Shown here: piece after piece, positions 1 to 64,000 of the stretch
How positions within the stretch are numbered: position 1 is the first letter of the stretch
Layout of the letters: every line of letters begins with the position of its first letter
NCBI GenBank assembly: GCA_023251875.1
Contig: JAHEXY010000008.1
Coordinates: 124,001-188,000 of the forward strand
Direction of reading: 5' to 3'
Source of the DNA: Bacteroidota bacterium
GTDB lineage: Bacteria > Bacteroidota > Bacteroidia > JAHEXY01
DNA: 64,000 nt
Position numbers and translations under genes: made by a program
The notes under the pieces: model-generated
What the model saw: the letters and a program-made list of their open reading frames with translations, nothing else
What the model was told of the DNA's origin: nothing
The model's database searches: none

Positions 1-2
1 AA

Positions 3-263
3 GGAGGCGATTTTATTGCTTTAACAGATAATTTAGAAAAAGAAAGAGATTTTTATAACCAAATAAAATTTGATTACGAAAATGCTTATAAAGATGCCAA
101 TAAAATACTTACTTATACTAGTGTTGTAACCTATCCAAAAACATCTGATACTAAGGCATATCCAATTAGATGGTTAATTGTGCTTATGTCTGTTTTAAGT
201 ACTTTTATGCTTGCCATTGTGGGTGTTTTACTTGTGGAAAGAAATAAGTTAAACGGAAAATAA
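3..263 (+). CDS. Wzz-like chain-length determinant, C-terminal fragment
   Basis: This gene enters from the left edge; only about 86 C-terminal residues are present. They show a hydrophilic, helix-forming stretch (TDNLEKERDFYNQIKFDY), a proline-containing segment, then one strong transmembrane helix (WLIVLMSVLSTFMLAIVGVLL) and a short basic tail. Wzz/GumC-type polysaccharide co-polymerases end this way: a periplasmic coiled coil returns to the inner membrane through a second helix just after a Pro-rich motif. The next gene, 11 bases downstream, is an O-antigen ligase-like protein, which supports a polysaccharide assembly role. The family call is moderate because the N-terminus lies outside the window. 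Confidence 0.6.
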   Translation, partial: GGDFIALTDNLEKERDFYNQIKFDYENAYKDANKILTYTSVVTYPKTSDTKAYPIRWLIVLMSVLSTFMLAIVGVLLVERNKLNGK

Positions 264-273
264 TTCAATTAGA

Positions 274-1737
274 TTGCTCGCTAGCCTATCAGACGATAAA
301 AAAAAAAACTGGATTTATGCTATCAGCTTTGCATTTATTGCCATTAATGCAATTGCCATAGCGTTTGAATTTTATTGGTTGTCGTTGTTGCCCTTTGTTG
401 TTATTGTTGCTTTATTAGCCCTTTTCTCACTTGATAAATTAGTTTGGATTGCTGTTTTTTTTACCCCTCTTTCCATAACAATAAAGGATGTCGGTTTTGG
501 ATTAGGCATTAGCTTGCCCACAGAACCTTTATTGTTTGCAATACTTGCAACTTGCATGTTAAAATTTTTATACGAAGGCAAATTTAATTCTGAAATTTTA
601 AGACATACTATTCCATCTGCAATTATTGTAAATCTTATTTGGATAGGTATTACTACAATTACTAGTCAAATGCCTTTTGTATCGCTTAAATTTATTATTG
701 CCAGAGTATGGTTTCTTAATTCCTTTTTTGCCATACCCATGTTGTTGTTTAAGAAATATTCTAATATGCATAAATATGTGTGGCTCTATATAATTGCTTT
801 AATTGGCGTAATATTTTATATCGTTACCAAACATGCCATGAATGGATTTAGCGAGCAATCTGCTCATTGGGTAACGGTTCCGTTTTATAAAGATCATACA
901 TCTTATGGTGCAGTATTAGCAATGTTTTTGCCATTTCTTATTTATTTTATTTGGTATTCGAGAGGTAATAAGTTTATCCAAGTTCTTTCAATACTAGTAT
1001 TACTTATTTTTTTTGTAGCTCTTATTCTTTCTTATACAAGAGCTGCTTGGATGAGCTTGGTTATTGCATTTGGGGTTTATGTAATCTTAAGTTTAAAAAT
1101 TAGATTAAGAACTATTATTACTGTAGGAGCTGTGTTAATTGCTTTGTTTTTTGCTTTTCAAACTCAAATATACATGGCTCTTGAGCAAAATAAACAAGAC
1201 TCATCATCCGATTTAAAAGAACATGTTAAATCTATTTCAAACATTAGATCAGATGCATCCAACCTTGAGCGTATTAACCGGTGGAAATCAGCATTAAGAA
1301 TGTTTAAAGCGCGGCCTATTTGGGGATGGGGGCCTGGAACCTATATGTTTCAATATGCGCCATACCAATTATCGAGTGAAAAAACGGTAATTAGTACTAA
1401 TGCAGGAAATAAAGGGAATGCACATAGTGAGTATATTGGCCCATTGGCAGAAGAAGGTATTCTTGGTTGTTTGTCTTTTGTGCTTATAGTCTGTTGTATA
1501 TCCTTTACCGCTATTAAAATCATTTATAATTCAAAGGATAAAAATATCCAAATGCTAACTATGGCAGTTTATTTAGGTTTGATAACCTATTTAGTACATG
1601 GTTTGTTTAACAATTTTTTGGATACAGATAAAGCCTCTGCTCCCTTTTGGGGATTTGCAGCAATTATTACTGCAATTGATTTGTATCATTTTAATAAACC
1701 GGAAGGAGACCGATTAAAAGAATCTGCAACTGAATAA
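274..1737 (+). CDS. O-antigen ligase / Wzy-like polytopic membrane protein
   Basis: A 487-residue, strongly hydrophobic protein with about ten to twelve predicted transmembrane helices and one long soluble loop (about residues 305-375) before the last helices. The loop and the helix carrying SYTRAAWMS match the Wzy_C family (O-antigen ligase, polymerase, PglL-type enzymes), where Arg residues in this region are functional. These proteins join or polymerise lipid-linked glycans at the periplasmic face of the inner membrane. The start is TTG, 11 bases after the preceding Wzz-like stop, so the two genes are probably co-transcribed. Ligase cannot be told from polymerase by sequence alone. The 3' end overlaps the convergent phosphatase gene by 24 bases. 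Confidence 0.75.
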   Translation: MLASLSDDKKKNWIYAISFAFIAINAIAIAFEFYWLSLLPFVVIVALLALFSLDKLVWIAVFFTPLSITIKDVGFGLGISLPTEPLLFAILATCMLKFLYEGKFNSEILRHTIPSAIIVNLIWIGITTITSQMPFVSLKFIIARVWFLNSFFAIPMLLFKKYSNMHKYVWLYIIALIGVIFYIVTKHAMNGFSEQSAHWVTVPFYKDHTSYGAVLAMFLPFLIYFIWYSRGNKFIQVLSILVLLIFFVALILSYTRAAWMSLVIAFGVYVILSLKIRLRTIITVGAVLIALFFAFQTQIYMALEQNKQDSSSDLKEHVKSISNIRSDASNLERINRWKSALRMFKARPIWGWGPGTYMFQYAPYQLSSEKTVISTNAGNKGNAHSEYIGPLAEEGILGCLSFVLIVCCISFTAIKIIYNSKDKNIQMLTMAVYLGLITYLVHGLFNNFLDTDKASAPFWGFAAIITAIDLYHFNKPEGDRLKESATE

Positions 1738-2991
1738 AGCAATATCATCAACGTAAGGCTGCCTTTCTCTATATTTTTCAAGTGATTCAGTAATGTTTTT
1801 ATTGAGAGTATCCATACTTAAATTGCTATTGCGAGCAACTAATTGGGTTAATTTTGTGGTGCCAAATTCTTCTCCTTGATCGTTTAATAATTCTACAGCG
1901 CCATCTGTATAACTCAAAAGAATTGAATTTGGCGGAATCGTTATCGAGCCTTTTTCAACATGAGGCAAACGATCAAACATACCCAATCCTGTACACCCCG
2001 TTTTTAAATACGTGACTTTATTTTTATCATGCAATAAAATAGGAGGATTATGGCCGGCATTGATATAACTGAGTACCCTTGTTTGAATATTATACTTGGC
2101 AACAAAAAGTGTAATAAATTTTTCGCCTTTAGCACTGGCATTAACCCTGGCATTTAGTTCTTCAACTACAGCTGGCAGCATATTAGGGTAGCTAAATAAA
2201 GTTCTTAGATTAGCCTGAAAATTAGACATTAACAATGCCGCAGAAACTCCTTTACCCGAAACATCAGCTACACAAAAAACAAATTCATTATCGTTTAGTT
2301 TAATATAATCGTAATAATCACCACCCACTTCTTGGTGAGGTTGGTAAAATGCCGACATTTCTATTTTTGAATTCTTGGGTAGGCTATGCGGAATGAGCAT
2401 GGCCTGCATTTCAGATGCTAATTCAAGTTCTTTTTTAACCCTGGCTTGCCTAATGTTTTCTTTGTATAAATTTTTGTTTTCTATGGCAACCACAATAATA
2501 TTGCTAAGCGTTTGCATAAAAGGAATAAGCATGTTATCTGAATTCCCAAAATTCTCATTTTCAATATCCCCAACTAATAAATAAGCCAAGGGCTTCGATT
2601 TGTGAAATACCGGAATGATATATTTATAAGCATTTATTAATGGATTAGGAAAGGAATCTATTTCTGTTATTTCTTTAATGGGAAGTAAATCTTTTTCAAC
2701 ATTAATGGGATAGGTTTTACCTAAAGAGTCATAGTTTAGGGCTAAGGACCAATCTAAATTATCACTATTACTGTATAGTGCAACTCTACCTATTTTAAGT
2801 TGATTTTTTAATACAAACTCGTATATTTTAAAAAGCTGTTCTCTCGAAAAATTGTTATTAATGGCAATGGTAATTTCTAGTAGCGCATTGAGTTTTAGGT
2901 TCTTAGATTTAATGGAGGTATTGGCCCTTTCGAGCTTTTCCTTCAACTCAGAAATGATTTGATTATCTATTATTGGGGTTTCTAGATTCAT
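1714..2991 (-). CDS. GAF-domain SpoIIE/RsbU-type PP2C serine phosphatase
   Basis: A 425-residue cytoplasmic protein. A short N-terminal coiled coil (about 10-40) is followed by a GAF-like sensory domain (about 40-185), a linking helix (about 180-205), and a SpoIIE/PP2C phosphatase domain (about 205-425). Metal-binding acidic motifs are visible: GGDYYD (223-228), VADVSGKG (242-249) and, near the end, DDIALF. RsbU-like phosphatases dephosphorylate anti-sigma antagonists or STAS-domain proteins in partner-switching systems. No STAS protein or anti-sigma kinase is next to it, so the target is unknown. It starts with ATG and converges on the O-antigen ligase gene, overlapping it by 24 bases. Confidence 0.85.
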   Translation of the reverse strand: MNLETPIIDNQIISELKEKLERANTSIKSKNLKLNALLEITIAINNNFSREQLFKIYEFVLKNQLKIGRVALYSNSDNLDWSLALNYDSLGKTYPINVEKDLLPIKEITEIDSFPNPLINAYKYIIPVFHKSKPLAYLLVGDIENENFGNSDNMLIPFMQTLSNIIVVAIENKNLYKENIRQARVKKELELASEMQAMLIPHSLPKNSKIEMSAFYQPHQEVGGDYYDYIKLNDNEFVFCVADVSGKGVSAALLMSNFQANLRTLFSYPNMLPAVVEELNARVNASAKGEKFITLFVAKYNIQTRVLSYINAGHNPPILLHDKNKVTYLKTGCTGLGMFDRLPHVEKGSITIPPNSILLSYTDGAVELLNDQGEEFGTTKLTQLVARNSNLSMDTLNKNITESLEKYRERQPYVDDIALFSCRFF

Positions 2992-3350
2992 ATTTTCTGC
3001 CTTAAAAATTATATATGTTTCATTCTTGGGTAAAGATTACATTTGGATCGTATACGAGAAAATCAAGCAAAAGGTTACTTGTTTTTTAACATTTTTTTGG
3101 ACTAATTTTAATATATACCATTTATTTCTAAAATACAAATATATATGAGCTTGTTTTTAAAATTAAATGCAATGTATAAAAGAAAGCTGTTTTTTATTAA
3201 CAAATAAAAGTTAACAAATACACCTAGTGTTTTAATGTAGAGATTATCTTTTCTGTATCTTGAAAAGATAAATTGGGTATTTTATATGGAATTGTTTCGT
3301 AAAATGCATCCACTAGTAGAAATAGAAAAAGTATTGAGTATAATCTCAAC
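2992..3350. other. 359-bp divergent intergenic region
   Basis: Lies between the divergent phosphatase and SPOR-protein genes. I see no convincing ORF, and no clean TAnnTTTG -7 element on either strand. The only structured feature is the hairpin at 3244-3271, reported separately. The rest is A/T-rich with no repeats I recognise. Confidence 0.5.
3244..3271. promoter_or_regulatory. Perfect 10-bp hairpin upstream of the SPOR protein
   Basis: TTATCTTTTC at 3244-3253 pairs perfectly with GAAAAGATAA at 3262-3271 across an 8-base loop. It lies 79 bases before the ATG of the SPOR protein and has no T-tract after it, so it does not look like a factor-independent terminator. An operator or 5' UTR structure is possible. 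The role is inferred from position only. Confidence 0.35.
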
Positions 3351-6300
3351 ATGATTAAAGTAATTGGGCATCCTGTACAAGGTAATTCTAAAAATATTTT
3401 CAACTTCTTTTCTTTATATAGAGGAAGCAAGAAAAATACATACCTAAAAGTACTATCTGAAATTACCTTACTTTTTTTCTTCTTTATTTCAACAATTACA
3501 TATGGAGGTAATGGAAAAATACCCCTTACCCAAAAAGATACTGTAGAAAAAAAAATGAACTTGCCCATTATTGAATTAAGTGCAGGCCCAATGAATTTTT
3601 ATGGGGATATAAAAAAAAACAATTACTATAAATTGTTTCATTTTAAGTTTGGGTATGAAATTGGAGCAACAAAACAGCTTAGCAATAACATTAGTGTTTC
3701 AGCTCATATACTTTATGGAAAAGTATCTGGAGAAGAACGTTCACCAAGTAGAAGTTTAAATTTCGTTTCGCCCATTTTTAGTCCGTATATAAGTGGAGAA
3801 TATTCACTTAATAGATTTAAAAAATTTAAAATCGGATATGTTTCTCCTTACGTTACTGTTGGCATAGGATTGGTTTATTTCCATCCTAAAGGAGATTTAT
3901 TAGATGCCAATGGCAATGCCTATTATTATTGGTCTGACGGAACAATCAAAAACCTTCCTGAAACGGAACAAAATAAACCTATAGCCACTTCAGTTTATCG
4001 AGACTATGTTTATGAAACGGATTTGCGTAAAGCAAATATTGATGACTTTGGTAATTATTCTTTAATAACGATGGCTATTCCTATAGGCATTGGCCTTAAT
4101 TGCAAGGTAACACCTAAAATTACTGTTAAACTGGGAACCACTTTGCACTATACCTTTACAGATTTAATGGATAATGTAAATGTGCGCAGTATTGGTAATA
4201 GACAAGGCAAAGCGGGGATGGATAAATATTTATTTTCATCGGTTACATTATGCTATAATTTAAATCCGGTTCCACCGGATCCGGATGAATTTATGTTTAA
4301 TGGAGTAGACTTACTTTCTATTTCCACGGATGATTCAGATGGTGATGGTGTTATTGATTTTGAAGATGATTGCCCTGATACACCTCCAGGAATAGAAGTT
4401 GATACCAAAGGTTGCCCATTTGATGATGATTATGATGGAGTTCCCAATTACAGAGATAAAGAAAAAGATACGCCTCTTGGGGCTGTTGTTGATGCTGATG
4501 GTGTAAAAATAAAAGATGAAGATATTGAAAAAGCCTACGTAGATTATTTAGATTCCGTTCCTAAAGGAAATATTCCTAAAGAAATGTATACCGTTCAATT
4601 GGGAATATTTAAAGATGGAGAAGTACCAAAAGAGCTTCTTGATAAATTTTTGAAAATAGATGATCTTGAAAAATTCATGCTCGAAGATAGTTCTGTTGTT
4701 TATTTTGCAGGACGTTATTATACACCTGAAGGTGCATTTCAAGGCTTAGACGAATTGCTTAAGGATAGCATACCCGGAATAAAAGTGGTGAAAATCGTAA
4801 ATGGTAAATTTATTTCTGTTGATAAACCAAGTACAAAAATAAGCCCAAAGGATTCATTAAATGAAAAAAATAATGCAACAAAGGATAAGATAAAAGAAAA
4901 GGATAAGGAGAAAAAAACAGATCAAACAAAAAATAATATTGTTGATAGTCTTGCCAAAAAAACTCAGCTAGATTCACTTGCTCAAAAAACAAAAGAGATA
5001 AAAACGGATAGTTTATTAAACCCAAATAAAGAAAAAATTGTAGATAAAAATAAGGTTAAAGAAAATAAATCAGACACACTTGCTAAAACAGATAAAGAAA
5101 TTACCAAAGATGTTGTAAATAATAAAACAGATTCTCTAAAAAACAAAGAGTCTAAAAATAGTATTGATAAAAATTTAGATAAAAAATTAGCTAACGCTAA
5201 TGATAAAATAAAAGATCAGAATCTAAAAACAGAAACTAATACTGCTGTCGATTCATTAAAAGAACAAAACTATAGCATTCAATTGGCCGAATATAAAACT
5301 GCAGTTCCGCAGGAAGATGTAAAAAAAATAATGACAGTAAATGGCGTTAAAAGTAAAAAAACTGATAAGGGGGAAACTTCATATACTGTTGGTAATTATA
5401 AAACCAAAACAGAAGCACAAGCTGCGTTAGACAAATTTAAAAAGCAGGGATTTCCGGATGCAAAGATTATGGGTGATAATAAACAAAATGAAGCTGTAGC
5501 TAAAAACACGGATGCAGGAAGTAAGACTACAGAAAAAAACAATCAAGCAGAACAAATAAATATTATACATAAAGATACAAGCAAAACTAAAATTGTAAAA
5601 ACAGAAAATACCAACGAAAATAATGTGCTTAGTGACAGAACAGGAAGTTTTGCTGTTTTATTAGGTAAGTATACCAAAGATGTTCCTCAAAATATAATAG
5701 ACAAATTTTTAAGTGTTCCGGATATTATGAGTACTAAAATTGGAGATATAACCTATTATACAACCAAAACGGTCTCTACATTGAGTGATGCACAAATGCG
5801 ATTAAATGAACTAAAGAATGCAGGATTTTCTGATGCACAGATAGTGGAATTTAAAAACAAAGCAATTGTACCTTATAAGGGAGATGATGCTATAGCTTCA
5901 AGCCAAAAGGAAAAAACAGAAACCAAAACACCTGAAAATAAAAATGTTGATGTAAAGAGTAATACCAAGCAAAAAAATGCTGAAGGAATTAATAATGAGA
6001 TTGAAAAGAAAGCAGATCCTTTTATAGGTACAAAAGAAATTAATACAAGTGATAAAAATGTAGATCCAACTAAAAAATCAGATAAAGGAACGGCAACTGA
6101 TCATACAGAGGCCGTAAATACTAATAATAACACTGCGATTACAAAAAATGCTATAGAAAATACTTCTTCTAATATTAGTATGGATGGTTTGGTCTTTAGG
6201 GTTCAGCTAGGAGCATTTGTAAGTAAAAGCACAAACGATCCTTATGTTGAAAAAGGAATAACAGATGTTATTTCATTTCCGGCAGATGGTTATACCAAAT

Positions 6301-6755
6301 ATTTTACCGGAGCATTTGATAATTATGAAAGTGCTAGAGAGCATAAAATACAGATGCAACAAAAAGGATTTAGTGATGCATTTGTGTCCGCTTATAAAGA
6401 TGGAAAAAGAGTTGAAATGAAAGATGCTTTGCATTATTCTCCTTCTACAGTTAAAATGGTTGCTTTACCAGATAATAGTAATGCGATAAAAGTTAAACCA
6501 ACAGGAATCATATATAAAGTTCAAATAGGAGCATTTAAAAATAAAGTGCCGGCAGAATTATTGGCTGATATGCAAACCATGAGTTCAGAGCCTGCTGATA
6601 ATGGTTATACCCGTTTGCTGAGCGGTAATTATTCGTCTTATGATGATGCAAAAAAATGTGAAGTTAAATTAAAAGAAAAAGGTTATAGCCAAGCTTTTAT
6701 TGTTGCTTATAAAAATGGCAAAAGAATATCTCTCCAAGAAGCAGAAAAACCGTAA
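3351..6755 (+). CDS. Outer-membrane barrel protein with TSP3 repeats and five SPOR-like repeats
   Basis: A 1134-residue protein. A long polar N-region precedes a hydrophobic secretion signal (about 36-52, core LLFFFFIS). Then come a predicted outer-membrane beta-barrel (about 70-320, rich in alternating aromatics), Asp-rich thrombospondin type 3 repeats (about 325-385, DSDGDGVIDFEDD and DDDYDGVPNYRDK), and five SPOR-like units beginning near residues 413 (YTVQLGIF), 641 (YSIQLAEY), 767 (FAVLLGKY), 949 (FRVQLGAF) and 1055 (YKVQIGAF). Lys/Asn/Asp-rich low-complexity linkers separate them. SPOR domains bind denuded septal peptidoglycan, and TSP3 repeats bind calcium, so it may tether the outer membrane to the wall in place of an OmpA domain. 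The start is uncertain because the N-region is unusually long. Confidence 0.7.
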   Translation: MIKVIGHPVQGNSKNIFNFFSLYRGSKKNTYLKVLSEITLLFFFFISTITYGGNGKIPLTQKDTVEKKMNLPIIELSAGPMNFYGDIKKNNYYKLFHFKFGYEIGATKQLSNNISVSAHILYGKVSGEERSPSRSLNFVSPIFSPYISGEYSLNRFKKFKIGYVSPYVTVGIGLVYFHPKGDLLDANGNAYYYWSDGTIKNLPETEQNKPIATSVYRDYVYETDLRKANIDDFGNYSLITMAIPIGIGLNCKVTPKITVKLGTTLHYTFTDLMDNVNVRSIGNRQGKAGMDKYLFSSVTLCYNLNPVPPDPDEFMFNGVDLLSISTDDSDGDGVIDFEDDCPDTPPGIEVDTKGCPFDDDYDGVPNYRDKEKDTPLGAVVDADGVKIKDEDIEKAYVDYLDSVPKGNIPKEMYTVQLGIFKDGEVPKELLDKFLKIDDLEKFMLEDSSVVYFAGRYYTPEGAFQGLDELLKDSIPGIKVVKIVNGKFISVDKPSTKISPKDSLNEKNNATKDKIKEKDKEKKTDQTKNNIVDSLAKKTQLDSLAQKTKEIKTDSLLNPNKEKIVDKNKVKENKSDTLAKTDKEITKDVVNNKTDSLKNKESKNSIDKNLDKKLANANDKIKDQNLKTETNTAVDSLKEQNYSIQLAEYKTAVPQEDVKKIMTVNGVKSKKTDKGETSYTVGNYKTKTEAQAALDKFKKQGFPDAKIMGDNKQNEAVAKNTDAGSKTTEKNNQAEQINIIHKDTSKTKIVKTENTNENNVLSDRTGSFAVLLGKYTKDVPQNIIDKFLSVPDIMSTKIGDITYYTTKTVSTLSDAQMRLNELKNAGFSDAQIVEFKNKAIVPYKGDDAIASSQKEKTETKTPENKNVDVKSNTKQKNAEGINNEIEKKADPFIGTKEINTSDKNVDPTKKSDKGTATDHTEAVNTNNNTAITKNAIENTSSNISMDGLVFRVQLGAFVSKSTNDPYVEKGITDVISFPADGYTKYFTGAFDNYESAREHKIQMQQKGFSDAFVSAYKDGKRVEMKDALHYSPSTVKMVALPDNSNAIKVKPTGIIYKVQIGAFKNKVPAELLADMQTMSSEPADNGYTRLLSGNYSSYDDAKKCEVKLKEKGYSQAFIVAYKNGKRISLQEAEKP

Positions 6756-6759
6756 TTTC

Positions 6760-6986
6760 GTTGTTAGTTGTTAGTTGTTAGTTATTCGTAGAAGTAATAC
6801 CAAATTGATTTATAATTTAGTCTAAAAAAATTTGGTTTAATGTCGATAAGATTTTGTTTCGTTCAAATGTTTGAACTATTACAATAATATCAGATTGGTA
6901 TAGTTCGAAAAATGATCTGAAGGGAATAATTTAGTTTATACTTCATTATTTGTTTTCTCATCAACTAACAACTAACAACTAATAAC
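6760..6986. repeat. Nested inverted-repeat element (MITE-like)
   Basis: An outer pair of 23-bp inverted repeats made of TTAGTTG units (6761-6783 and 6963-6985, 22 of 23 matching) encloses a second pair, ATACCAAATTGAT at 6797-6809 and ATCAGATTGGTAT at 6889-6901 (11 of 13 pairing). An inner palindrome, GTTCAAA-TG-TTTGAAC, lies at 6861-6876. No ORF lies inside. The arrangement resembles a non-autonomous miniature element between two same-strand genes. Related TTAGTTGTTCGT sequence recurs near 33331-33342. Confidence 0.5.
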
Positions 6987-7001
6987 GAACAACTAATTTA
7001 C

Positions 7002-7703
7002 ATGAATGCAATTATTTCAGGAGCAACAAAAGGAATTGGCAAAGCGATAGCTTTTGAACTTGCCAGCTTAGGATATTCATTGGCACTAGGAGCAAGATCA
7101 GAAAAAGATTTATTACAAGTACAAAAGGAACTTTCTCAATTGTATCCGGAAAATTTAATTCTTATAAAACCCTGTGATTTTTCTATTAAAGTACAAATAG
7201 ATGAATTTGCATCTTTTGTGAAAAATAATATTAAAAATATAAATGTTATTGTAAATAATGTTGGGCTTTATCAAGAGGGCACAATTAGTGAGGATGCAAA
7301 TGGTTTATTAGAAAATTTAATGAACACTAATTTGTATAGCGCCTATTGTCTTACTCGTCATTTTTTACATGGTATGAAAACTCAAAAGAGCGGACATGTT
7401 TTTAATATTTGTTCTGTGACTAGTCTTTTTCCACGGGTAAACGCTGCTGCCTATTCTATTACAAAAGCTGCATTGCTGAGCTTTTCAAAATCACTTTCAG
7501 AAGAAATGCGAGAGTACAATGTAAAAGTAACAGCAATTATTCCCGGATCAGTAAATACAAGTTCTTGGGATGGTATTGATGCGCCTAAAGAACAATTTGT
7601 GCAAGCAGATGATATTGCAAAAACTATAAAATCATGCTTAAATATGTCGGATTATGCAGTAGTAGACGAAATTGTAATTCGCCCGATGAATAAAAATTTT
7701 TAA
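7002..7703 (+). CDS. Short-chain dehydrogenase/reductase (3-oxoacyl-ACP reductase-like)
   Basis: A 233-residue classical SDR. The NAD(P)-binding glycine motif GATKGIG occupies residues 7-13, the NNVG motif lies near 85-88, and the catalytic Tyr151-xxx-Lys155 (YSITK) follows the SVT serine motif near 138. The closing IIPGSVNTS segment is also typical. The substrate cannot be assigned; YdfG- or FabG-like members reduce varied ketones and hydroxy acids. It begins with ATG right after the inverted-repeat element and is followed by a terminator-like stem, so it is probably a single-gene unit. Confidence 0.85.
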   Translation: MNAIISGATKGIGKAIAFELASLGYSLALGARSEKDLLQVQKELSQLYPENLILIKPCDFSIKVQIDEFASFVKNNIKNINVIVNNVGLYQEGTISEDANGLLENLMNTNLYSAYCLTRHFLHGMKTQKSGHVFNICSVTSLFPRVNAAAYSITKAALLSFSKSLSEEMREYNVKVTAIIPGSVNTSSWDGIDAPKEQFVQADDIAKTIKSCLNMSDYAVVDEIVIRPMNKNF

Positions 7704-7785
7704 ACCGCTTAAAAATAAATACCATTAATTACCCCTCTTTTGAGAGGGCAGGGAGAGGATAAAAAAACATTTATTTTTAAGCCGT
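7704..7785 (+). terminator. Terminator-like stem with a palindromic repeat in its loop
   Basis: The arm at 7704-7720 (ACCGCTTAAAAATAAAT) pairs with 7769-7785 at 16 of 17 positions and is followed by T6. The 48-base loop holds a CCTCT/AGAGG palindrome of the dispersed C/G-rich family. It sits immediately after the SDR stop codon, so it should end that transcript. The large loop suggests the palindrome was inserted into an older terminator. Confidence 0.6.
7729..7760. repeat. C/G-rich palindromic repeat (copy A)
   Basis: Contains CCCTCTTTTGAGAGGG followed by CAGGGAGAGG, matching the family pattern CCCTCTCCnnnGGAGAGGG plus a GGG-GAG tail seen elsewhere in the window. It lies in the loop of the SDR terminator. 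Confidence 0.7.
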
Positions 7786-7809
7786 TTTTTATAAAATAAA
7801 ATATATACT

Positions 7810-8385
7810 ATGTCAAATAAACAGCGTTGCAAATGGGTGGGTAATAATCCTATAATGATTGAATACCATGATAAAGAATGGGGTTTACCTCTTTACGATG
7901 ATAAAAAAATATTTGAAGCTATTGTTTTAGATAGTTTTCAAGCGGGTTTGAGTTGGAGTACGATAATGAATAAAAGAGAAAATTTCAGAAAAGCCTTTGC
8001 TAATTTTGATGTAGAAAAAGTAGCTAAATTTAAAGAAAATAAACTTCAAGAATTATTAGAAGATGCTGGTATTATCCGAAATAAACTTAAAATTTATGCA
8101 TCAGTTACCAATGCGCAAGAGTTTATAAAGGTTCAAAAAGAATTTGGGAGTTTTTCAAATTACATGTGGCAATTTGTGAACCATAAGCCAATTGTAAACA
8201 AACATTCTCATATAAAAGAAGTACCTGCATCTACCAAAGAATCTGATGCCATGAGTAAAGACATGAAAAAACGTGGCTTTAAATTTTGCGGTACTACTAT
8301 CTGTTATGCTTTTATGCAAGCTGTTGGTATGATTAATGATCATACGGTTGACTGTTTTAGATATAAAGCTGTTATTATAAAATAA
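7810..8385 (+). CDS. tag: DNA-3-methyladenine glycosylase I
   Basis: A 191-residue protein matching the Tag family over its whole length (about 185-190 usual). It opens with RCKWV..NPIMIEYHDKEWG and carries the FEAIVLDSFQAGLSW segment, a KREN(F)RKAF motif, the C-terminal GFKFCGTTICYAFMQA segment and HTVDCF. Cys7 and His20 near the start, with His and Cys in HTVDC near the end, fit the family's structural zinc site. The enzyme excises 3-methyladenine from alkylated DNA in base excision repair. It converges on the sulfatase-like gene with an 18-base gap. A second alkylation-repair gene, mpg, survives only as a fragment at 55972-56121. Confidence 0.95.
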   Translation: MSNKQRCKWVGNNPIMIEYHDKEWGLPLYDDKKIFEAIVLDSFQAGLSWSTIMNKRENFRKAFANFDVEKVAKFKENKLQELLEDAGIIRNKLKIYASVTNAQEFIKVQKEFGSFSNYMWQFVNHKPIVNKHSHIKEVPASTKESDAMSKDMKKRGFKFCGTTICYAFMQAVGMINDHTVDCFRYKAVIIK

Positions 8386-8403
8386 TTTTTTCTTTTAACA
8401 GAA

Positions 8404-9756
8404 TTACATTTTTATTTTTGAGCTAAAAACTTGAAAAGCTTTAAACTTTTCTTGAAGGTATTTTTTTCTAGATGCATCTTTAATAATTTCATCAATGGGG
8501 TTGTTGTTATTGCCAATAGGAGAGAAGAGGGGTTCAATAAAATTACTATCAGCAGTTTTGCCACTTAGCCATTGATCATTTCTATACACGTATTTTATTC
8601 CTTCATGTAAAAAACAAAACTGATTGAATTTGTGTTTGGCTAATGTTTTTTCAGAATTATTGTACCAATAACTTTGTAAAAGCGGTAAATTATTTTCTGT
8701 TTCAGAAAATAAAGTTGCTTCTTCATAAGGTAAATTACAAGCATCTAAAATTGATTGATGAATAAATCGAGAGCTTACCGGATAATTTTTAATTTCAGGT
8801 TTTTCATGATTATTCGACAACCAAAAAAGAGGTACTCTATTTCCTGCATCTGTTACATTCGAAAAATGATACAACCAATTTTGTTCTCCAAAATTATCTC
8901 CATGGTCTGAACCAAAAACAACAAGGTTGTTCTTATTCTCATGCTGCTCTTGAATAAAATTATTGATTCCATTCGCTAAAATATTCCAACTTTTTCGCTG
9001 ACGACTTTTGAAAGTTTCTTTATAATGTGGCGTAATGTGCTCTTTTTCACTTTTTAAAAAAGATTGATTTACCATGTGGTAAAGTGAATATACTTCTTTA
9101 AAAGCTCCCCAGCCATTATGTAGGGTATTAAATTGCGGTCCTATGTGGTAAGGGAAATGAGATTCCATAACGTTAATAAAGAAAAAGCATTTTTGATTTT
9201 TAGCCTCATTCTCTTTTAACACCTCTTTTACCCTATTAAAAACATCTTGGTAAGTATTTTGCATCCAGATTTTTGATGCATTTAAGTCTTCTCCTAATTT
9301 TTGTGAAATATAATCTTTAGATAAAAGTCTTTTGCGCATGCGGGGTTTACCAAGCATGAGCAAAATATTGCTTACTATTTTTGATTTTGTGGGAACCTCT
9401 TCCCAAATTTTGTAAACATGATCAAAGCCACGATGCAGTCCAAAAACATTAGTAGTTGCTACATTTGCAGTAACCTGATAAGTATTGTATCCGGCTTTTT
9501 TTAATTTTTCAGCCAGTGTAGGAATATTTTCTCTAATAGCTCTTGTTTGTGCAGTAGCCCCATGCTCATGCGGAACCAATCCGGAAAATAAACTGGCAGT
9601 TGCAGGAAGTGTCCAACAACCACTTGATCGAGCTTGGGTAAAATTTAATGAGTTAGATTGTACATAAGGCATATTAATGCCTTGAGAATGTATAGAGTCA
9701 AACCTTAAACTGTCGGCAATAATTAAAAATATATGTTGGGGGGAGCTTTTGGTCAT
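8404..9756 (-). CDS. Sulfatase / alkaline-phosphatase superfamily protein with non-canonical active site
   Basis: A 450-residue protein without an obvious signal peptide. It starts HIFLIIADSLRFD (metal-ligand Asp15) and later has FGSDHGDNFGEQ, the second metal-binding motif of the sulfatase fold. The nucleophile region reads SSGCWTLPATASLFSG (about 44-59). A formylglycine sulfatase would have C/S-x-P-x-R, but here Cys47 is followed by WTLP with no Arg. It could therefore be a phosphotransferase or phosphodiesterase of the superfamily, perhaps acting on surface glycans. The ATG lies just inside an inverted-repeat element that separates it from ychF, which is read in the same direction. Confidence 0.75.
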   Translation of the reverse strand: MTKSSPQHIFLIIADSLRFDSIHSQGINMPYVQSNSLNFTQARSSGCWTLPATASLFSGLVPHEHGATAQTRAIRENIPTLAEKLKKAGYNTYQVTANVATTNVFGLHRGFDHVYKIWEEVPTKSKIVSNILLMLGKPRMRKRLLSKDYISQKLGEDLNASKIWMQNTYQDVFNRVKEVLKENEAKNQKCFFFINVMESHFPYHIGPQFNTLHNGWGAFKEVYSLYHMVNQSFLKSEKEHITPHYKETFKSRQRKSWNILANGINNFIQEQHENKNNLVVFGSDHGDNFGEQNWLYHFSNVTDAGNRVPLFWLSNNHEKPEIKNYPVSSRFIHQSILDACNLPYEEATLFSETENNLPLLQSYWYNNSEKTLAKHKFNQFCFLHEGIKYVYRNDQWLSGKTADSNFIEPLFSPIGNNNNPIDEIIKDASRKKYLQEKFKAFQVFSSKIKM

Positions 9757-9762
9757 TTTATT

Positions 9763-9858
9763 TTTCTCGCAAAGCCGCTAAGGCGCATAAGAATTATACA
9801 TTATTTACTATAGGGGTATTTTATTTTTCCTTTAGCGCCTCTGCGTCTTTGCGAGAAA
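9763..9858. repeat. Inverted repeat of the GCAAAGACGC family
   Basis: The left arm at 9763-9787 (begins TTTCTCGCAAAGCCGCTAAG) is matched in reverse complement by 9834-9857 (ends CTTTGCGAGAAA), with about three mismatches over 25 bases and a 46-base spacer. It fills the gap between ychF and the sulfatase-like gene. The same motif, GCAGAGGCGCAAAGACGCAG, recurs at 37729-37748 inside the start of a TPR gene. Confidence 0.75.
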
Positions 9859-9865
9859 CGATAAA

Positions 9866-10963
9866 TTACACATTAAACTTAAAATGCATCACATCTCCAT
9901 CTTCAACTACATATTCTTTGCCTTCCATAGCTAATTTACCGGCATCTCTACAAGCACTTTCAGATCCTAATTCTAAGAAATCTTTTAACTTAATTACATC
10001 CGCTTTGATGAATCCTTTTTCAAAATCAGTATGAATAACACCGGCAGCTTGGGGGGCTTTCATGCCTTTTTTTATTGTCCATGCACGAACTTCTTTTACA
10101 CCTGCAGTAAAATAAGTTTGTAAACTCAATAAATAATAAGCTGTTTTAATTAATTTATTTACACCAGGTTCAGCAAGTCCTGCATCTTCAAGAAACATTT
10201 TCCTTTCATCATAACTTTCCAATTCTGCAATTTCTGCTTCCATGGCTGCTGCAATAATAATAACTTGAGCGTTTTCATTTTTTACGGCTACTTTTACGGC
10301 ATCAACATATTTGTTGCCTGTATTAACAGAAGCGACATCAACATTGCAAACATACATTACCGGCTTTTCAGTTAATAACTGCAAATCGGCTGCATAAATT
10401 CTGTTTTCTGCATCAACAGGTACTGAACGTGCAGACTGGCCAGATTCTAAATGTTTTTTATAAACAGATAAAACCTCAACTGTTTTGGCAGCATCTTTAT
10501 CACCTGTTTTAATTAATTTTTGAGAACGATCTAGTTTTTTCTCTACGCTTTCTAAGTCTTTTAATTGTAATTCAGTATCAATAATTTCTTTATCACGAAC
10601 AGGGTTTACAGATCCATCAACATGAATAACATTGTTATCATCAAAACATCTTAATACATGTAAAATAGCATCAGTTTCACGAATATTTGCTAAAAATTTA
10701 TTTCCTAATCCCTCTCCTTTACTAGCACCTTTTACAAGACCGGCAATGTCAACAATTTCAACTGTGGTGGGTACTACTCTTTCTGGCTTTACAATGACTT
10801 CTAGTTTAGCCAAACGCTCATCAGGAACAGTTATTACACCAATATTAGGTTCTATTGTACAAAAAGGGAAATTAGCGGCTTGCGCTTTTGCATTTGATAA
10901 GCAATTAAACAATGTTGATTTGCCTACATTGGGTAACCCAACGATTCCACACTTTAAACTCAT
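9866..10963 (-). CDS. ychF: Ribosome-associated GTPase/ATPase YchF
   Basis: A 365-residue protein, the usual YchF/OLA1 length. The P-loop GLPNVGKS lies at residues 8-15, the switch region VDIAGLVKGASKGEGLGNKFL follows, and the C-terminus is a TGS domain ending in VMHFKFNV. YchF binds ATP in preference to GTP and associates with the ribosome; it is linked to stress responses and translation control. It starts with ATG at 10963 below a perfect TAnnTTTG -7 element at 10983-10990. This gene is nearly universal and not informative about niche. Confidence 0.96.
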   Translation of the reverse strand: MSLKCGIVGLPNVGKSTLFNCLSNAKAQAANFPFCTIEPNIGVITVPDERLAKLEVIVKPERVVPTTVEIVDIAGLVKGASKGEGLGNKFLANIRETDAILHVLRCFDDNNVIHVDGSVNPVRDKEIIDTELQLKDLESVEKKLDRSQKLIKTGDKDAAKTVEVLSVYKKHLESGQSARSVPVDAENRIYAADLQLLTEKPVMYVCNVDVASVNTGNKYVDAVKVAVKNENAQVIIIAAAMEAEIAELESYDERKMFLEDAGLAEPGVNKLIKTAYYLLSLQTYFTAGVKEVRAWTIKKGMKAPQAAGVIHTDFEKGFIKADVIKLKDFLELGSESACRDAGKLAMEGKEYVVEDGDVMHFKFNV

Positions 10964-10982
10964 TTATTAAAATTTTAGGCTG

Positions 10983-10990
10983 CAAATATA
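10983..10990 (-). promoter_or_regulatory. -7 promoter element for ychF
   Basis: On the minus strand this reads TATATTTG, an exact fit to the Bacteroidota -7 consensus TAnnTTTG. It ends 19 bases upstream of the ychF ATG, giving a short leader. No clear TTG -33 box is seen at the expected distance. Confidence 0.55.
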
Positions 10991-11007
10991 CGATTATTTA
11001 CTCGGCT

Positions 11008-11033
11008 GTTATGCTGAGCATAGTCGAAATATT
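11008..11033. repeat. Short dispersed repeat, GCTGAGCATAGTCGAA type
   Basis: GTTATGCTGAGCATAGTCGAAATATT contains ATGCTGAGCAT, an 11-base palindrome, followed by AGTCGAA. It resembles a dispersed repeat I recall from several Bacteroidota genomes. It lies between ychF and the dienoyl-CoA reductase gene, upstream of the ychF promoter. There is a single copy in this window. Confidence 0.4.
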
Positions 11034-11060
11034 ATGTGTGAAGATAATTTTTAAGAATTT

Positions 11061-11933
11061 TTATTTTCCGGATCTCACCTGTTTTTCAATGGCATCCCAC
11101 ATTTTGTTTGGAATTTGCTCCATAGCTGTAAATTCTCCTGCTCCATGAATCCATTCTCCTCCATCAATGGTTATTACTTCTCCATTTACAAAAGCAGAAA
11201 AATCTGAAACAAGGTAAGCTGCTAGATTGGCTAATTCTTGGTGATGGCCAAATCTACCAAGTGGAATGCGCTTAAGCGGATCAATTTTTTTTGCTACTTC
11301 TTCAGGAAATAATCTTGCCCAAGCCCCTTCTGTTGGAAAGGGCCCCGGTGCAATAGCATTTAATCTAATTCCGTATTTACCCCATTCAGCAGCGAGTGAG
11401 CGTGTAAGTGCAAGCACTCCTGCTTTGCCACAAGCAGATGGCGCTACAAAACCTGATCCTGTCCATGCATAAGTAGTTACAATGCTTAATACATTGCCCG
11501 GTATTTTTTGTTCAATCCATTGTTTGCCCAAGGCAAGCGTACAATTATAGCTTCCTCTTAAAACTATATCCACTACAACGTCAAAAGCTTTATGGCTTAA
11601 TCTTTCGGTAGGACTAATAAAATTTCCTGCTGCATTATTTACCAAAACATTTATAGGTCCAAATTTTTCTTGCCCTAATTTAATTGCATTTTCTACTTCT
11701 TCATATTTTCTAATATCACATCCTACTGCTAAAATGGTATCAAACCCTGTTTCTTTTTTGAGTTCTTCAACTGTTTTATCCAATACATCTTTTTTTCTGC
11801 TAGAGATAATTACGTTTGCGCCCAAACTCATAAAATATTTACTCATCGAGCGGCCTAAGCCCGTTCCACCTCCCGTTATAAGAATTGTTTTTCCTTTTAA
11901 AGAACCATCTTTTAGCATTGAATCAGTATACAT
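11061..11933 (-). CDS. SDR-family 2,4-dienoyl-CoA reductase-like enzyme
   Basis: A 290-residue SDR with the cofactor motif TGGGTGLG (20-27) and NNAAG (99-103). The usual YxxxK is replaced by SACGK (167-171) within APSACGKAGV, followed by LAAEWGKYGIRLN and PGPFPTEGAW. That pattern is typical of the DECR branch (mammalian DECR1-like), which uses a different catalytic Tyr to reduce 2,4-dienoyl-CoA in unsaturated fatty acid beta-oxidation. The protein is probably cytoplasmic and NADPH-dependent. No other beta-oxidation genes are adjacent. Downstream of the UspA gene on the same strand with a 16-base gap, so possibly co-transcribed. Confidence 0.82.
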   Translation of the reverse strand: MYTDSMLKDGSLKGKTILITGGGTGLGRSMSKYFMSLGANVIISSRKKDVLDKTVEELKKETGFDTILAVGCDIRKYEEVENAIKLGQEKFGPINVLVNNAAGNFISPTERLSHKAFDVVVDIVLRGSYNCTLALGKQWIEQKIPGNVLSIVTTYAWTGSGFVAPSACGKAGVLALTRSLAAEWGKYGIRLNAIAPGPFPTEGAWARLFPEEVAKKIDPLKRIPLGRFGHHQELANLAAYLVSDFSAFVNGEVITIDGGEWIHGAGEFTAMEQIPNKMWDAIEKQVRSGK

Positions 11934-11949
11934 GGGTTGAGTTTTTAAA

Positions 11950-12777
11950 TTAAAATTGTGTGAAAGAAGTATAATTAGCTTTTGGCGGTCTAATGCTTAA
12001 TACCGGAATATCTGAAAAATTAATAATTTGCTGAGCTGTTGTTCCAATTAAATATTCGTCAATGTCGAGTTCCTCTTTAGTCATAATTAAAATTAAATCG
12101 GCTTCAATTTTTTCAGCATAGTCAACAACTAAATGGGCAATTTTACTTCCTGAAATTTTATCGAGCGTACATTTTATGCCTTTATCTTCAATCATTTTTC
12201 TGGTTTGAGAAGCGTATTGCATAATTCTGGCTTCATATTCTTTATTCTCAATAATCATAACAGCTCTTATGGTTGAACCAAAATACTCTGCCATTTCAAT
12301 AGCTTTACTAACCTTTACGCGAGTTTCTTTAGTAAAATCAAGTGGAAGAAGAATATTTTTACAACCTTCTCTATGTTGTTTTCCTTTTATAGTAATAACC
12401 GGACATGGAGATAAACGAACCAATCGCAAGGTATTATGGCCAATAAAAGCTGTTAAGCCTTTGGTTCCATTAAAACCAATAACCATAAATTTTGCTTTAA
12501 TTTTTTCTGCTACCTTAATAATTTCATCATATACTTTACCCTGTTCAATAAGGTATTCAGCATCTATTTTATGTTCACTTTTTATTTCTGCAACCTTTTT
12601 TTCAAGGGTAGTTTTAATTTCAAATAATTTAACATCACTATCACTTCCTTTATAATTTACATAGAGTAAAGTAATGGTTGAATTTGAATAACGTGCAAGG
12701 TTATAGGTTTGACTCAATGCTACAAGAGATTGTTCAGAGAAATCAATCGGAACTAGAATTTTTCTACTATCAGACAT
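11950..12777 (-). CDS. Tandem universal stress protein (two UspA domains)
   Basis: A 275-residue protein made of two UspA domains (about 5-140 and 145-270). The first opens RKILVPIDFSEQSLVAL and closes with VIGFNGTKGLTAFIGHNTLRLVRLSPCPVITI. That segment resembles the ATP-binding G-2x-G-9x-G-S/T loop, but the last Ser/Thr is not exact. The second domain, beginning NILLPLDFTKET, has a weaker loop. Such tandem proteins are common in Bacteroidota and respond to starvation or redox stress. It lies just upstream of the dienoyl-CoA reductase gene on the same strand. Confidence 0.85.
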   Translation of the reverse strand: MSDSRKILVPIDFSEQSLVALSQTYNLARYSNSTITLLYVNYKGSDSDVKLFEIKTTLEKKVAEIKSEHKIDAEYLIEQGKVYDEIIKVAEKIKAKFMVIGFNGTKGLTAFIGHNTLRLVRLSPCPVITIKGKQHREGCKNILLPLDFTKETRVKVSKAIEMAEYFGSTIRAVMIIENKEYEARIMQYASQTRKMIEDKGIKCTLDKISGSKIAHLVVDYAEKIEADLILIMTKEELDIDEYLIGTTAQQIINFSDIPVLSIRPPKANYTSFTQF

Positions 12778-12903
12778 ACAGGAGTGTTTTGAAGGTGCAA
12801 ATATATTAACTTAAATGGTTTATAAGATAATTAACATCGGGCAAAAATAAAATCTCTTTTACAAAATACTTTTTTATATACCCCATTTGTTTGTTACTTT
12901 TAT

Positions 12904-12921
12904 ACCCAATTATAGTTGGGT
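12904..12921. promoter_or_regulatory. Small palindrome upstream of cdd
   Basis: ACCCAA (12904-12909) pairs with TTGGGT (12916-12921) across six bases, 60 bases before the cdd ATG in a 203-base divergent spacer. No T-tract follows. It could be an operator, but it is short enough to be chance. Confidence 0.25.
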
Positions 12922-12980
12922 GTTGTTTATTATTGCAATTTCGAACACCATACAACCAATAACCAACAACAAATTTAAAA

Positions 12981-13472
12981 ATGCAAAAAACAGTTCAAAC
13001 TACTTATGCCGAATTTAATTCAGTTGAAGAGCTGGATAAAAATGATCAATTGCTTGTTGCTAAAGCTAAGGAGGCGGCTGATTTAGCTTATGCACCTTAT
13101 TCCGATTTTTATGTGGGTTCTTCAATAGAGCTTGAAAATGGAGTTGTGGTTACAGGTAATAACCAAGAAAATGTGGCCTATCCATCGGGCTTGTGTGCAG
13201 AACGAGTTGCTATTTTTGCTGCCGGTGCTCACTATCCTAAAACTCCTATTAAAACAGTAGTAGTAACAGCAAAATCAAAATCATTTGAAGTGCATGAACC
13301 TATTTCTCCTTGTGGCGCATGTAGACAAGTATTAGCAGAATATGAAGTGAGGTACGGAAAAAATATTCGTGTAATTATGACCGGAGAAATTGGGAAAGTG
13401 AGAATTATCAATAGTATTTCTGCTTTGTTACCTCTGATGTTTAATTCGGATGGGTTGAGAAAGAGAAATTAG
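12981..13472 (+). CDS. cdd: Cytidine deaminase
   Basis: A 163-residue protein slightly longer than the homotetrameric type (about 130-140) because of a 25-residue N-terminal extension. Zinc and catalytic motifs are present: GLCAERVAIF (Cys-Ala-Glu proton shuttle) and PCGACRQVLAE (two zinc Cys). It deaminates cytidine and deoxycytidine to uridine forms in pyrimidine salvage. It starts with ATG and is divergent from the UspA gene. A cluster of AGCTAATTAGC repeats starts at the stop codon and separates it from pdhA. Confidence 0.93.
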   Translation: MQKTVQTTYAEFNSVEELDKNDQLLVAKAKEAADLAYAPYSDFYVGSSIELENGVVVTGNNQENVAYPSGLCAERVAIFAAGAHYPKTPIKTVVVTAKSKSFEVHEPISPCGACRQVLAEYEVRYGKNIRVIMTGEIGKVRIINSISALLPLMFNSDGLRKRN

Positions 13473-13549
13473 CTGATTAGCAGATGTGGTAATTAGCTAA
13501 TTAAAATTCCCATCAGCTAATTAGCTAATCATTAAATTAGCTAATTATT
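13468..13549. repeat. AGCTAATTAGC repeat cluster (copy 1)
   Basis: Repeated, partly palindromic units AATTAGCTAATT, CAGCTAATTAGCTAATC and ATTAGCTAATT fill the cdd-pdhA spacer. Similar sequence follows pdhA (14569-14605) and alaS (60421-60452). AGCT-centred self-complementary units could form several alternative hairpins. Confidence 0.65.
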
Positions 13550-13569
13550 TATAGTGAAATATAAAAAGT

Positions 13570-14565
13570 ATGTCGAAAACTAAATTTACTAAACAAACTT
13601 ACTTGACTTGGTACGAACAAATGTTGCTGTTACGCAGATTTGAAGAAAAAGCCGGTCAATTGTATATTCAACAAAAAATACGTGGTTTTTGTCATTTGTA
13701 TATTGGGCAAGAGGCTCTTTTAGCCGGAGCTGTTTCTGCAACAACCAGAGAAGATAATTATATTACAGCTTATCGCGATCATGCACATCCTATAATTCTT
13801 GGTGTTTCTCCAGGAGAAGTAATGGCCGAATTATATGGTAAAATTACCGGTTGCTCAAAAGGCAAAGGAGGATCGATGCACATGTTTTCTAAAAAGTATC
13901 ATTTTTTTGGTGGACATGGTATTGTTGGCGGACAAGTACCGCTAGGCGCAGGGATTGCTTTTGCAGAACAATACAAAGGCACAAAAAATGTAACACTTTG
14001 CTATATGGGTGATGGAGCTGTACGCCAAGGTGCTTTTCATGAGGCATTGAATATGGCCATGAGTTGGAAATTGCCTGTGATATTTATTATTGAAAATAAT
14101 TTTTATGCCATGGGCACTTCTGTTGCGCGTACCAGTAACGTAACGGATTTACATAAATTAGGCTTTGCTTATGAAATGCCTTCTGAATCTGTTGATGGAA
14201 TGAGTTGTGAAGCTGTTCATGAAGCCATTGAAAAAGCTGTAACAAGAGCACGAAATGGCGAAGGCCCAAGTTTGCTTGAAATGAATACCTACCGTTATCG
14301 TGGACACTCTATGAGTGACCCAGCAAAATACCGCACCAAAGAAGAAGTAGAAAAATACAAAGCCCAAGATCCTATTCAACAAGTTGCAGAAACCATTAAG
14401 AAAAATAAATTTGCTACTGATGCAGAACTAGAAGCCATTGAACAAAAAGTGATGCAAGAAGTAGAAGCTGCAGTTAAATTTGCTGAAGAATCTTCTTTTC
14501 CTACTGCTGATGAATTATACAAAGATGTGTATGCGCAGGAAGATTATCCGTTTATTATGGAGTAA
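13570..14565 (+). CDS. pdhA: Pyruvate dehydrogenase E1 component, alpha subunit
   Basis: A 331-residue protein of the usual E1-alpha length. The thiamine diphosphate motif runs from GDGAVRQG through ENNFYAMGTS, and the phosphorylation-loop region YRYRGHSMSDPAKYR is clear. With E1-beta it decarboxylates pyruvate and passes the acetyl group to lipoyl-E2. The beta subunit gene is not adjacent, so the complex genes are dispersed here, as seen in some Bacteroidota. AGCTAATTAGC repeats flank the gene on both sides. Branched-chain 2-oxoacid specificity cannot be excluded, but the sequence fits PdhA well. Confidence 0.9.
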   Translation: MSKTKFTKQTYLTWYEQMLLLRRFEEKAGQLYIQQKIRGFCHLYIGQEALLAGAVSATTREDNYITAYRDHAHPIILGVSPGEVMAELYGKITGCSKGKGGSMHMFSKKYHFFGGHGIVGGQVPLGAGIAFAEQYKGTKNVTLCYMGDGAVRQGAFHEALNMAMSWKLPVIFIIENNFYAMGTSVARTSNVTDLHKLGFAYEMPSESVDGMSCEAVHEAIEKAVTRARNGEGPSLLEMNTYRYRGHSMSDPAKYRTKEEVEKYKAQDPIQQVAETIKKNKFATDAELEAIEQKVMQEVEAAVKFAEESSFPTADELYKDVYAQEDYPFIME

Positions 14566-14568
14566 ATT

Positions 14569-14605
14569 CAATTAGCTAATTAGCTGATGAGTTGATTAGC
14601 TAATG
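14569..14605. repeat. AGCTAATTAGC repeat cluster (copy 2)
   Basis: CAATTAGCTAATTAGCTGAT followed by GAGTTGATTAGCTAATG, directly after pdhA. Same family as 13468-13549. Confidence 0.6.
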
Positions 14606-14625
14606 AAAAAATTAAATAGAAAATT

Positions 14626-15300
14626 ATGCACTATCTCTTTACTTTTATTGGACTACTATTTTCTCTTTATTCATATTCTATTAAGCAAGATACGCTCATT
14701 TTTTGTCAAAAAGGAGAATTAATGTTTGAAAATAGCTATAGTTTCATTGTTAATAATTATGAATCTTTTAATTCATATAAAGCTCTTGGCAGATTTATTC
14801 ATTTAGCCAGTACTGATGATGGTCAAAGTTGGTATGGCAATGGAACTTTTGTAAAAAAGGGGCAAAAAATTATATTAAGTTATTCCAATATTAATGAATA
14901 TTATGATATTCATACATCAACAAATAAAACCAATTCAGATTCGATCAATTTTCAAATATTAATTGATAATGAAGTTGGCTTTTTTACTGGTATTAAACAA
15001 GTCATAGCAAAAGATACTAATCAGTATCTTTGTGATTCAGAAGGTAAAATTGAAATACCGAAACTTAACAAAAATGAGCAATACTATCTTTTACCAACTA
15101 ATTTTAAGTTAGATTTCATTTCAGATTCAATAGATAACATAAGCCTAAACATTAAATGTTTTGCAACTAATTTTATTCATGATAAAACTGAAATTGTAAG
15201 AAAAAGAAATGGGAAAAGTATTATTGCACCGGCAATGTTTGTTAAAAGTAAAAGAAAAGAATTTATTTTAGTTTTAGCAAAGAGTAACCAATGTAGATAA
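14626..15300 (+). CDS. Secreted protein of unknown function
   Basis: 224 residues starting with ATG. The first 18 residues (MHYLFTFIGLLFSLYSYS) look like a weak signal peptide, then a Ser/Asn-rich, aromatic-rich body. A central strand-rich region (about 60-130) contains NGTFVKKGQKIILSYSN. I recognise no catalytic motif or family. The codon use is ordinary for the window and the reading frame is long, so it is probably real. It lies between pdhA and a toxin-antitoxin-like pair, in a stretch that looks accessory. Confidence 0.55.
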   Translation: MHYLFTFIGLLFSLYSYSIKQDTLIFCQKGELMFENSYSFIVNNYESFNSYKALGRFIHLASTDDGQSWYGNGTFVKKGQKIILSYSNINEYYDIHTSTNKTNSDSINFQILIDNEVGFFTGIKQVIAKDTNQYLCDSEGKIEIPKLNKNEQYYLLPTNFKLDFISDSIDNISLNIKCFATNFIHDKTEIVRKRNGKSIIAPAMFVKSKRKEFILVLAKSNQCR

Positions 15301-15366
15301 TGACTTTTGCTTTTGAATAGTTATTCAGTAAATTTTATCTTTATTTTTTATAAAATATATCCAAAT

Positions 15367-15579
15367 ATGGGAACAATGCTTATACAATTTACCAATGAAA
15401 AAGCACTTAAGCTTTTGTATGATTTAGAAGAATTGAACTTAATTAAGGTTATAAAAGAAAATGTGGTCGCCAAGAAAGTTAAACTTTCTGATAAGTATAA
15501 AGGCATCCTTACAAAAAAAGAAGGAGAAAAACTGAATAAACACATCAAACAAATTAGAGGTGAATGGGACAATATCTAA
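15367..15579 (+). CDS. Antitoxin-like small protein (VapB-like partner)
   Basis: A 70-residue charged protein starting at the ATG at 15367; the reading frame is open upstream to a TTG at 15307, but that adds an unlikely hydrophobic N-terminus. It contains ALKLLYDLEELNLIKV and ends in a Lys-rich helix (KEGEKLNKHIKQIRGEW). It overlaps the following PIN-domain gene by 16 bases, the usual translational coupling of antitoxin then toxin. Proteins of this small type regularly precede PIN toxins in Bacteroidota. It shows no clear AbrB, MetJ or Phd fold by eye, so the antitoxin call rests on position and size. Confidence 0.7.
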   Translation: MGTMLIQFTNEKALKLLYDLEELNLIKVIKENVVAKKVKLSDKYKGILTKKEGEKLNKHIKQIRGEWDNI

Positions 15580-15947
15580 TTGATACCAATATAGTTTCAG
15601 ATTATTTTACTTCGAGTATTCCTTCTGATGGAATGTTATTTATGGGTTCTGTTATTGATGCTATTCCTAATTTATCTATTATCACTCAAATAGAGCTTTT
15701 ATGTTGGAAAACGGAAAAAAGCTTGGAGCATAAAATTGAGAATTTTATAATGGATAGTACTATTTTAGATATTGACTCTGAAGTTGTAAAACTTTGCGTT
15801 AAAATACGTAAGAATAAAAAAATAAAAACTCCTGACGCCATTATAGCTGCTACTGCATTAGCTAATAACTATATCCTTATCACAAATAATGAAATTGATT
15901 TTAAACATATTAAGGGTTTGAAAATTCAAAATCCACATCGTTTGTAG
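15564..15947 (+). CDS. PIN-domain ribonuclease toxin (VapC-like)
   Basis: A 127-residue PIN protein. The acidic quartet is visible: Asp7 in YLIDTNIVSDYF, Glu44 in ITQIELLCW, Asp91 in TPDAIIAATAL, and Asp112 near ITNNEIDF. VapC toxins cut tRNA or rRNA using Mg2+ and are held inactive by the partner. The start overlaps the upstream gene by 16 bases. It runs into the 3' end of metZ, which is on the opposite strand 8 bases away. Confidence 0.88.
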   Translation: MGQYLIDTNIVSDYFTSSIPSDGMLFMGSVIDAIPNLSIITQIELLCWKTEKSLEHKIENFIMDSTILDIDSEVVKLCVKIRKNKKIKTPDAIIAATALANNYILITNNEIDFKHIKGLKIQNPHRL

Positions 15948-15955
15948 TTCAGGAA

Positions 15956-17125
15956 TTAGCTTTTCAAAGCCTGCTCTATATCACTAATAATATCTTCAAT
16001 ATTTTCTAAGCCAACTGAAATACGAATTAAGCTAGGTGTAATGCCAACAGATAATCTTTCTTGTTCACTTAATTTTGAATGAGTGGTGGAGGCTGGGTGC
16101 GTAGCAATGGTTCTAGTATCACCTAAATTTGCAGTAAGAGATGCCATTTTTAAAGCATTTAAAAATAGCTTTCCTTTTTCAAATCCTTTTTTTAATTCAA
16201 ATGTTATAATGCCTCCGCCTTGTTTCATTTGTTTTTTGGCAATCTTGTATTGTGGATGAGATTTTAGAAAAGGATATTTTACATTTATTACAGATTTATT
16301 CGTTTCTAAATATTGGGCTAGTTTCATTGCATTTTCAGAATGCCTATCCATTCTTACAGCTAGTGTTTCCAAACTTTTTGAAAGCATCCAAGCATTAAAA
16401 GGAGAAAGCGAAGGGCCTGTACTTCTGCAAAAAGTATAAATTTCATTGATCAATTCTTTTTTTCCTACTACAATTCCTCCTAGTACACGGCCTTGCCCAT
16501 CAATATATTTTGTGGCAGAATGGGTAATCAAATGCGCTCCATATTTTATTGGTTGCTGCAAATAGGGTGTTGCAAAGCAATTATCTACATTTAAAATAAG
16601 TTTATGTTTATTTGCTAATTTCCCTAGCCAATTTAAATCAATTATATCTACACCGGGATTAGATGGCGTTTCAACAAAAATCATTTTGGTGTTTTTCTGA
16701 ATTAATTTTTCCCATGTTTCGGGTTTATTCATATCAGCATAAGAATACGTGATTCCCCATTTGGGCAGAAATTTAGTTATTACGGTATGTGTAGAGCCAA
16801 AAATGGAAGCAGAAGATAGAATATGATCTCCACTTTTTAACAAAGCCATAAAACTTGCAAATACAGCAGCCATGCCGGAAGCAGTTGCATAGCCTGCTTC
16901 AGCACCTTCTAACAAACACATTTTTTCTACAAACTCATTTGTATTGGGGTTAGAGAATCTGCTGTAAATATAGGCTTGTTCTTCATCTGCAAATACAGCC
17001 CGCATTTGTTCGGCTGTATCAAATGTAAAACTAGAAGTAAGATAAAGAGGAACGGAATGTTCTCTATTTCCTGTTCTTTTATCTTGCGTTCTTATGGCGA
17101 GTGTTTCGAAGTGCTTAGGATTCAT
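15956..17125 (-). CDS. metZ: O-succinylhomoserine sulfhydrylase / cystathionine gamma-synthase family
   Basis: A 389-residue Cys/Met metabolism PLP enzyme. YSRFSNPNT near the start, ASGMAAVFA, VETPSNPGVDI, and the PLP-lysine motif THSATKYIDGQGRVLGG identify the family. The last motif (with GQGR) is typical of MetZ rather than MetB. MetZ converts O-succinylhomoserine (or the acetyl ester) and sulfide to homocysteine. A homoserine acyltransferase, metX, lies 3.8 kb away at 20961, so the two probably act in sequence. Between them sit a restriction-modification enzyme, its small partner and osmC. Substrate preference cannot be fixed by sequence here. Confidence 0.88.
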   Translation of the reverse strand: MNPKHFETLAIRTQDKRTGNREHSVPLYLTSSFTFDTAEQMRAVFADEEQAYIYSRFSNPNTNEFVEKMCLLEGAEAGYATASGMAAVFASFMALLKSGDHILSSASIFGSTHTVITKFLPKWGITYSYADMNKPETWEKLIQKNTKMIFVETPSNPGVDIIDLNWLGKLANKHKLILNVDNCFATPYLQQPIKYGAHLITHSATKYIDGQGRVLGGIVVGKKELINEIYTFCRSTGPSLSPFNAWMLSKSLETLAVRMDRHSENAMKLAQYLETNKSVINVKYPFLKSHPQYKIAKKQMKQGGGIITFELKKGFEKGKLFLNALKMASLTANLGDTRTIATHPASTTHSKLSEQERLSVGITPSLIRISVGLENIEDIISDIEQALKS

Positions 17126-17156
17126 TTAATTATTTTTTTAGGGATAGATTTATTGT

Positions 17157-17387
17157 TCAGCTTAAATAGTCCCAAGCTTGTTCTTCATTTCCTTTCTTCA
17201 CAATGATTGCTTCTTCGAGTAGGTCTATTCTGTTTTTGACGTATTCTGATATAAAAATAGCATTGGGATAACCTATATATCTTTTTCTTAAATCTTCTAA
17301 TTCATCAAAAGACCAATAGCTTAGAATAGATATTGTCATGTATCTTTCATTTGTAAAAGTTGCTAATATTTCTTCCTTGCTTTTCAT
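17157..17387 (-). CDS. Small protein overlapping the type IIG enzyme gene
   Basis: A 76-residue acidic and aromatic protein (starts MKSKEEILATFTNERYMTIS, contains ILSYWSFDELEDLRKRY). Its ATG overlaps the stop of the restriction-modification gene in an ATGA junction, so the two are translationally coupled. I recognise no domain; it is predicted mostly helical and soluble. Possible roles are a controller, a specificity or inhibitor subunit, or an anti-nuclease factor. These are inference from coupling only. Confidence 0.6.
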   Translation of the reverse strand: MKSKEEILATFTNERYMTISILSYWSFDELEDLRKRYIGYPNAIFISEYVKNRIDLLEEAIIVKKGNEEQAWDYLS

Positions 17388-20311
17388 CTTCCTTCTACAA
17401 TTTCTATTTCTTCTTTTGATAGTTCATATAGTTTATAAACAGCTAAATTTATTTGATCTTCACAATGTTTAATTTTTCTTTTAATTTGGTCAATTCTACT
17501 TTCAAGTTTTGTTATTTGTATTTCTTGATTTAAGCTAAAAAGTTCATCAACATATTTTGTGATTTCAATAGCAAGTTTGTGATCAATTTTTTTAGGGAAT
17601 GGTATTTTTTCTGTGGTAGTTGAGTCGAAATGCATTGTTCTTATCGCGTTTGCAAAAATAAATTTATAGGTATACCAGTTGCATAAAGTAGAACTTAAAA
17701 TTGCAAGAACAACTTTGTTATTAATGTTTGGCTTACATTCTAGTTGGTTAACCGTGTCAATTATAACAGTATTTTTTTCAAATATGTTTCCTAGAGAGCC
17801 AATTATTTGAATGTGCGGATAAGGGTTTTGTATGTGAGCAACAATATTCTGAACTAAAACTGAATTTTGTTTTATAAATGCTTTCTGATCTATAACTAAC
17901 TTGCTATTTATTTTTCCTTTTATATCAGAATTATAAGAATATCGTTTTATTTGTTTTCCGCCTATAACAATTAAATTTCCTTTTTCACATATGTTTTTTT
18001 GGAGCATTGCCCCTCTTTGGTTGGTTACTACATCATTTAAAGCTTGGTGATTTCTCTTTAATTTTATTCCTGTTTGTATTTCTTCTTCCCGAATACCATT
18101 TAGAATAAAGTCGAACTCTCTGCAAATATTTTTGGTAATGATAGCTGTATATTTAAATTTCTCTTTTTCAATAATTAAGCTATTAAATGATTTATTGTCG
18201 GATTCATTTTGAGAGATTATAATACTCATCTCTAACTTTACCTCTTTCCAAACTTTTCCGCAATCTACAATATGTGTTAAATCATTTAATACAACATCTC
18301 TAGTTTTCTTCCAATTAGAAGCAAATGTAAATGATTTAGGTATAATAAAACCACACAATCCATTTTGTTTGAGTAATCTCTTTGCTTGAACTAAAAACAA
18401 TGCCGCAGTATCTGTATTGCCTACAAAATATTTATTTAAGCAATAGTTTTGAATATCTGTACTTAACTCTGCTCCATAAGGAGGATTTCCTATAACTATA
18501 TCAAATCCACCAAAGTCTTGTTCTTTTGAATAGCTGACATCGGGCTCTTTTAGAATATATTTACTTATTAACCCATCTGTTTCATTACTAATAGTTTTTA
18601 TTTTTTGAAATTGATTTTTAAAATCAAAATTATCTTTTGACTTTTTTGTTTTAAAAATGCTAGGGAATTCTACTTGCCAATTAAATGGTTTAATCTTTTT
18701 TTCATCAGATAAATTGAAAAGAGATTTATAAACATCTGTATCAATTAAACTATTCCCACATTTTATATTGTTTTCCAATGAGGGTAATATTCTTTCATGA
18801 AACATTTTTAATTGATGGTTAATGCTGGCTTCTGTTTCGCCTTCCATGCATTTGAGCAAGAGAGATAGTTTTGTTACTTCTACCGCGTTTACATCAATAT
18901 CAACTCCGTAAATATTATTGAGTAGTATTTCTTTTTTTATTGCCGTTGTTAAATCTCCATTGGGCGTTAATACATCTGTTTTAATTCCCTTCCTTTTTGT
19001 TGGTGGAACCGAGTCTTGGTAATATTTTTTATGCCAATCTAACAAATATTGATAGGCTCCCAGTAAAAAACTACCACTACCACAAGCAGGGTCAACAATT
19101 TTTATTTTACTAACTTCTTTAGGAGACATCCCCATGCCCCCTTTTAAGGGTGAACCAATCAGTTTTCCAACCGTGTGCTCTACAATATAATCTACAATAT
19201 ATTGAGGTGTATAGTACACACCACCGGCTTTTCGTACTTCAGGTTTTTCTTCAATTTTTGCGTTATGGGCAGGTGTAATACGTATTACTTTTCCAAGAAA
19301 TTGTTCGTAAGCGCTTCCTAAAATTTCAACGGGCATTACTGAAAATTCATAAATGCTTTCGGGCAAGTAAAGCTCGCTTACAATATTTTTTATAACCTTA
19401 TTGTCTATTGTAAGCTTGGCACTAAGGGTATCTTTATTAAAATCAAATAATCCTGAATTATATTTATCATCGGCCTGCTCAAATAAACGAAATAAGTTTT
19501 TATAGTAGTCGCCTTCTGTTTTAGCATCAAGGCAACTTTTTAAGTTATTTTCAGGTTCAATTAATCTGGCTTCGGCAATACGCAAAAATATAATACGATC
19601 GATGGTTTGCTGAACAACAAAATTGATTTCGTCTTCATTTAAATTTTTGTTGTTTAACGCAATGCTCGTAGCAAGGTAGGTTCTCCAATCGTCAAGAGAT
19701 TTAAGAAATTCTTTATCAACGGTTGCTGTTCCTTTTTTGTAGGTATCACTCTTTATATAATTGTCAAAACCTCCTTTTTGTACAGCCTCTTTGCTAAATG
19801 TTTGCCAAATAAAATCGAACTTATTTAAATAATCTCTAAAGGTAAAATACTCTATTCTGGCAATTTGGGCTTTGTCTTTTTGATTGGGTTTTTTGGTACA
19901 ATCGTAAACAGTAAATTCTTCGAAATCGGTAATAATGCTAATGGCAAGTTTGCAGTTCCAGCCATACCTGCGCACTTGAAATGCTGGTCCGGTATCTTCT
20001 TTTACAAATACACTTGGTTTTTTAGCTTCTACAAAAAAAAGTCGCTTACCGCCTGAAAGTTTAAATGAATAATCTGGGGCTTTAGTTGTTTTACCTATTC
20101 TAATTTTGTCTTCATGTATAACTTCTCTATAAGCCTCTGCATAACTATTTTCATTATCCACATCCCAACCCAATGCCTTAAAAAATGGATCAATGAAATC
20201 TTTACGTGTTTGCGTTTCGTTGTATTCGCTTTTTTTGTAAGAAGCAATTTGCTCTTCAAAACGCTGAACAAGTTCCGCAATTTTTTTATAGGCAGTTTCT
20301 TGAGGTGTCAT
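17384..20311 (-). CDS. Type IIG restriction-modification enzyme (Eco57I/BREX-PglX-like methylase with N-terminal nuclease)
   Basis: A 975-residue single-chain enzyme. The N-terminus (about 30-110) looks like a PD-(D/E)xK nuclease: RKDFIDPFFKALGWD, then PDYSF with Asp80 and VEAKKP with Glu95 and Lys97. A helical linker leads to an adenine methyltransferase domain with motif I DPACGSGSF (407-415) and motif IV NPPY (609-612). The C-terminal third has the target-recognition and helical character of Eco57I/TaqI-type proteins. It should methylate N6-adenine and cut at a distance. No separate specificity subunit is seen. Residues about 386-395 (GSPLKGGMGM) are encoded by an in-frame palindromic repeat just before motif I. 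It is insertion-like DNA between metZ and metX. Confidence 0.88.
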   Translation of the reverse strand: MTPQETAYKKIAELVQRFEEQIASYKKSEYNETQTRKDFIDPFFKALGWDVDNENSYAEAYREVIHEDKIRIGKTTKAPDYSFKLSGGKRLFFVEAKKPSVFVKEDTGPAFQVRRYGWNCKLAISIITDFEEFTVYDCTKKPNQKDKAQIARIEYFTFRDYLNKFDFIWQTFSKEAVQKGGFDNYIKSDTYKKGTATVDKEFLKSLDDWRTYLATSIALNNKNLNEDEINFVVQQTIDRIIFLRIAEARLIEPENNLKSCLDAKTEGDYYKNLFRLFEQADDKYNSGLFDFNKDTLSAKLTIDNKVIKNIVSELYLPESIYEFSVMPVEILGSAYEQFLGKVIRITPAHNAKIEEKPEVRKAGGVYYTPQYIVDYIVEHTVGKLIGSPLKGGMGMSPKEVSKIKIVDPACGSGSFLLGAYQYLLDWHKKYYQDSVPPTKRKGIKTDVLTPNGDLTTAIKKEILLNNIYGVDIDVNAVEVTKLSLLLKCMEGETEASINHQLKMFHERILPSLENNIKCGNSLIDTDVYKSLFNLSDEKKIKPFNWQVEFPSIFKTKKSKDNFDFKNQFQKIKTISNETDGLISKYILKEPDVSYSKEQDFGGFDIVIGNPPYGAELSTDIQNYCLNKYFVGNTDTAALFLVQAKRLLKQNGLCGFIIPKSFTFASNWKKTRDVVLNDLTHIVDCGKVWKEVKLEMSIIISQNESDNKSFNSLIIEKEKFKYTAIITKNICREFDFILNGIREEEIQTGIKLKRNHQALNDVVTNQRGAMLQKNICEKGNLIVIGGKQIKRYSYNSDIKGKINSKLVIDQKAFIKQNSVLVQNIVAHIQNPYPHIQIIGSLGNIFEKNTVIIDTVNQLECKPNINNKVVLAILSSTLCNWYTYKFIFANAIRTMHFDSTTTEKIPFPKKIDHKLAIEITKYVDELFSLNQEIQITKLESRIDQIKRKIKHCEDQINLAVYKLYELSKEEIEIVEGR
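19128..19155. repeat. C/G-rich palindromic repeat inside the type IIG gene (copy B)
   Basis: CCCCCTTTTAAGGGTGAACC with flanking CCCCATG on one side fits the repeat family in shortened form. It is read in frame as GSPLKGGMGM, close upstream of methyltransferase motif I. The peptide breaks an otherwise conserved-looking stretch between HTVGKLI and PKEVSKIKIVDPACG. Confidence 0.65.
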
Positions 20312-20403
20312 TTTGGAGTTGAGAGTATCAACGGCTAATTTAAGATTTTATCTCTGTTAAATTGTAACTTAAGGGAGTTTTTTAAAAATTGATTTTTTTG
20401 CTT

Positions 20404-20432
20404 CCTCACCCTTAATCCCTCTCCAAGAGATG
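20404..20432. repeat. C/G-rich palindromic repeat (copy C, degenerate)
   Basis: CCTCACCCTTAATCCCTCTCC followed by AAGAGATGG. This is the left half of the family unit with a worn right arm. It lies in the spacer between osmC and the type IIG gene. Confidence 0.6.
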
Positions 20433-20460
20433 GACATAAATTGTAATTTTTAAAAAGCCC

Positions 20461-20874
20461 TTAATAAAGCTGTACCTCCCAAGTAATCTTAGCAGTTTTT
20501 TCCAATGTTTTAGCCACAGAACAATATTTTTCCATTGATAAAGCAACGGCCCTTTCTGCTTTTCCTCTATCTATATTTCCGGTTAATTTATAAATAATGT
20601 GAAATGAAGTAAACATATTGGCAGTTTGTCCTGTTTCTCTTTCAGCTTCAATGCTAATTTGAAAATCAGTAATTTCTTGTTTTTGTTTTTTTAGAATTAA
20701 AGTAATATCAATAGCACTACAACCACCTAATGCCATTGGCAAAAGCTGCGTTGGACGAACACCTTTGTTTTCTCCACCTATATCTGGCGAAGCATCCATA
20801 TTTATAATTTGACCTTCTTCATTGCTGGCTTCAAAATTGAAAGCATCATTTTTTCTTTTGAGTTCAATTCGCAT
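20461..20874 (-). CDS. OsmC/Ohr-family peroxiredoxin-like protein
   Basis: A 137-residue protein with the OsmC fold pattern: N-terminal strands, GVRPTQLLPMALGGCSAIDIT carrying the first family Cys, and a second Cys in MEKYCSVAKTLE near the C-terminus. The two cysteines reduce organic hydroperoxides in this family; YhfA-like members have unknown substrates. It is divergent from metX across an 86-base spacer with a strong palindrome. A role in peroxide defence is family knowledge, not shown here. Confidence 0.88.
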   Translation of the reverse strand: MRIELKRKNDAFNFEASNEEGQIINMDASPDIGGENKGVRPTQLLPMALGGCSAIDITLILKKQKQEITDFQISIEAERETGQTANMFTSFHIIYKLTGNIDRGKAERAVALSMEKYCSVAKTLEKTAKITWEVQLY

Positions 20875-20886
20875 AATAATTTCTGA

Positions 20887-20911
20887 TTTTGGCTAATGCT
20901 ATTAGCCAAAA
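20887..20911. promoter_or_regulatory. 10-bp palindrome in the osmC-metX divergent spacer
   Basis: TTTTGGCTAA (20887-20896) pairs perfectly with TTAGCCAAAA (20902-20911) across five bases. It lies between two divergent start codons, 13 bases from osmC and 50 bases from the metX ATG. That position suits an operator or 5' UTR hairpin; the A-tract after it does not fit a plus-strand terminator. No SAM riboswitch features are seen. Confidence 0.45.
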
Positions 20912-20960
20912 GCTAACAGCAAATAAATTTATATATTTAGCCTTTAAGATAATAAAAAGA

Positions 20961-21977
20961 ATGAGCTACCAGCTTTACAAATACCCTAAATCGTTCCAAC
21001 TTGAATCAGGACAAACTCTGCCCGAAATAGAAATTGCATACCACACCTACGGAAAATTAAATGAAAAAAAAGATAATGTTATTTGGATATGCCATGCCTT
21101 AACTGCTAATGCTGATGCTGCAGATTGGTGGCATATTTTAGTTGGAGAGAAAAAAATATTTGATCATCAGCACTATTTTATAGTTTGTGCCAATATTCTG
21201 GGTTCTTGTTATGGAAGTTCGGGGCCATTAAGTATTAATCCTAGTACTCAAAAAACTTATTACAGTACATTTCCAAACATTACCATACGTGATATGGTAA
21301 ATGCTCATATACTACTCAAACTCCATTTAGGTATTGAAAAAATTAAAATTGGGGCAGCAGGATCAATGGGAGGGTATCAACTTTTAGAATGGAGTTTAAT
21401 GGAGCCCAATACATTTGATAAACTTGTTTTGCTAACTACAAGTGCGGCAGAATCTGCCTGGGGAATTGCCATACATACTGCCCAGCGATTGGCTATCGAA
21501 GCAGATACAAGTTGGAAAGACTTTACTGCAAATGCAGGAGCCAATGGAATAAAAGCAGCTCGTGCAATTGGAATGCTTACGTATCGTAATTATAAGCAAT
21601 TTCAAAAATCACAAACTGACGAAGAACATAAGCTGGATAATTTTAAAGCTTCATCTTATATTAATTATCAAGGCGAAAAATTAATGAAACGTTTTAATGC
21701 ATACAGCTACTGGTTACTTACAAAAGCTATGGATTCTCATAATATAGCTCGCAATAGAGGAAATATTGACGATGTATTAAAAAAAATAAACACACAAACA
21801 TTAATTATTGGCATTTCAAGCGATATGCTTTGTCCGATAGAAGAACAAATTTTTTTAGCTAAACATATTCCAAATGCTCAATTAGAAATAATAGACTCTC
21901 AATATGGACATGATGGATTTTTGGTGGAAGAAAAAGCAATTTCTGAAACAATCAATAATTGCCTTATTAGGAACTAA
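20961..21977 (+). CDS. metX: Homoserine O-acetyltransferase (MetX)
   Basis: A 338-residue alpha/beta hydrolase from the ATG at 20961; the frame is open 72 bases further upstream, but MSYQLYKYPKSFQLESGQTL is the standard family start. Motifs include CHALTAN, ADWW, and the nucleophile elbow GAAGSMGG (Ser in GxSxGG). C-terminal IGISSDMLCP and YGHDGFLVE carry the catalytic Asp and His. It acylates homoserine with acetyl-CoA (or succinyl-CoA in some MetX), feeding metZ. It overlaps the right flank of the palindrome-containing divergent region. Confidence 0.93.
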   Translation: MSYQLYKYPKSFQLESGQTLPEIEIAYHTYGKLNEKKDNVIWICHALTANADAADWWHILVGEKKIFDHQHYFIVCANILGSCYGSSGPLSINPSTQKTYYSTFPNITIRDMVNAHILLKLHLGIEKIKIGAAGSMGGYQLLEWSLMEPNTFDKLVLLTTSAAESAWGIAIHTAQRLAIEADTSWKDFTANAGANGIKAARAIGMLTYRNYKQFQKSQTDEEHKLDNFKASSYINYQGEKLMKRFNAYSYWLLTKAMDSHNIARNRGNIDDVLKKINTQTLIIGISSDMLCPIEEQIFLAKHIPNAQLEIIDSQYGHDGFLVEEKAISETINNCLIRN

Positions 21978-21983
21978 AATTTT

Positions 21984-23030
21984 CTACTCTCGTAATCTCA
22001 ACAAAGTAATTCCTATTAAAAGAATAAGTAAAGAAATGGCAATTCCGCACCAGAAGTATTTATTGTAAAGCATGAGTTGAGCTTTAGCAATAGTATTCAT
22101 GTGATAAATATGATTTTTCCAATAATCTATATTATAGTTTTCTACAGGCATTAATTTTTTCCCCACAAAAGAATGCGCTTGAATAGAAACTTGGTCATTA
22201 TTAGAAATAGAAAAATGCAAATAAGCATCTTCTTCACAATCGTTTATTCCACAAGCTAGAAAGGTAAGATTATGATCTTTTATTTTATGGTAAAAAAGAG
22301 AAAAACCATGATCGCCAGATAGCCAATAAACAGGTTTTTTATCTGATAAATTTACTAATTGAGGATAAATTTGATTTTTGAAAGTAGTGTCGTCATAACA
22401 TTGGTAAGATGAATTAATATCCTTAAAAACTTCCATGCAATTATCAATTGTTATCCACATGAGCTTATGTGAAAAAATAAATACATTTTTTATTGAATTA
22501 TCATGTAGTGCGCTATCTAATTTGTTTTTTAAAAAGGTAAGTTGTTCGCCTTCTAATTCGCAAAGTGCAATTTCGCTATCTAAAACAATGTATAATTCAC
22601 CTTTAATTTTAAAACTATAAATTGTTTTTCCAAAATGTGATTCATAAAAGGTCCTTCCGTACATCTCATGATTGCCAACAGCATTAAATATGGGAGAAGT
22701 GATTGTATTTAAAATCAGTGCTTGAAAATTAGAAAAACTCAAACTGTCGTTATTCCTATAAATATCTCCCATACCCATAATAAAGCTCGGTTGAAGTTTA
22801 TTGATGCTGTTAATATTTGCAAGCAAGGTTGATGAAGGCAAAATGGAACTTAAATTCATAATAGAACCATACCAATGCCCCCAGCTTATAAACGAATATG
22901 AAGCATTAGTTAAGCTATCCGATTTAATTACTTTTCCATTAAAGGTTGAAACTATATTTTCAGCAAAATTTAATTGGTAATTAAATAGCAGAAAAATACC
23001 AAATAGTAAAAATTTGAGTTTAGTAAGCAT
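21984..23030 (-). CDS. Exported metallophosphoesterase with C-terminal membrane anchor
   Basis: A 348-residue protein: signal peptide (1-23, LLFGIFLLFNYQLNFA), a calcineurin-like phosphoesterase body, and a C-terminal helix (about 326-345, GIAISLLILLIGITLLRL) ending in Arg/Glu. Metal-binding motifs MGMGDIY, VGNHEMYG and the later SGDHG are visible. The first motif, normally DxH, reads SWGHWYG, so one metal-ligand Asp appears to be missing. It is divergent from an Omp85 protein gene. It could be a periplasmic, inner-membrane-anchored phosphatase; the substrate is unknown. Confidence 0.7.
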   Translation of the reverse strand: MLTKLKFLLFGIFLLFNYQLNFAENIVSTFNGKVIKSDSLTNASYSFISWGHWYGSIMNLSSILPSSTLLANINSINKLQPSFIMGMGDIYRNNDSLSFSNFQALILNTITSPIFNAVGNHEMYGRTFYESHFGKTIYSFKIKGELYIVLDSEIALCELEGEQLTFLKNKLDSALHDNSIKNVFIFSHKLMWITIDNCMEVFKDINSSYQCYDDTTFKNQIYPQLVNLSDKKPVYWLSGDHGFSLFYHKIKDHNLTFLACGINDCEEDAYLHFSISNNDQVSIQAHSFVGKKLMPVENYNIDYWKNHIYHMNTIAKAQLMLYNKYFWCGIAISLLILLIGITLLRLRE

Positions 23031-23083
23031 CGCTGTTAAAGGGCTAATTGTTATATTGTCAAAAGTACTAAATAAAGACTGAT

Positions 23084-24847
23084 TTGCTTCAGAGCCTTTT
23101 TAATAAAATAACCTTACTAGTCTCAATACTTGTAATGTTTTTTGTGTTGGTTTCGTATTCTCAAAAGCCAATAAGTTTACAGGTTTTAGTGCATGATAGT
23201 ATTTTATCTTCTAAAGAAAAAGATGCATTATTAAAGCTACCTAATTCTGTTTCTTCACAAGAAATAAACCCTTTATTGCAACAATTACTTCTTAAGCTTT
23301 ATGAAAATGGCTATATCACAGCTTCCATAGATAGTGTAAAAAACGAAGCCTCACTTTGTCGCGTATATCTAAAAACAGAACATCAATTTAAATGGGTGAA
23401 ACTAACATATAAAAAAGCAGATGAAGAAATGCTAAGCAAATCAGGCTATAGAGATGCTTTATATAATAACAACACTTTTTCTGCTAAGCAATTTTCAAAT
23501 CTTGTTGAAAAAATATTAAACTATTGCGAAAATAACGGATACCCTTTTTCGACAGTAAAATTAGATAGCATAAAGACAGATGAAAAATCTATAGGTGCAT
23601 ATTTAGAGATAGAAAAAAATAAAAAAATAACTATTGATAGTGTTCTCATCAAAGGCAATGCAAAAATTTCCCTTAATTACATTTACCATTATTTAGGTAT
23701 AGCTCCTGGCAGTTTGTATAATGAATCGGCAATTAGAAATATTTCATCTAAAATAAAGAGCCTTCCTTTTGTAAAAGAAACCAAACCTTATGAAGTTTAT
23801 TTCACAGAAAAAAATGCCCAAATTGTTTTGTATTTAGATAATAAATTGGCTAGCAGAATAAATGGTATTGCGGGTATTATGCCATCTGAAAATAAAGCGC
23901 AAAAATGGCAATTTACAGGTGATGCAGAAATAAAATCAATTAATGCCATAGGAAAAGGAGAGACCTTAAACTTGAATTGGAAAAAATTGAGTACAAAAAC
24001 TCAGGAATTAAACCTTTCATTGGTTTTACCCTATCTTATTAAAACTCCATTTGGGCTTGAATCTAATTTAAAAGTATACATAAAAGATACCCTTTACAGA
24101 ACCATTGATGTTGGAGGAGGAATTCAATATTACTACAGTGGTAATAATTATGTAAAAGCCTCCATTCAAAATTCCAGTTCTTCCATTATTTCAACTTCAC
24201 AATTTGCAACTATTACTACTTTGCCTTCTTATGCAGATTTTTCTTCTACTCTTTATGGAACGGGAGTTAAGATTGAAAAACTTGATTATCGTTATAACCC
24301 TCGTAAAGGTATTGTTGCTGATGTAAACATTGCTGCAGGACAAAAAACAATCAAGCAAAACGTATTTTTAGATGCTTCTTTATACGATGGACTAGATTTA
24401 AAAACCAGGCAAATAAAAGGCAGTGCCAAAATAGATACTTATATTCCTTTATCGAAACGATTTGTTTTAAATCTGGGCCTCAATGCTGCATTAATTAATA
24501 GCCCAACTATTTTTGAAAATGAGTTATTTAGACTAGGAGGCATTAATACGCTTAGAGGTTTTGATGATCAATCTATCTTAGCATCATCTTATGCCATTGG
24601 AACTATTGAATACCGTTATTTATTGGAACAAAACTCTTACATACATGTTTTTTTTAATGGAGCCTATTATGAGAACACAAGTAGAGGAAATGCTGTATAT
24701 GATACTCCATACGGTTTTGGTGCCGGTATTAGTTTTGAAACAAAGGCAGGCATTGTAAAGTTTGACTATGCATTGGGTAAGCAATTTGATAATCCCATTC
24801 TATTACGTGCAGGAAAAGTGCATGTGGGTTTGGTAGGGACGTTTTAA
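23084..24847 (+). CDS. Omp85-family outer-membrane protein (BamA/TamA-like)
   Basis: 587 residues. A signal peptide is followed by POTRA-like segments (about 40-260, with ITIDSVLIKGNAKISLNYIYHYLG) and a C-terminal 16-strand-type barrel (about 265-587) with the GGINTLRGFDDQS signature (the L6 loop R-G-F motif) and a terminal Phe. It is shorter than BamA (about 800) and nearer TamA or the small Omp85 proteins of Bacteroidota. These insert or secrete outer-membrane proteins. The start is TTG at 23084; an in-frame TAA lies 15 bases upstream and no ATG is better placed. It is divergent from the metallophosphoesterase gene. Confidence 0.83.
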   Translation: MLQSLFNKITLLVSILVMFFVLVSYSQKPISLQVLVHDSILSSKEKDALLKLPNSVSSQEINPLLQQLLLKLYENGYITASIDSVKNEASLCRVYLKTEHQFKWVKLTYKKADEEMLSKSGYRDALYNNNTFSAKQFSNLVEKILNYCENNGYPFSTVKLDSIKTDEKSIGAYLEIEKNKKITIDSVLIKGNAKISLNYIYHYLGIAPGSLYNESAIRNISSKIKSLPFVKETKPYEVYFTEKNAQIVLYLDNKLASRINGIAGIMPSENKAQKWQFTGDAEIKSINAIGKGETLNLNWKKLSTKTQELNLSLVLPYLIKTPFGLESNLKVYIKDTLYRTIDVGGGIQYYYSGNNYVKASIQNSSSSIISTSQFATITTLPSYADFSSTLYGTGVKIEKLDYRYNPRKGIVADVNIAAGQKTIKQNVFLDASLYDGLDLKTRQIKGSAKIDTYIPLSKRFVLNLGLNAALINSPTIFENELFRLGGINTLRGFDDQSILASSYAIGTIEYRYLLEQNSYIHVFFNGAYYENTSRGNAVYDTPYGFGAGISFETKAGIVKFDYALGKQFDNPILLRAGKVHVGLVGTF

Positions 24848-24909
24848 AATGCTTAAACTTCATTAATATTAAATGTTAAATTACATCTTAAGACTAGATA
24901 TTACTTACA

Positions 24910-25800
24910 ATGCAATCTTTGAACCAAATAAAAACAATATTCTTTTCTCAGCTTAATAATTTATATCCCGAAAGTGAAATCGGAAATTTTTTCTACATGA
25001 CGATTGAACATGTATTAGGATATACAAAGATTGATTGCATTACAAAAGAAAATGAAGTAATAAATGAGATTAAAATAAGAGACATTGAAAATATTATTCT
25101 TCGTTTGCAAAAGCATGAACCTATTCAATATATTTTAGGAGAAGCCCATTTTTTTGGATTGAAATTTAAAGTGAACCAACATGTACTTATTCCAAGACAA
25201 GAAACAGAGGAGTTGGTTCAGTTAATTCTTAATTCAACACTAATAAAAAATAGGAGGGGAGTAGTGCAAATTCTTGATATGGGTACTGGAAGTGCTTGTA
25301 TTCCTATTGCATTGAAGAAAAATGTACCTCAATCTACCGTTTTTGCCCTTGATGTTTCAAAAAAAGCACTAGATGTTGCTGCTCAAAATGCTAAACTAAA
25401 TAAAACGGAAATCAAATTCATTGAAGCAGATATTCTAAATGAAAACGATTGGAACTTACTTCCTGAGGTTGATGTTATAGTTAGCAATCCTCCCTATATT
25501 CCCGAAAAGGAAAAAAATGAAATGGATAAAAATGTAGTGGATTTTGAACCTCATTTGGCTTTATTTATTCCTAATGAAAATCCTTTGTTATTTTATGAGT
25601 CAATTGCAAAATTAGCAAGATTAAAATTGTTAGTAGGAGGGGAGCTTTATTTTGAAGTTCATGAAAATTATGCTCAAGATGTTGTTAAACTTCTAAACAA
25701 AAATTTATTTGAAAACATAAAGGTTATCAAAGATATAAATGGAAAGGATAGAATAATAACTGCTTTAATAGATCAAAATTTAACTATTGATTTAATCTAG
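24910..25800 (+). CDS. prmC: Peptide chain release factor N5-glutamine methyltransferase
   Basis: A 296-residue protein matching PrmC/HemK: helical N-terminal domain, QYILGEAHFFGLKFKVNQHVLIPRQETEELV, the SAM motif LDMGTGSACIPIAL, and the active-site SNPPYIP. It methylates the Gln of the GGQ motif in release factors. It ends 17 bases inside the convergent receiver-protein gene. Confidence 0.95.
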   Translation: MQSLNQIKTIFFSQLNNLYPESEIGNFFYMTIEHVLGYTKIDCITKENEVINEIKIRDIENIILRLQKHEPIQYILGEAHFFGLKFKVNQHVLIPRQETEELVQLILNSTLIKNRRGVVQILDMGTGSACIPIALKKNVPQSTVFALDVSKKALDVAAQNAKLNKTEIKFIEADILNENDWNLLPEVDVIVSNPPYIPEKEKNEMDKNVVDFEPHLALFIPNENPLLFYESIAKLARLKLLVGGELYFEVHENYAQDVVKLLNKNLFENIKVIKDINGKDRIITALIDQNLTIDLI

Positions 25801-26305
25801 GATAAAGAAAGTAAAGACCCATACTTATAGCCAATATAAATAATGCAACTAAAAACATTACTTTTTTCATGGCTTGTGCCTCTTGCAGATTTTTTTTCAT
25901 TATAATCTGTTTTCTGATATTAGAAATAACAATTTCTAACCTTTTGTCTGCAGTAGGTCCTTTTATAATATAATCATAAGCGCCATTTTTCATGGTATCA
26001 ACTGCAACCTGAACATCATCTTGCTTGGTAAGCATCACCGTATAAACTTCTTTTTCTTTACCAATATTGCGCTTATTTATTTCCTTTAACATAGCAACGC
26101 CATCCATAGCATCATGGTATACACTATTGAGTGCATAGTCAAGTATTATGATATCAGGATTTAAATGCAGGTTGGTGAGGCATATTTCACTAGTTGTATA
26201 CGTATGTACAATTGCTTCAAACTTTTTTTCAATGTGATGTTTAAGTACTTGTAAGTACATATCATCATCATCAACTAAAAATAGGATAAGTTTTTCTGCT
26301 GCCAT
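25784..26305 (-). CDS. Single-domain response regulator with C-terminal membrane helix
   Basis: A 173-residue protein. A receiver domain (1-130) has the acidic pocket (VDDDD, 11-15), the phosphoacceptor Asp56 in IIILDYALN, Thr/Lys signalling residues, and Lys115 in YIIKGPT. A short charged linker (about 130-147) leads to one transmembrane helix (149-167, VMFLVALFILAISMGLYFL) and a brief tail. No DNA-binding or enzymatic output is present. It is the third member of the kinase-Hpt set and starts 62 bases after the Hpt stop. A receiver anchored by a tail helix is unusual; it may act at the membrane or be a phosphate sink. Confidence 0.8.
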   Translation of the reverse strand: MAAEKLILFLVDDDDMYLQVLKHHIEKKFEAIVHTYTTSEICLTNLHLNPDIIILDYALNSVYHDAMDGVAMLKEINKRNIGKEKEVYTVMLTKQDDVQVAVDTMKNGAYDYIIKGPTADKRLEIVISNIRKQIIMKKNLQEAQAMKKVMFLVALFILAISMGLYFLYPRLNQ

Positions 26306-26366
26306 AAAAAAGATATTTAGGTAACGAATATATAAAATCTAATCTATTCAACACCAAAATTTAAGA

Positions 26367-26732
26367 TTATAATTTACTAAGTTCAACTTTTAGTTCACCA
26401 TAAATTAAACTACATAATCTTTCGGCTTCTGAAATGCCTTTTTCAATTGAAACTTTATGTTCTTTTTCTGCATTTTTTTCGAGATCAACAATTACTTGAG
26501 ATAATTCTTTAGAACCAACAAAGTCGATGCTCGATTTAAATTTATGTGCTGCAGATTTTACGGAAATCCAATCTTCTAGTTTATAAGAATCTTGTAGGCC
26601 TTTAATAGTTGCAGGTGTTTTATCAATAAACATATTTATTATTTTTTTCTTGAATTCCCTATCGCCCATTACAAGATTATTCAAGTAGGTAAAATCTGTA
26701 TATTGATAATTATTTGTTGAACTCATGTACAC
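26367..26732 (-). CDS. Histidine phosphotransfer (Hpt) protein
   Basis: A 121-residue all-helical protein with the Hpt signature around His63 (SAAHKFKSSIDFVG). The GTG- or ATG-type start is ambiguous between residues 1 and 3 (MYM). It overlaps the 3' end of the hybrid kinase gene by 23 bases, indicating co-translation. It should carry phosphoryl groups from the kinase receiver domain (Asp713) to the downstream receiver protein. Confidence 0.88.
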   Translation of the reverse strand: MYMSSTNNYQYTDFTYLNNLVMGDREFKKKIINMFIDKTPATIKGLQDSYKLEDWISVKSAAHKFKSSIDFVGSKELSQVIVDLEKNAEKEHKVSIEKGISEAERLCSLIYGELKVELSKL

Positions 26733-29094
26733 TATTGTTTTTTGATTTAATATATGAAATTATTTTATTATACATTTCTTCAGGATTAAAGGGTTTGGTT
26801 AAATAATCGTTCATTCCGGCTAATTCACATTTTTGCGCTTCTCCGGATGTAGCATGAGCTGTAAGTGCAATAATAGGCAATTTTTTAAGTGATAATTTCA
26901 TTTGCTTTCTTATATACTTAGTAGCGTCATATCCATTCATTACAGGCATTTCAATGTCCATTATAATGATGTCAATCTTGTTTTTATTTAATTTATCAAT
27001 AACTTCTCTTCCTGTTTCTGCTAAAAATAATTTAAACCGCGGCCATCTTTTAAAAATTTCTTGCACAACAAATTGATTTGCCTCGTTGTCTTCAGCAACA
27101 AGCACATTTATTATTTTATCAGTCTCTTTTTTCTCAAAATTTCTATCCGGTTGTTTTACCAACAGCTTCTTTATATTTTTTACTTTTTTAAAGTTGAGCA
27201 TGAAACTGAATTCGCTACCCTTGCCAACTTTACTATTCACCCTAATGGTTCCATTTTGCAATTCAATAAGCTGTTTTACTATGGATAAACCTAAGCCGGT
27301 ACCAATTCTTTTGTATTTATCGGTACTCATAGGGATTAATTGCGTAAAGGGCTCAAATATTTTTTCAATTTGAGATTGAGGTATGCCAATACCGGAATCA
27401 ATAATTGTAAATAAAATGGCAATATGAGTTGATGTTTCTGTTAATAGTTTTGCACGAAGTATAATTTTTCCTTTATCGGTAAATTTAACGGCATTATTAG
27501 CAAGATTAAGCAATACTTGGTTTAATCTTACCGGATCTCCTTCCATAAATTGAGGAATTGCAGTATCTACTTCTGATAGAATTTCAACCTTGTTTTTATC
27601 AATGAGCAAATCAAGTGAATCTTTTATTTGGCTAATGATAGTAGCACATTCAAAGGGTTTACTTAAAAAACTAATTTTACCGGCTTCTATTTTTGAAAGA
27701 TCGAGAATATCATTAATGATAACCAATAAATTTTCGGCAGATGATTTAATGATGTTTAAATACTTTTCTTGTTCTGATGTATGATTTGATTGTAACATAA
27801 GCCCTGTCATACCTTGTATGGCATTCATAGGCGTACGTATTTCATGACTGATATTGGCTAAAAATTGCTCTTTAAATTTTTCTGATTGTTCAGCCAGTTC
27901 TTTTTGTTCTTTAAATTCTTGTTGAATTTTTTTGAGAGAACTAATGTCGGATTCTATACAGATTAACTTATAGATATTGCCATTTTCATCAAACATAGGT
28001 GTAAGCCTTGTTTGACACCAATATTGCTTGCCAAACTTAGTGTAGTTAATGGCTTCAAAAGTAGCAGATTTTCGGGTACGGAGAACCGTTTTAAATATTT
28101 TAGAATAGAGTGGACTTGTTTCATCGCCTCTTCTAAGCACATCTCCATAAGTACCTTTTAATTCACTTAAACTAAAACCTGTAACTTGAGAAAAACCATC
28201 ATTTACCCATTCAATTTTTCCATAATTGTCAGTAATAATTACTGCATTATCTGTAACACTTGCTACCCACGATAATTTCTCAACTCTTTCTTTTGCCAAT
28301 TTTTGCACTGTAATATCTCTTCCGTAAATATTACAATATTGACTGTCGGCAACAGGAACAATTTTTAACGAAAAAACCTCTTTACCACAATTAATTTCAA
28401 ATTCTTTATCAAAATTTTCAATTGGGTTAGAAAGTAAAATATTTCTCCATTTTTTAGGGATTTTTTGGTTGATATCAATCTCCCAAAACTCAAGCAGTTT
28501 ATTACTAGCTCTATTGGCATAAATAACCTTTCCGGTTTCGTTTACTCTTAATACAGGGCTTGGATTATCGGTAGCAAATCGGGCAACTTCTTTTAATTCA
28601 ATTTCAATATTTTTGCGTTGAGTAATATCGATCCATTTCCATAAATGGCCATGAAATTTACCCTCTAATTCAACCGGAATAAATGTACATTGAAATACTC
28701 GGCCATCAATTAAAAATACTTCTTCATCTAATATTTTTACATCCTTTACAAACGATTTAAGCGTGTAATAAATGAATTGCTTTATTACATCATGTTTTAA
28801 CGATTCTGTTTTTAGCTTTTCATCAGCCAGTAATTCTTTAAGTTTTTCAACAAATTTTTGGCCAATGAAATTTTGATGTTTGGCAGGGATATTAAAAATC
28901 TCGTAGAATTTTGCATTTACATGCACAACTTCTCTTTCCCCATCTTCAAAAATTACTCCAAAATCAAGATTATCTATTAGGGTAGAAAGTCTAAGTGTAA
29001 GGCTAAGTACATTACCATTATTTTCTTTTAATGGTTCTTTCTCTTCCTTATTATTTTCTTTTAATAAAGTTCGTTTTTCTGTTTTTTCTGACAT
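26710..29094 (-). CDS. Hybrid sensor histidine kinase with PAS domains and receiver
   Basis: A 794-residue protein with no clear transmembrane segment. PAS-like domains occupy about 30-150, 170-265 and 275-395 (NAVIITDNYGKIEWVNDGFSQ). A coiled linker leads to HisKA with phospho-His417 in ISHEIRTP, then HATPase (NLANNAVKF, GIGIPQ, GTGLGLSI), and a C-terminal receiver with Asp713 in IIMDIEMPVMNG. It is a soluble sensor, so the input is likely internal redox, oxygen or a small molecule. It forms an operon-like set with the overlapping Hpt gene and the anchored receiver. Its promoter region contains one copy of a 34-bp direct repeat. Confidence 0.93.
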   Translation of the reverse strand: MSEKTEKRTLLKENNKEEKEPLKENNGNVLSLTLRLSTLIDNLDFGVIFEDGEREVVHVNAKFYEIFNIPAKHQNFIGQKFVEKLKELLADEKLKTESLKHDVIKQFIYYTLKSFVKDVKILDEEVFLIDGRVFQCTFIPVELEGKFHGHLWKWIDITQRKNIEIELKEVARFATDNPSPVLRVNETGKVIYANRASNKLLEFWEIDINQKIPKKWRNILLSNPIENFDKEFEINCGKEVFSLKIVPVADSQYCNIYGRDITVQKLAKERVEKLSWVASVTDNAVIITDNYGKIEWVNDGFSQVTGFSLSELKGTYGDVLRRGDETSPLYSKIFKTVLRTRKSATFEAINYTKFGKQYWCQTRLTPMFDENGNIYKLICIESDISSLKKIQQEFKEQKELAEQSEKFKEQFLANISHEIRTPMNAIQGMTGLMLQSNHTSEQEKYLNIIKSSAENLLVIINDILDLSKIEAGKISFLSKPFECATIISQIKDSLDLLIDKNKVEILSEVDTAIPQFMEGDPVRLNQVLLNLANNAVKFTDKGKIILRAKLLTETSTHIAILFTIIDSGIGIPQSQIEKIFEPFTQLIPMSTDKYKRIGTGLGLSIVKQLIELQNGTIRVNSKVGKGSEFSFMLNFKKVKNIKKLLVKQPDRNFEKKETDKIINVLVAEDNEANQFVVQEIFKRWPRFKLFLAETGREVIDKLNKNKIDIIIMDIEMPVMNGYDATKYIRKQMKLSLKKLPIIALTAHATSGEAQKCELAGMNDYLTKPFNPEEMYNKIISYIKSKNNSVHEFNK

Positions 29095-29111
29095 AGGCTA
29101 AAATACATAGC

Positions 29112-29145
29112 GTAGCAAAGTAAAAAACGCTTCTTTAATATCAAA
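29112..29145. repeat. 34-bp direct repeat, copy 1
   Basis: Starts GTAGCAAAGTAAAAAACGCT and ends CTTTAATATCAAA. It matches 29904-29937 at 33 of 34 positions in the same orientation. It lies between the hybrid kinase start and the nucleotidyltransferase stop. On the minus strand it includes TTACTTTG, one base off the TAnnTTTG -7 consensus. Confidence 0.85.
29116..29123 (-). promoter_or_regulatory. -7-like element for the hybrid kinase
   Basis: Minus-strand TTACTTTG, one mismatch from TAnnTTTG, ends 22 bases before the kinase ATG. It is part of the repeat copy at 29112-29145. Confidence 0.4.
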
Positions 29146-29163
29146 TTAAAATAAAATATACTT

Positions 29164-29640
29164 TTATTTCTCTTTTTCTCTTTTTATTTTTTGAAGCATT
29201 TCAATATCAATTTTATCTTTAAGACGGTCGGTTGATATTTTTGATATAACAAGATCATTTAAATGAATAAAGAGAATCTCAAGTCCATCAATTTGTGTAG
29301 TTATTTTCTTTTTCCAAGCATCATCAAATGTTACTCCCGAGACATAGGTCATAAAATCAATTTTAAAGGGCTCTTCCCCATCAACAAAAACTAGTGGTTC
29401 TGTAAAATTTAATTGTTGAAGTTGTTCTAACTTATCACTTTCAACTCCTAAATTTTGAAGACTCAGAATAATATTTTTCTTATTAGTTCCATTATCAGGC
29501 CTTATCCAAATATCAATATCACCAGTAGTTCTTCTATAACCATGAAAGTTAACGGCATACCCTCCCACAACTAAATATTCAACTTTATTATTATTAAGTT
29601 GCTCAAGCAAATTGCGGGTATAATCGTCAAAAATATTCAT
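29164..29640 (-). CDS. Nucleotidyltransferase-fold protein (MNT/AbiEii-like)
   Basis: A 158-residue protein with the minimal nucleotidyltransferase motif VGGYAVNFHGYRRTTGDIDIWI: G-G then D-x-D (Asp37, Asp39 approx.) and a third acidic residue in FKIDFMTY. It has no regulatory domain. Similar proteins pair with HEPN or small antitoxin-like proteins and AMPylate targets. Its ATG overlaps the stop of the upstream small gene (29637-29640). The pair is flanked by 34-bp direct repeats. Confidence 0.78.
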   Translation of the reverse strand: MNIFDDYTRNLLEQLNNNKVEYLVVGGYAVNFHGYRRTTGDIDIWIRPDNGTNKKNIILSLQNLGVESDKLEQLQQLNFTEPLVFVDGEEPFKIDFMTYVSGVTFDDAWKKKITTQIDGLEILFIHLNDLVISKISTDRLKDKIDIEMLQKIKREKEK

Positions 29641-29900
29641 TTGTACCTAGGAGTAAGTATTTTAATTGTATGCTTAGAAGGTAAATTATTGGGATCATAT
29701 CCGTGCATTCCATAGGCAACATTGATAAATTTCCTAAGCTGTTGCAATATTTCTAATGAACTTAGGCTGGCCATTTGTTTTATCTCAAATTCTTCTTGTT
29801 CTTTAAATGATTTGAAAATTTTAACTTGCGAAGTTCCGTATTTAATTAAGGGTTCATTTATTTTATTTGGTTCTTTATGATCGTTATTGTTTGATTCCAT
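29637..29900 (-). CDS. Small partner protein of the nucleotidyltransferase
   Basis: An 87-residue charged protein (starts MESNNNDHKEPN). The ATG at 29900 is preferred; the frame is open 36 bases further but that N-terminus is hydrophobic and lies in the repeat. A central KIFKSFKEQEEFEIKQMASLS segment recalls small proteins that precede such nucleotidyltransferases in Bacteroidota. A toxin-antitoxin role is inferred from coupling (ATGA overlap) and size. Which one is the toxin is unknown. Confidence 0.65.
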   Translation of the reverse strand: MESNNNDHKEPNKINEPLIKYGTSQVKIFKSFKEQEEFEIKQMASLSSLEILQQLRKFINVAYGMHGYDPNNLPSKHTIKILTPRYK

Positions 29901-29903
29901 ATA

Positions 29904-29937
29904 GTAGCAAAGTAAAAAACGCTTCCTTAATATCAAA
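29904..29937. repeat. 34-bp direct repeat, copy 2
   Basis: Same sequence as 29112-29145 with one difference, 792 bases apart. It sits just after the priA stop codon and 4 bases before the small-gene ATG on the minus strand. The -7-like TTACTTTG (29908-29915) is duplicated here too. Confidence 0.85.
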
Positions 29938-29942
29938 ATACT

Positions 29943-32468
29943 TTATTGCGGATCAACATCAATCATTATTCTAACAGATTTAAATTCATCTTTGAGTTTA
30001 AATTGAGAGATGATGTTTTTAATTTCTTCTTTTATTTTTTGATGTGGCAAATTTAATTCAATCTTTGCAATAATATTTTTGATGTATAAATTTTTTATTC
30101 TACTAATCATAGGATATTCAGGACCTATAATTCTTTTGCCTAATAAAATTTTTAAATCGGCAGCTAATTGCTGAGCAGCCATATCAGTTACTTCTTTGTC
30201 TTTATGCTTTACAGAAAACTCAATTAAGCGGTAAAATGGAGGATAATTAAAATTTCTACGTTGTATAATTTCTGATTGGTACAATGCATCATAATCATTG
30301 TTTACCACGTATTGAATAACATTGTGATAAGGATTGCTGGTTTGTATAATTACTTTTCCTCTTTTGTTTTTTCTGCCGGCACGCCCACTTACTTGTGCCA
30401 TGAGCTGAAAACTATGTTCAAATGCTCTAAAGTCAGGATAATAGAGCATACTATCTGCATTTAATATTCCAACTAAACTTACATTATCAAAGTCTAATCC
30501 TTTTGATACCATTTGGGTTCCCACTAAAATATCTATTTTTTTATCTTCAAAGTCAGAGATAATTTGGTGGTAGGCATGTTTTGAACGTGTGGTATCTAAA
30601 TCCATTCGCAGCACTTTTGCTTTTGGAAAAATAATTTCAGTTTCTTCTACAATTTTTTCTGTTCCCAAGCCTTTTAAAATTAAAGTAGCATTTCCACAGG
30701 CCCCACAACGTATTGGTACTTTAGTGGTATAGCCACAATAATGACATTTTATTTGGTTGTTGTATTTATGATAGGTAAGCGATACATCACACTGTATGCA
30801 ACGAGGAATCCAATTACAGGTAGTACACTCAATAATAGGCACAAAGCCTCTACGGTTTTGAAAAAGAATAATTTGTTCCCCTTCTTTTAATGCATTTGCA
30901 ATTGCTTCTGCAAGTAGCGGGGTGAAAATAGATTTCATCCGCTTTTTCTTGGTTTCTTCTTTTATATCAGCAACTAAAATTTCAGGTAAAAGTATGTTTC
31001 CATGGCGTTTGGTAATTTGTACAAAACCATATTTACCGGCTTGGGCATTATAAAAACTCTCAATACTAGGCGTAGCCGAACCTAATAATGTTTTAGCTCC
31101 ATGTATGCGTGCAAGATAAATTGCAGCATTTCTAGCATTATAGCGTGGAGATGGATCAAATTGTTTGTAGCTGTTTTCATGCTCTTCGTCAACAATTACC
31201 AAACCTAAATTATTAAAGGGGAGAAACAATGCAGAACGAGCTCCAAGAACAATTTTAAACGTTATACCCTCGTCTTTCTTATCTTCCGATGTAAGCTGGG
31301 GATTTAATACTGCATTCCAAACTTCAACTCTTTCATTATGATTTAAACGCGAATGATAAACGCCTACTTTATTTCCAAACACCTTTTTTAATCGCGTTAT
31401 AATTTGTGTTGTTAAAGCAATTTCCGGTAAGAGATAAAGTACTTGCTTTCCCTGCTCAATAGCTTCTTGAATTAGGCGAATGTAAATTTCTGTTTTTCCG
31501 CTAGAAGTGATACCATGAAGAAGAATGACCCTTTTTTCTTCTTCTCTCTGAAGGGGAGAGGGATTAAACAGTTCTGTTAGTTGATTAAATGCTTGCTCTT
31601 GGTATTCATTTAAAGTAGGCAATTCGTTTAATAAATTTTCTGTATTTAAAAATCTCCCCACTTCTCTTTCTTCTTTTTCAAGAATATTTTTTTCAAATAA
31701 TGCGTTTAATGCAGCATCTGTTGCTTTTGAAAATTTCAATAAGTTTTCTTTGGATACTTCTGTTGGAGCGTTTGAATTGTATTTAGAAAGATGAAGGTAG
31801 GCCATAAGCAAATCAAGCTGTTTAGCAGCTTTTTTTTCTAGTTTATCAAATATTTGTTTTAATTGATCTTCATCAGCATATTGAGGGTTTAATTTTATAA
31901 AGGTTTTTATTTTAGGCTTAAATTTTTTTTTAACCTCTTCTTCCAAAAAAATAATTCCTTTTTCTAACAGCGATTTTATAATGGGATAAACTATTTTTTG
32001 ATCTAAAATAGCAGCAATATCTTCAAGTGTTAAAATATTGTTTACTTCTAATGCTTCAACAATTAAAAACTCTTGATCGTTTAACTTTTCTTTTTCTAGT
32101 GAATATTGGTTGTTAAGGAGAATTTTTGTTTCACTTTCTAATTTTAAGGCTGATGGTAAAGCGGCATTCATTACTTCGCCAAGGCCACACATATAATAGG
32201 CTGCCATCCATTCCCAATGCTCGAATTGTTTTTCATTTATGATGGGAACCTGATCTAAAAGAGAAAGTATGTATTTTGCTTCGTATTGTTTAGGCGGATT
32301 TGAATGTAATGTTCTAATAAGTGCGGTAAGTACTTTTTGCTTTCCAAATTGCACCATTACTCTTTGTCCGGGCATTACAACTTCATTTAATTCTCTTGGT
32401 ATACGATACGTAAATAGCTGATGAAGCGGGAGCGGAAGTATTACATCAGCAAAGAGGGTTTCAATCAT
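29943..32468 (-). CDS. priA: Primosomal replication protein N' (PriA helicase)
   Basis: An 841-residue protein, slightly longer than E. coli PriA (732). It shows a 3' DNA-binding domain (DVILPLPLHQLFTYRIP), a helical linker, Walker A GITSSGKT, DEEH box (VDEEH), LGSATPSIES, the zinc-binding Cys pairs (CTTCNWIPRCIQC and CHYCGYTTKVPIRCGACG), and GRAGRKNKRG. It restarts stalled replication forks. Residues 301-309 (PSPLQREEE) come from an in-frame palindromic repeat a few residues before Walker A. It is first in a same-strand series that runs on to the nucleotidyltransferase pair and the kinase. Confidence 0.96.
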   Translation of the reverse strand: MIETLFADVILPLPLHQLFTYRIPRELNEVVMPGQRVMVQFGKQKVLTALIRTLHSNPPKQYEAKYILSLLDQVPIINEKQFEHWEWMAAYYMCGLGEVMNAALPSALKLESETKILLNNQYSLEKEKLNDQEFLIVEALEVNNILTLEDIAAILDQKIVYPIIKSLLEKGIIFLEEEVKKKFKPKIKTFIKLNPQYADEDQLKQIFDKLEKKAAKQLDLLMAYLHLSKYNSNAPTEVSKENLLKFSKATDAALNALFEKNILEKEEREVGRFLNTENLLNELPTLNEYQEQAFNQLTELFNPSPLQREEEKRVILLHGITSSGKTEIYIRLIQEAIEQGKQVLYLLPEIALTTQIITRLKKVFGNKVGVYHSRLNHNERVEVWNAVLNPQLTSEDKKDEGITFKIVLGARSALFLPFNNLGLVIVDEEHENSYKQFDPSPRYNARNAAIYLARIHGAKTLLGSATPSIESFYNAQAGKYGFVQITKRHGNILLPEILVADIKEETKKKRMKSIFTPLLAEAIANALKEGEQIILFQNRRGFVPIIECTTCNWIPRCIQCDVSLTYHKYNNQIKCHYCGYTTKVPIRCGACGNATLILKGLGTEKIVEETEIIFPKAKVLRMDLDTTRSKHAYHQIISDFEDKKIDILVGTQMVSKGLDFDNVSLVGILNADSMLYYPDFRAFEHSFQLMAQVSGRAGRKNKRGKVIIQTSNPYHNVIQYVVNNDYDALYQSEIIQRRNFNYPPFYRLIEFSVKHKDKEVTDMAAQQLAADLKILLGKRIIGPEYPMISRIKNLYIKNIIAKIELNLPHQKIKEEIKNIISQFKLKDEFKSVRIMIDVDPQ
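31541..31566. repeat. C/G-rich palindromic repeat inside priA (copy D)
   Basis: CTTCTCTCTGAAGGGGAGAG followed by GGATTA matches the family on the minus strand. In frame it encodes part of NPSPLQREEE, just upstream of RVILLHGITSSGKT. The frame is kept and the helicase motifs are intact. Confidence 0.7.
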
Positions 32469-32559
32469 AATTTATTTGAAAATGAATTAATTTGGAATTT
32501 GAAAAATGTAAAATACTCTCACTTTATCAAATTGGCCTTCTATTCATAGTATAAAGATT

Positions 32560-32596
32560 AAAAAAAAAGGACTACTCTTTATCAGAATAGTCCTTA
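32560..32596 (-). terminator. Factor-independent terminator after rplT
   Basis: Minus-strand AAGGACTATTC pairs perfectly with GAGTAGTCCTT at 11 positions (plus-strand arms 32567-32577 and 32585-32595) with one G-T pair, then a T8 tract. It follows rplT and should end the thrS-infC-rpmI-rplT transcript. Confidence 0.85.
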
Positions 32597-32633
32597 GTTT
32601 TTAAATTTCTTTTAATTAAAAAGAAATTATAAT

Positions 32634-32978
32634 TTATTTTACACTATCAACAACAGCTTTAAAAGCTTGTGGATTGTTAAGAGCAAGATCCGCTAAAGCT
32701 TTACGATTTAATTCGATTCCTTTAACAGCTAATTTTCCAATAAATTGAGAATATGACATTCCGTATTCTCTTACTCCTGCATTGATACGTTGAATCCAAA
32801 TACCACGATAGATACGTTTTTTAACTTTTCTATCTCTATAAGCATGGGTTTGTCCTTTTTCCCATTTGTTTTTGGCATCTGTCCAAACGTTTTTACCGCG
32901 GCCATAATAACCTTTGGTTTTTTTGAGAAGTTTTTTTCTTTTTGTTCTTGCAGCAACTACATTGACTGAACGTGGCAT
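32634..32978 (-). CDS. rplT: 50S ribosomal protein L20
   Basis: A 114-residue basic protein with the L20 pattern: [29 protein letters not shown], then ANV-like [21 protein letters not shown] and the C-terminal [17 protein letters not shown]20 is an early assembly protein on 23S rRNA and often represses its own operon. It is the last gene of the thrS operon and is followed by a strong terminator. A palindromic repeat separates it from rpmI. Confidence 0.98.
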
Positions 32979-33068
32979 AATGTTTACAATTTTTGGTGGG
33001 CAGCGGCCTACTAATTAAAGCGACACTTATGGCTGAACACCTGGTTAATAATTGATTACCTAATATAG

Positions 33069-33117
33069 CCCTCACCCCATCCCTCTCCCTAAGGGAGAGG
33101 GGGCAGGAAAAGGAAGT
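33069..33117. repeat. C/G-rich palindromic repeat (copy E) in the rpmI-rplT spacer
   Basis: The most complete copy: CCCTCACCCCAT, then CCCTCTCCCT (33081-33090) pairing perfectly with AGGGAGAGGG (33092-33101), then GGCAGG. It lies inside a ribosomal-protein operon, so the RNA hairpin may affect mRNA stability or L20 translation. Confidence 0.85.
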
Positions 33118-33119
33118 TT

Positions 33120-33317
33120 TTAGCCCAATACCAACATCTCTTTTACAGATCTTTCGTTGGCTGTATGCAAAATTGCATCCTTGGTTAAGCTTCTTTTACG
33201 CTTTGTTGATTTTTTTGTTAAAATATGGCGTTTATAAGCGTGTTTTCTTGATATTTTTCCTGTGCCGGTTACTTTAAACCTTTTTTTTGCACTGGAATTG
33301 GTTTTCATTTTTGGCAT
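33120..33317 (-). CDS. rpmI: 50S ribosomal protein L35
   Basis: A 65-residue, very basic protein with [20 protein letters not shown] near the start and [14 protein letters not shown] in the middle, the standard L35 pattern and length. It lies between infC and rplT, the common bacterial order. Confidence 0.97.
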
Positions 33318-33360
33318 TGTAATCTAGTTATTAGTTGTTCGTAATAAAATTTTTCCACTT

Positions 33361-33392
33361 TTTTTCTCCCCTTTGGGGAGATTAAGAGGGGC
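33361..33392. repeat. C/G-rich palindromic repeat (copy F) in the infC-rpmI spacer
   Basis: CTCCCC-TTT-GGGGAG (33366-33380, six perfect pairs) followed by ATTAAGAGGGGCC. It is a short family member. A TTAGTTGTTCGT unit of another repeat family lies just beside it. Confidence 0.7.
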
Positions 33393-33394
33393 CT

Positions 33395-33943
33395 TTATTT
33401 TTTCTTCTTCGGTGAAATAATCATTAACATCCTTTTTCCTTCTAGTTTTGGTAATTGCTCTACTAATCCATAATCTTCTAGCTCTTGTGCAAAACGCAAT
33501 AGCATTACCTCTCCTTGTTCTTTAAATACTATTTCTCGTCCTTTAAAAAATACAAATGATTTTACTTTTGCGCCATCATTCAAAAAATTTTGAGCATGTT
33601 TTACTTTAAAATTAAAATCATGATCATCGGTATTCGGACTAAATCTTATCTCTTTTACAACAACCTTAGCTGTTTTCGCCTTTAGTTCTTTTTGTTTTTT
33701 CTTCTGTTCGTATAAAAACTTTTTATAGTCAATTACTTTACAAACCGGAGGCACTGCATTAGGGGCTATTAGCACAAGATCTTTTCCTTGATCTTCAGCA
33801 ATTTTTCTAGCATCTTGAGACGACATTACACTTGCCTCTATATCATCTCCCACAACCCTAACTTGTGGAAATCTTATTTTTTCATTAATTAAATGCTGAG
33901 GCTCTACTTCTCGCCTTCCTCTGGGTACAAATTCTTTTTTCAA
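33395..33943 (-). CDS. infC: Translation initiation factor IF-3
   Basis: A 182-residue protein with both IF-3 domains: N-terminal [39 protein letters not shown] as the linker helix, and [17 protein letters not shown] followed by [20 protein letters not shown] in the C-domain. IF-3 checks the start codon and keeps ribosomal subunits apart. The only start upstream of the conserved N-terminus is TTG at 33943; an in-frame stop (TAA) lies six bases before it. E. coli infC also uses a non-AUG start (AUU) for self-regulation. Confidence 0.96.
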
Positions 33944-33964
33944 ATGAGATTAATTTGGTTTTTA

Positions 33965-34004
33965 AGCCCTCACCCTAATCCCGCCATAGCGAGAAGGAAA
34001 AGGA
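33965..34004. repeat. C/G-rich palindromic repeat (copy G) in the thrS-infC spacer
   Basis: AGCCCTCACCCTAATCCCG followed by CCATAGCGAGAAGGAAAAGG. The left half matches the family (compare copy E), while the right arm has diverged to CGAGAAGG. With copies E and F, every spacer of this operon has one. Confidence 0.65.
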
Positions 34005-34021
34005 ATTGTTTTATAAATAAT

Positions 34022-35956
34022 TTAATTAAACGTACTATTAATTTCCGTTTTTAGTAGTTGAGTAAATTCTTCAAGCGAATTAGATCCTAAATCTCCTTGA
34101 CCATGTTTACGAACAGAAACTTTATTTTCAGCTTCTTCTTTTTCACCTACTATCAACATATAAGGAACTTTTTTTAACTCCGCATCACGTATTTTCTTGC
34201 CAATCTTTTCGTTCCTTTCATCAACAAGACCGCGAAGGTCGGAATTTTTTAACATATTTAAAACTTTTTGGGAATAATCGTGATATTTTTCACTAATTGG
34301 TAATATGGCAAATTGTTCAGATGATAACCAAAGCGGAAAATTTCCTTCGCAATGTTCTAGTAAAACGGCAATAAATCTTTCTAAAGAACCAAAGGGAGCA
34401 CGATGTATCATAACCGGACGGTGCATTTTATTATCTTGCCCAACATACTCAAGTTCAAATCGTTCAGGCAAATTGTAATCTACCTGAATGGTTCCTAATT
34501 GCCATTTGCGACCAATAGCATCTTTAACCATGAAATCTAGCTTAGGTCCGTAAAAAGCTGCCTCACCCAATTCAACTACAGTGTTTAGATTTTTTTCTTT
34601 GGCTGCTTCAATAATTGCGTTTTCAGCTTTGTGCCAAGCTTCATCAGAACCAATGTATTTTGCTTTATTTTCAGGATCACGTAAAGATATTTGAGCTGTA
34701 AAATCCTTAAACCCTAAGGCTTTAAAAACATACAAAACCAAATCAATTACTTTAATAAATTCTTCTTTAACCTGATCTTCAGTACAAAAGAGATGAGCAT
34801 CATCTTGTGTAAATCCTCTTACACGAGTTAAACCATGTAATTCTCCACTTTGCTCATAACGATATACGGTTCCAAATTCGGCAAGACGTAAAGGCAATTC
34901 TTTATACGATCGAGGGGAAGATTTATAAATTTCGCAATGATGCGGACAATTCATGGGTTTCAAAAAAAATTCTTCGCCTTCTCTTGGTGTTTTGATAGGT
35001 TGAAATGAATCTGCTCCATATTTTTCGTAATGGCCTGATGTAACATACAAATCTTTGTGACCAATATGTGGTGTAACCACTTGTACATAACCGGATTTTG
35101 CTTGGGCAACTTTTAAAAAATTAACCAATCGTTCACGTAAATCGGTTCCTTTAGGAAGCCAAAGTGGCAAACCTGCACCTACTTTTTGTGAAAAAGTAAA
35201 CAAACCTAATTCTTTACCTAATTTACGATGATCGCGTTTTGCAGCCTCTTCTAAAAATTGCAAATGTTCAGTTAATAATTTTTGTTGCGGAAAAGTAATG
35301 CCATAAATACGGGTGAGTTGTTTTCGTTTTTCATCCCCACGCCAATAGGCTCCTGCAATTTTTAACAACTTAACTGCTTTTATAAATCCGGTATCCGGAA
35401 TATGCGGACCACGACAGAGATCTACAAAATTACCTTGCTGGTAAAAGGTAATTTCTCCATCATTTAAACCTTCAAGCAATTCTAATTTATATTCATCTCC
35501 TTTGGCTTTAAAGTAAGTAATAGCCTCTGCTTTTGAAACTTCTTTTCTTGTATATGGATTTTTTTGTCGAGCTAATTCTAGCATTTTTGCTTCAAGAGCA
35601 GTAAACTCTTCAGGAGTCATGGTTCTATCTCCTAAATCTACATCATAATAGTAACCGCTTTCAATGGCAGGTCCAATTCCAAATTTCACTCCCGGTATTG
35701 TAGCTTCTAACGCTTCGGCCATTAAATGGGCAGAAGAATGCCAAAAAGCATTTTTACCTTCATCATTATCCCATGTTAATAAACTAAGCGATGCATCGGT
35801 GGTAATTGCACGTGTAGCATCCCAAACATGGTTGTTTACTTTAGCGGCTAGTACGTTTCTTGCTAAACCCTCACTAATACTTTTGGCAATTTCGAGGCTG
35901 TTGGTTCCTTTTGGATATTGCCTTACTTTTCCATCTGGAAATGTAATGTTGATCAT
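34022..35956 (-). CDS. thrS: Threonyl-tRNA synthetase
   Basis: A 644-residue class II synthetase of standard length: TGS domain (1-61), editing domain with [13 protein letters not shown]-like [11 protein letters not shown] and the zinc-binding DLCRGPHIP, catalytic core with [10 protein letters not shown] and [13 protein letters not shown], and anticodon-binding C-terminus. It starts with ATG 21 bases after a perfect -7 element. It is the first gene of the thrS-infC-rpmI-rplT operon. Confidence 0.98.
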
Positions 35957-35976
35957 CTTGAAAAAAATTTGAAGGG

Positions 35977-35984
35977 CAAATATA
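35977..35984 (-). promoter_or_regulatory. -7 promoter element for thrS operon
   Basis: Minus-strand TATATTTG, an exact match to TAnnTTTG, ends 21 bases before the thrS ATG. A -33 TTG at the usual distance is not clear. Confidence 0.6.
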
Positions 35985-36067
35985 TAACTTATAAATTACG
36001 ATTTACGATTTTTGATTGGTGAATTAAAAAAGGAGCAGAACTAATTTTTTCTTTTTAGATAAATACT

Positions 36068-36075
36068 TACATTTG
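36068..36075 (+). promoter_or_regulatory. -7 promoter element for the small membrane protein gene
   Basis: TACATTTG, an exact match to TAnnTTTG, 39 bases before the ATG at 36115. It is about 85 bases from the oppositely directed thrS element. Confidence 0.6.
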
Positions 36076-36114
36076 CAACAATTAATTTTTACAAACAAAC
36101 AAAAACTAAAACAA

Positions 36115-36579
36115 ATGAAGAAATTAAACTTATTATTAGCTGCAATGTTTGTGTTGTTCACAGCATCGCTTAAAGCTAGCACGGCAGATCTTTTTGCCTA
36201 CAATGAACAAGTTATTACTGCTCAAATGACAGATTTAACTGAGCTGGAAAAGGTTGTTAAACAAAACGAAGGTGTAACTCTTACAGAGTTAAAAACTAAG
36301 CATTTTGCTAACTTAAACTTAAATGGAGTTAAAGAAAGCAGCGTTCTTGGAGATTTATTTGCAATGAGAGGTGGAGATTTACCATTAGGTATTCCTGCTT
36401 TTGTATGGGGTTGTGTGTTAGGTTGGGTAGGTATCTTAATTGTATACTTTGTAACTGAAGACAAACAAGAAACATTAAAAGCGCTGTGGGGTTGCTTAGC
36501 ATGGGGTGCTGTTGATGTGATATTCTACATTGTATATGTAGTAATTATTTTAGGTTCTGCAGCTGCAACAACTTATTAA
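36115..36579 (+). CDS. Small exported/membrane protein of unknown function
   Basis: A 154-residue protein from the ATG at 36115; the open frame starts earlier (36073), but MKKLNLLLAAMFVLFTASLKA is a clean signal peptide. A charged central region is followed by two hydrophobic segments (about 103-121 FVWGCVLGWVGILIVYFV and 133-151 GAVDVIFYIVYVVIILG). The MRGGDLPLGIP motif before them resembles a bacteriocin-like GG leader, but the position is internal, so I do not call it one. Own promoter and terminator, so single-gene unit. Small and apparently well-expressed. Confidence 0.7.
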   Translation: MKKLNLLLAAMFVLFTASLKASTADLFAYNEQVITAQMTDLTELEKVVKQNEGVTLTELKTKHFANLNLNGVKESSVLGDLFAMRGGDLPLGIPAFVWGCVLGWVGILIVYFVTEDKQETLKALWGCLAWGAVDVIFYIVYVVIILGSAAATTY

Positions 36580-36601
36580 TAAAGTATAAATAAAAAATTA
36601 T

Positions 36602-36640
36602 AAAAATGCCCTTGCTTTTATAGCTTGGGCATTTTTATTT
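36602..36640 (+). terminator. Factor-independent terminator
   Basis: AAAAATGCCC (36602-36611) pairs perfectly with GGGCATTTTT (36627-36636) across 15 bases, followed by A/T-rich ATTT. It ends the small membrane protein transcript, 22 bases after its stop. Confidence 0.85.
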
Positions 36641-36668
36641 TAAAGCTCAGTTTTATATAGCAATAATA

Positions 36669-37343
36669 ATGAATTCACGTTTTTTATTTTTCTTCTTTAT
36701 ATTTCCCCTATTTACTTTCTCCCAAAATTTTTATCGCATAAAAGCGGATTTTACTATTAAACAAAAAAATGCAGACGGTTCAAGTGCTTTAACCGTTGGA
36801 AAAGTATATTATGATAAAAATTATAAAGAAATTGTTTATGATATTTCTTTTCCTGAAAAAGAGATGTGGATTACCAAAGACACTTCTGTTTATAAATTTG
36901 TAGATAAAAAATTTGTAAGTAGACAAACCGTGCCGGCTATAGCGGAATTTTCTATATTTCATTTGTGTTTAAATGGTACCCTAACTAATTATGGTCTTGA
37001 AAGCTCTCCTTATACAATTTATAATGTAGAAAAGGAAAATGGAATGGTACTTACCACATGGATGCCTCCGGCTAAAATGGCTAAGTTTTTAGGGAAAGTA
37101 ATTGTATCTCAAAAAGACAAAAAATTATACGGTGTGGCCATGTGTAATATTAAAGGCGAAACATTAAATAAGCAATTTTATAAAAACTATGATAGTAATT
37201 CAGGCATTGAATTTCCAAAAGAAATAGTGCAAATTACGTATATAAATGGTAAGGAAAATTATCAAGTTACAACTTATGAAAACATTATTATTGATGATTA
37301 CAGCGAAGAAGAAATGTATAATTATCCTGTTACTGCTCATTAG
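36669..37343 (+). CDS. Exported LolA-like protein
   Basis: 224 residues with a signal peptide (MNSRFLFFFFIFPLFTFSQ). The mature part alternates strands: FYRIKADFTIKQKNADG, VGKVYYDKNYKEIVYDISFP, MWITKDTSVYKFVDKKF. This resembles the LolA/LolB half-barrel (shared substrate accumulating as a film of beta strands reading out a bound lipid), but I cannot confirm it by eye. It is the first gene of a five-gene plus-strand run with a YidD-like gene and three TPR genes. Its end overlaps the YidD-like gene. Confidence 0.6.
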   Translation: MNSRFLFFFFIFPLFTFSQNFYRIKADFTIKQKNADGSSALTVGKVYYDKNYKEIVYDISFPEKEMWITKDTSVYKFVDKKFVSRQTVPAIAEFSIFHLCLNGTLTNYGLESSPYTIYNVEKENGMVLTTWMPPAKMAKFLGKVIVSQKDKKLYGVAMCNIKGETLNKQFYKNYDSNSGIEFPKEIVQITYINGKENYQVTTYENIIIDDYSEEEMYNYPVTAH

Positions 37344-37713
37344 TGGTATTTATTGGGATGCAAAGTCTCAAACCCAAGAAGATATTAATACGGTTCGTAA
37401 AGTTTTGCAAACTCATAATCACAAATTAAAAGTAAAAGATAAATATCAATATGCCAATGAAAATAATACCAATGAATTAAGTTGGATTTTTTCAAAATTA
37501 TTTTTGGGATATAAGGCATTTTTTTCTTCTCAAGATATGTCGTCTTGTACATTTACACCATCCTGTTCTGAATATGGAATGTTGGCAGTAAAAAAACAAG
37601 GTGTAATTGTAGGAATAATCAATACCTTCGATCGATTAACGCGTTGTAATGGCCTTAGTCCTGAATTGTATGAAATTGATCCTAAAACTCACCTTTATAT
37701 TGATCCGCTTTAG
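37276..37713 (+). CDS. YidD-like membrane insertion factor with signal/anchor sequence
   Basis: About 145 residues from the ATG at 37276 (the next in-frame ATG at 37294 is equally possible; both overlap the preceding gene). A positively charged N-terminus and hydrophobic helix (KKKCIIILLLLISGIYW) precede the YidD/DUF37 core: SSCTFTPSCSEYGMLAVKKQG, IINTFDRLTRCNG. Canonical YidD is about 70-90 residues and cytoplasmic with an amphipathic helix; this one has a 60-residue extension and a signal/anchor, suggesting it faces the periplasm or is membrane-tethered. YidD aids YidC-dependent insertion. No yidC or rnpA is nearby. Confidence 0.75.
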   Translation: MKTLLLMITAKKKCIIILLLLISGIYWDAKSQTQEDINTVRKVLQTHNHKLKVKDKYQYANENNTNELSWIFSKLFLGYKAFFSSQDMSSCTFTPSCSEYGMLAVKKQGVIVGIINTFDRLTRCNGLSPELYEIDPKTHLYIDPL

Positions 37714-37718
37714 CCTTT

Positions 37719-38663
37719 ATGACAAAAAAAATTACCGCAGAGGCGCAAAGACGCAGAGTTTTTCTTCTTGACAAATGTTTGGCTGAGCCCTTATGTTTTG
37801 CTCAAGGAAGCTTTAATCGAAGTATCATAAAAAATAGACGCACCAGCTATTTAATTGCTAGCCTTTTTTTATTTTCAACTTCTGTTTTTTCTCAAAATAT
37901 TTTTGATTATCAACATAATATTACTTATGCCAATTATTTATTTAAATCAAGGCAATATGATTTAGCTGCTCAGGAATATGAAAGAGCTCTTTTTTTGGCT
38001 CCTCATAATGATACTATTGCAGCTCAATTAATAAAAACTTATAATTTATCGGGGCAATGCAAACAAGCAAAATTAAGAGTAAAACAATTAGCATTAAACA
38101 ATGATTCAATGCCGGATATTGTTGCAAAAGAATATGTGAGAACATTGTTTTGTAATAATTTAAATGGAGATGTTCGTAATTTTCTTTCCAGTACGAAATT
38201 GCTTAATGCATCAAGTAGGGCTGAATACAGTTTGTATTTAGAACTTTCGAGCCAAAATTTTAAAAAAGCAGATTCTATATTAAATACCAATAAAGATTCA
38301 ACTGTTTCTCTCGTACTTTTAAAGTATAAAGATGTTGTTTATAATGCCAATCATTTACAACATAGAAGTCCGGGATTGGCTTTATGCATGTCTGCTATTG
38401 TTCCCGGAACAGGAAAAATATATGCAGGCAGTTGGAAAGATGGATTAATGAGTATTGTGTTTGTTGGGGCTACAGCTTTTCAAGCATACAGAGGTTTTTC
38501 AGAAAAAGGAGTAAAGAGTATTTACGGTTGGATATACGGAGGAATTTCGACTGGGTTTTACTTGGGAAATTTATACGGCTCTTACAAAGCTGCTAAAAAA
38601 TACAATTCGAAAAAGGTGCACAAAGTACTTATTGACGCTGAAAAAATATATAATGCACAATAA
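37719..38663 (+). CDS. TPR-containing membrane protein with DUF5683-like C-terminus
   Basis: A 314-residue protein. The annotated ATG lies in a dispersed repeat: MTKKITAEAQRRRVF is its translation, and the true signal peptide follows only at about 38-59 (TSYLIASLFLFSTSVFSQ). TPR-like helices (about 60-200, YDLAAQEYERALFLAPHND) are followed by two or three membrane-spanning segments containing SAIVPGTGKIYAGSWKDG. The P-G-x-G-x-x-Y-x-G motif also occurs in the next gene, so the pair are paralogous in architecture. It overlaps the next gene by 11 bases. Confidence 0.65.
   Translation: MTKKITAEAQRRRVFLLDKCLAEPLCFAQGSFNRSIIKNRRTSYLIASLFLFSTSVFSQNIFDYQHNITYANYLFKSRQYDLAAQEYERALFLAPHNDTIAAQLIKTYNLSGQCKQAKLRVKQLALNNDSMPDIVAKEYVRTLFCNNLNGDVRNFLSSTKLLNASSRAEYSLYLELSSQNFKKADSILNTNKDSTVSLVLLKYKDVVYNANHLQHRSPGLALCMSAIVPGTGKIYAGSWKDGLMSIVFVGATAFQAYRGFSEKGVKSIYGWIYGGISTGFYLGNLYGSYKAAKKYNSKKVHKVLIDAEKIYNAQ
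37729..37748. repeat. GCAAAGACGC-family repeat at gene start
   Basis: GCAGAGGCGCAAAGACGCAG, the same motif as the inverted repeat at 9763-9858. Here it lies within the 5' coding end of the TPR protein gene and adds the AEAQRRR peptide before the signal peptide. Confidence 0.75.
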
Positions 38664-39591
38664 AAAACTCTCCCTAGCCCTTCCGAAAAATCGGAACAGG
38701 TTCTCCGAAGGAGAGGGGAGAAGAACGCTATTTAATGCCTTATGTAAAAAAGGGCATAGAGTGGTTGTAATTTTATTTATTTGGCTATTTTTTTATTCTT
38801 CATTAAATATTCTTACTGCTCAAACACTTGAAGAAACTTTTGCTTATGCAAATGAACAAATGAATAAGCAAGAATACGACAATGCTTTAGGAGCTTATCA
38901 AAGAGTGTTGTTTTTTGATAAAAAAATGGGAGATAAAATTTACTATAATTTAGCAGAATGTCATTTTAAATTAAATCATTACGAACAGGCTACTAAATAT
39001 TATGACTTAGCGTATTATGTAGCATCAAACGATAGTTTAAAATTTGATGCCTTATTTCACAAAACAAATTGCTTATTACTTCAACACAATTACCGTAATG
39101 CATTAATTGAATTAATGTCGCTTGATGATTCTTTACCGGAATATTGGCAAAATAAAAAATATTTTTATTTCGGTATCACTTATTTTGGTTTGGAAGATTT
39201 TGATAAGTCCCAAAACTATTTTGTAAAAGCCAATGCTACACAAACAAACGAAATAGAGCAATTGTTTATTCAAAATAAAAAAGTAAGTAAAATAAATCCT
39301 AAAACAGCAAGAGTATTAAGCATTATATTACCCGGTTTAGGGCAATTGTATTGTGGTGATATACGAAATGGCTTAAATTCTTTTTTGCTTACATCCGGTT
39401 TTTTAGGACTAGCCATCTATACCATGTATAGCTATACGGTGGTAGAAGCATTTTTATCCGTTTTACCTTGGTACCAACGCTACTATTTGGGTGGTTTTCA
39501 AGGAGCCATGAGAATTGCTCAAGAAAAAAAAGATCAAAAACGAGCAGAAATTTTTCAGCAATTAATGGATGTATTTGCAAAAAATAAATAA
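38653..39591 (+). CDS. TPR-containing membrane protein, paralogue of the preceding gene
   Basis: 312 residues from the ATG at 38653, 11 bases inside the preceding gene. The N-terminus (about 3-35) is the translation of a palindromic repeat (LSLALPKNRNRFSEGEGRR). The hydrophobic signal starts near 39 (VVVILFIWLFFYSSLNILTA). TPR-like helices follow (QEYDNALGAYQRVLFFDKK), then membrane segments with IILPGLGQLYCGDIRNG. The protein likely sits in the inner membrane with TPR domain exported. It overlaps the next gene by 23 bases, so they are co-translated. Confidence 0.65.
   Translation: MHNKKLSLALPKNRNRFSEGEGRRTLFNALCKKGHRVVVILFIWLFFYSSLNILTAQTLEETFAYANEQMNKQEYDNALGAYQRVLFFDKKMGDKIYYNLAECHFKLNHYEQATKYYDLAYYVASNDSLKFDALFHKTNCLLLQHNYRNALIELMSLDDSLPEYWQNKKYFYFGITYFGLEDFDKSQNYFVKANATQTNEIEQLFIQNKKVSKINPKTARVLSIILPGLGQLYCGDIRNGLNSFLLTSGFLGLAIYTMYSYTVVEAFLSVLPWYQRYYLGGFQGAMRIAQEKKDQKRAEIFQQLMDVFAKNK
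38667..38724. repeat. C/G-rich palindromic repeat at gene start (copy H)
   Basis: CTCTCCCTAGCCC, an inner hairpin TTCCGA-AAAA-TCGGAA, then TTCTCCGAAGGAGAGGGGAG. It is like copy J with the extra hairpin. It is translated in frame ahead of the signal peptide of the second TPR protein. Confidence 0.8.
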
Positions 39592-40501
39592 AGCCATTTG
39601 CATTGCTTGCGTTGCAGTTTTTTCTCTTCTGCAAAGCTCTGGAGTATTGGCAAATTCAGCTAATGATATTTTTTATTCAGGATTTAATTATTTGTATCAC
39701 TTTCAATTTGCAAAAGCAGACTCCGTTGCCAAACAATTAAAAAAACAATTTCCAACAGATCCGTTGAGTTATATTTTCTCGGCCAATTGCAATTGGTGGA
39801 AAATAATTTCAGGCGAATCGGATGAAATGTACAAAAAGAATTTTTATGACGAATTAAACTATTCATTGCAATACTTAAAAATCAAAGACGACAACCATCT
39901 TACATACGATGATATTTTTAATTACATAAATGTATATTCGTATTATGCGCGTATTGATTTAATGGAAGGCAATTATTTTAAAGCCCTAAAACAAATCGAC
40001 AATTTTATCGACTATCAAAAAAAATCATTTGGAAAAGAGGCTCTTTACCCTCCCTTTAATCTTACTTCCGGTTTGTATAACTATACCATTCCTTACTCCA
40101 TTAAACATTATCCCTTTCTTGTTCCTTCTTTGCTTTTTGTACCCGGTGGTGATCAGGATTTAGGATTAAAGCAACTAACTTTAGCAGCCCTATCAACCGA
40201 TATATTGGTAAAAACAGAAGCACATTATTTTTTAATGAAAATATATACGGATATGGCTGAAAATTATTCTTTGGCAAGTGCTCATGCAGAGTATTTGATA
40301 AATGCATATTCTGATAATCTCCTCTATAGATATTATTATTTTGAACTCTTGGTGAAACAAAAAAAATATCCTCAAGCAGAACAACAGATGAACATGATAA
40401 AACAATACTCTAATAACAAAGAGCTTTCTGCAAATCAAAAAAATTACTTTACAAATCTTGTAGTAAGCGAATGGGAAAAAGTAGCAGAAACGCAGAAATA
40501 A
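39569..40501 (+). CDS. Exported TPR-like protein
   Basis: A 310-residue protein with a signal peptide (about 1-28, AICIACVAVFSLLQSSGVLA). It is mostly helical with TPR-like units (FQFAKADSVAKQLKKQFPTDPLSY, then RIDLMEGNYFKALKQIDNF). No transmembrane segment follows. It is the last gene of the LolA-like/YidD-like/TPR run and starts inside the preceding gene, so it is probably part of the same complex or pathway. Confidence 0.65.
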   Translation: MYLQKINKAICIACVAVFSLLQSSGVLANSANDIFYSGFNYLYHFQFAKADSVAKQLKKQFPTDPLSYIFSANCNWWKIISGESDEMYKKNFYDELNYSLQYLKIKDDNHLTYDDIFNYINVYSYYARIDLMEGNYFKALKQIDNFIDYQKKSFGKEALYPPFNLTSGLYNYTIPYSIKHYPFLVPSLLFVPGGDQDLGLKQLTLAALSTDILVKTEAHYFLMKIYTDMAENYSLASAHAEYLINAYSDNLLYRYYYFELLVKQKKYPQAEQQMNMIKQYSNNKELSANQKNYFTNLVVSEWEKVAETQK

Positions 40502-40516
40502 ACTTAAAATAAATAC

Positions 40517-41719
40517 ATGAACATTGCCATAATAGGAGGGGGGGCTGCCGGTTTTTTTGCAGCTATATCATGTAAAACACATCATTCTCAATACAATGTT
40601 ACTATTTATGAAAAGTCTGATAAATTGCTTTCAAAAGTAAAAATTTCAGGTGGTGGGAGATGCAATGTTACCCATGCATGTTTTAGCAATGCTCAACTTG
40701 TTAAATTTTATCCAAGAGGAGAGAAGCAATTAAAAAAAGTATTTGATGTTTTTAGCACAAAAGATACCCTCACATGGTTTGAAAGCAGAGGGGTAGAGCT
40801 AAAAATAGAAGAAGACAATAGAATGTTTCCGCTTACAGATAATTCCCAAACCATTATAGATTGCCTATTAGATGAAATACAAAAGCATGACATTGCTATT
40901 AAAAAAAATCATGCTGTTATAGCTATTGAAAAACGCGAAGATGGCTTTAATCTTGTTTTTGCAAATGAAACGGTTCATGCAAATAAAATCATTATTGCAA
41001 GTGGTGGTTCTCCTAAATTATCAGGATTTACATGGTTAGAAAAACTAGGTCACGTTATTGAATCTCCCGTTCCTTCTCTTTTTACATTTAACATGCCACA
41101 AGAATCTATTACAGAACTAATGGGCGTTTCAGTTGGCAAAGCCATAGTAAAAGTTCAAGGCAATAAATTAAAACAAGATGGCGCTTTGTTAATTACGCAT
41201 TGGGGCATGAGCGGACCTGCTATTCTTAAACTTTCGGCATGGGGAGCAAGAGTTTTAAGCAATTTAAATTACCATTTTAAAATACAAGTAAATTGGATTG
41301 GGATTGAAAACGAAGAAGAAGTGCGCAAGCAATTAAGCCATCAAATTGATTCATTTAAAAAAAGAAAACTTTCCAACTATATTCCGTTTCAAATACCCTC
41401 AAGATTATGGTTGTTTTTATTGCAAAAAATTGATATTAATCCGGAAATTACTTGGGAAGAATTGGGTAAAAATAATAAACTCATTAATGTTTTATTAAAT
41501 GATGTATACCAAGTAGAAGGCAAAACAACCTTTAAAGAAGAATTTGTTACTTGCGGTGGTGTGAGCCTCAATAATATTTCTATGGAAACCATGCAAAGTA
41601 AAGTTTGCAAGGATATATATTTTGCCGGAGAAGTTTTAGATATTGATGGAGTTACGGGAGGCTTTAATTTTCAAGCGGCATGGAGTACTGGGTTTATTGC
41701 AGGTAAGTTATTAGCATAA
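40517..41719 (+). CDS. FAD-dependent oxidoreductase, HI0933/YhiN family
   Basis: A 400-residue flavoprotein. The dinucleotide motif GGGAAGFFAA begins at residue 7. Family features are VKISGGGRCNVTHA (about 42-55) and the late VTGGFNFQAAWSTGFIAG. The substrate is unknown; BaiN-like members act on steroids, others have no known role. It starts 15 bases after the TPR gene, but the function is unrelated to that cassette. It is followed by the double-hairpin element. Confidence 0.9.
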   Translation: MNIAIIGGGAAGFFAAISCKTHHSQYNVTIYEKSDKLLSKVKISGGGRCNVTHACFSNAQLVKFYPRGEKQLKKVFDVFSTKDTLTWFESRGVELKIEEDNRMFPLTDNSQTIIDCLLDEIQKHDIAIKKNHAVIAIEKREDGFNLVFANETVHANKIIIASGGSPKLSGFTWLEKLGHVIESPVPSLFTFNMPQESITELMGVSVGKAIVKVQGNKLKQDGALLITHWGMSGPAILKLSAWGARVLSNLNYHFKIQVNWIGIENEEEVRKQLSHQIDSFKKRKLSNYIPFQIPSRLWLFLLQKIDINPEITWEELGKNNKLINVLLNDVYQVEGKTTFKEEFVTCGGVSLNNISMETMQSKVCKDIYFAGEVLDIDGVTGGFNFQAAWSTGFIAGKLLA

Positions 41720-41734
41720 AGATTTTTTATATTA

Positions 41735-41795
41735 GTGACTTCGGGAACCTCAGTCACCGCCATTGATTTTTGGTGGTTGAGACTCTCGAAACCAC
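41735..41795. repeat. Inverted pair of covarying hairpins
   Basis: A 24-base unit (GTGACTTCGGGAACCTCAGT then CACC, 41735-41758) is followed after 13 bases by a diverged copy in reverse orientation (41772-41795). Aligned, they match at 17 of 24 positions, and in the outer stem the differences come as paired changes: GTGAC/GTCAC in one, GTGGT/ACCAC in the other. This indicates selection for the hairpin. It lies between two convergent genes, so it may end transcription both ways or be a REP-type doublet. Confidence 0.75.
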
Positions 41796-41816
41796 TATGA
41801 AATCAGAAGCCTATTT

Positions 41817-42245
41817 CTACTTTCCTTCAAAATCCGCTATCATTTTTCTCCAAGTTTCAGGAATTAAAATAGACTGGTTATTTCCGTAATGAAAGGCAAC
41901 AATTACCGTACTACCATCAGCAGCTAAACTTTTATTCCCATTTTTATCTGTTTTAATAAACAGATAATCCATAGTAAGGCTTTTGCTTCCAATTTTAGTG
42001 GTGCGTATAAATACATCTACTTTGTCATCAACCAAGATCGGAAGCTTAAAATTTACAAGGGCATTGGCCTGAATAAAGCCCTCTTGAGTCCAATCAAGGC
42101 TATTCTTAAAAACTTCTCCTATATAGCTCATTCGAGCAAGCTCCATGTAACTTAAATAGTTAGAATTATTAATATGACCAAGCATGTCAGTATCTCCAAA
42201 ACGAATTTGAATTGGGGTTTTATGTTTAAATAAATTTGTATCCAT
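41817..42245 (-). CDS. Acyl-CoA thioesterase, 4HBT/YbgC-like
   Basis: A 142-residue hotdog-fold protein. IRFGDTDMLGHINNSNYLSYMELARMSYI carries the catalytic Asp of the 4-hydroxybenzoyl-CoA thioesterase group. Strand-helix order and length match. Acyl-CoA substrate unknown. It converges on the flavoprotein gene across the double-hairpin element. Confidence 0.85.
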   Translation of the reverse strand: MDTNLFKHKTPIQIRFGDTDMLGHINNSNYLSYMELARMSYIGEVFKNSLDWTQEGFIQANALVNFKLPILVDDKVDVFIRTTKIGSKSLTMDYLFIKTDKNGNKSLAADGSTVIVAFHYGNNQSILIPETWRKMIADFEGK

Positions 42246-42341
42246 AATTTTATTTTTTCAAAAGTAGTATGAATTTATAAGAACATAATTATATGCTGAT
42301 AGTTTTTAATAAATGTTCGGGTTATTGCATATAAAATAACT

Positions 42342-42349
42342 TACCTTTG
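42342..42349 (+). promoter_or_regulatory. -7 promoter element for the UbiB-family gene
   Basis: TACCTTTG, an exact TAnnTTTG match, 103 bases before the ATG at 42453. A TTG at 42325 is close to the required distance but short by several bases. A longer 5' UTR would follow. Confidence 0.45.
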
Positions 42350-42452
42350 ATGAACATTTTTACTTTAAGGATTTTAAGCATTCAATTATTTGTAAATCAG
42401 GTAATTGATATAAATAAACGATAAAAATTAATTAGATTATTGCTTAGCATTT

Positions 42453-44156
42453 ATGTTTATAGCAGAAACATTTAGAAATCTAAGACGAATTAGAGAAATC
42501 ATACAGGTTCTTATCAAGTATGGTTTTGAAGATATTATTACCAACTCTACTCTACGAAATTTTGTTTCCGAAAAAAGACGTTTAAACTGGATTAAAAAAG
42601 GAGAAGACAAGCCTGTTTTTGCTTATACCAGATGGGAGCGTATAAGAATGGCCGCTGAAGAGCTTGGCCCTACCTTTATAAAATTTGCCCAAGTTTTAAG
42701 CAATAGGCCCGATATGCTTCCGGAGCCCTTGATTAAGGAATTAGAAAAACTTCAAAACCATGTTCCCCCCTTTAGTTCTGATATTGCAATAAAAATTATA
42801 GAAACAGAAACAGGCAAAAAAATCGAAGATTTATTTGATGAATTTAATCCTGTTCCTATTGCATCTGCTTCTATTGGCCAAGTACATAAAGCAAAACTAA
42901 AAACAGGAGTTGAAGTTGTTATTAAAGTTCAACGGCCAGATATAAGAGATATTATAGACAGAGACATGTCTATATTAAAAGAAGCTGTTAAAAGGGCAGA
43001 TAGGTATTTAAAAAAACAAGGGATTTTAAATGCGGCAGATATAGTTAGAGTATTTGAACGTAGCATGCACAAAGAGCTTGATTATCTTAATGAAGCCCGA
43101 AACATTGAACGTTTTAGAAATACCTACCAATACGAGAAAAAACTATACGTTGCCAAGGTTTATAAGAAATTATCAACCAACAAGATTTTAATAATTGAAT
43201 ATGTTAGTGGCTGCAAAATATCTGATGTAAAACAGTTGAAGGAATGGGGGCTTAATCCTCATAAGGTGGTTGAAAATGGAATGCACTTGTATTTATCTCA
43301 AATATTTGAGCAAGGATTTTTTCATGCTGATCCACATCCGGGTAATGTATTGGTGCGTAAAGATGGTGTTATTTGCCTTATTGATTTTGGAATGGTAGGC
43401 CAGCTTATGCCAAAAGACAAATCAGCCTTTGCAGGAATGTTTATTAGTTTGGCTAGGCAAGATGCCAAAGGCATGGCTAGTAATATGAAAAAACTGGCTA
43501 TTAAAGAGCAAATAACAGATATAAAAGCATTGCAATATGACTTGCAAGAATTAATTGAAGATTATGCCACACTTGATGTAAGTGAAAGTAGTATAGCCGA
43601 AATGACAACGGCTATGCAAAAAGTAATGATGGATCATACTATTATTGCTCCACCCAGTGTATTTTTAATTTTTAGAGCGTTTGCCATTCTCGAAGGTATT
43701 GGTAAACAAATGCACCCTAATTTTAATACCTATGATTTTATAAAACCATACGGTAGAAAAATAATTGAAGAACAGTTTAAGCCCGAAAATATTTTTAATG
43801 AAGTTTCTAATAGAGTTACACAAATAACATCTCTATTAAATAGCTTGCCGTATGAGTTTAAAGATATTTTAGAAAAAATTAGAAGAGGTAAGATTCATAT
43901 TGAAGTAGAACACCAAGGATATGGTTATCTGCTTAAAAAAATGGATGAAATTACGGCTCGAATAATATTAACAATGCTTGTTGTTGCTTTGGTTATTGGT
44001 TCTTCAATTACCATGCTTGCTAAATTTCCTGCCGATCAATATACCACCAAATGGATTCCGGGTATTCCCTACATTAGCCTATGCGGAATTCTTACTGCCT
44101 GTGGCTTAACACTGATTCTTTTTTATATTATTTTAAGGAGGAGGGTGTACAAGTAA
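42453..44156 (+). CDS. UbiB/ABC1 (AarF) family protein kinase-like protein
   Basis: A 567-residue protein. Family motifs are FIKFAQVLSNRPDMLP (the KxGQ-like segment, here KFAQ), SIGQVHKAKLKTG with VVIKVQRP (nucleotide-loop and Lys), LNEARNIERF, and FFHADPHPGNVLVRKDGVICLIDFGMVG. Two transmembrane helices close it (about 508-528 and 538-560). In E. coli UbiB supports ubiquinone synthesis; Bacteroidota use menaquinone, so the role here may be lipid transport or unknown. The protein is on the inner membrane. An IS982 remnant lies downstream. Confidence 0.92.
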   Translation: MFIAETFRNLRRIREIIQVLIKYGFEDIITNSTLRNFVSEKRRLNWIKKGEDKPVFAYTRWERIRMAAEELGPTFIKFAQVLSNRPDMLPEPLIKELEKLQNHVPPFSSDIAIKIIETETGKKIEDLFDEFNPVPIASASIGQVHKAKLKTGVEVVIKVQRPDIRDIIDRDMSILKEAVKRADRYLKKQGILNAADIVRVFERSMHKELDYLNEARNIERFRNTYQYEKKLYVAKVYKKLSTNKILIIEYVSGCKISDVKQLKEWGLNPHKVVENGMHLYLSQIFEQGFFHADPHPGNVLVRKDGVICLIDFGMVGQLMPKDKSAFAGMFISLARQDAKGMASNMKKLAIKEQITDIKALQYDLQELIEDYATLDVSESSIAEMTTAMQKVMMDHTIIAPPSVFLIFRAFAILEGIGKQMHPNFNTYDFIKPYGRKIIEEQFKPENIFNEVSNRVTQITSLLNSLPYEFKDILEKIRRGKIHIEVEHQGYGYLLKKMDEITARIILTMLVVALVIGSSITMLAKFPADQYTTKWIPGIPYISLCGILTACGLTLILFYIILRRRVYK

Positions 44157-44558
44157 ATATTAACAAGACAAACTGTGGTACTCCTCTAAAAGATTAAAAG
44201 TGTTTTTACAAACCTGAGTTCGATTAATAAAAGCAAGCAATTTGATTGGTTTTTACTACTTCATATTTTATAGCAGGCTTCTTAGGAAAAAAGCATTAGG
44301 TTATAAGTCCAGCAATAAGATTAGAGATAAAGTTTTCAAACGATCTGTGTCTAGAATGTTCTACTTGGCAAATATTTTTTAATTCATCGTTAATTGTTTC
44401 TATAATAGATCTTTTACGAAGTAAAATTTTATCACTCTGAATCCTAATATCAATAAAAAGTGGATCTTTCTACAGGATAAAATACAAAGTATTTTTCGTT
44501 CTAAAATTACTTTTTTAAAATAATAACTATTTGCTTTATCTCTCGAAAAAATTTCATT
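44157..44558. other. 402-bp gene-free stretch with decayed insertion sequence
   Basis: Between the UbiB-family gene and the WcaJ-like gene. Its middle (44224-44472) holds a transposase remnant on the minus strand. The outer flanks (44157-44210 and 44473-44558) show nothing I can assign. Confidence 0.6.
44212..44472 (-). pseudogene. IS982-family transposase C-terminal remnant
   Basis: Minus-strand translation of 44463-44296 gives [20 protein letters not shown] and then [35 protein letters not shown] and a stop. After the stop the same frame continues CFFPKKPAIKYEVV to a second stop at 44224. This is the C-terminus of an IS982 transposase with one internal nonsense codon (TAA). A TAG also lies just upstream in the same frame. 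CCTGAGTTCGATTAA at 44213-44227 resembles the end sequence of such elements. Only about 75 codons are left, so it is inactive. Confidence 0.75.
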
Positions 44559-45974
44559 TTATTTCCCTCTTCCTGTTAATACAATCAATACCGTATGAAT
44601 AAGAATTTTTAAGTCGACAAAGAGCGACATGTTTTCGATGTAAATAATATCATATTTTAAGCGTTGAACCATTTGTTCTACATTTTCGGCATAGCCATAT
44701 TTCACTTGCCCCCAAGAAGTAATACCGGGCTGAACTCTATGTAAATGTTTATAATGGGGCGCTTCTTTCATAATTTGTTCAATGAAATATTTGCGCTCAG
44801 GTCTGGGGCCAACTAATGACATTTCTCCAAGCAATACATGATAAAACTGAGGAAATTCATCAAAACGATATTGTCTTAAAATTTTTCCAACAGGGGTAAT
44901 TCTACTGTCGTCTTTACTTGATAATTGCGGGCCATTTGACTCGGCATTCACAAACATAGATCTAAATTTATACATCTTAAAAGGTATTCCATTTTTACCT
45001 ATTCTTTCATGACTATAAAAAACAGGACCTCTAGAAGTTAATTTAACAGCAAGTGCCAATATCAAATACAAAGGAGATAGAAATACCAATACAAAAATAG
45101 ACAGCATAATATCCATAAAACGCTTTATTGATTGTTGCCAAACAGGCATCAGTTCATGAGAAACTTCAATAAGAGGAGCTCCAAAAATACCGGAAACTTT
45201 TACAACACCCGAAAGGATATCCTGTATATCGGGAATCATTTTCATAATTATGTCAAAGCCCTGCAAAGCATTTAGCACTTCATAGATATCTTTATTTTCA
45301 GATTTTTCAGTAGCAATAATAACTTCTTCTACTTCATATTTTTTAACTATGTTATTTAAATCTGTTAAGTTTCCTAAATAAGGAAGGTATTCTTCGAGCG
45401 GACATTCATGTTTTTCGTGTATGCTAATAAATCCAATAAATTTATTTCCGGTTGATTTGCTTTGAGTTTGCATTTCTTTAAAAAGATCGATTGCTTTTTG
45501 ATTACAGCCAATCATTAATGTGGGAAAGCCAATAATTCTATTATGCACCTTATGTGCAGTAATACTCGATAATACAAAACGAGAAAGGGATGTCAAAATA
45601 AAGTGAAGAAAAAACAAAACAAGAAATGAAAAATAATAATCTTTATAAACTACTATTGTATCATCAAGAATAAGGGTAAAAAATAATACCAATACACCAA
45701 TGAGGGTAACTATAAAAGTTTGACCAAATTCTTTCAATCGAGATTTTCTATAAATATCCTTATAGGTTCCCAGTAAAAGATAAAAGGCAAACCAAAAAAT
45801 AGGAATAAATAAAAGGCCTAAATAGAATTTTTCGTTTAAACTCAATTGTATTTCGGCCCAATTTTTATAATGTTCAATGTATTTTTTGCGGAAAATATAA
45901 AATACAGCCCATGCTAAAGCAGCAGATAGTATATCGAAAAATACATATTTAAGTGCTTGTAGCCTTTTGTTCAT
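44559..45974 (-). CDS. Polyprenyl glycosylphosphotransferase (WcaJ-like)
   Basis: A 471-residue protein: four or five N-terminal membrane helices (about 10-125), a cytoplasmic CoA-binding-like domain (about 140-260), another helix (about 280-310, IMLSIFVLVFLSPLYLILALA), and a sugar transferase domain (about 280-470) with KMYKFRSM, LVGPRPERKYF and VQPGITSWGQVKYGYA. These enzymes transfer a sugar-1-phosphate to undecaprenyl phosphate and start exopolysaccharide or O-unit synthesis. It heads a polysaccharide region on the minus strand. Confidence 0.92.
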   Translation of the reverse strand: MNKRLQALKYVFFDILSAALAWAVFYIFRKKYIEHYKNWAEIQLSLNEKFYLGLLFIPIFWFAFYLLLGTYKDIYRKSRLKEFGQTFIVTLIGVLVLFFTLILDDTIVVYKDYYFSFLVLFFLHFILTSLSRFVLSSITAHKVHNRIIGFPTLMIGCNQKAIDLFKEMQTQSKSTGNKFIGFISIHEKHECPLEEYLPYLGNLTDLNNIVKKYEVEEVIIATEKSENKDIYEVLNALQGFDIIMKMIPDIQDILSGVVKVSGIFGAPLIEVSHELMPVWQQSIKRFMDIMLSIFVLVFLSPLYLILALAVKLTSRGPVFYSHERIGKNGIPFKMYKFRSMFVNAESNGPQLSSKDDSRITPVGKILRQYRFDEFPQFYHVLLGEMSLVGPRPERKYFIEQIMKEAPHYKHLHRVQPGITSWGQVKYGYAENVEQMVQRLKYDIIYIENMSLFVDLKILIHTVLIVLTGRGK

Positions 45975-45976
45975 GC

Positions 45977-46852
45977 TTAGTATACTACTTTAAAATTATC
46001 AACATAAATGGAGGCTTGCAACAATGAATCAGAATTTATTGCAGCCAAATATATTTTAAATTCTGTTGAATTGTATTCAGTGCTTACTTCGTTGGTAAGA
46101 TTAATATATATTTTATTCCAATTTTCAGACGGGTTTATTATTATAGATGGATCAACCTGAATAAGCGTTGATCCATCTACAGCTACAATACCTACATATA
46201 TTTTAGCATCACTTTTATAGTTCATTTCTATATAAACAGGATTTCCGCCCTTAGGCAATTCATACGTTTTAGCAGTAAATGCTTCAAAATAATTATGATT
46301 ATTATCTAAGTATATAGCTGCTGAACCATCGCCTTCAAATACTTCTGAAACATTTGTTGTAGTTTGAAAAGTAGTATCAGAAGTAGAGGTGGTATCAAAC
46401 GCTGCTATTGCAGTTGAAAAGTCAAAATCTTCTATAAGAGGAATCGTTACCCAAGATTGATAGCTAACGCTTGGAATAATAGTAGTGGTACTATCAGGCA
46501 CTAAATTAACAGTAGTTTCATAGGTAGAATAAAATGGATAATAGGCTCTTGAAGCCGCTATTCCACTCACTTTTATTCCTGCTCGTATGCTTATTTTATT
46601 TTGACCATTTGCAATAATTGGAAAGGTGGTAGGAAGTTCATAAACTCCAATTAAACTACCATCTAAATAAACCCAAGCATCTGTTATCTTACTTGAATTG
46701 CTACCCTGAGTAAGCAAATCAGTTGTTACAGTTATAGCATCAATATGAATGTAGGCAGGAATTTCAGCCTCATATTTTTTACAAGAACCAATTATCAATA
46801 AAATTACTCCCAGCATTAAGCTGTAATATCCGTTCTTATAAACCCAAGGCAT
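45977..46852 (-). CDS. Lipoprotein of unknown function
   Basis: A 291-residue protein with a lipoprotein signal peptide ending LIIGSCKK (lipid-modified Cys24). The mature part is rich in Ser, Thr and Tyr, with beta-sandwich-like strands, and begins AEIPAYIHIDAITV. Outer-membrane or cell-surface location is likely; SC-KK does not give a strong surface export signal. No known domain is recognised. It lies 2 bases from the WcaJ-like gene, so both are probably one transcript. Confidence 0.75.
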   Translation of the reverse strand: MPWVYKNGYYSLMLGVILLIIGSCKKYEAEIPAYIHIDAITVTTDLLTQGSNSSKITDAWVYLDGSLIGVYELPTTFPIIANGQNKISIRAGIKVSGIAASRAYYPFYSTYETTVNLVPDSTTTIIPSVSYQSWVTIPLIEDFDFSTAIAAFDTTSTSDTTFQTTTNVSEVFEGDGSAAIYLDNNHNYFEAFTAKTYELPKGGNPVYIEMNYKSDAKIYVGIVAVDGSTLIQVDPSIIINPSENWNKIYINLTNEVSTEYNSTEFKIYLAAINSDSLLQASIYVDNFKVVY

Positions 46853-46923
46853 CTTAAATCTAAAAAAATAAACAAACTAAAAATTGATTTTAACGAGAGA
46901 AGTAAAAATTTATTGCATAGGCA

Positions 46924-47922
46924 TTAATTATTTTTTAAAAAGTCAGAAGATAATTTTAGTTTCTTTATTATTTGATGAGCAACATGCAATGCATTATATC
47001 CATCATTTATACTCACAATAGGCTCATGATCGGCTTCTATAGCTTGTCCAAACGATTCCAGTTCTTCTTGAATAGCATTAATCTCTGTTACTTCCGGTTT
47101 ATAAAAATACATTTCCTTTACACCTTTCTCTTGTCCTAAATCAACTGCAAAGGTATGAGATCCATTGAAATGTTGTTTATTTATATCCTTCATTTTTAAT
47201 ATTCCCGACTCCTTTTTCAAAAAATCAACCGTAATGTAAGCGTCTCTTTGAAAAAATCTTACTTTACGCATGCTCTGTAATGAAATTCTACTGGCTGTTA
47301 AATTAGCTACGCAACCATTATGAAATTCAATACGCACATTGGCAATATCGGGTGTATTACTTACAACAGCCACACCATTAGCATGAATTTTTTTAATGGG
47401 CGATTTCACTACACTTAAAACAATATCAATATCATGAATCATGAGATCTAACACAACCGGCACATCAGTACCTCTATTTGTAAATGAAGACAAACGATGT
47501 GCTTCAATAAACATGGGGGCGCTTAAATAAGGCTTAGCCGCAACAAATGCAGGATTAAATCTTTCAACATGGCCAACCTGAACTTTTACATTGGCCTCTT
47601 TTGATAATTCAATTAATGATTTAGCTTCATGAATGGTATTGGTAATCGGTTTTTCAATAAAAATATGTTTGAATTTTTTGAGTGCCTTTACAGCACAATC
47701 ATAATGAGAAATAGTAGGAGTAACAATATCTACAGCATCAACTTCATCCAACAATTCATCAACAGTAGCAAATCGATGGGCAAGAATCTGGGGCATTTTT
47801 TCATGAATATTATTTTCATGGGGATCAAAATAGCCTACTAAATTAAAATTAGGACTTTCATTTAATAATTTAAGATGCACTTTACCTAAATGACCAGCTC
47901 CAAGTACGCCTATTTTTAACAT
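46924..47922 (-). CDS. Gfo/Idh/MocA-family sugar dehydrogenase
   Basis: A 332-residue NAD(P)-dependent oxidoreductase. The Rossmann motif GVLGAGHLGKVH begins near residue 5, FIEKPITNT (EKP) carries the family Lys, and DLMIHDIDI contains the catalytic His. Neighbours suggest the substrate is a nucleotide-sugar or a derived sugar in surface glycan synthesis. It precedes the lipoprotein gene by 71 bases on the same strand. Confidence 0.87.
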   Translation of the reverse strand: MLKIGVLGAGHLGKVHLKLLNESPNFNLVGYFDPHENNIHEKMPQILAHRFATVDELLDEVDAVDIVTPTISHYDCAVKALKKFKHIFIEKPITNTIHEAKSLIELSKEANVKVQVGHVERFNPAFVAAKPYLSAPMFIEAHRLSSFTNRGTDVPVVLDLMIHDIDIVLSVVKSPIKKIHANGVAVVSNTPDIANVRIEFHNGCVANLTASRISLQSMRKVRFFQRDAYITVDFLKKESGILKMKDINKQHFNGSHTFAVDLGQEKGVKEMYFYKPEVTEINAIQEELESFGQAIEADHEPIVSINDGYNALHVAHQIIKKLKLSSDFLKNN

Positions 47923-48082
47923 CTGTTCTTGTATTCAAAAATTCATTATTCTTTAATTTTCTTCAGCATTTTATCAACAACAAACAAATGTATAGGTTTT
48001 AATGTATTAATTTGCCAAAGGAGTATAAACTTGTTAACTAACTTATTAACTTTAGAACCTCCCAAAATCATTTAGTATAAAA

Positions 48083-48748
48083 ATGGAACTGATTGACAAT
48101 TTTAAACACAAAGGTCTAAGAAAAAAACTGGTTGATACCATACGATTGAAAGGAATAACAGACGAAAAAGTATTGGCCGCTATTGAAAAAGTGCCGCGCC
48201 ATTTATTTTTAGACAACGTATTTTTAGAATTTGCTGCTTATGAAGATAAACCATTTGAAATTGGAGCAGGACAAACTATTTCTCAACCTTTTACAGTAGC
48301 ATACCAAAGTTATTTATTGGATGTACAAAAAAATGAAAAAGTATTGGAAATTGGAACAGGCTCAGGATACCAAACTTGTGTTTTATTAGAATTGGGAGCC
48401 AAGGTTTTTTCTATTGAAAGACAAAAAGCCCTCTATACCAAAACCAAAGAACTTTTACCAAAAATGGGGTACAAAACCCAGCTTTTTTATGGAGATGGAT
48501 ACAAAGGCTTGCCTAACTACGCTCCTTATGATAAAATATTGGTAACGGCAGGAGCTCCTTATATTCCACAAGACCTAATAAGCCAGTTAAAAATAGGAGG
48601 ATTTATGGTTATTCCTGTTGGAGAAGGTAAAACACAAATTATGACCACTTTATTTAAAAAATCTGAAACTGAAATAGAAAAGAATGAATTGGATACCTTC
48701 CGATTTGTTCCTTTACTAGAAGATAAAAATTGGAAGAATAATGCTTAA
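48083..48748 (+). CDS. pcm: Protein-L-isoaspartate O-methyltransferase
   Basis: A 221-residue enzyme of usual length. It contains PRHLFLD, the substrate loop GAGQTISQPFTVAYQ, and the SAM motif VLEIGTGSGYQT. It starts repair of isoaspartyl residues in ageing proteins. It overlaps the convergent cyclic-nucleotide-binding gene by 4 bases and is divergent from the dehydrogenase gene. Confidence 0.95.
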   Translation: MELIDNFKHKGLRKKLVDTIRLKGITDEKVLAAIEKVPRHLFLDNVFLEFAAYEDKPFEIGAGQTISQPFTVAYQSYLLDVQKNEKVLEIGTGSGYQTCVLLELGAKVFSIERQKALYTKTKELLPKMGYKTQLFYGDGYKGLPNYAPYDKILVTAGAPYIPQDLISQLKIGGFMVIPVGEGKTQIMTTLFKKSETEIEKNELDTFRFVPLLEDKNWKNNA

Positions 48749-49170
48749 ACATAAGAATCACTCAATTGCCTGTTGGTATTTCTTAAACGCTCAACGGTTA
48801 TTTTATACAAGCCTTTGTACAAGCGTAAACCAAATGCAGGATTTTTTTCGATATGTTGCATAATAGTGTTCCTATTGATTTTTAGCACCAATGATTGATC
48901 AACTGCAACTACAGTAGCTGAAGTACTTTCTCCTTGCACTAATGCACTTTCTCCAATAATTTCTCCAGGACCCAAAATAGCAATAGGAATGGAACTTTTA
49001 GAATCCGGTAATACTTTAAAGATTCCTTTTATAACAAAGTAAACACTTGATTGATTGCTATCGCTGGTAATCAAGGTTGAACCCTCACTCACAACAGCCT
49101 CTGAACCATTTTCTTGTAACCATTTTGAATCTTCTTTTAAAAGACTGCCAAATAAATCTAAATTTTCCAT
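48745..49170 (-). CDS. Cyclic nucleotide-binding domain protein without DNA-binding domain
   Basis: A 141-residue protein with one cNMP-binding beta-roll: VYFVIKGIFKVL, GPGEIIGESALVQGESTSATVVA. The phosphate-binding cassette has GESALVQGESTSATV, where Arg of a cAMP-binding site is not seen in the usual spot. There is no helix-turn-helix, so it is not a full Crp/Fnr regulator. A signalling adaptor role is inferred. Confidence 0.82.
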   Translation of the reverse strand: MENLDLFGSLLKEDSKWLQENGSEAVVSEGSTLITSDSNQSSVYFVIKGIFKVLPDSKSSIPIAILGPGEIIGESALVQGESTSATVVAVDQSLVLKINRNTIMQHIEKNPAFGLRLYKGLYKITVERLRNTNRQLSDSYV

Positions 49171-49266
49171 TTCAAAAATGTTTAATGTTATACTTAGCTT
49201 TTACGACAAATGATGAATAAGGTTACATAAATAGTTGATTATTTTAAGGGCCATTCTAAAATAGGC

Positions 49267-50415
49267 TTAAAGTATATCAACAATAGTATCTAATATAAAT
49301 TTCTTCACTTTTTCTATGTTATTTGTATCAGTAGGCAAGTTTACAATATGCCTCGAAATATGTAAGGCAACAGGGAAATTAGTTGCTTTCATTCCCCATT
49401 TATATAATTCATTTTCGAGAACCGGATGTAAAGGCGAACAAAACCATTCTCCTAATTCTATTTGCGCAGTTTCTGCTTTTGCAATAAATTGTTCTCTATT
49501 TTTAACCAATATGGGATACTTTAAAAAAGAATGGTTAGCCCTATATTTTTCTCCTACATATTTTTTACCATTAGCTTTAAGTACTTCAGAATATATTGTT
49601 GCATTTTCTTTTCTTAGTTTCAAAAGAATGGGAAATAACTCAATACTTTTAATGCCTTCTTTTATTTGAGTCTTACTCGTTGCCTTAAAAAAATCAGACG
49701 GCATGTTTGTTCCTGTAATTTCATCTCCACCTGAGGAACCAATTACTAATTTGTTTTTACTTAGCCAACGATACAACTTTAACAGCATCCAATAATTTGA
49801 TGGTGTAATAATATTTTTTCGAGTAAACAATAATGCCCTTAACATTTTTTCCTCTTTAAATGAGGGTTTAAGAAGCTGCTTATTGATTATCTCTAAATTA
49901 TTTTGGAATTGCATATTGTTTAACAAAGCAATACCTCCAATTCCGGTTGAGAATGGTTTGTTCCATTGAGTAGAATAAAACGAAGCATCGCACCAAGTTC
50001 CATTTGGTTTATTATTATAATTTCCTCCAAAGCCGTGTGTACAATCTTCTATTGTATAGATATTGTTTGAACGGGCATAATTAACAATCAAATCTATATC
50101 GCATGATAGGCCAAATGTATTTTGACAAATAATAATTTTGGTTTTTGGAGTAACAAGCTTTTGAATATTTTGAAGAGAGGTATTATAGGAGTCTGAATCA
50201 ATATCAATATAAACCGGTTTTGCACCGAGATAAAGTATAGCATTAGAAACCACTACGCAGGTAAAAGCAGGAAGAATTACTTCGTCCTCTTCCCCTATCC
50301 CCATACTTTTTAACAATGCATATAAAGCAACACGACCTTTCCAATAAAAATAAATAGTGCCTTTATCTCCAATATAATTGCGAAGAAGTTCTGTATACTT
50401 GTCTTGTAAATGCAT
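49267..50415 (-). CDS. DegT/DnrJ/EryC1/StrS-family PLP aminotransferase
   Basis: A 382-residue enzyme with EVILPAFTCVVVSNAI, IEDCTHGFG (Asp of the PLP site), and the PLP lysine around Lys153 in STQWNKPFSTGIGG. DegT enzymes form amino sugars on nucleotide-sugars in surface glycan synthesis. It starts 14 bases after the sulfotransferase gene on the same strand. Confidence 0.87.
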   Translation of the reverse strand: MHLQDKYTELLRNYIGDKGTIYFYWKGRVALYALLKSMGIGEEDEVILPAFTCVVVSNAILYLGAKPVYIDIDSDSYNTSLQNIQKLVTPKTKIIICQNTFGLSCDIDLIVNYARSNNIYTIEDCTHGFGGNYNNKPNGTWCDASFYSTQWNKPFSTGIGGIALLNNMQFQNNLEIINKQLLKPSFKEEKMLRALLFTRKNIITPSNYWMLLKLYRWLSKNKLVIGSSGGDEITGTNMPSDFFKATSKTQIKEGIKSIELFPILLKLRKENATIYSEVLKANGKKYVGEKYRANHSFLKYPILVKNREQFIAKAETAQIELGEWFCSPLHPVLENELYKWGMKATNFPVALHISRHIVNLPTDTNNIEKVKKFILDTIVDIL

Positions 50416-50429
50416 TTTAGAGAAATTAC

Positions 50430-51302
50430 TTATACCGAAGTTTTAGTTCTTATATAATTTTCATCTTTTAATTCATCTTGAATAATAGACACAATAATTT
50501 CTATTGCTTCAGGAGAAAGTTGTTTTCTCCATTTTCCAATACTATGAGGATGCACATCTTTTACAATTTCTCTTACATCATTTGCCGAAAGTTTAATGCC
50601 TAAATATTTTAGCAATGAGATGATTGTATTTTCAGGATCGGTAACCAATTGTTCATAATGTAATTTATATACTTGTTCATCCGGAATGGCAGCAAGTGCA
50701 TGCTTAGCTTTTTCAACACTTAATTTCCATTGCATAGAACAAATTTCTTCTAAACTAAATCTATCCCCTATTTCATCTATACCATTAAATCTTGGGCCCC
50801 ATATTTGGTATTCTTTTTTTTCAAACATCCACTTTGCAATTTTTTCTTTAAAACTATCCCAAAGGTAAAATGGCATATCTTTTAAAGGAATCTTTTTTGT
50901 TTTAGTACCTGTATTACTAGGATTTAACCAACAATTCATGGCAGAAGCAATGGCATCACGTCCATCTCTAACAATGAATATAAATTTTGCTTCAGGAAAA
51001 ATTTCATACACAAAAGGAACTCGAAGTGAATTGGCACAAGATTTTTCAACAACAAATTGCACACTATTTTCTTGTGAAAACTCTTTAAAACGCTCACGAA
51101 TAAATCTTTTAATATTAGGGGTAATATGATGGGGTTCTAATTCATCCGTATTGTATTCGGCATTACCATGGCACCAAATAAAATTTATTTCATTATTAAA
51201 TGAGCCAAATCCATCAATGCGAGAAAGGCATTTCTTTAAAATAGTTGTACCGGAACGTGCAGCACCAATAATAATGATAGGTGTATAACCTTGTGGTTTC
51301 AT
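50430..51302 (-). CDS. Sulfotransferase
   Basis: A 290-residue protein with the 5' phosphosulfate loop GAARSGTT (13-20) and the later VRDGRDAIASAMNCW (3' phosphate-binding Arg and Ser). It should transfer sulfate from PAPS to a glycan or small molecule. It is located in the polysaccharide cluster, suggesting sulfated surface glycan. A palindromic repeat lies in the spacer that precedes it. Confidence 0.85.
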   Translation of the reverse strand: MKPQGYTPIIIIGAARSGTTILKKCLSRIDGFGSFNNEINFIWCHGNAEYNTDELEPHHITPNIKRFIRERFKEFSQENSVQFVVEKSCANSLRVPFVYEIFPEAKFIFIVRDGRDAIASAMNCWLNPSNTGTKTKKIPLKDMPFYLWDSFKEKIAKWMFEKKEYQIWGPRFNGIDEIGDRFSLEEICSMQWKLSVEKAKHALAAIPDEQVYKLHYEQLVTDPENTIISLLKYLGIKLSANDVREIVKDVHPHSIGKWRKQLSPEAIEIIVSIIQDELKDENYIRTKTSV

Positions 51303-51476
51303 TCAGGTAATAATTTATTCCTTATACTGCTTACTTGTTTTTAAAGTTACAAATCATAAAGAAAAAATCATAAAATTATGAGATGTTATGCAAATTTTAC
51401 AAAAACGAGATTATGTTACATTTATTTTAACATTAGAGTTTATATAAGTTGAGAGATTATTAAAAATTCCAAACTT

Positions 51477-51500
51477 ACCCTCTCCTTTGGGAGAGAGCCT
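51477..51500. repeat. C/G-rich palindromic repeat (copy I)
   Basis: ACCCTCTCCTTTGGGAGAG with CTCTCC pairing to GGAGAG across TTTG. It is in the spacer between the sulfotransferase and glycosyltransferase genes. Confidence 0.75.
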
Positions 51501-51527
51501 GATGGTTATGCTTAAACTAATTAGGTT

Positions 51528-52742
51528 CTAGAGGCTCTCTACTAATTTTTGGGCTATTTGATCGTAGGTATGATGTTGTAATACAAATGCCCTTCCATTT
51601 TTACCCATTTTTATTCTCTCTGCTTCCGGCATGTTGTATAATTTCAAAATCGCTTGAGCACTTGCTTGAGGATTTTCTGCATCAACTGCAAGTCCACAGT
51701 TAGCTTCTTCAACCGGCTTATTTCCAGAATTTACAGCATAAACAATAGGCTTTTGGGCATACATGTAATCAAATAATTTATTTAGGGATACGCCCCATTT
51801 ATAAATTTCTTTCTTTTTCACTCCCACATATAAAACATCAAAGCAAGAAAGCATGGATTGTATTTGTGCTTTTCTAATTGCTGGAATAAATGTTACATTT
51901 TCTAAACCTAAACTCATTTTTTGTAATTCTTTGCCATAATCACCTGAACCAACAATTACGAAATGAATTTGCGTTTTCTTTTTTAATAAAACAGCCACTT
52001 CAATAAGAGTATCAATTGCATTTGAAATATTTAATGTTCCTGTAAAGCCTACAATAAATTTATTTTTAGGAGGCAAAAGAGAAGCAATATTTGCATCAAG
52101 CTTTTCATTTGCATTAATTTCTGACAAATCAATACCATTAGGCACGTATACAAACTTACTGCTTTGCATGCCACTTTTAATCATATATTCCTTTGCATTG
52201 GGTAAAAGAGAGGCTACCTTATCTGCTTTTGCATATCCATATTTTTCAAACCATCTCATCAGCAATATCAAGGGATGATAAGAAGATAAATTTCCCAGTT
52301 CTTGCAATGTTAAAGGCCATATATCTCTTATTTCAAAAATTAATTGAGCTCCTAGTTTTTTACTCCATCTTTTAGCTATAACAATAGGAAAAAGCGAAGG
52401 AGAAGAAACAATAATCAAGGATGGTTTTTCAAGTTGACTAAATGGGAATCTAATGAGTTTAAACATGAACATTAACATATTCCAAATCCTACCCATACTT
52501 ACTGATCTATTGTATCTAGGAATTTTTACCCAACAATAGTTAATTCCCTCAATTTGCTCAAAAGTAAAATTAGAGGAAATAAGAGGTTGATGTGTAAATA
52601 AATGAGAATAAGAGCCGGATATAATATTTACCTTATAGCCCTTTTTTATAAGAGCTTTTGCGATATAATAATGTCTATACTCCATTCCATGAGAAGGAGA
52701 ACCGGTATACTGATTAATTATCCAAACCGATTTTGAATCCAC
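51528..52742 (-). CDS. Glycosyltransferase family 4 (GT-B)
   Basis: A 404-residue GT-B enzyme. The N-terminal acceptor domain contains QYTGSPSHGMEYRHYYIA and SSPSLFPIV; the C-terminal domain has FVGFTGTLNISNAIDTLIEVA and the nucleotide-sugar motif KLFDYMYAQKPIVYA (E replaced near the usual EAMA). It resembles WbuB-type glycosyltransferases, which often follow WcaJ-like initiators. It is 8 bases after the MarR gene, so probably controlled with it. Confidence 0.9.
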   Translation of the reverse strand: MDSKSVWIINQYTGSPSHGMEYRHYYIAKALIKKGYKVNIISGSYSHLFTHQPLISSNFTFEQIEGINYCWVKIPRYNRSVSMGRIWNMLMFMFKLIRFPFSQLEKPSLIIVSSPSLFPIVIAKRWSKKLGAQLIFEIRDIWPLTLQELGNLSSYHPLILLMRWFEKYGYAKADKVASLLPNAKEYMIKSGMQSSKFVYVPNGIDLSEINANEKLDANIASLLPPKNKFIVGFTGTLNISNAIDTLIEVAVLLKKKTQIHFVIVGSGDYGKELQKMSLGLENVTFIPAIRKAQIQSMLSCFDVLYVGVKKKEIYKWGVSLNKLFDYMYAQKPIVYAVNSGNKPVEEANCGLAVDAENPQASAQAILKLYNMPEAERIKMGKNGRAFVLQHHTYDQIAQKLVESL

Positions 52743-52750
52743 AACAAAGA

Positions 52751-53221
52751 TTATCTATAAAATTCCATATTGCGTACTTTATCTAACAATGCATTCATTT
52801 GTTTCATTTCATTTTCACTTACACTCCTTTTAAAATTATCATAATACTGATTAACAATGGGCTCTACCTCAATATTCATTTTATCCAATCCTTTTTTTGT
52901 AATCATTACGTCAACGGCTCTTTTATCTTGCTTGCTCTGAACTCTTTCAGCAAAGCCCTTGGCTACTAATTTATCTACAATTCTTGATGCATTAGAGCTT
53001 TTATCTAGCATTCTTGAAATTAAAAAATTGACAGTAACAGGAGCAGGATAACATTTATTGAGAATATGCAAAATATTACATTGTTGAAGTGTTAAACCGC
53101 ATTCTTTTAATACTTTGTTTCTGGAATTAAATACCCAGCTAGATGTAAAATAAAGGTTAACAGTAAATTTTTCGTATTCGTTAGCAAATTTCTCTACATT
53201 TAAGTTTTCTTCTAAAGTCAC
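52751..53221 (-). CDS. MarR-family transcriptional regulator
   Basis: A 156-residue winged-helix protein: LTLQQCNILHILNKCYPAPVTVNFLISRMLDKSSNASRIVDKLVAKGFAERVQSKQDKRAVDVMITKKG is represented by the motifs LQQCNILHIL, SRIVDKLVAKGF and DKRAVDVMIT. It starts with GTG or ATG, and lies first in a same-strand run with the glycosyltransferase gene. The ligand is unknown; it may regulate surface-glycan genes. Confidence 0.88.
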   Translation of the reverse strand: MTLEENLNVEKFANEYEKFTVNLYFTSSWVFNSRNKVLKECGLTLQQCNILHILNKCYPAPVTVNFLISRMLDKSSNASRIVDKLVAKGFAERVQSKQDKRAVDVMITKKGLDKMNIEVEPIVNQYYDNFKRSVSENEMKQMNALLDKVRNMEFYR

Positions 53222-53238
53222 GGCTACTAAGTTTACAA

Positions 53239-53394
53239 ATGTTTATAGAGATCAATCAGGTGCTTGCAAAAATACAAAAACAAATTGAGGATTTACAGCA
53301 TTTACAGAGGTTTTTGAATAAGAGACAGGGCAATACAATCAGTAAAAACACGTACTATAAGCTGCAAATTTTATTTAAATTAGTACTCGATTAA
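53239..53394 (+). CDS. Possible small helical protein (51 residues)
   Basis: An ATG-started frame of 51 codons in the divergent spacer between marR and the WG-repeat gene. The product is Gln/Lys/Leu-rich and helix-forming (MFIEINQVLAKIQKQIEDLQ), with a heptad-like pattern, then RQGNTISKNTYYKLQILF. Its composition looks more protein-like than nearby noncoding DNA, but no family is recognised and no promoter or repeated copy is seen. It could be a fragment of an element protein. Confidence 0.3.
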   Translation: MFIEINQVLAKIQKQIEDLQHLQRFLNKRQGNTISKNTYYKLQILFKLVLD

Positions 53395-53498
53395 GATTAT
53401 TTCAAAATTAAATTGAAACATTCATGCACAATGGTTCACAAAGAGCGATGAAAATAGCATGAGTGTTCCATCTGACCGTTTTAAAAAATTATTTTCAG

Positions 53499-55646
53499 AT
53501 GAAAATACCATTGCCAAATAAAAAATTAATTATACTTATTATTTTAGCCTTTAAATGTACAATTGGATATGCAGGTAAAGTATCAAAAGCATTTGAAGCC
53601 CTTCAAGCCTATAACTATTTTAAGGCTAAAGATCTTTTTGAAAAAGCCCTCAATGATGAATCCATAGCTGCTCACTATGGATTAAGCATTATTTATTCAA
53701 GAAACGATAATCCCTTCTATAATATTGATACCGCCTTTGTATACATTATTAAAGCCGAAAACGATATTAAAACTGAAAAAGAAAAGCAAAAACAAAGTTT
53801 GTATGAGGATTACCAATTAAATGAACGAACCATTGACTCTCTTAAACAAGTAATTTACCAAACAGCGTTTAATAAAATACAACAAGAAAATAGCATTACT
53901 GCTTATGAAAAATACATTTCCTTTTACCAAGGATCTCCATTAAAAGACAGGGCTGTTGAATTAAGAAACCAACGTGCCTATCTAAGTGCCATGTCTCAAA
54001 ATTCAGAATCGGCCTATAAAGAATTTTTACAAAAATATCCAGATTCAAAACAAGCTATTGAAGCTAAAATAAAATACGAAGAAACATTATTTCACTCCAT
54101 TACATTATCACAAACAATAGAAAGTTATGCTGTTTTTATTAAACAATATCCTCAAAGTCCTTATGAAAAAGAAGCAGAAGATTCTATTTATGCCAAACAA
54201 ACAAATAAAAATACAATTGCTCAATTTTCTCAATTTTTAAAACAATTCCCTACTAATCACCATGCATCTGAAGCTTGGGAAAAACTATACCAACTTTACA
54301 CTCAAAATTTAAAACCGGAAAATTATATTGATTTTCTTTTAGAATACCCTGAATATCCTAATAAAGATAGAATCACTCGGGCATACATGGCTGCAAAATC
54401 AAATTATTTTCCCGCCAAACAAAATGATAAATGGGGATATATTTACGAAGATGGAAGCATTGCGATTCCATTTCAATATGAAGCTACAGAGGCTTGCACA
54501 GAAGGATTGTGTGCTGTTTGGAAAGAGGGTAAAGCCGGATTTATAAAAAAAGATGGAGAAGTAATTGTTGATTTTATCTATAATGATGTGGATGCATTTA
54601 ATGAAGGATTGGCTATTGTGCAATTGGGTGATTTATATGGACTGATTGACAAACTAGGACAAGTTATTCTTCCTTTTGAGTATGATGAAATAAGTAGTTT
54701 TCATGAAGGATTATGTGCAGTTAGCAAAAATGATTTATATGGTTATGTAAACACAAAGGGAGAAATGGTGATACCCTGTAAATATGATAATGCTGAAGAT
54801 TTTTCGGAAGGTTTGGCACATATTCAGTTAGATGAAAAAACCGGATATATCAATACTAAAGGAGATACAGTTATTGCTTGTAAATACGATTGGGGAGAAA
54901 ATTTTAAAAATGGATTGGCGCGTGTAAAAAAAGATGATTTATTTGGATTGATTGATAAAACCGGAAAAGAAATTATTCCTTGCGAATATAATGGGATAGA
55001 TGCATTTAATGAAGGCTTTGCCCTTGTAGTGAAAGATGATAAATTTGGATTTATTGATACTACAGGCACCTTAAAAGTTGCAATAAAATACGACTACACA
55101 GCCTCCATTCAATTAAAAAGTGGTTTTATAAAGGGTACTGCTCGCATTAACAAAAAAGACAAGGCTGGATTAATAAGAAGCAATGGAAAAGAAATATTGG
55201 CACCCAATTATTACGATGATATGTCGGTACTCTCCGATAGTTTAATTGCCTTTAAAAGAAAAGGAAAATGGGGCTACATTGATACTCTCAATAAACGTAT
55301 TATTAATTACCAATATGATTATGCAGGCGATTTTATTAATGGCATGGCAAAAGTAAAAAAGGGAGAAAAAGCAGGCATTATTAACAAAAAAAATCATCCT
55401 ATTATTCCATTTGAATTTGATGATGTAGAAATTATTTCTTCTAATCTTATTCAATTAAAGAAAAATCAAAAAATTGGTTTTAATACAAGAGATAATCAAA
55501 TCATTCTTCCAATAGATTTTGATAAAATAGAATGGATAGATAAAAATAGTATTCTCTTAATGCGAAATGAAAAAATAGCTTATTATTCTTTTGAAAAAAG
55601 TAATTTTATTTGGAAAGAAGATGGTTTTTACGATACAACTAATTAA
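53499..55646 (+). CDS. WG-repeat protein with N-terminal TPR-like region
   Basis: 715 residues from the ATG at 53499; the frame is open from GTG at 53463, but MKIPLPNKKLIILIILAFK starts a better signal peptide. Residues 25-300 are helical repeats (FEKALNDESIAAHYGLSIIY, SPLKDRAVELRNQRA). Residues about 307-690 contain 11 or 12 WG/KWG repeats, each like KWGYIYEDGSIAIPFQYE or LYGLIDKLGQVILPFEYD. WG repeats form beta-propeller or solenoid surfaces and are common in exported Bacteroidota proteins of unknown role. Several copies have G to A or N changes at the WG position. Confidence 0.85.
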   Translation: MKIPLPNKKLIILIILAFKCTIGYAGKVSKAFEALQAYNYFKAKDLFEKALNDESIAAHYGLSIIYSRNDNPFYNIDTAFVYIIKAENDIKTEKEKQKQSLYEDYQLNERTIDSLKQVIYQTAFNKIQQENSITAYEKYISFYQGSPLKDRAVELRNQRAYLSAMSQNSESAYKEFLQKYPDSKQAIEAKIKYEETLFHSITLSQTIESYAVFIKQYPQSPYEKEAEDSIYAKQTNKNTIAQFSQFLKQFPTNHHASEAWEKLYQLYTQNLKPENYIDFLLEYPEYPNKDRITRAYMAAKSNYFPAKQNDKWGYIYEDGSIAIPFQYEATEACTEGLCAVWKEGKAGFIKKDGEVIVDFIYNDVDAFNEGLAIVQLGDLYGLIDKLGQVILPFEYDEISSFHEGLCAVSKNDLYGYVNTKGEMVIPCKYDNAEDFSEGLAHIQLDEKTGYINTKGDTVIACKYDWGENFKNGLARVKKDDLFGLIDKTGKEIIPCEYNGIDAFNEGFALVVKDDKFGFIDTTGTLKVAIKYDYTASIQLKSGFIKGTARINKKDKAGLIRSNGKEILAPNYYDDMSVLSDSLIAFKRKGKWGYIDTLNKRIINYQYDYAGDFINGMAKVKKGEKAGIINKKNHPIIPFEFDDVEIISSNLIQLKKNQKIGFNTRDNQIILPIDFDKIEWIDKNSILLMRNEKIAYYSFEKSNFIWKEDGFYDTTN

Positions 55647-55655
55647 AATTTAATT

Positions 55656-56000
55656 ATGATAGGTTTATATATAATGACGGCACTATACATTATTGCAGGA
55701 ATGATGCATTTTATTAACCCCAAATTTTATTTAGCCATGATGCCTGATTTTATTCCCTTTCATAAATTTTGTGTTTATGCATCAGGAGTTGTTGAAATAG
55801 TATTAGGTGTATTGCTTTTATTTGAAAATTACAGGCCATTAGCTGCATGGGGAATAATTGGTTTGCTGATAGCTGTATTTCCTGCTAATATTAATATGCT
55901 TATAAACTCACAAAAATTTAAAGCCACTCCTCCTTATGTTTTATGGATTCGCTTACCCATTCAATTTATTTTTATTTGGTGGGCTTATCAATATGTATAA
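55656..56000 (+). CDS. DoxX-family membrane protein
   Basis: A 114-residue protein with four transmembrane helices, HFINPKFYLAMMPDFIPFHKF and ASGVVEIVLGVLLLFE, which fit the DoxX family. DoxX proteins occur in quinone or thiosulfate oxidation, but most are of unknown role. It is 9 bases after the WG-repeat gene, and its stop overlaps an mpg remnant on the other strand. Confidence 0.8.
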   Translation: MIGLYIMTALYIIAGMMHFINPKFYLAMMPDFIPFHKFCVYASGVVEIVLGVLLLFENYRPLAAWGIIGLLIAVFPANINMLINSQKFKATPPYVLWIRLPIQFIFIWWAYQYV

Positions 56001-56121
56001 CAAAAAGGTGAAATTCACCTTGGTTATTTATATTAGTAACTAAATATTTGCCTAGTAGTTCTTTACTAATTTTTTGAACTACATCAATACGCAAATAAAA
56101 TTCTTGAGAAAGAATTGACAT
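55972..56121 (-). pseudogene. Truncated 3-methyladenine DNA glycosylase II (mpg) fragment
   Basis: A 49-codon minus-strand frame starting at the ATG at 56121 and ending in TAA at 55972. Its first 33 residues include SQEFYLRIDVVQKISKELLG and KYLVTN, closely matching the N-terminus of AAG/Mpg proteins (FYxRDTVxxAxxLLGKxLV). After NINNQG the sequence departs from the family, and about 160 residues, including the active site, are missing. It directly follows the MerR gene and overlaps doxX by 29 bases. A deletion junction near 56020 is inferred. It is too short to appear among long reading frames. Confidence 0.7.
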
Positions 56122-56124
56122 TCA

Positions 56125-56460
56125 TTATATCGACTCTTTCAACTCCAACAAAAACTCTTTCATATATTGAAGAGATTTGATTACTTCAAAATTTTCAGAA
56201 ACAGTTTCTTTGTTTACATCAAGGGTTTGTTTTGCACCTTGTAAAGTATAACCTCTTTCTTTAACCAAATGAAAAATCATGTGAAAATGATCCACATCTT
56301 GCTTGGTAAATAAACGGTTACCTTTTTTATTTTTTTGTGGCTTAATAATATCAAATTCTTTTTCCCAAAAACGAATTAAAGAGGTATTTACATCAAACAT
56401 ATCGGCAACTTCGCCAATTGAGTAATACAATTTTTCGGTTTCTTTTTCTTTGTAAGGCAT
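56125..56460 (-). CDS. MerR-family transcriptional regulator
   Basis: A 111-residue protein with the MerR winged helix: KLYYSIGEVADMFDVNTSLIRFWEKEFDIIKPQ is summarised by YSIGEVADMFDVNTSLIRFW. A helical region follows. It ends before a C-terminal ligand domain, so it is a short MerR. The truncated mpg gene is right downstream, so it may have been in an operon with that gene. Confidence 0.9.
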   Translation of the reverse strand: MPYKEKETEKLYYSIGEVADMFDVNTSLIRFWEKEFDIIKPQKNKKGNRLFTKQDVDHFHMIFHLVKERGYTLQGAKQTLDVNKETVSENFEVIKSLQYMKEFLLELKESI

Positions 56461-56568
56461 AGATTATTGGATTGTGTAGGTGTTATTTATGCACAAATAT
56501 ATAAAGATTTACATTTAATGCAGCTATTGTGAACAAAAAGTTTAAATTGTTGATTACTTTCAGATTTA

Positions 56569-56603
56569 GACCTCTCCCTACCCTTCTCCGAAGGAGAGGG
56601 CGG
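56569..56603. repeat. C/G-rich palindromic repeat (copy J)
   Basis: GACCTCTCCCTACCCTTCTC followed by CGAAGGAGAGGGCGG: outer CCTCTCC/GGAGAGG with a small inner hairpin TCTCC-GAA-GGAGA. It lies between the M23 peptidase stop and the merR start. Confidence 0.8.
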
Positions 56604-56618
56604 TTTGGATTTATATTT

Positions 56619-57590
56619 CTAGTCGAAAGACTGGTTAGAAGAAGATGACATTTCTAACATACGATCGTACTCTTCAGGACTAAGATCATTGTAAAAATAA
56701 TTAACGGGATTTATTTTTTCTCCATCTTTAATTACTTCGTAATGTAAGTGAGGACCGGTTGAACTACCTGTATTGCCCACATAGCCAATTAAATCTCCCC
56801 GTTTTACCTTTTGCCCTTTATGTACATTTATTCTGCTCATATGACCGTATAATGTTTGATAGCCATAACCATGATCAATAATAACATGCCTGCCGTAACC
56901 GGTACCTGCCGCATCTGCCGTTGACACACTACCATCACCTGTTGCATAAATCTCTGTTCCTTGAGAAGCTGTAAAATCGATACCCGTATGCATTTTTCCT
57001 GTTTTATATATCGGATGAATACGGTAACCAAAACCCGAAGCAATTTTTTTCAAATCTTTATTGCTAATAGGCTGAATAGCAGGTATACTTGATAACATTT
57101 CTGCTTTATTTTTAGCCATTTGAAATACTTCATCTAAGGATTTGGATTGTATGTATAATTCTTTTTGAATAATATCTAGCTTTTGAGCCGTTTGCTCAAT
57201 CATTTCTGAATTATCATAACCCTCATATTTTTTATAGCGATTCACTCCCCCAAAACCAGCTTTACGAATAGAAGAGGGAATAGGATCTGCCTCAAATATT
57301 ACGCGATAAATATTATCGTCTCTTTGCTGAACATCATCAAGCACCTTAGAAATCAATTCTAATTTATTGTTAAAATCATCATACTGAAGCTGCATGTTGT
57401 CCATTTCTCGCTTCATTTGTTTTTCTTTAGGAGAATCAATAATCTGGTAAGTAATTAATACCGAAATGGCAGCAAATGACAAACCCACCACTATATATGA
57501 TATAAATCGAAGAAGTCTTTCTTTAAAACTTACTTCAACTCTTTCATATTCGAGTGATTTGGTATTGTATTTATACTTTATTCTTGCCAA
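56619..57590 (-). CDS. M23-family peptidoglycan endopeptidase with membrane anchor
   Basis: A 323-residue protein. One transmembrane helix (about 28-48, FISYIVVGLSFAAISVLITY) is followed by a coiled coil (about 55-170), and an M23 LytM domain (about 185-315) with HPIYKTGKMHTGIDF (zinc His and Asp) and STGPHLHYEV (HxH). It matches the common Bacteroidota membrane-anchored endopeptidases that hydrolyse cell-wall crosslinks during elongation or division. A strong -7 element lies upstream. Confidence 0.93.
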   Translation of the reverse strand: MARIKYKYNTKSLEYERVEVSFKERLLRFISYIVVGLSFAAISVLITYQIIDSPKEKQMKREMDNMQLQYDDFNNKLELISKVLDDVQQRDDNIYRVIFEADPIPSSIRKAGFGGVNRYKKYEGYDNSEMIEQTAQKLDIIQKELYIQSKSLDEVFQMAKNKAEMLSSIPAIQPISNKDLKKIASGFGYRIHPIYKTGKMHTGIDFTASQGTEIYATGDGSVSTADAAGTGYGRHVIIDHGYGYQTLYGHMSRINVHKGQKVKRGDLIGYVGNTGSSTGPHLHYEVIKDGEKINPVNYFYNDLSPEEYDRMLEMSSSSNQSFD

Positions 57591-57614
57591 GCCTTATTTC
57601 TTTTTGCTAAAATG

Positions 57615-57622
57615 CAAAAATA
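57615..57622 (-). promoter_or_regulatory. -7 promoter element for the M23 peptidase gene
   Basis: Minus-strand TATTTTTG, a match to TAnnTTTG, ending 25 bases before the ATG at 57590. Divergent from the alaS promoter. Confidence 0.55.
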
Positions 57623-57719
57623 CGATTTATATAGCAAATGGCCTCATTCTAATAAAACACATATTCGTTAAAAAAATATAAGCAAGAGTTTGCAATTAGC
57701 ATCATAGTCATCAAGCTCT

Positions 57720-57751
57720 TTTGATAGTTCTTATTAATACTATTAACTTTG
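57720..57751 (+). promoter_or_regulatory. Promoter of alaS (TTTG-N20-TAACTTTG)
   Basis: TTTG at 57720-57723 and TAACTTTG at 57744-57751, 20 bases apart, fit the Bacteroidota consensus (TTG about 19-21 bases before TAnnTTTG). The alaS ATG is 53 bases downstream. It is the best-formed promoter in the window. Confidence 0.75.
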
Positions 57752-57803
57752 CGTTCTTAATCCAAAAAAATTTAGGTAGGAATCAATTTTAATAGCATAT
57801 CAA

Positions 57804-60419
57804 ATGAATTCAACAGAAATACGTCAAGCATTTTTAGATTTTTTTAAATCGAAACAACATCATATAGTCCCTTCAGCTCCATTGGTGGTAAAAGATGATC
57901 CCACTCTTATGTTTACCAATGCAGGTATGAATCAGTTTAAAAATATTTTTTTAGGTAATTCTCCCATTACCGAAAAGCGAATTGCCAATACCCAAAAATG
58001 TCTTCGCGTTTCAGGTAAACACAATGACTTAGAAGAAGTAGGGCACGATACCTATCACCATACCATGTTTGAGATGTTAGGCAATTGGAGCTTTGGAGAT
58101 TATTTTAAAAAAGAGGCCATTGAATGGGCTTGGGAATTATTGACAGAAGTATATAAACTGCCAAAAGACCGTCTTTATGTTACGGTTTTTGAAGGAGATG
58201 AAAAAGAAAAAATTCCACAGTCGAAAATTGCATTAGAAAAATGGAAAACCATTGTTCCGCAAAACCATATTGTTTTCGGAAATAAAAAAGATAATTTTTG
58301 GGAAATGGGAGAAACAGGTCCTTGTGGGCCATGTACCGAAATTCATTTTGATTCAAGGCCTGATGAAGAAAGAAAAAAAGTAGCCGGAGAAACTTTAGTA
58401 AACAAAGATCACCCCCAAGTAATTGAAATTTGGAACAACGTTTTTATGCAATACAACAGGCTTAAAGATGGAAGTTTAGAATTACTCCCTAAAACGCATG
58501 TTGATACCGGAATGGGCTTTGAACGCTTGGTTCGTGTTATACAAGGCAAAAGTTCAAATTACGATACAGATGTTTTTCAACCGACCATTAGAGAGCTCGA
58601 AAGATTAAGTGGTAAAAAATACAGCGAAAATGAACAAGCTGATATTGCCATGCGTGTAATTGCCGATCATATTCGTGCTATTAGTTTTGCTATAGTTGAC
58701 GGACAATTACCATCAAACGCAAAAGCGGGTTATGTTATTAGAAGAATTTTACGCAGAGCTGTTCGTTACGGTTATAGTTTTTTAAATTTTACCGAACCAA
58801 CTATTTATAAACTGGTTCCTGTTTTGGTTGAGCAATTTGAAAATGTTTTTCCTGAAATTAAAGGTCAGCAAAATTTGGCTATGAATGTTATTAAAGAAGA
58901 AGAGGCTTCTTTTTTACGCACATTAGATAAAGGCATACAAAGATTTCATGCTTATATAGAAAATTCAAAAAACACCAATAAAATTGTTGATGGGCTTTTT
59001 GCTTTTGAGTTATTGGATACATTTGGTTTTCCAATTGACCTCACGCAATTATTAGCTCGCGAAATAAACTGGTTGGTAGATATGAAAGAATTCAACCGTT
59101 GTTTAGAGGAACAAAAAAATCGTTCGCGCCAGGCAACCTCTGTTGATACCGGTGATTGGGTAATAGTAAATGAAGATCAAGAATCGAGATTTATTGGTTA
59201 TGATAGTTTACAAGCCGAAGTACAGGTTATAAAATACCGTAAAGTAAAAGCAAAAGGAAAAGAACAATACCAATTGGTATTTGATGTTACGCCCTTTTAT
59301 CCCGAAGGTGGCGGACAAGTTGGCGATATTGGCTACATTGAATCAAATGGAAAACAAATTGAAATAATTGACACCAAAAAAGAAAATAATTTAATTGTTC
59401 ATTTTGCAGAAAAATTACCAACAGAACTCAATAATACGTTTAATGCTTTTGTATACACCAATAAAAGGCATTTAACAGAAGACAATCATTCTGCAACACA
59501 TCTTCTACATTATGCTTTGCGCGAAATATTGGGCAAGCATGTTGAACAGAAAGGCTCTTTGGTAAACGATGAATACTTGCGCTTCGATTTTTCTCACTTT
59601 GCAAAAATTAGCGATGAAGAAATTGAAAAAATTGAAAGTCAAGTAAATCAAAAAATAAGAGAGAATATTTTACTTCAAGAACATAGATCAATTGCAATTA
59701 GTAAAGCTAAAGATATGGGTGCTATGGCCTTATTTGGAGAAAAATATGGAGATGATGTAAGAATGATTCAGTTTGGCAAATCAATGGAATTATGCGGGGG
59801 CACTCACGTAAAAGCTACAGGACAAATTGGTTTATTTAAAATAACTGCTGAAAGCGCTGTAGCAAGTGGCATAAGGCGTATTGAAGCTATTACAGCTGAT
59901 AGAGCTGAAGAATATGTAAACAATCATATTAAGCTTGTAAAAGAAATGAAACAACTGCTCAAAAATCCTAAAGATGTTGAGCAAAGTATAAAAGATTTGA
60001 TGCAACAAAATGCAGAACTAAACAAAAAAGTGGATGCATTTATGCATATTAAAGCTCAGGAAATAAAAAATGAATTAATTGGTAAGCAGCAAAAAATTGG
60101 CAACGTAAATATGATTTCTTCTTTGATTGATTTAGAATCGGCCGAAGAAATAAAAAACATTGCCTTTGAATTAAAAGGCCAGGTTGATAATTTATTTTTA
60201 GTAATGGGTGCAACCATTAAAGGAAAACCACAACTTACAGTAATGCTATCGGATAATTTAGTTACTGAAAAATCTTTACATGCCGGTAACATCATTAAAA
60301 CTTTGGCAAAAGAAATTCAAGGCGGTGGTGGTGGACAAGCATTTTATGCCACTGCCGGTGGTAATGATGCAAGTGGATTAGAAAGGGCAGTAAAAAAGGC
60401 AAAAGAAATGATTGGTTGA
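57804..60419 (+). CDS. alaS: Alanyl-tRNA synthetase
   Basis: An 871-residue class II synthetase of standard length. It begins STEIRQAFLDFFKSKQHHIVPSAPL, has the aminoacylation core (FTNAGMNQFKNIFLG, HHTMFEMLGNWSFGDYF), the editing domain zinc motifs HSATHLLHYAL and CGGTHV, and a C-terminal oligomerization domain with GGGGGQAFYATAGG. It also edits mischarged Ser and Gly. The preceding promoter and following terminator make it a single-gene unit. Confidence 0.98.
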   Translation: MNSTEIRQAFLDFFKSKQHHIVPSAPLVVKDDPTLMFTNAGMNQFKNIFLGNSPITEKRIANTQKCLRVSGKHNDLEEVGHDTYHHTMFEMLGNWSFGDYFKKEAIEWAWELLTEVYKLPKDRLYVTVFEGDEKEKIPQSKIALEKWKTIVPQNHIVFGNKKDNFWEMGETGPCGPCTEIHFDSRPDEERKKVAGETLVNKDHPQVIEIWNNVFMQYNRLKDGSLELLPKTHVDTGMGFERLVRVIQGKSSNYDTDVFQPTIRELERLSGKKYSENEQADIAMRVIADHIRAISFAIVDGQLPSNAKAGYVIRRILRRAVRYGYSFLNFTEPTIYKLVPVLVEQFENVFPEIKGQQNLAMNVIKEEEASFLRTLDKGIQRFHAYIENSKNTNKIVDGLFAFELLDTFGFPIDLTQLLAREINWLVDMKEFNRCLEEQKNRSRQATSVDTGDWVIVNEDQESRFIGYDSLQAEVQVIKYRKVKAKGKEQYQLVFDVTPFYPEGGGQVGDIGYIESNGKQIEIIDTKKENNLIVHFAEKLPTELNNTFNAFVYTNKRHLTEDNHSATHLLHYALREILGKHVEQKGSLVNDEYLRFDFSHFAKISDEEIEKIESQVNQKIRENILLQEHRSIAISKAKDMGAMALFGEKYGDDVRMIQFGKSMELCGGTHVKATGQIGLFKITAESAVASGIRRIEAITADRAEEYVNNHIKLVKEMKQLLKNPKDVEQSIKDLMQQNAELNKKVDAFMHIKAQEIKNELIGKQQKIGNVNMISSLIDLESAEEIKNIAFELKGQVDNLFLVMGATIKGKPQLTVMLSDNLVTEKSLHAGNIIKTLAKEIQGGGGGQAFYATAGGNDASGLERAVKKAKEMIG

Positions 60420-60420
60420 T

Positions 60421-60452
60421 GAATTAATTAGCTGATGTGATACTGAGCTGAT
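60421..60452. repeat. AGCTAATTAGC-like repeat (copy 3)
   Basis: GAATTAATTAGCTGATGTGA then TACTGAGCTGAT after alaS, related to the units beside pdhA but shorter. Confidence 0.45.
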
Positions 60453-60481
60453 TTTTAAAAGAAAGAACGATTAAAAATAAA

Positions 60482-60514
60482 ATTGGTCATATTTAATATT
60501 TAAATATGACCAAT
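60482..60514. terminator. Bidirectional terminator between alaS and the S74 protein gene
   Basis: ATTGGTCATATTTA (60482-60495) pairs perfectly with TAAATATGACCAAT (60501-60514) across ATATT. Flanking A- and T-rich tracts on both sides fit termination of both convergent genes. Confidence 0.85.
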
Positions 60515-60536
60515 CAATAATTTTTCTAGTAGCTAT

Positions 60537-62135
60537 TTATTTTTCTGCTTTTACATTTTCTTTTAAAGCTGAAATTTGTTTATAAAGCTCATTTAACTTA
60601 GCGTCCATTTCCATATTAATGGTATGTTGGTTTTCAAAATTTGCTTGTGTAACATTATTTGCTTTTTGGAGTTTTGCAATTAATTCGTTTTGCTGATCTA
60701 TTGTTGCTTGTTGCTCTTGTATAGCTTTTGTTAATAAAGGAATAAGAGCTATATAATTCATACATTTAAAATTAACAGGATCGTATATTACTCTGCCATC
60801 TTCATCTTTCTCACCAGGATAAATATTTGTTTTCACAATATCAGGAAATACTTTTTCTACATCCTGAACAAGTAAACCCATTTGATTTCCTTTAGGCAAA
60901 TTCATTCCTTTAAATTCTTCTGTTTTATATTCATACGTTTTAGGATTTAAAAGCATAATTTTAGTTAATGCTCCTTCCAATGGTTTTATATTTGTTTTTA
61001 ATTTTTCATCTGAAGGTACATTCCAACTTGCTGCATAAGCATCACCTGAAGAATATAATCCCCAATCGGAAGTTGAAGAAGTACTACTTGAATATGATCC
61101 ATAAACACCATAATTACTTGAAGAGCCACTACCGGCAACTCCCTTTAATCCATAATTAGTAGTACCATCATATGCATAAGCATACACCCCTGTATTGGTT
61201 GTACCATATTGTGCAACTGAATAGGTACCATAATTTGTTGCTGCACTTGAATTACCTGCTAACCCATACAATCCTTTATTGTAAGTAGCAGAAGAACTAT
61301 TTGCACTTCCATAAACACCTACTGCATTTGTACCTGAAGCAGTGGTAACCTCGGAAAAAATTCCCTCATCATTTGTACTTGTTTTAACATGGAGTTTTGC
61401 CGTATAAACCCCAGAAGTTACACTCGAAGTAGTCCCAATACCCACATTACCACCGCTCATTACCCTCATTACTTCACTACCATCTACTTTAAATCTTACG
61501 TCTACCGCATCGGTTGTTCCAATAAAATTTGAAGAAGTAGTACCGGCATTACCTGTTAGTCCCCATGCATTCTCTGAACCATCAGCACCACTTGGTCCGG
61601 TGGCTCCTGTTTTACCATCAGCACCACTAGGACCGGTTGCACCTGTAGGCCCGGTTTTACCGGTAACTCCCGTTACGCCTTGAGCACCAGAAGGACCGGT
61701 AGCACCCACACTTGAACTTACTGTTGAACCTGAAACAAAAGCATAAGGAACCGAAACCAATTGTGTTTTTCCTAAATCAATATAACCATTTCCATCATCA
61801 ACAGAAACGTTTAAATACATATCATAAGTTGCCCAAGGAATAGAAGCAAAAGTGCCACTTGTTACGGTTCCTTGCCCAATTACTAAAGTAAACAAGCCAT
61901 AAGCATTAGTAGTTACGGTATGCGTTTCTTCATATTGTGTTGTATATACACTACCCGATTTTGATTTAACAGCAAGCTTAACTGTTAAAGATTTACTCAC
62001 CAATTCATTTCCATTTGCATCACGAGCTACAGCTTGATAATTCATTCCCTGAGGAACACTTTGCGAAAACACATTAAAAAAACTCAACAAACCAAGTGCC
62101 AATAACATGGATGCAATTAAAAATACCTTTTTCAT
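60537..62135 (-). CDS. Surface protein with collagen-like repeats and S74 chaperone domain
   Basis: A 532-residue exported protein: signal peptide (1-24), an N-terminal domain common in Bacteroidota ([27 protein letters not shown]), collagen-like Gly-X-Y triplets (about 144-186, [19 protein letters not shown] and so on), Gly/Ser/Tyr-rich beta repeats (about 230-370), and a C-terminal S74 intramolecular chaperone (from about 384, [19 protein letters not shown]). A coiled coil lies at the end. S74 domains trimerise tail-fibre-like shafts and may autocleave. This is probably a trimeric adhesin or fibre. A near-copy lies at the right edge. Confidence 0.85.
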
Positions 62136-62182
62136 TTTGTCGATTATTTATTTTTAAATAGTATTAAATTCTAAAACGATAA

Positions 62183-62704
62183 TTAATTTATTTTTTGAAC
62201 ACGAATTGTTTTATTATAGGCTTCGTCTTTTGATGAAATCTTCACGAAGTATAATCCGGAAGAATATTCACCTAATTCACATTGATAGGTTGAATGACCG
62301 GTAAACGGATTCAATTGTTTTACTTTTCCTACCACTTTTCCTAACATATCTATTACTTCTATTTTTAAATCAATTTCCTTATCAGTTGTTATTTCTATTG
62401 AAATATTATCAGGTGTAGGATTAGGATACACATTTACAGAAAAATTTGCATCAGCATACTCCTGAATAAATGTAGATGTTCCATTTGCTAATGGCTGATG
62501 AAAGCCTTGTGTTAATACTAAAGAACTAGAAGGTTGAGTAGCTACAACCACTTCTCCTGCTGTATATGAATAAGTATTGGATGAGGTAGAAGCAAAACTT
62601 CCTGTTGAAGCAATTACTGATTGTGATAAATTTACCTGCGAAAATCCGGTATATGCAGATAGTATTAAAACAATAGTTAAAAAATATTTTATTGTTGTTT
62701 GCAT
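62183..62704 (-). CDS. Small exported protein with type IX secretion sorting domain
   Basis: A 173-residue protein: signal peptide (1-22, FLTIVLILSAYTGFS), a short Ser-rich region (QSVIASTGSFASTSSNTYSY, TAGEVVVATQPSSS), then a C-terminal domain of about 85 residues with NVYPNPTPDNISIEI, IEVIDMLGKVV and SSGLYFVKISS. This matches type A T9SS CTDs, which direct export through the Por secretion system and attachment to the surface. The mature passenger is very small (about 60 residues). It lies between two S74 surface protein genes in the same orientation. Confidence 0.88.
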   Translation of the reverse strand: MQTTIKYFLTIVLILSAYTGFSQVNLSQSVIASTGSFASTSSNTYSYTAGEVVVATQPSSSLVLTQGFHQPLANGTSTFIQEYADANFSVNVYPNPTPDNISIEITTDKEIDLKIEVIDMLGKVVGKVKQLNPFTGHSTYQCELGEYSSGLYFVKISSKDEAYNKTIRVQKIN

Positions 62705-62721
62705 AAAATTATTTTAAAAAT

Positions 62722-64000
62722 TTATTTAGAACTTAATTTATTCAATTTCCTTTCTAAATTCTCAATTTTTTCATTTTGAGTTTCTATCATTTTTTGTTGC
62801 TCTTGAATTGCTTTTGTTAAAATTGGTATTAGCCCTACATAATTCACTCCTTTAAAATCAAATGAATCATTTATCTTTTCGCCTTTGTCATTATATTTTG
62901 AGGGTTGTTTCATAGTATTTACAAGTTCCGGTAAAACAGATTCAACTTCCTGCGCAATAAATCCAAATTCAGGTTTTTCTGTAAAATTCATATATGGATA
63001 TTCATCCAGCTTATAATTATATAATTTAGGATTTAATGCTCCTATTTTATCCAAAGCATTATCTATCGATTTAATATCTTTTTTAAATTTTAAATCAGAA
63101 GCCTTGCTTAAACTTCCTGAATACCACATATCACCAATTGCATATACTCCAACATCATCAGCCTCACCTACAACCCCATAATTATAAGTACCTCCCGTTC
63201 CTTCTCCATATACTCCATAATTAAAACCAACATCTGTTGCTTTACCATATACTCCGTAATTTCCATTTGAATAATTAGATGAACCGGAACCGGTAACTCT
63301 TGATCTGATTCCATATAATGAAGTATTGGTTGTATTTTCACTATATACTTGCAGCTTTATATTAGAACCATAAATAGAGCTTGTTGTATTCAAACCAAAC
63401 AACGCTTGCCCACTAACATATAAGCCATCAGTAGGAGAATTTTCATTATTAGTTCCTATTGTTACACCATGATTTCTGTTCACTAAAAATTCAGTCGACC
63501 CACCAATTCTTACTCTAAATGCATTGGAGTCTTCAGGAGCTTCAATTACTGCATAAGCATCAGGGCTACTTGTTCCTAAACCCATTTGACCATTTTCGTC
63601 AATAATAAATTTTGTAGTTCCATTAATTGAGGCTCTAAGCGGACTTTCTCCTGAACCTGCAGCAACAAGTAAAGTGGCAAGATCTGAAGATGTTCCTAAA
63701 GAAACATTCCCACTGGATTGCAATCTCATTACTTCTGAATTATTGGTTTTAAATAAGAAATCTACATTATCAGTTGTTCCAATAAAATTTGAGCTTGTAG
63801 AAGTACCTGAATTTCCAGTTAAACTCCATGCATCTTTAGAACCATCTGCACCTGTTGGGCCCGTTGCTCCTGTTGCACCTACACTTGAACTTACTGTTGA
63901 ACCCGAAACAAAAGCATAAGGTACTGAAACCAATTGCGTTTTTCCTAAATCAACATACCCACCCCCATCATCAACAGAAACATTTAAATACATATCATAA
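62722..64000 (-). CDS. S74/collagen-like surface protein, 5' part outside the window
   Basis: At least 426 residues; the reading frame runs off the right edge, and the missing N-terminus is about 100 residues by comparison with the gene at 60537. Shared parts are the [20 protein letters not shown] region, a short collagen-like run (GATGATGPTGADG), Gly/Ser/Tyr-rich beta repeats, and an S74 domain (SDLKFKKDIKSIDNALDKI). Outside the first 125 bases of shared coding sequence, the two diverge in the repeat and S74 parts. It is a paralogue of 60537-62135. Confidence 0.85.
   Translation of the reverse strand, partial: YDMYLNVSVDDGGGYVDLGKTQLVSVPYAFVSGSTVSSSVGATGATGPTGADGSKDAWSLTGNSGTSTSSNFIGTTDNVDFLFKTNNSEVMRLQSSGNVSLGTSSDLATLLVAAGSGESPLRASINGTTKFIIDENGQMGLGTSSPDAYAVIEAPEDSNAFRVRIGGSTEFLVNRNHGVTIGTNNENSPTDGLYVSGQALFGLNTTSSIYGSNIKLQVYSENTTNTSLYGIRSRVTGSGSSNYSNGNYGVYGKATDVGFNYGVYGEGTGGTYNYGVVGEADDVGVYAIGDMWYSGSLSKASDLKFKKDIKSIDNALDKIGALNPKLYNYKLDEYPYMNFTEKPEFGFIAQEVESVLPELVNTMKQPSKYNDKGEKINDSFDFKGVNYVGLIPILTKAIQEQQKMIETQNEKIENLERKLNKLSSK

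Follow-up and report, generated by a model that had tools for sequence, protein, structure and literature searches.

In this work, we found that a LolA-like gene, an exported paralog of yidD, and two paralogous TPR genes (TPR1 and TPR2) form a cassette that is, with near certainty, a real conserved unit rather than a chance run of genes. The cassette lies in the window, i.e., the whole stretch of 64,000 nucleotides that was analyzed (Table 1), and each of the four proteins has a signal sequence at its N-terminus. Many families of the class share the gene order LolA-like, exported YidD, TPR1, and TPR2, mostly with overlapping genes, and the functional unit begins upstream of this block, at a small gene that we call "up." The cassette may be a dedicated envelope-assembly machine that has its own client, the hairpin protein encoded by "up"; we give this reading somewhat less than an even chance.

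Table 1. Positions and main properties of the "up" gene, the terminator hairpin, and the cassette genes in the window.
Feature	Position	Strand	Properties
up	36115..36579	+	154 aa: signal peptide, ~60-aa soluble part, two strong transmembrane helices (hairpin)
Intrinsic-terminator hairpin	36600..36638	+	AAAAATGCCC..GGGCATTTTT, between "up" and the LolA-like gene
LolA-superfamily periplasmic carrier	36669..37343	+	224 aa, cleavable signal peptide, without lipobox, clade A
Exported YidD paralog	37276..37713	+	145 aa; start 37276 or 37294; ORF open from 37246
TPR1	37719..38663	+	Signal peptide, periplasmic TPR region, C-terminal PGTGKIYAG hydrophobic segment
TPR2	38653..39591 (or from 38632)	+	TPR1 paralog; TPR solenoid and C-terminal PGLGQLYCG hydrophobic helix, DUF5683-like
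TPR3	39569..40501	+	Exported helical protein, weak TPR match; facultative associate

The first-pass annotation of this DNA had described five tightly packed plus-strand genes, from the LolA-like gene to TPR3, and had placed them correctly. The five genes overlap or are separated by at most 5 nt, and the 5' part of yidD overlaps the 3' end of the LolA-like gene by approximately 67 nt. As a statement of membership, the five-gene list stood for the LolA-like gene, yidD, TPR1, and TPR2, which are core genes; TPR3 is a loose associate, and the upstream "up" had been overlooked.

The block and its order are kept in most of approximately 105 loci with a long YidD, which come from many genera. The same order was found in Marivirga, Emticicia, Lacihabitans, Jiulongibacter, Rhabdobacter, Cyclobacterium, Maribellus, and many MAGs, and the flanking genes vary. 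With starts predicted mechanically, and with two combined locus sets that share a few loci, the LolA-YidD junctions overlap in 76 of 84 cases and the TPR1-TPR2 junctions in 74 of 81. A profile search per gene in 149 class-level genomes showed that 36 carry the long YidD, 22 the cassette LolA, and 35 TPR2. All 22 genomes with the cassette LolA have the long YidD (P 3e-17), the two genes being adjacent wherever the locus was fetched, and 34 of the 35 genomes with TPR2 have it as well (P 5e-30); all of these relatives were compared at the class level, with kinship handled by genus collapse only. The first-pass annotation had named a lack of co-conservation as a result that would speak against it and had proposed a synteny search across Bacteroidota. 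These counts point the other way, with the order of the four core genes recurring and TPR3 being looser.

The cassette YidD scored well above the cut-offs of Pfam YidD (PF01809; 60.8-62.2 bits, cut-off 27) and TIGR00278 (57.9 bits, cut-off 40), and all 33 aligned exported relatives matched TIGR00278. According to hydropathy, its N-terminus is strongly hydrophobic and ends in ..AKSQ, which bears out the earlier description of a YidD-like protein with an added signal. A Gln at the end of the signal peptide and three invariant cysteines (positions 91, 97, and 124 in the numbering of the 145-aa form) are common to 33/33 aligned exported YidDs. Standard YidD is a short protein (~75-90 aa) that has no signal peptide and works at the cytoplasmic face of the inner membrane, and the cassette protein, with 145 aa and a hydrophobic signal peptide, does not conform to this size and start. 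The genome has two YidDs, and the other is a standard protein of 82 aa encoded in an rnpA-yidD-S41 peptidase block. The cassette copy is not beside rnpA or yidC and is tied instead to TPR genes, as had been noticed from the sequence. The possibility that it is a mis-started or mispredicted standard MISPREDICTED YidD, which had also been named as a result that would count against the first description, was ruled out by the signal peptide, the spacer, and the second, canonical copy; since an ordinary YidD is also present next to rnpA, this escape fails. When 119 YidD domains were placed in a tree, those of the canonical type, which represent many phyla, could be constrained to a single clade (p-AU 0.83), and the tree constrained in this way was better than the free tree. 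Because only 70 columns were available and one clade is not rejected, with the canonical rows needing two label changes in the first tree, the separation of canonical and exported forms is supported rather than proven. A "LolA3" match on the YidD N-terminus (E 0.015) was signal-peptide noise, and a PDB search found no solved structure of any YidD relative.

For the LolA-like protein, the single sequence had no Pfam match, and no sequence-level relative was found in the PDB. Its AlphaFold2 model (pLDDT 91) matched 3buu (Foldseek E 3.4e-11), followed by P. aeruginosa LolA (2w7q) and P. gingivalis LolA3 (9tp6), each with a Foldseek probability of 1.00. The predicted fold is thus the LolA/LolB half-barrel, and the original call of an exported LolA-like protein was right on this ground. 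Among 21 aligned relatives, 10 touched PF17131 (LolA_like) weakly and one touched TIGR00547 (E 0.005); the window protein itself matched neither profile of LolA proper (PF03548 and TIGR00547). Membership in LolA3 (NF053579) was not supported, with no profile match, and a beta-lactamase match on the N-terminus was signal-peptide noise.

TPR1 and TPR2 are paralogous (hhalign E 1e-29) and contain the motifs PGTGKIYAG and PGLGQLYCG, respectively, as expected from the initial description of two paralogous TPR membrane proteins with a P-G-x-G-x-x-Y-x-G motif. TPR2 matched TPR_2 at 32.7 bits (cut-off 27), and its model (pLDDT 90) had TPR solenoids as the best PDB matches; TPR1, which is homologous to it, fell just under the TPR cut-off (23.9 vs. 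25). DUF5683 (PF18935) was matched at E<=0.01 by 18 of the 27 TPR2 family members, and the two window proteins scored 14.0 and 18.4 bits, below the cut-off of 26.7. In the window genome, sequence foreign to the family is inserted in the N-termini of both TPR1 and TPR2, after the stop codon of the preceding gene and before the signal peptide. TPR3 had been described as an exported TPR protein; it is exported and helical, and the TPR call is weak, with a match to TPR_19 (E 0.045) that lies below the cut-off. Among strong matches, 13 of 15 TPR3 homologs are in genomes with a long YidD, often elsewhere on the chromosome or divergent, and in some genomes the homologs adjoin or oppose the cassette. 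TPR3 is not a core member.

The "up" protein belongs to no known family in Pfam or NCBIfam, and its soluble part carries the pattern LF..(D/N)E..I...F..L..LE..V..NEGVTL..L. Among 395 class genomes, "up" was found in 35 and the cassette LolA in 56, and 34 of the 35 genomes with "up" also have the cassette LolA (P 5e-33; by genus 22/23, P 2.5e-18). The sole exception (G254) shares only the N-terminal half. In six genomes (G017, G036, G098, G218, G333, and G372), "up" lies away from the cassette, and each of these has a clade-A LolA. Some genomes have two to four "up" copies, tandem or dispersed, and a single machine can be accompanied by up to three or four of them; one locus (L188) has an "up" variant between LolA and YidD. 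Homology of "up" to the TPR C-termini was not supported, as hhalign gave no meaningful match. The codon usage of "up" gave no clear sign of high expression, with a z of 0.74 in the window genome and a weak pooled signal (p 0.049). Judging from sequence and gene context, "up" is a putative client or partner of the cassette, and it could be a subunit or dock instead of a cargo.

The hairpin that follows "up" in the window has a predicted stability of -20.8 kcal/mol (z -4.5; 0/200 shuffles as stable) and is followed by T-rich sequence. A hairpin occurs at the equivalent position in other loci, with GCCCAA..TTGGGC as the recurrent core. Of 45 up-LolA junctions, 21 have a strict terminator pattern in the 90 nt downstream of "up," compared with 0.1 expected from shuffles, and this count is a lower bound since the pattern misses several imperfect hairpins as well as the one in the window, which has an internal loop. 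The same pattern was found after none of the internal genes (0/83 for LolA, 0/101 for YidD, and 0/87 for TPR1; 0/271 in total). With a terminator after "up," expression of the downstream genes would require either read-through or another promoter. Structural subunits and the genes dedicated to their assembly are usually laid out with an abundant first product ahead of a machine that is read weakly. As an observation that sits less well with a cargo, the terminator pattern is present at only about half of the loci, and the cassettes have no LolB-like receptor.

The phylogeny of the cassette LolAs splits into clades A and B with a support of 100. In clade A, 48 of the 56 rows are directly beside "up"; in clade B, 24 of the 26 are not, the exceptions (L081 and L191) being adjacent to up genes. 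Some genomes have A and B cassettes side by side (L034, L189, and L191), and a third set of cassettes has no LolA. Three genomes with a type-A YidD (G067, G124, and G127) have neither LolA nor "up." The YidD-TPR pair is thus the core, LolA is a frequent addition, and "up" is specific to clade-A LolA. The clade-B and LolA-less cassettes without "up" further imply that the YidD-TPR core must have other tasks.

We regard the following mechanism of the module as moderately likely. TPR1 and TPR2, whose topology is predicted by hydropathy, would be held in the inner membrane via their C-terminal segments and display periplasmic TPR scaffolds, and together with YidD they may form a complex at the periplasmic face of this membrane. 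The amphipathic YidD domain would act on that face, mirroring cytoplasmic YidD, and would aid the extraction or insertion of hydrophobic helices; such a helper role fits the in vitro contacts with the translocon or with inserting proteins that are listed for E. coli YidD (Yu et al., 2011, cited in PMC8082313). The LolA-like protein may then receive a hydrophobic ligand from the TPR-YidD complex, either the "up" hairpin or a lipid on "up," whose Emticicia form has a lipobox-like signal, shield it, and either carry it across the periplasm, with the outer membrane as the probable destination, or insert it from the periplasmic side. Because the terminator would limit read-through, "up" would be produced in excess over the machine. 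The specific proposal that a periplasmic YidD-TPR complex in the inner membrane passes "up"-family hairpin proteins to a LolA-type carrier is tentative, and we consider it possible rather than probable. If true, this would be a new envelope-biogenesis pathway that resembles the Lol route, with helical membrane proteins in the place of lipoproteins and with YidD working from the outer side of the inner membrane. With the genes co-conserved and the YidD a genuine exported paralog, the first-pass annotation's suggestion of an uncharacterized envelope assembly or secretion module was the right class of answer as far as envelope assembly goes.

The same genes may instead form an alternative Lol-type route, in which the LolA-like protein carries lipoproteins, a lipid, or an amphiphile after the TPR-YidD complex has freed them from the inner membrane, while "up" serves as a membrane dock or release factor. 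The LolA fold is consistent with this, as are the small lipoproteins encoded directly upstream of YidD in two of the LolA-less genomes (G067 and G127; TRL-family ones in G067) and the lipobox-like signal of the Emticicia "up" (L074). Flavobacterium johnsoniae is viable without any known LolA or LolB (PMC11885536), such that an alternative trafficking route is expected, and the LolA2/LolB2 pair of the flexirubin locus is a precedent for specialized Lol paralogs. However, no LolCDE, LolF, or LolB gene was found in the cassettes, the several "up" copies per machine and the position of the terminator suit a cargo better than a dock, and the tight up-LolA link would be unexplained if the cargo were lipoproteins in general; we find this route rather unlikely. 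Still less likely is a periplasmic-side insertion helper, in which the exported YidD and the TPR scaffolds assist YidC/Sec clients and the LolA-like protein acts as a holdase for hydrophobic segments leaving the translocon. In its favor, the YidD domain is complete, transmembrane segments follow the signal peptide in "up," TPR1, and TPR2, and E. coli YidD is reported to contact membrane proteins during their insertion (Yu et al., 2011, as cited in PMC8082313). Nevertheless, the patchy spread (36/149 genomes) and the class-wide dispensability argue against a general insertion role, and the specific tie to one small client family would be left unexplained.

A sub-module of the type IX secretion (T9SS) or gliding machinery is very improbable. 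TPR2 has weak scores with PorE (E 0.008) and PorW (E 0.07), and LolA1/LolB1 of Bacteroidota serve T9SS lipoproteins (PMC11885536), but the scores are far below the cut-offs (14.5 bits vs. 600 and 11.7 vs. 250, respectively), such matches are common for TPR proteins, and no recurrent T9SS gene was found beside the cassettes as far as the flanks were annotated. For the reading that unrelated envelope genes lie together by chance and include a standard YidD with a wrongly placed start, we found no supporting point. The co-conservation and overlaps, the separate canonical YidD beside rnpA, the conserved terminal Gln in 33/33 signal peptides, and the single clade, apart from the exported forms, to which the canonical YidDs can be constrained all speak against it, and its probability is close to negligible.

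The number of envelope proteins that Bacteroidota export is unusual, and a 2025 study of F. johnsoniae Lol mutants concluded that there must be further, alternative trafficking routes. The present gene set points to an undescribed envelope-building route in many Bacteroidota. The module is a concrete and widely conserved candidate for an alternative envelope trafficking route with a testable cargo. The LolA3 protein of P. gingivalis does not bind LolB (PMC13103446), which is another sign of LolA paralogs without an assigned role. The poorly understood YidD domain also gains a setting for biochemistry, in which it is exported and has fixed partners and a probable client. In the literature searched, we found no paper on an exported YidD, on YidD with LolA or TPR proteins, or on this module. 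Cultured hosts, namely, Marivirga, Emticicia, Lacihabitans, Cyclobacterium, and Maribellus, make it approachable.

Among known systems, the cassette may be likened to a Lol-type carrier route and to a dedicated subunit-assembly operon. The LolA-like protein shares the superfamily fold and the character of a soluble exported carrier with LolA and LolA_like proteins (PF03548 and PF17131; LolA1, LolA2, and LolA3 in Bacteroidota) but differs from them in having no match to PF03548 or NF053579 and in being tied to YidD and TPR genes. With no LolCDE/LolF or LolB recognized within the cassettes and no LolA family match, the module falls outside the Lol system as that system is defined. The exported YidD has the full domain of YidD (TIGR00278/PF01809), with the C-x5-C-S and R-C cysteines and scores above the curated cut-offs. 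Unlike canonical YidD, it has a signal peptide and an N-terminal spacer of approximately 50 aa, and it ends in ..SPxxYxxDxxTxLxIDP instead of ..GGxGYDPVP. It accompanies the canonical copy and has neighbors other than rnpA/yidC and is thus not an orthologous YidD. In the C-termini of TPR1 and TPR2, as in DUF5683 (PF18935) and TM2 (PF05154) proteins, PGxGxxYxG leads into a hydrophobic segment; in the window proteins this part is fused to exported TPR regions, and they score below the DUF5683 cut-off. The nearest precedent for a specialized LolA is LolA2/LolB2 of the flexirubin locus (PMC11885536), where a LolA paralog is likewise specialized to one locus and, as proposed, to one cargo; the cassette differs in having no pigment genes or LolB, and its LolA-like protein is accompanied by an exported YidD, by TPR proteins, and by a hairpin protein.

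The 5′ ends of the two cassette genes TPR1 and TPR2 both carry additional sequence that is dissimilar to their relatives. The start of TPR1 is a dispersed repeat, GCAGAGGCGCAAAGACGCAGAG, with eight copies in the genome at ≤2 mismatches vs. none for the reversed control; that of TPR2 is a palindromic-looking stretch, CTCTCCC..GGAGAGGG, which is single-copy in the genome at ≤3 mismatches. Repeat insertions seem to have provided new start codons at the gene junctions.

At the junctions between lolA-like and its upstream neighbor "up" (encoding a small exported hairpin protein), the terminator hairpins 3′ of "up" share a GCCCAA..TTGGGC core in distant genomes, and stem changes are present among them (alignment A7). 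These hairpins could have a role beyond that of a plain terminator. In type-A loci that lack LolA (L062 and L060), small lipoproteins are encoded immediately upstream of the exported yidD; one or more of those in L062 belong to the TRL family (PF13146). In L161, two small signal-peptide and hairpin proteins, one weakly TM2-like, adjoin a shortened yidD-like gene and TPR1-TPR2 in a layout similar to that of "up."

In four loci (L034, L189, L191, and L184), a cassette with a LolA-like protein of clade A adjoins a clade-B (or LolA-less) one, either in tandem or divergently. This arrangement suggests that an ancient duplication was followed by a division of labor. In several genomes (L036, L039, L167, L172, L187, and L189), homologs of TPR3 are divergently oriented and lie opposite a lolA of clade B; therefore, TPR3 may be a partner of clade B more than of clade A.

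The canonical yidD of the source genome neighbors rnpA and an S41 (PDZ) peptidase gene, not yidC. The LolA-like protein of genome G036 has an internal insert of ~65 aa (..IGITKDEVIEELGKPDKV..), which by eye looks like a BamE/SmpA-type domain.

Coordinates of the features described
Feature	Sequence	Positions
TPR1 start	window	37719-37890
TPR2 start	window	38653-38830
Canonical yidD neighborhood	L071 (contig C17)	6354-8904
Small lipoproteins, LolA-less	L062	6824-8283
Small lipoproteins, LolA-less	L060	5584-6039
Two hairpin proteins	L161	4916-5852
LolA-like with insert	L061	6880-7737
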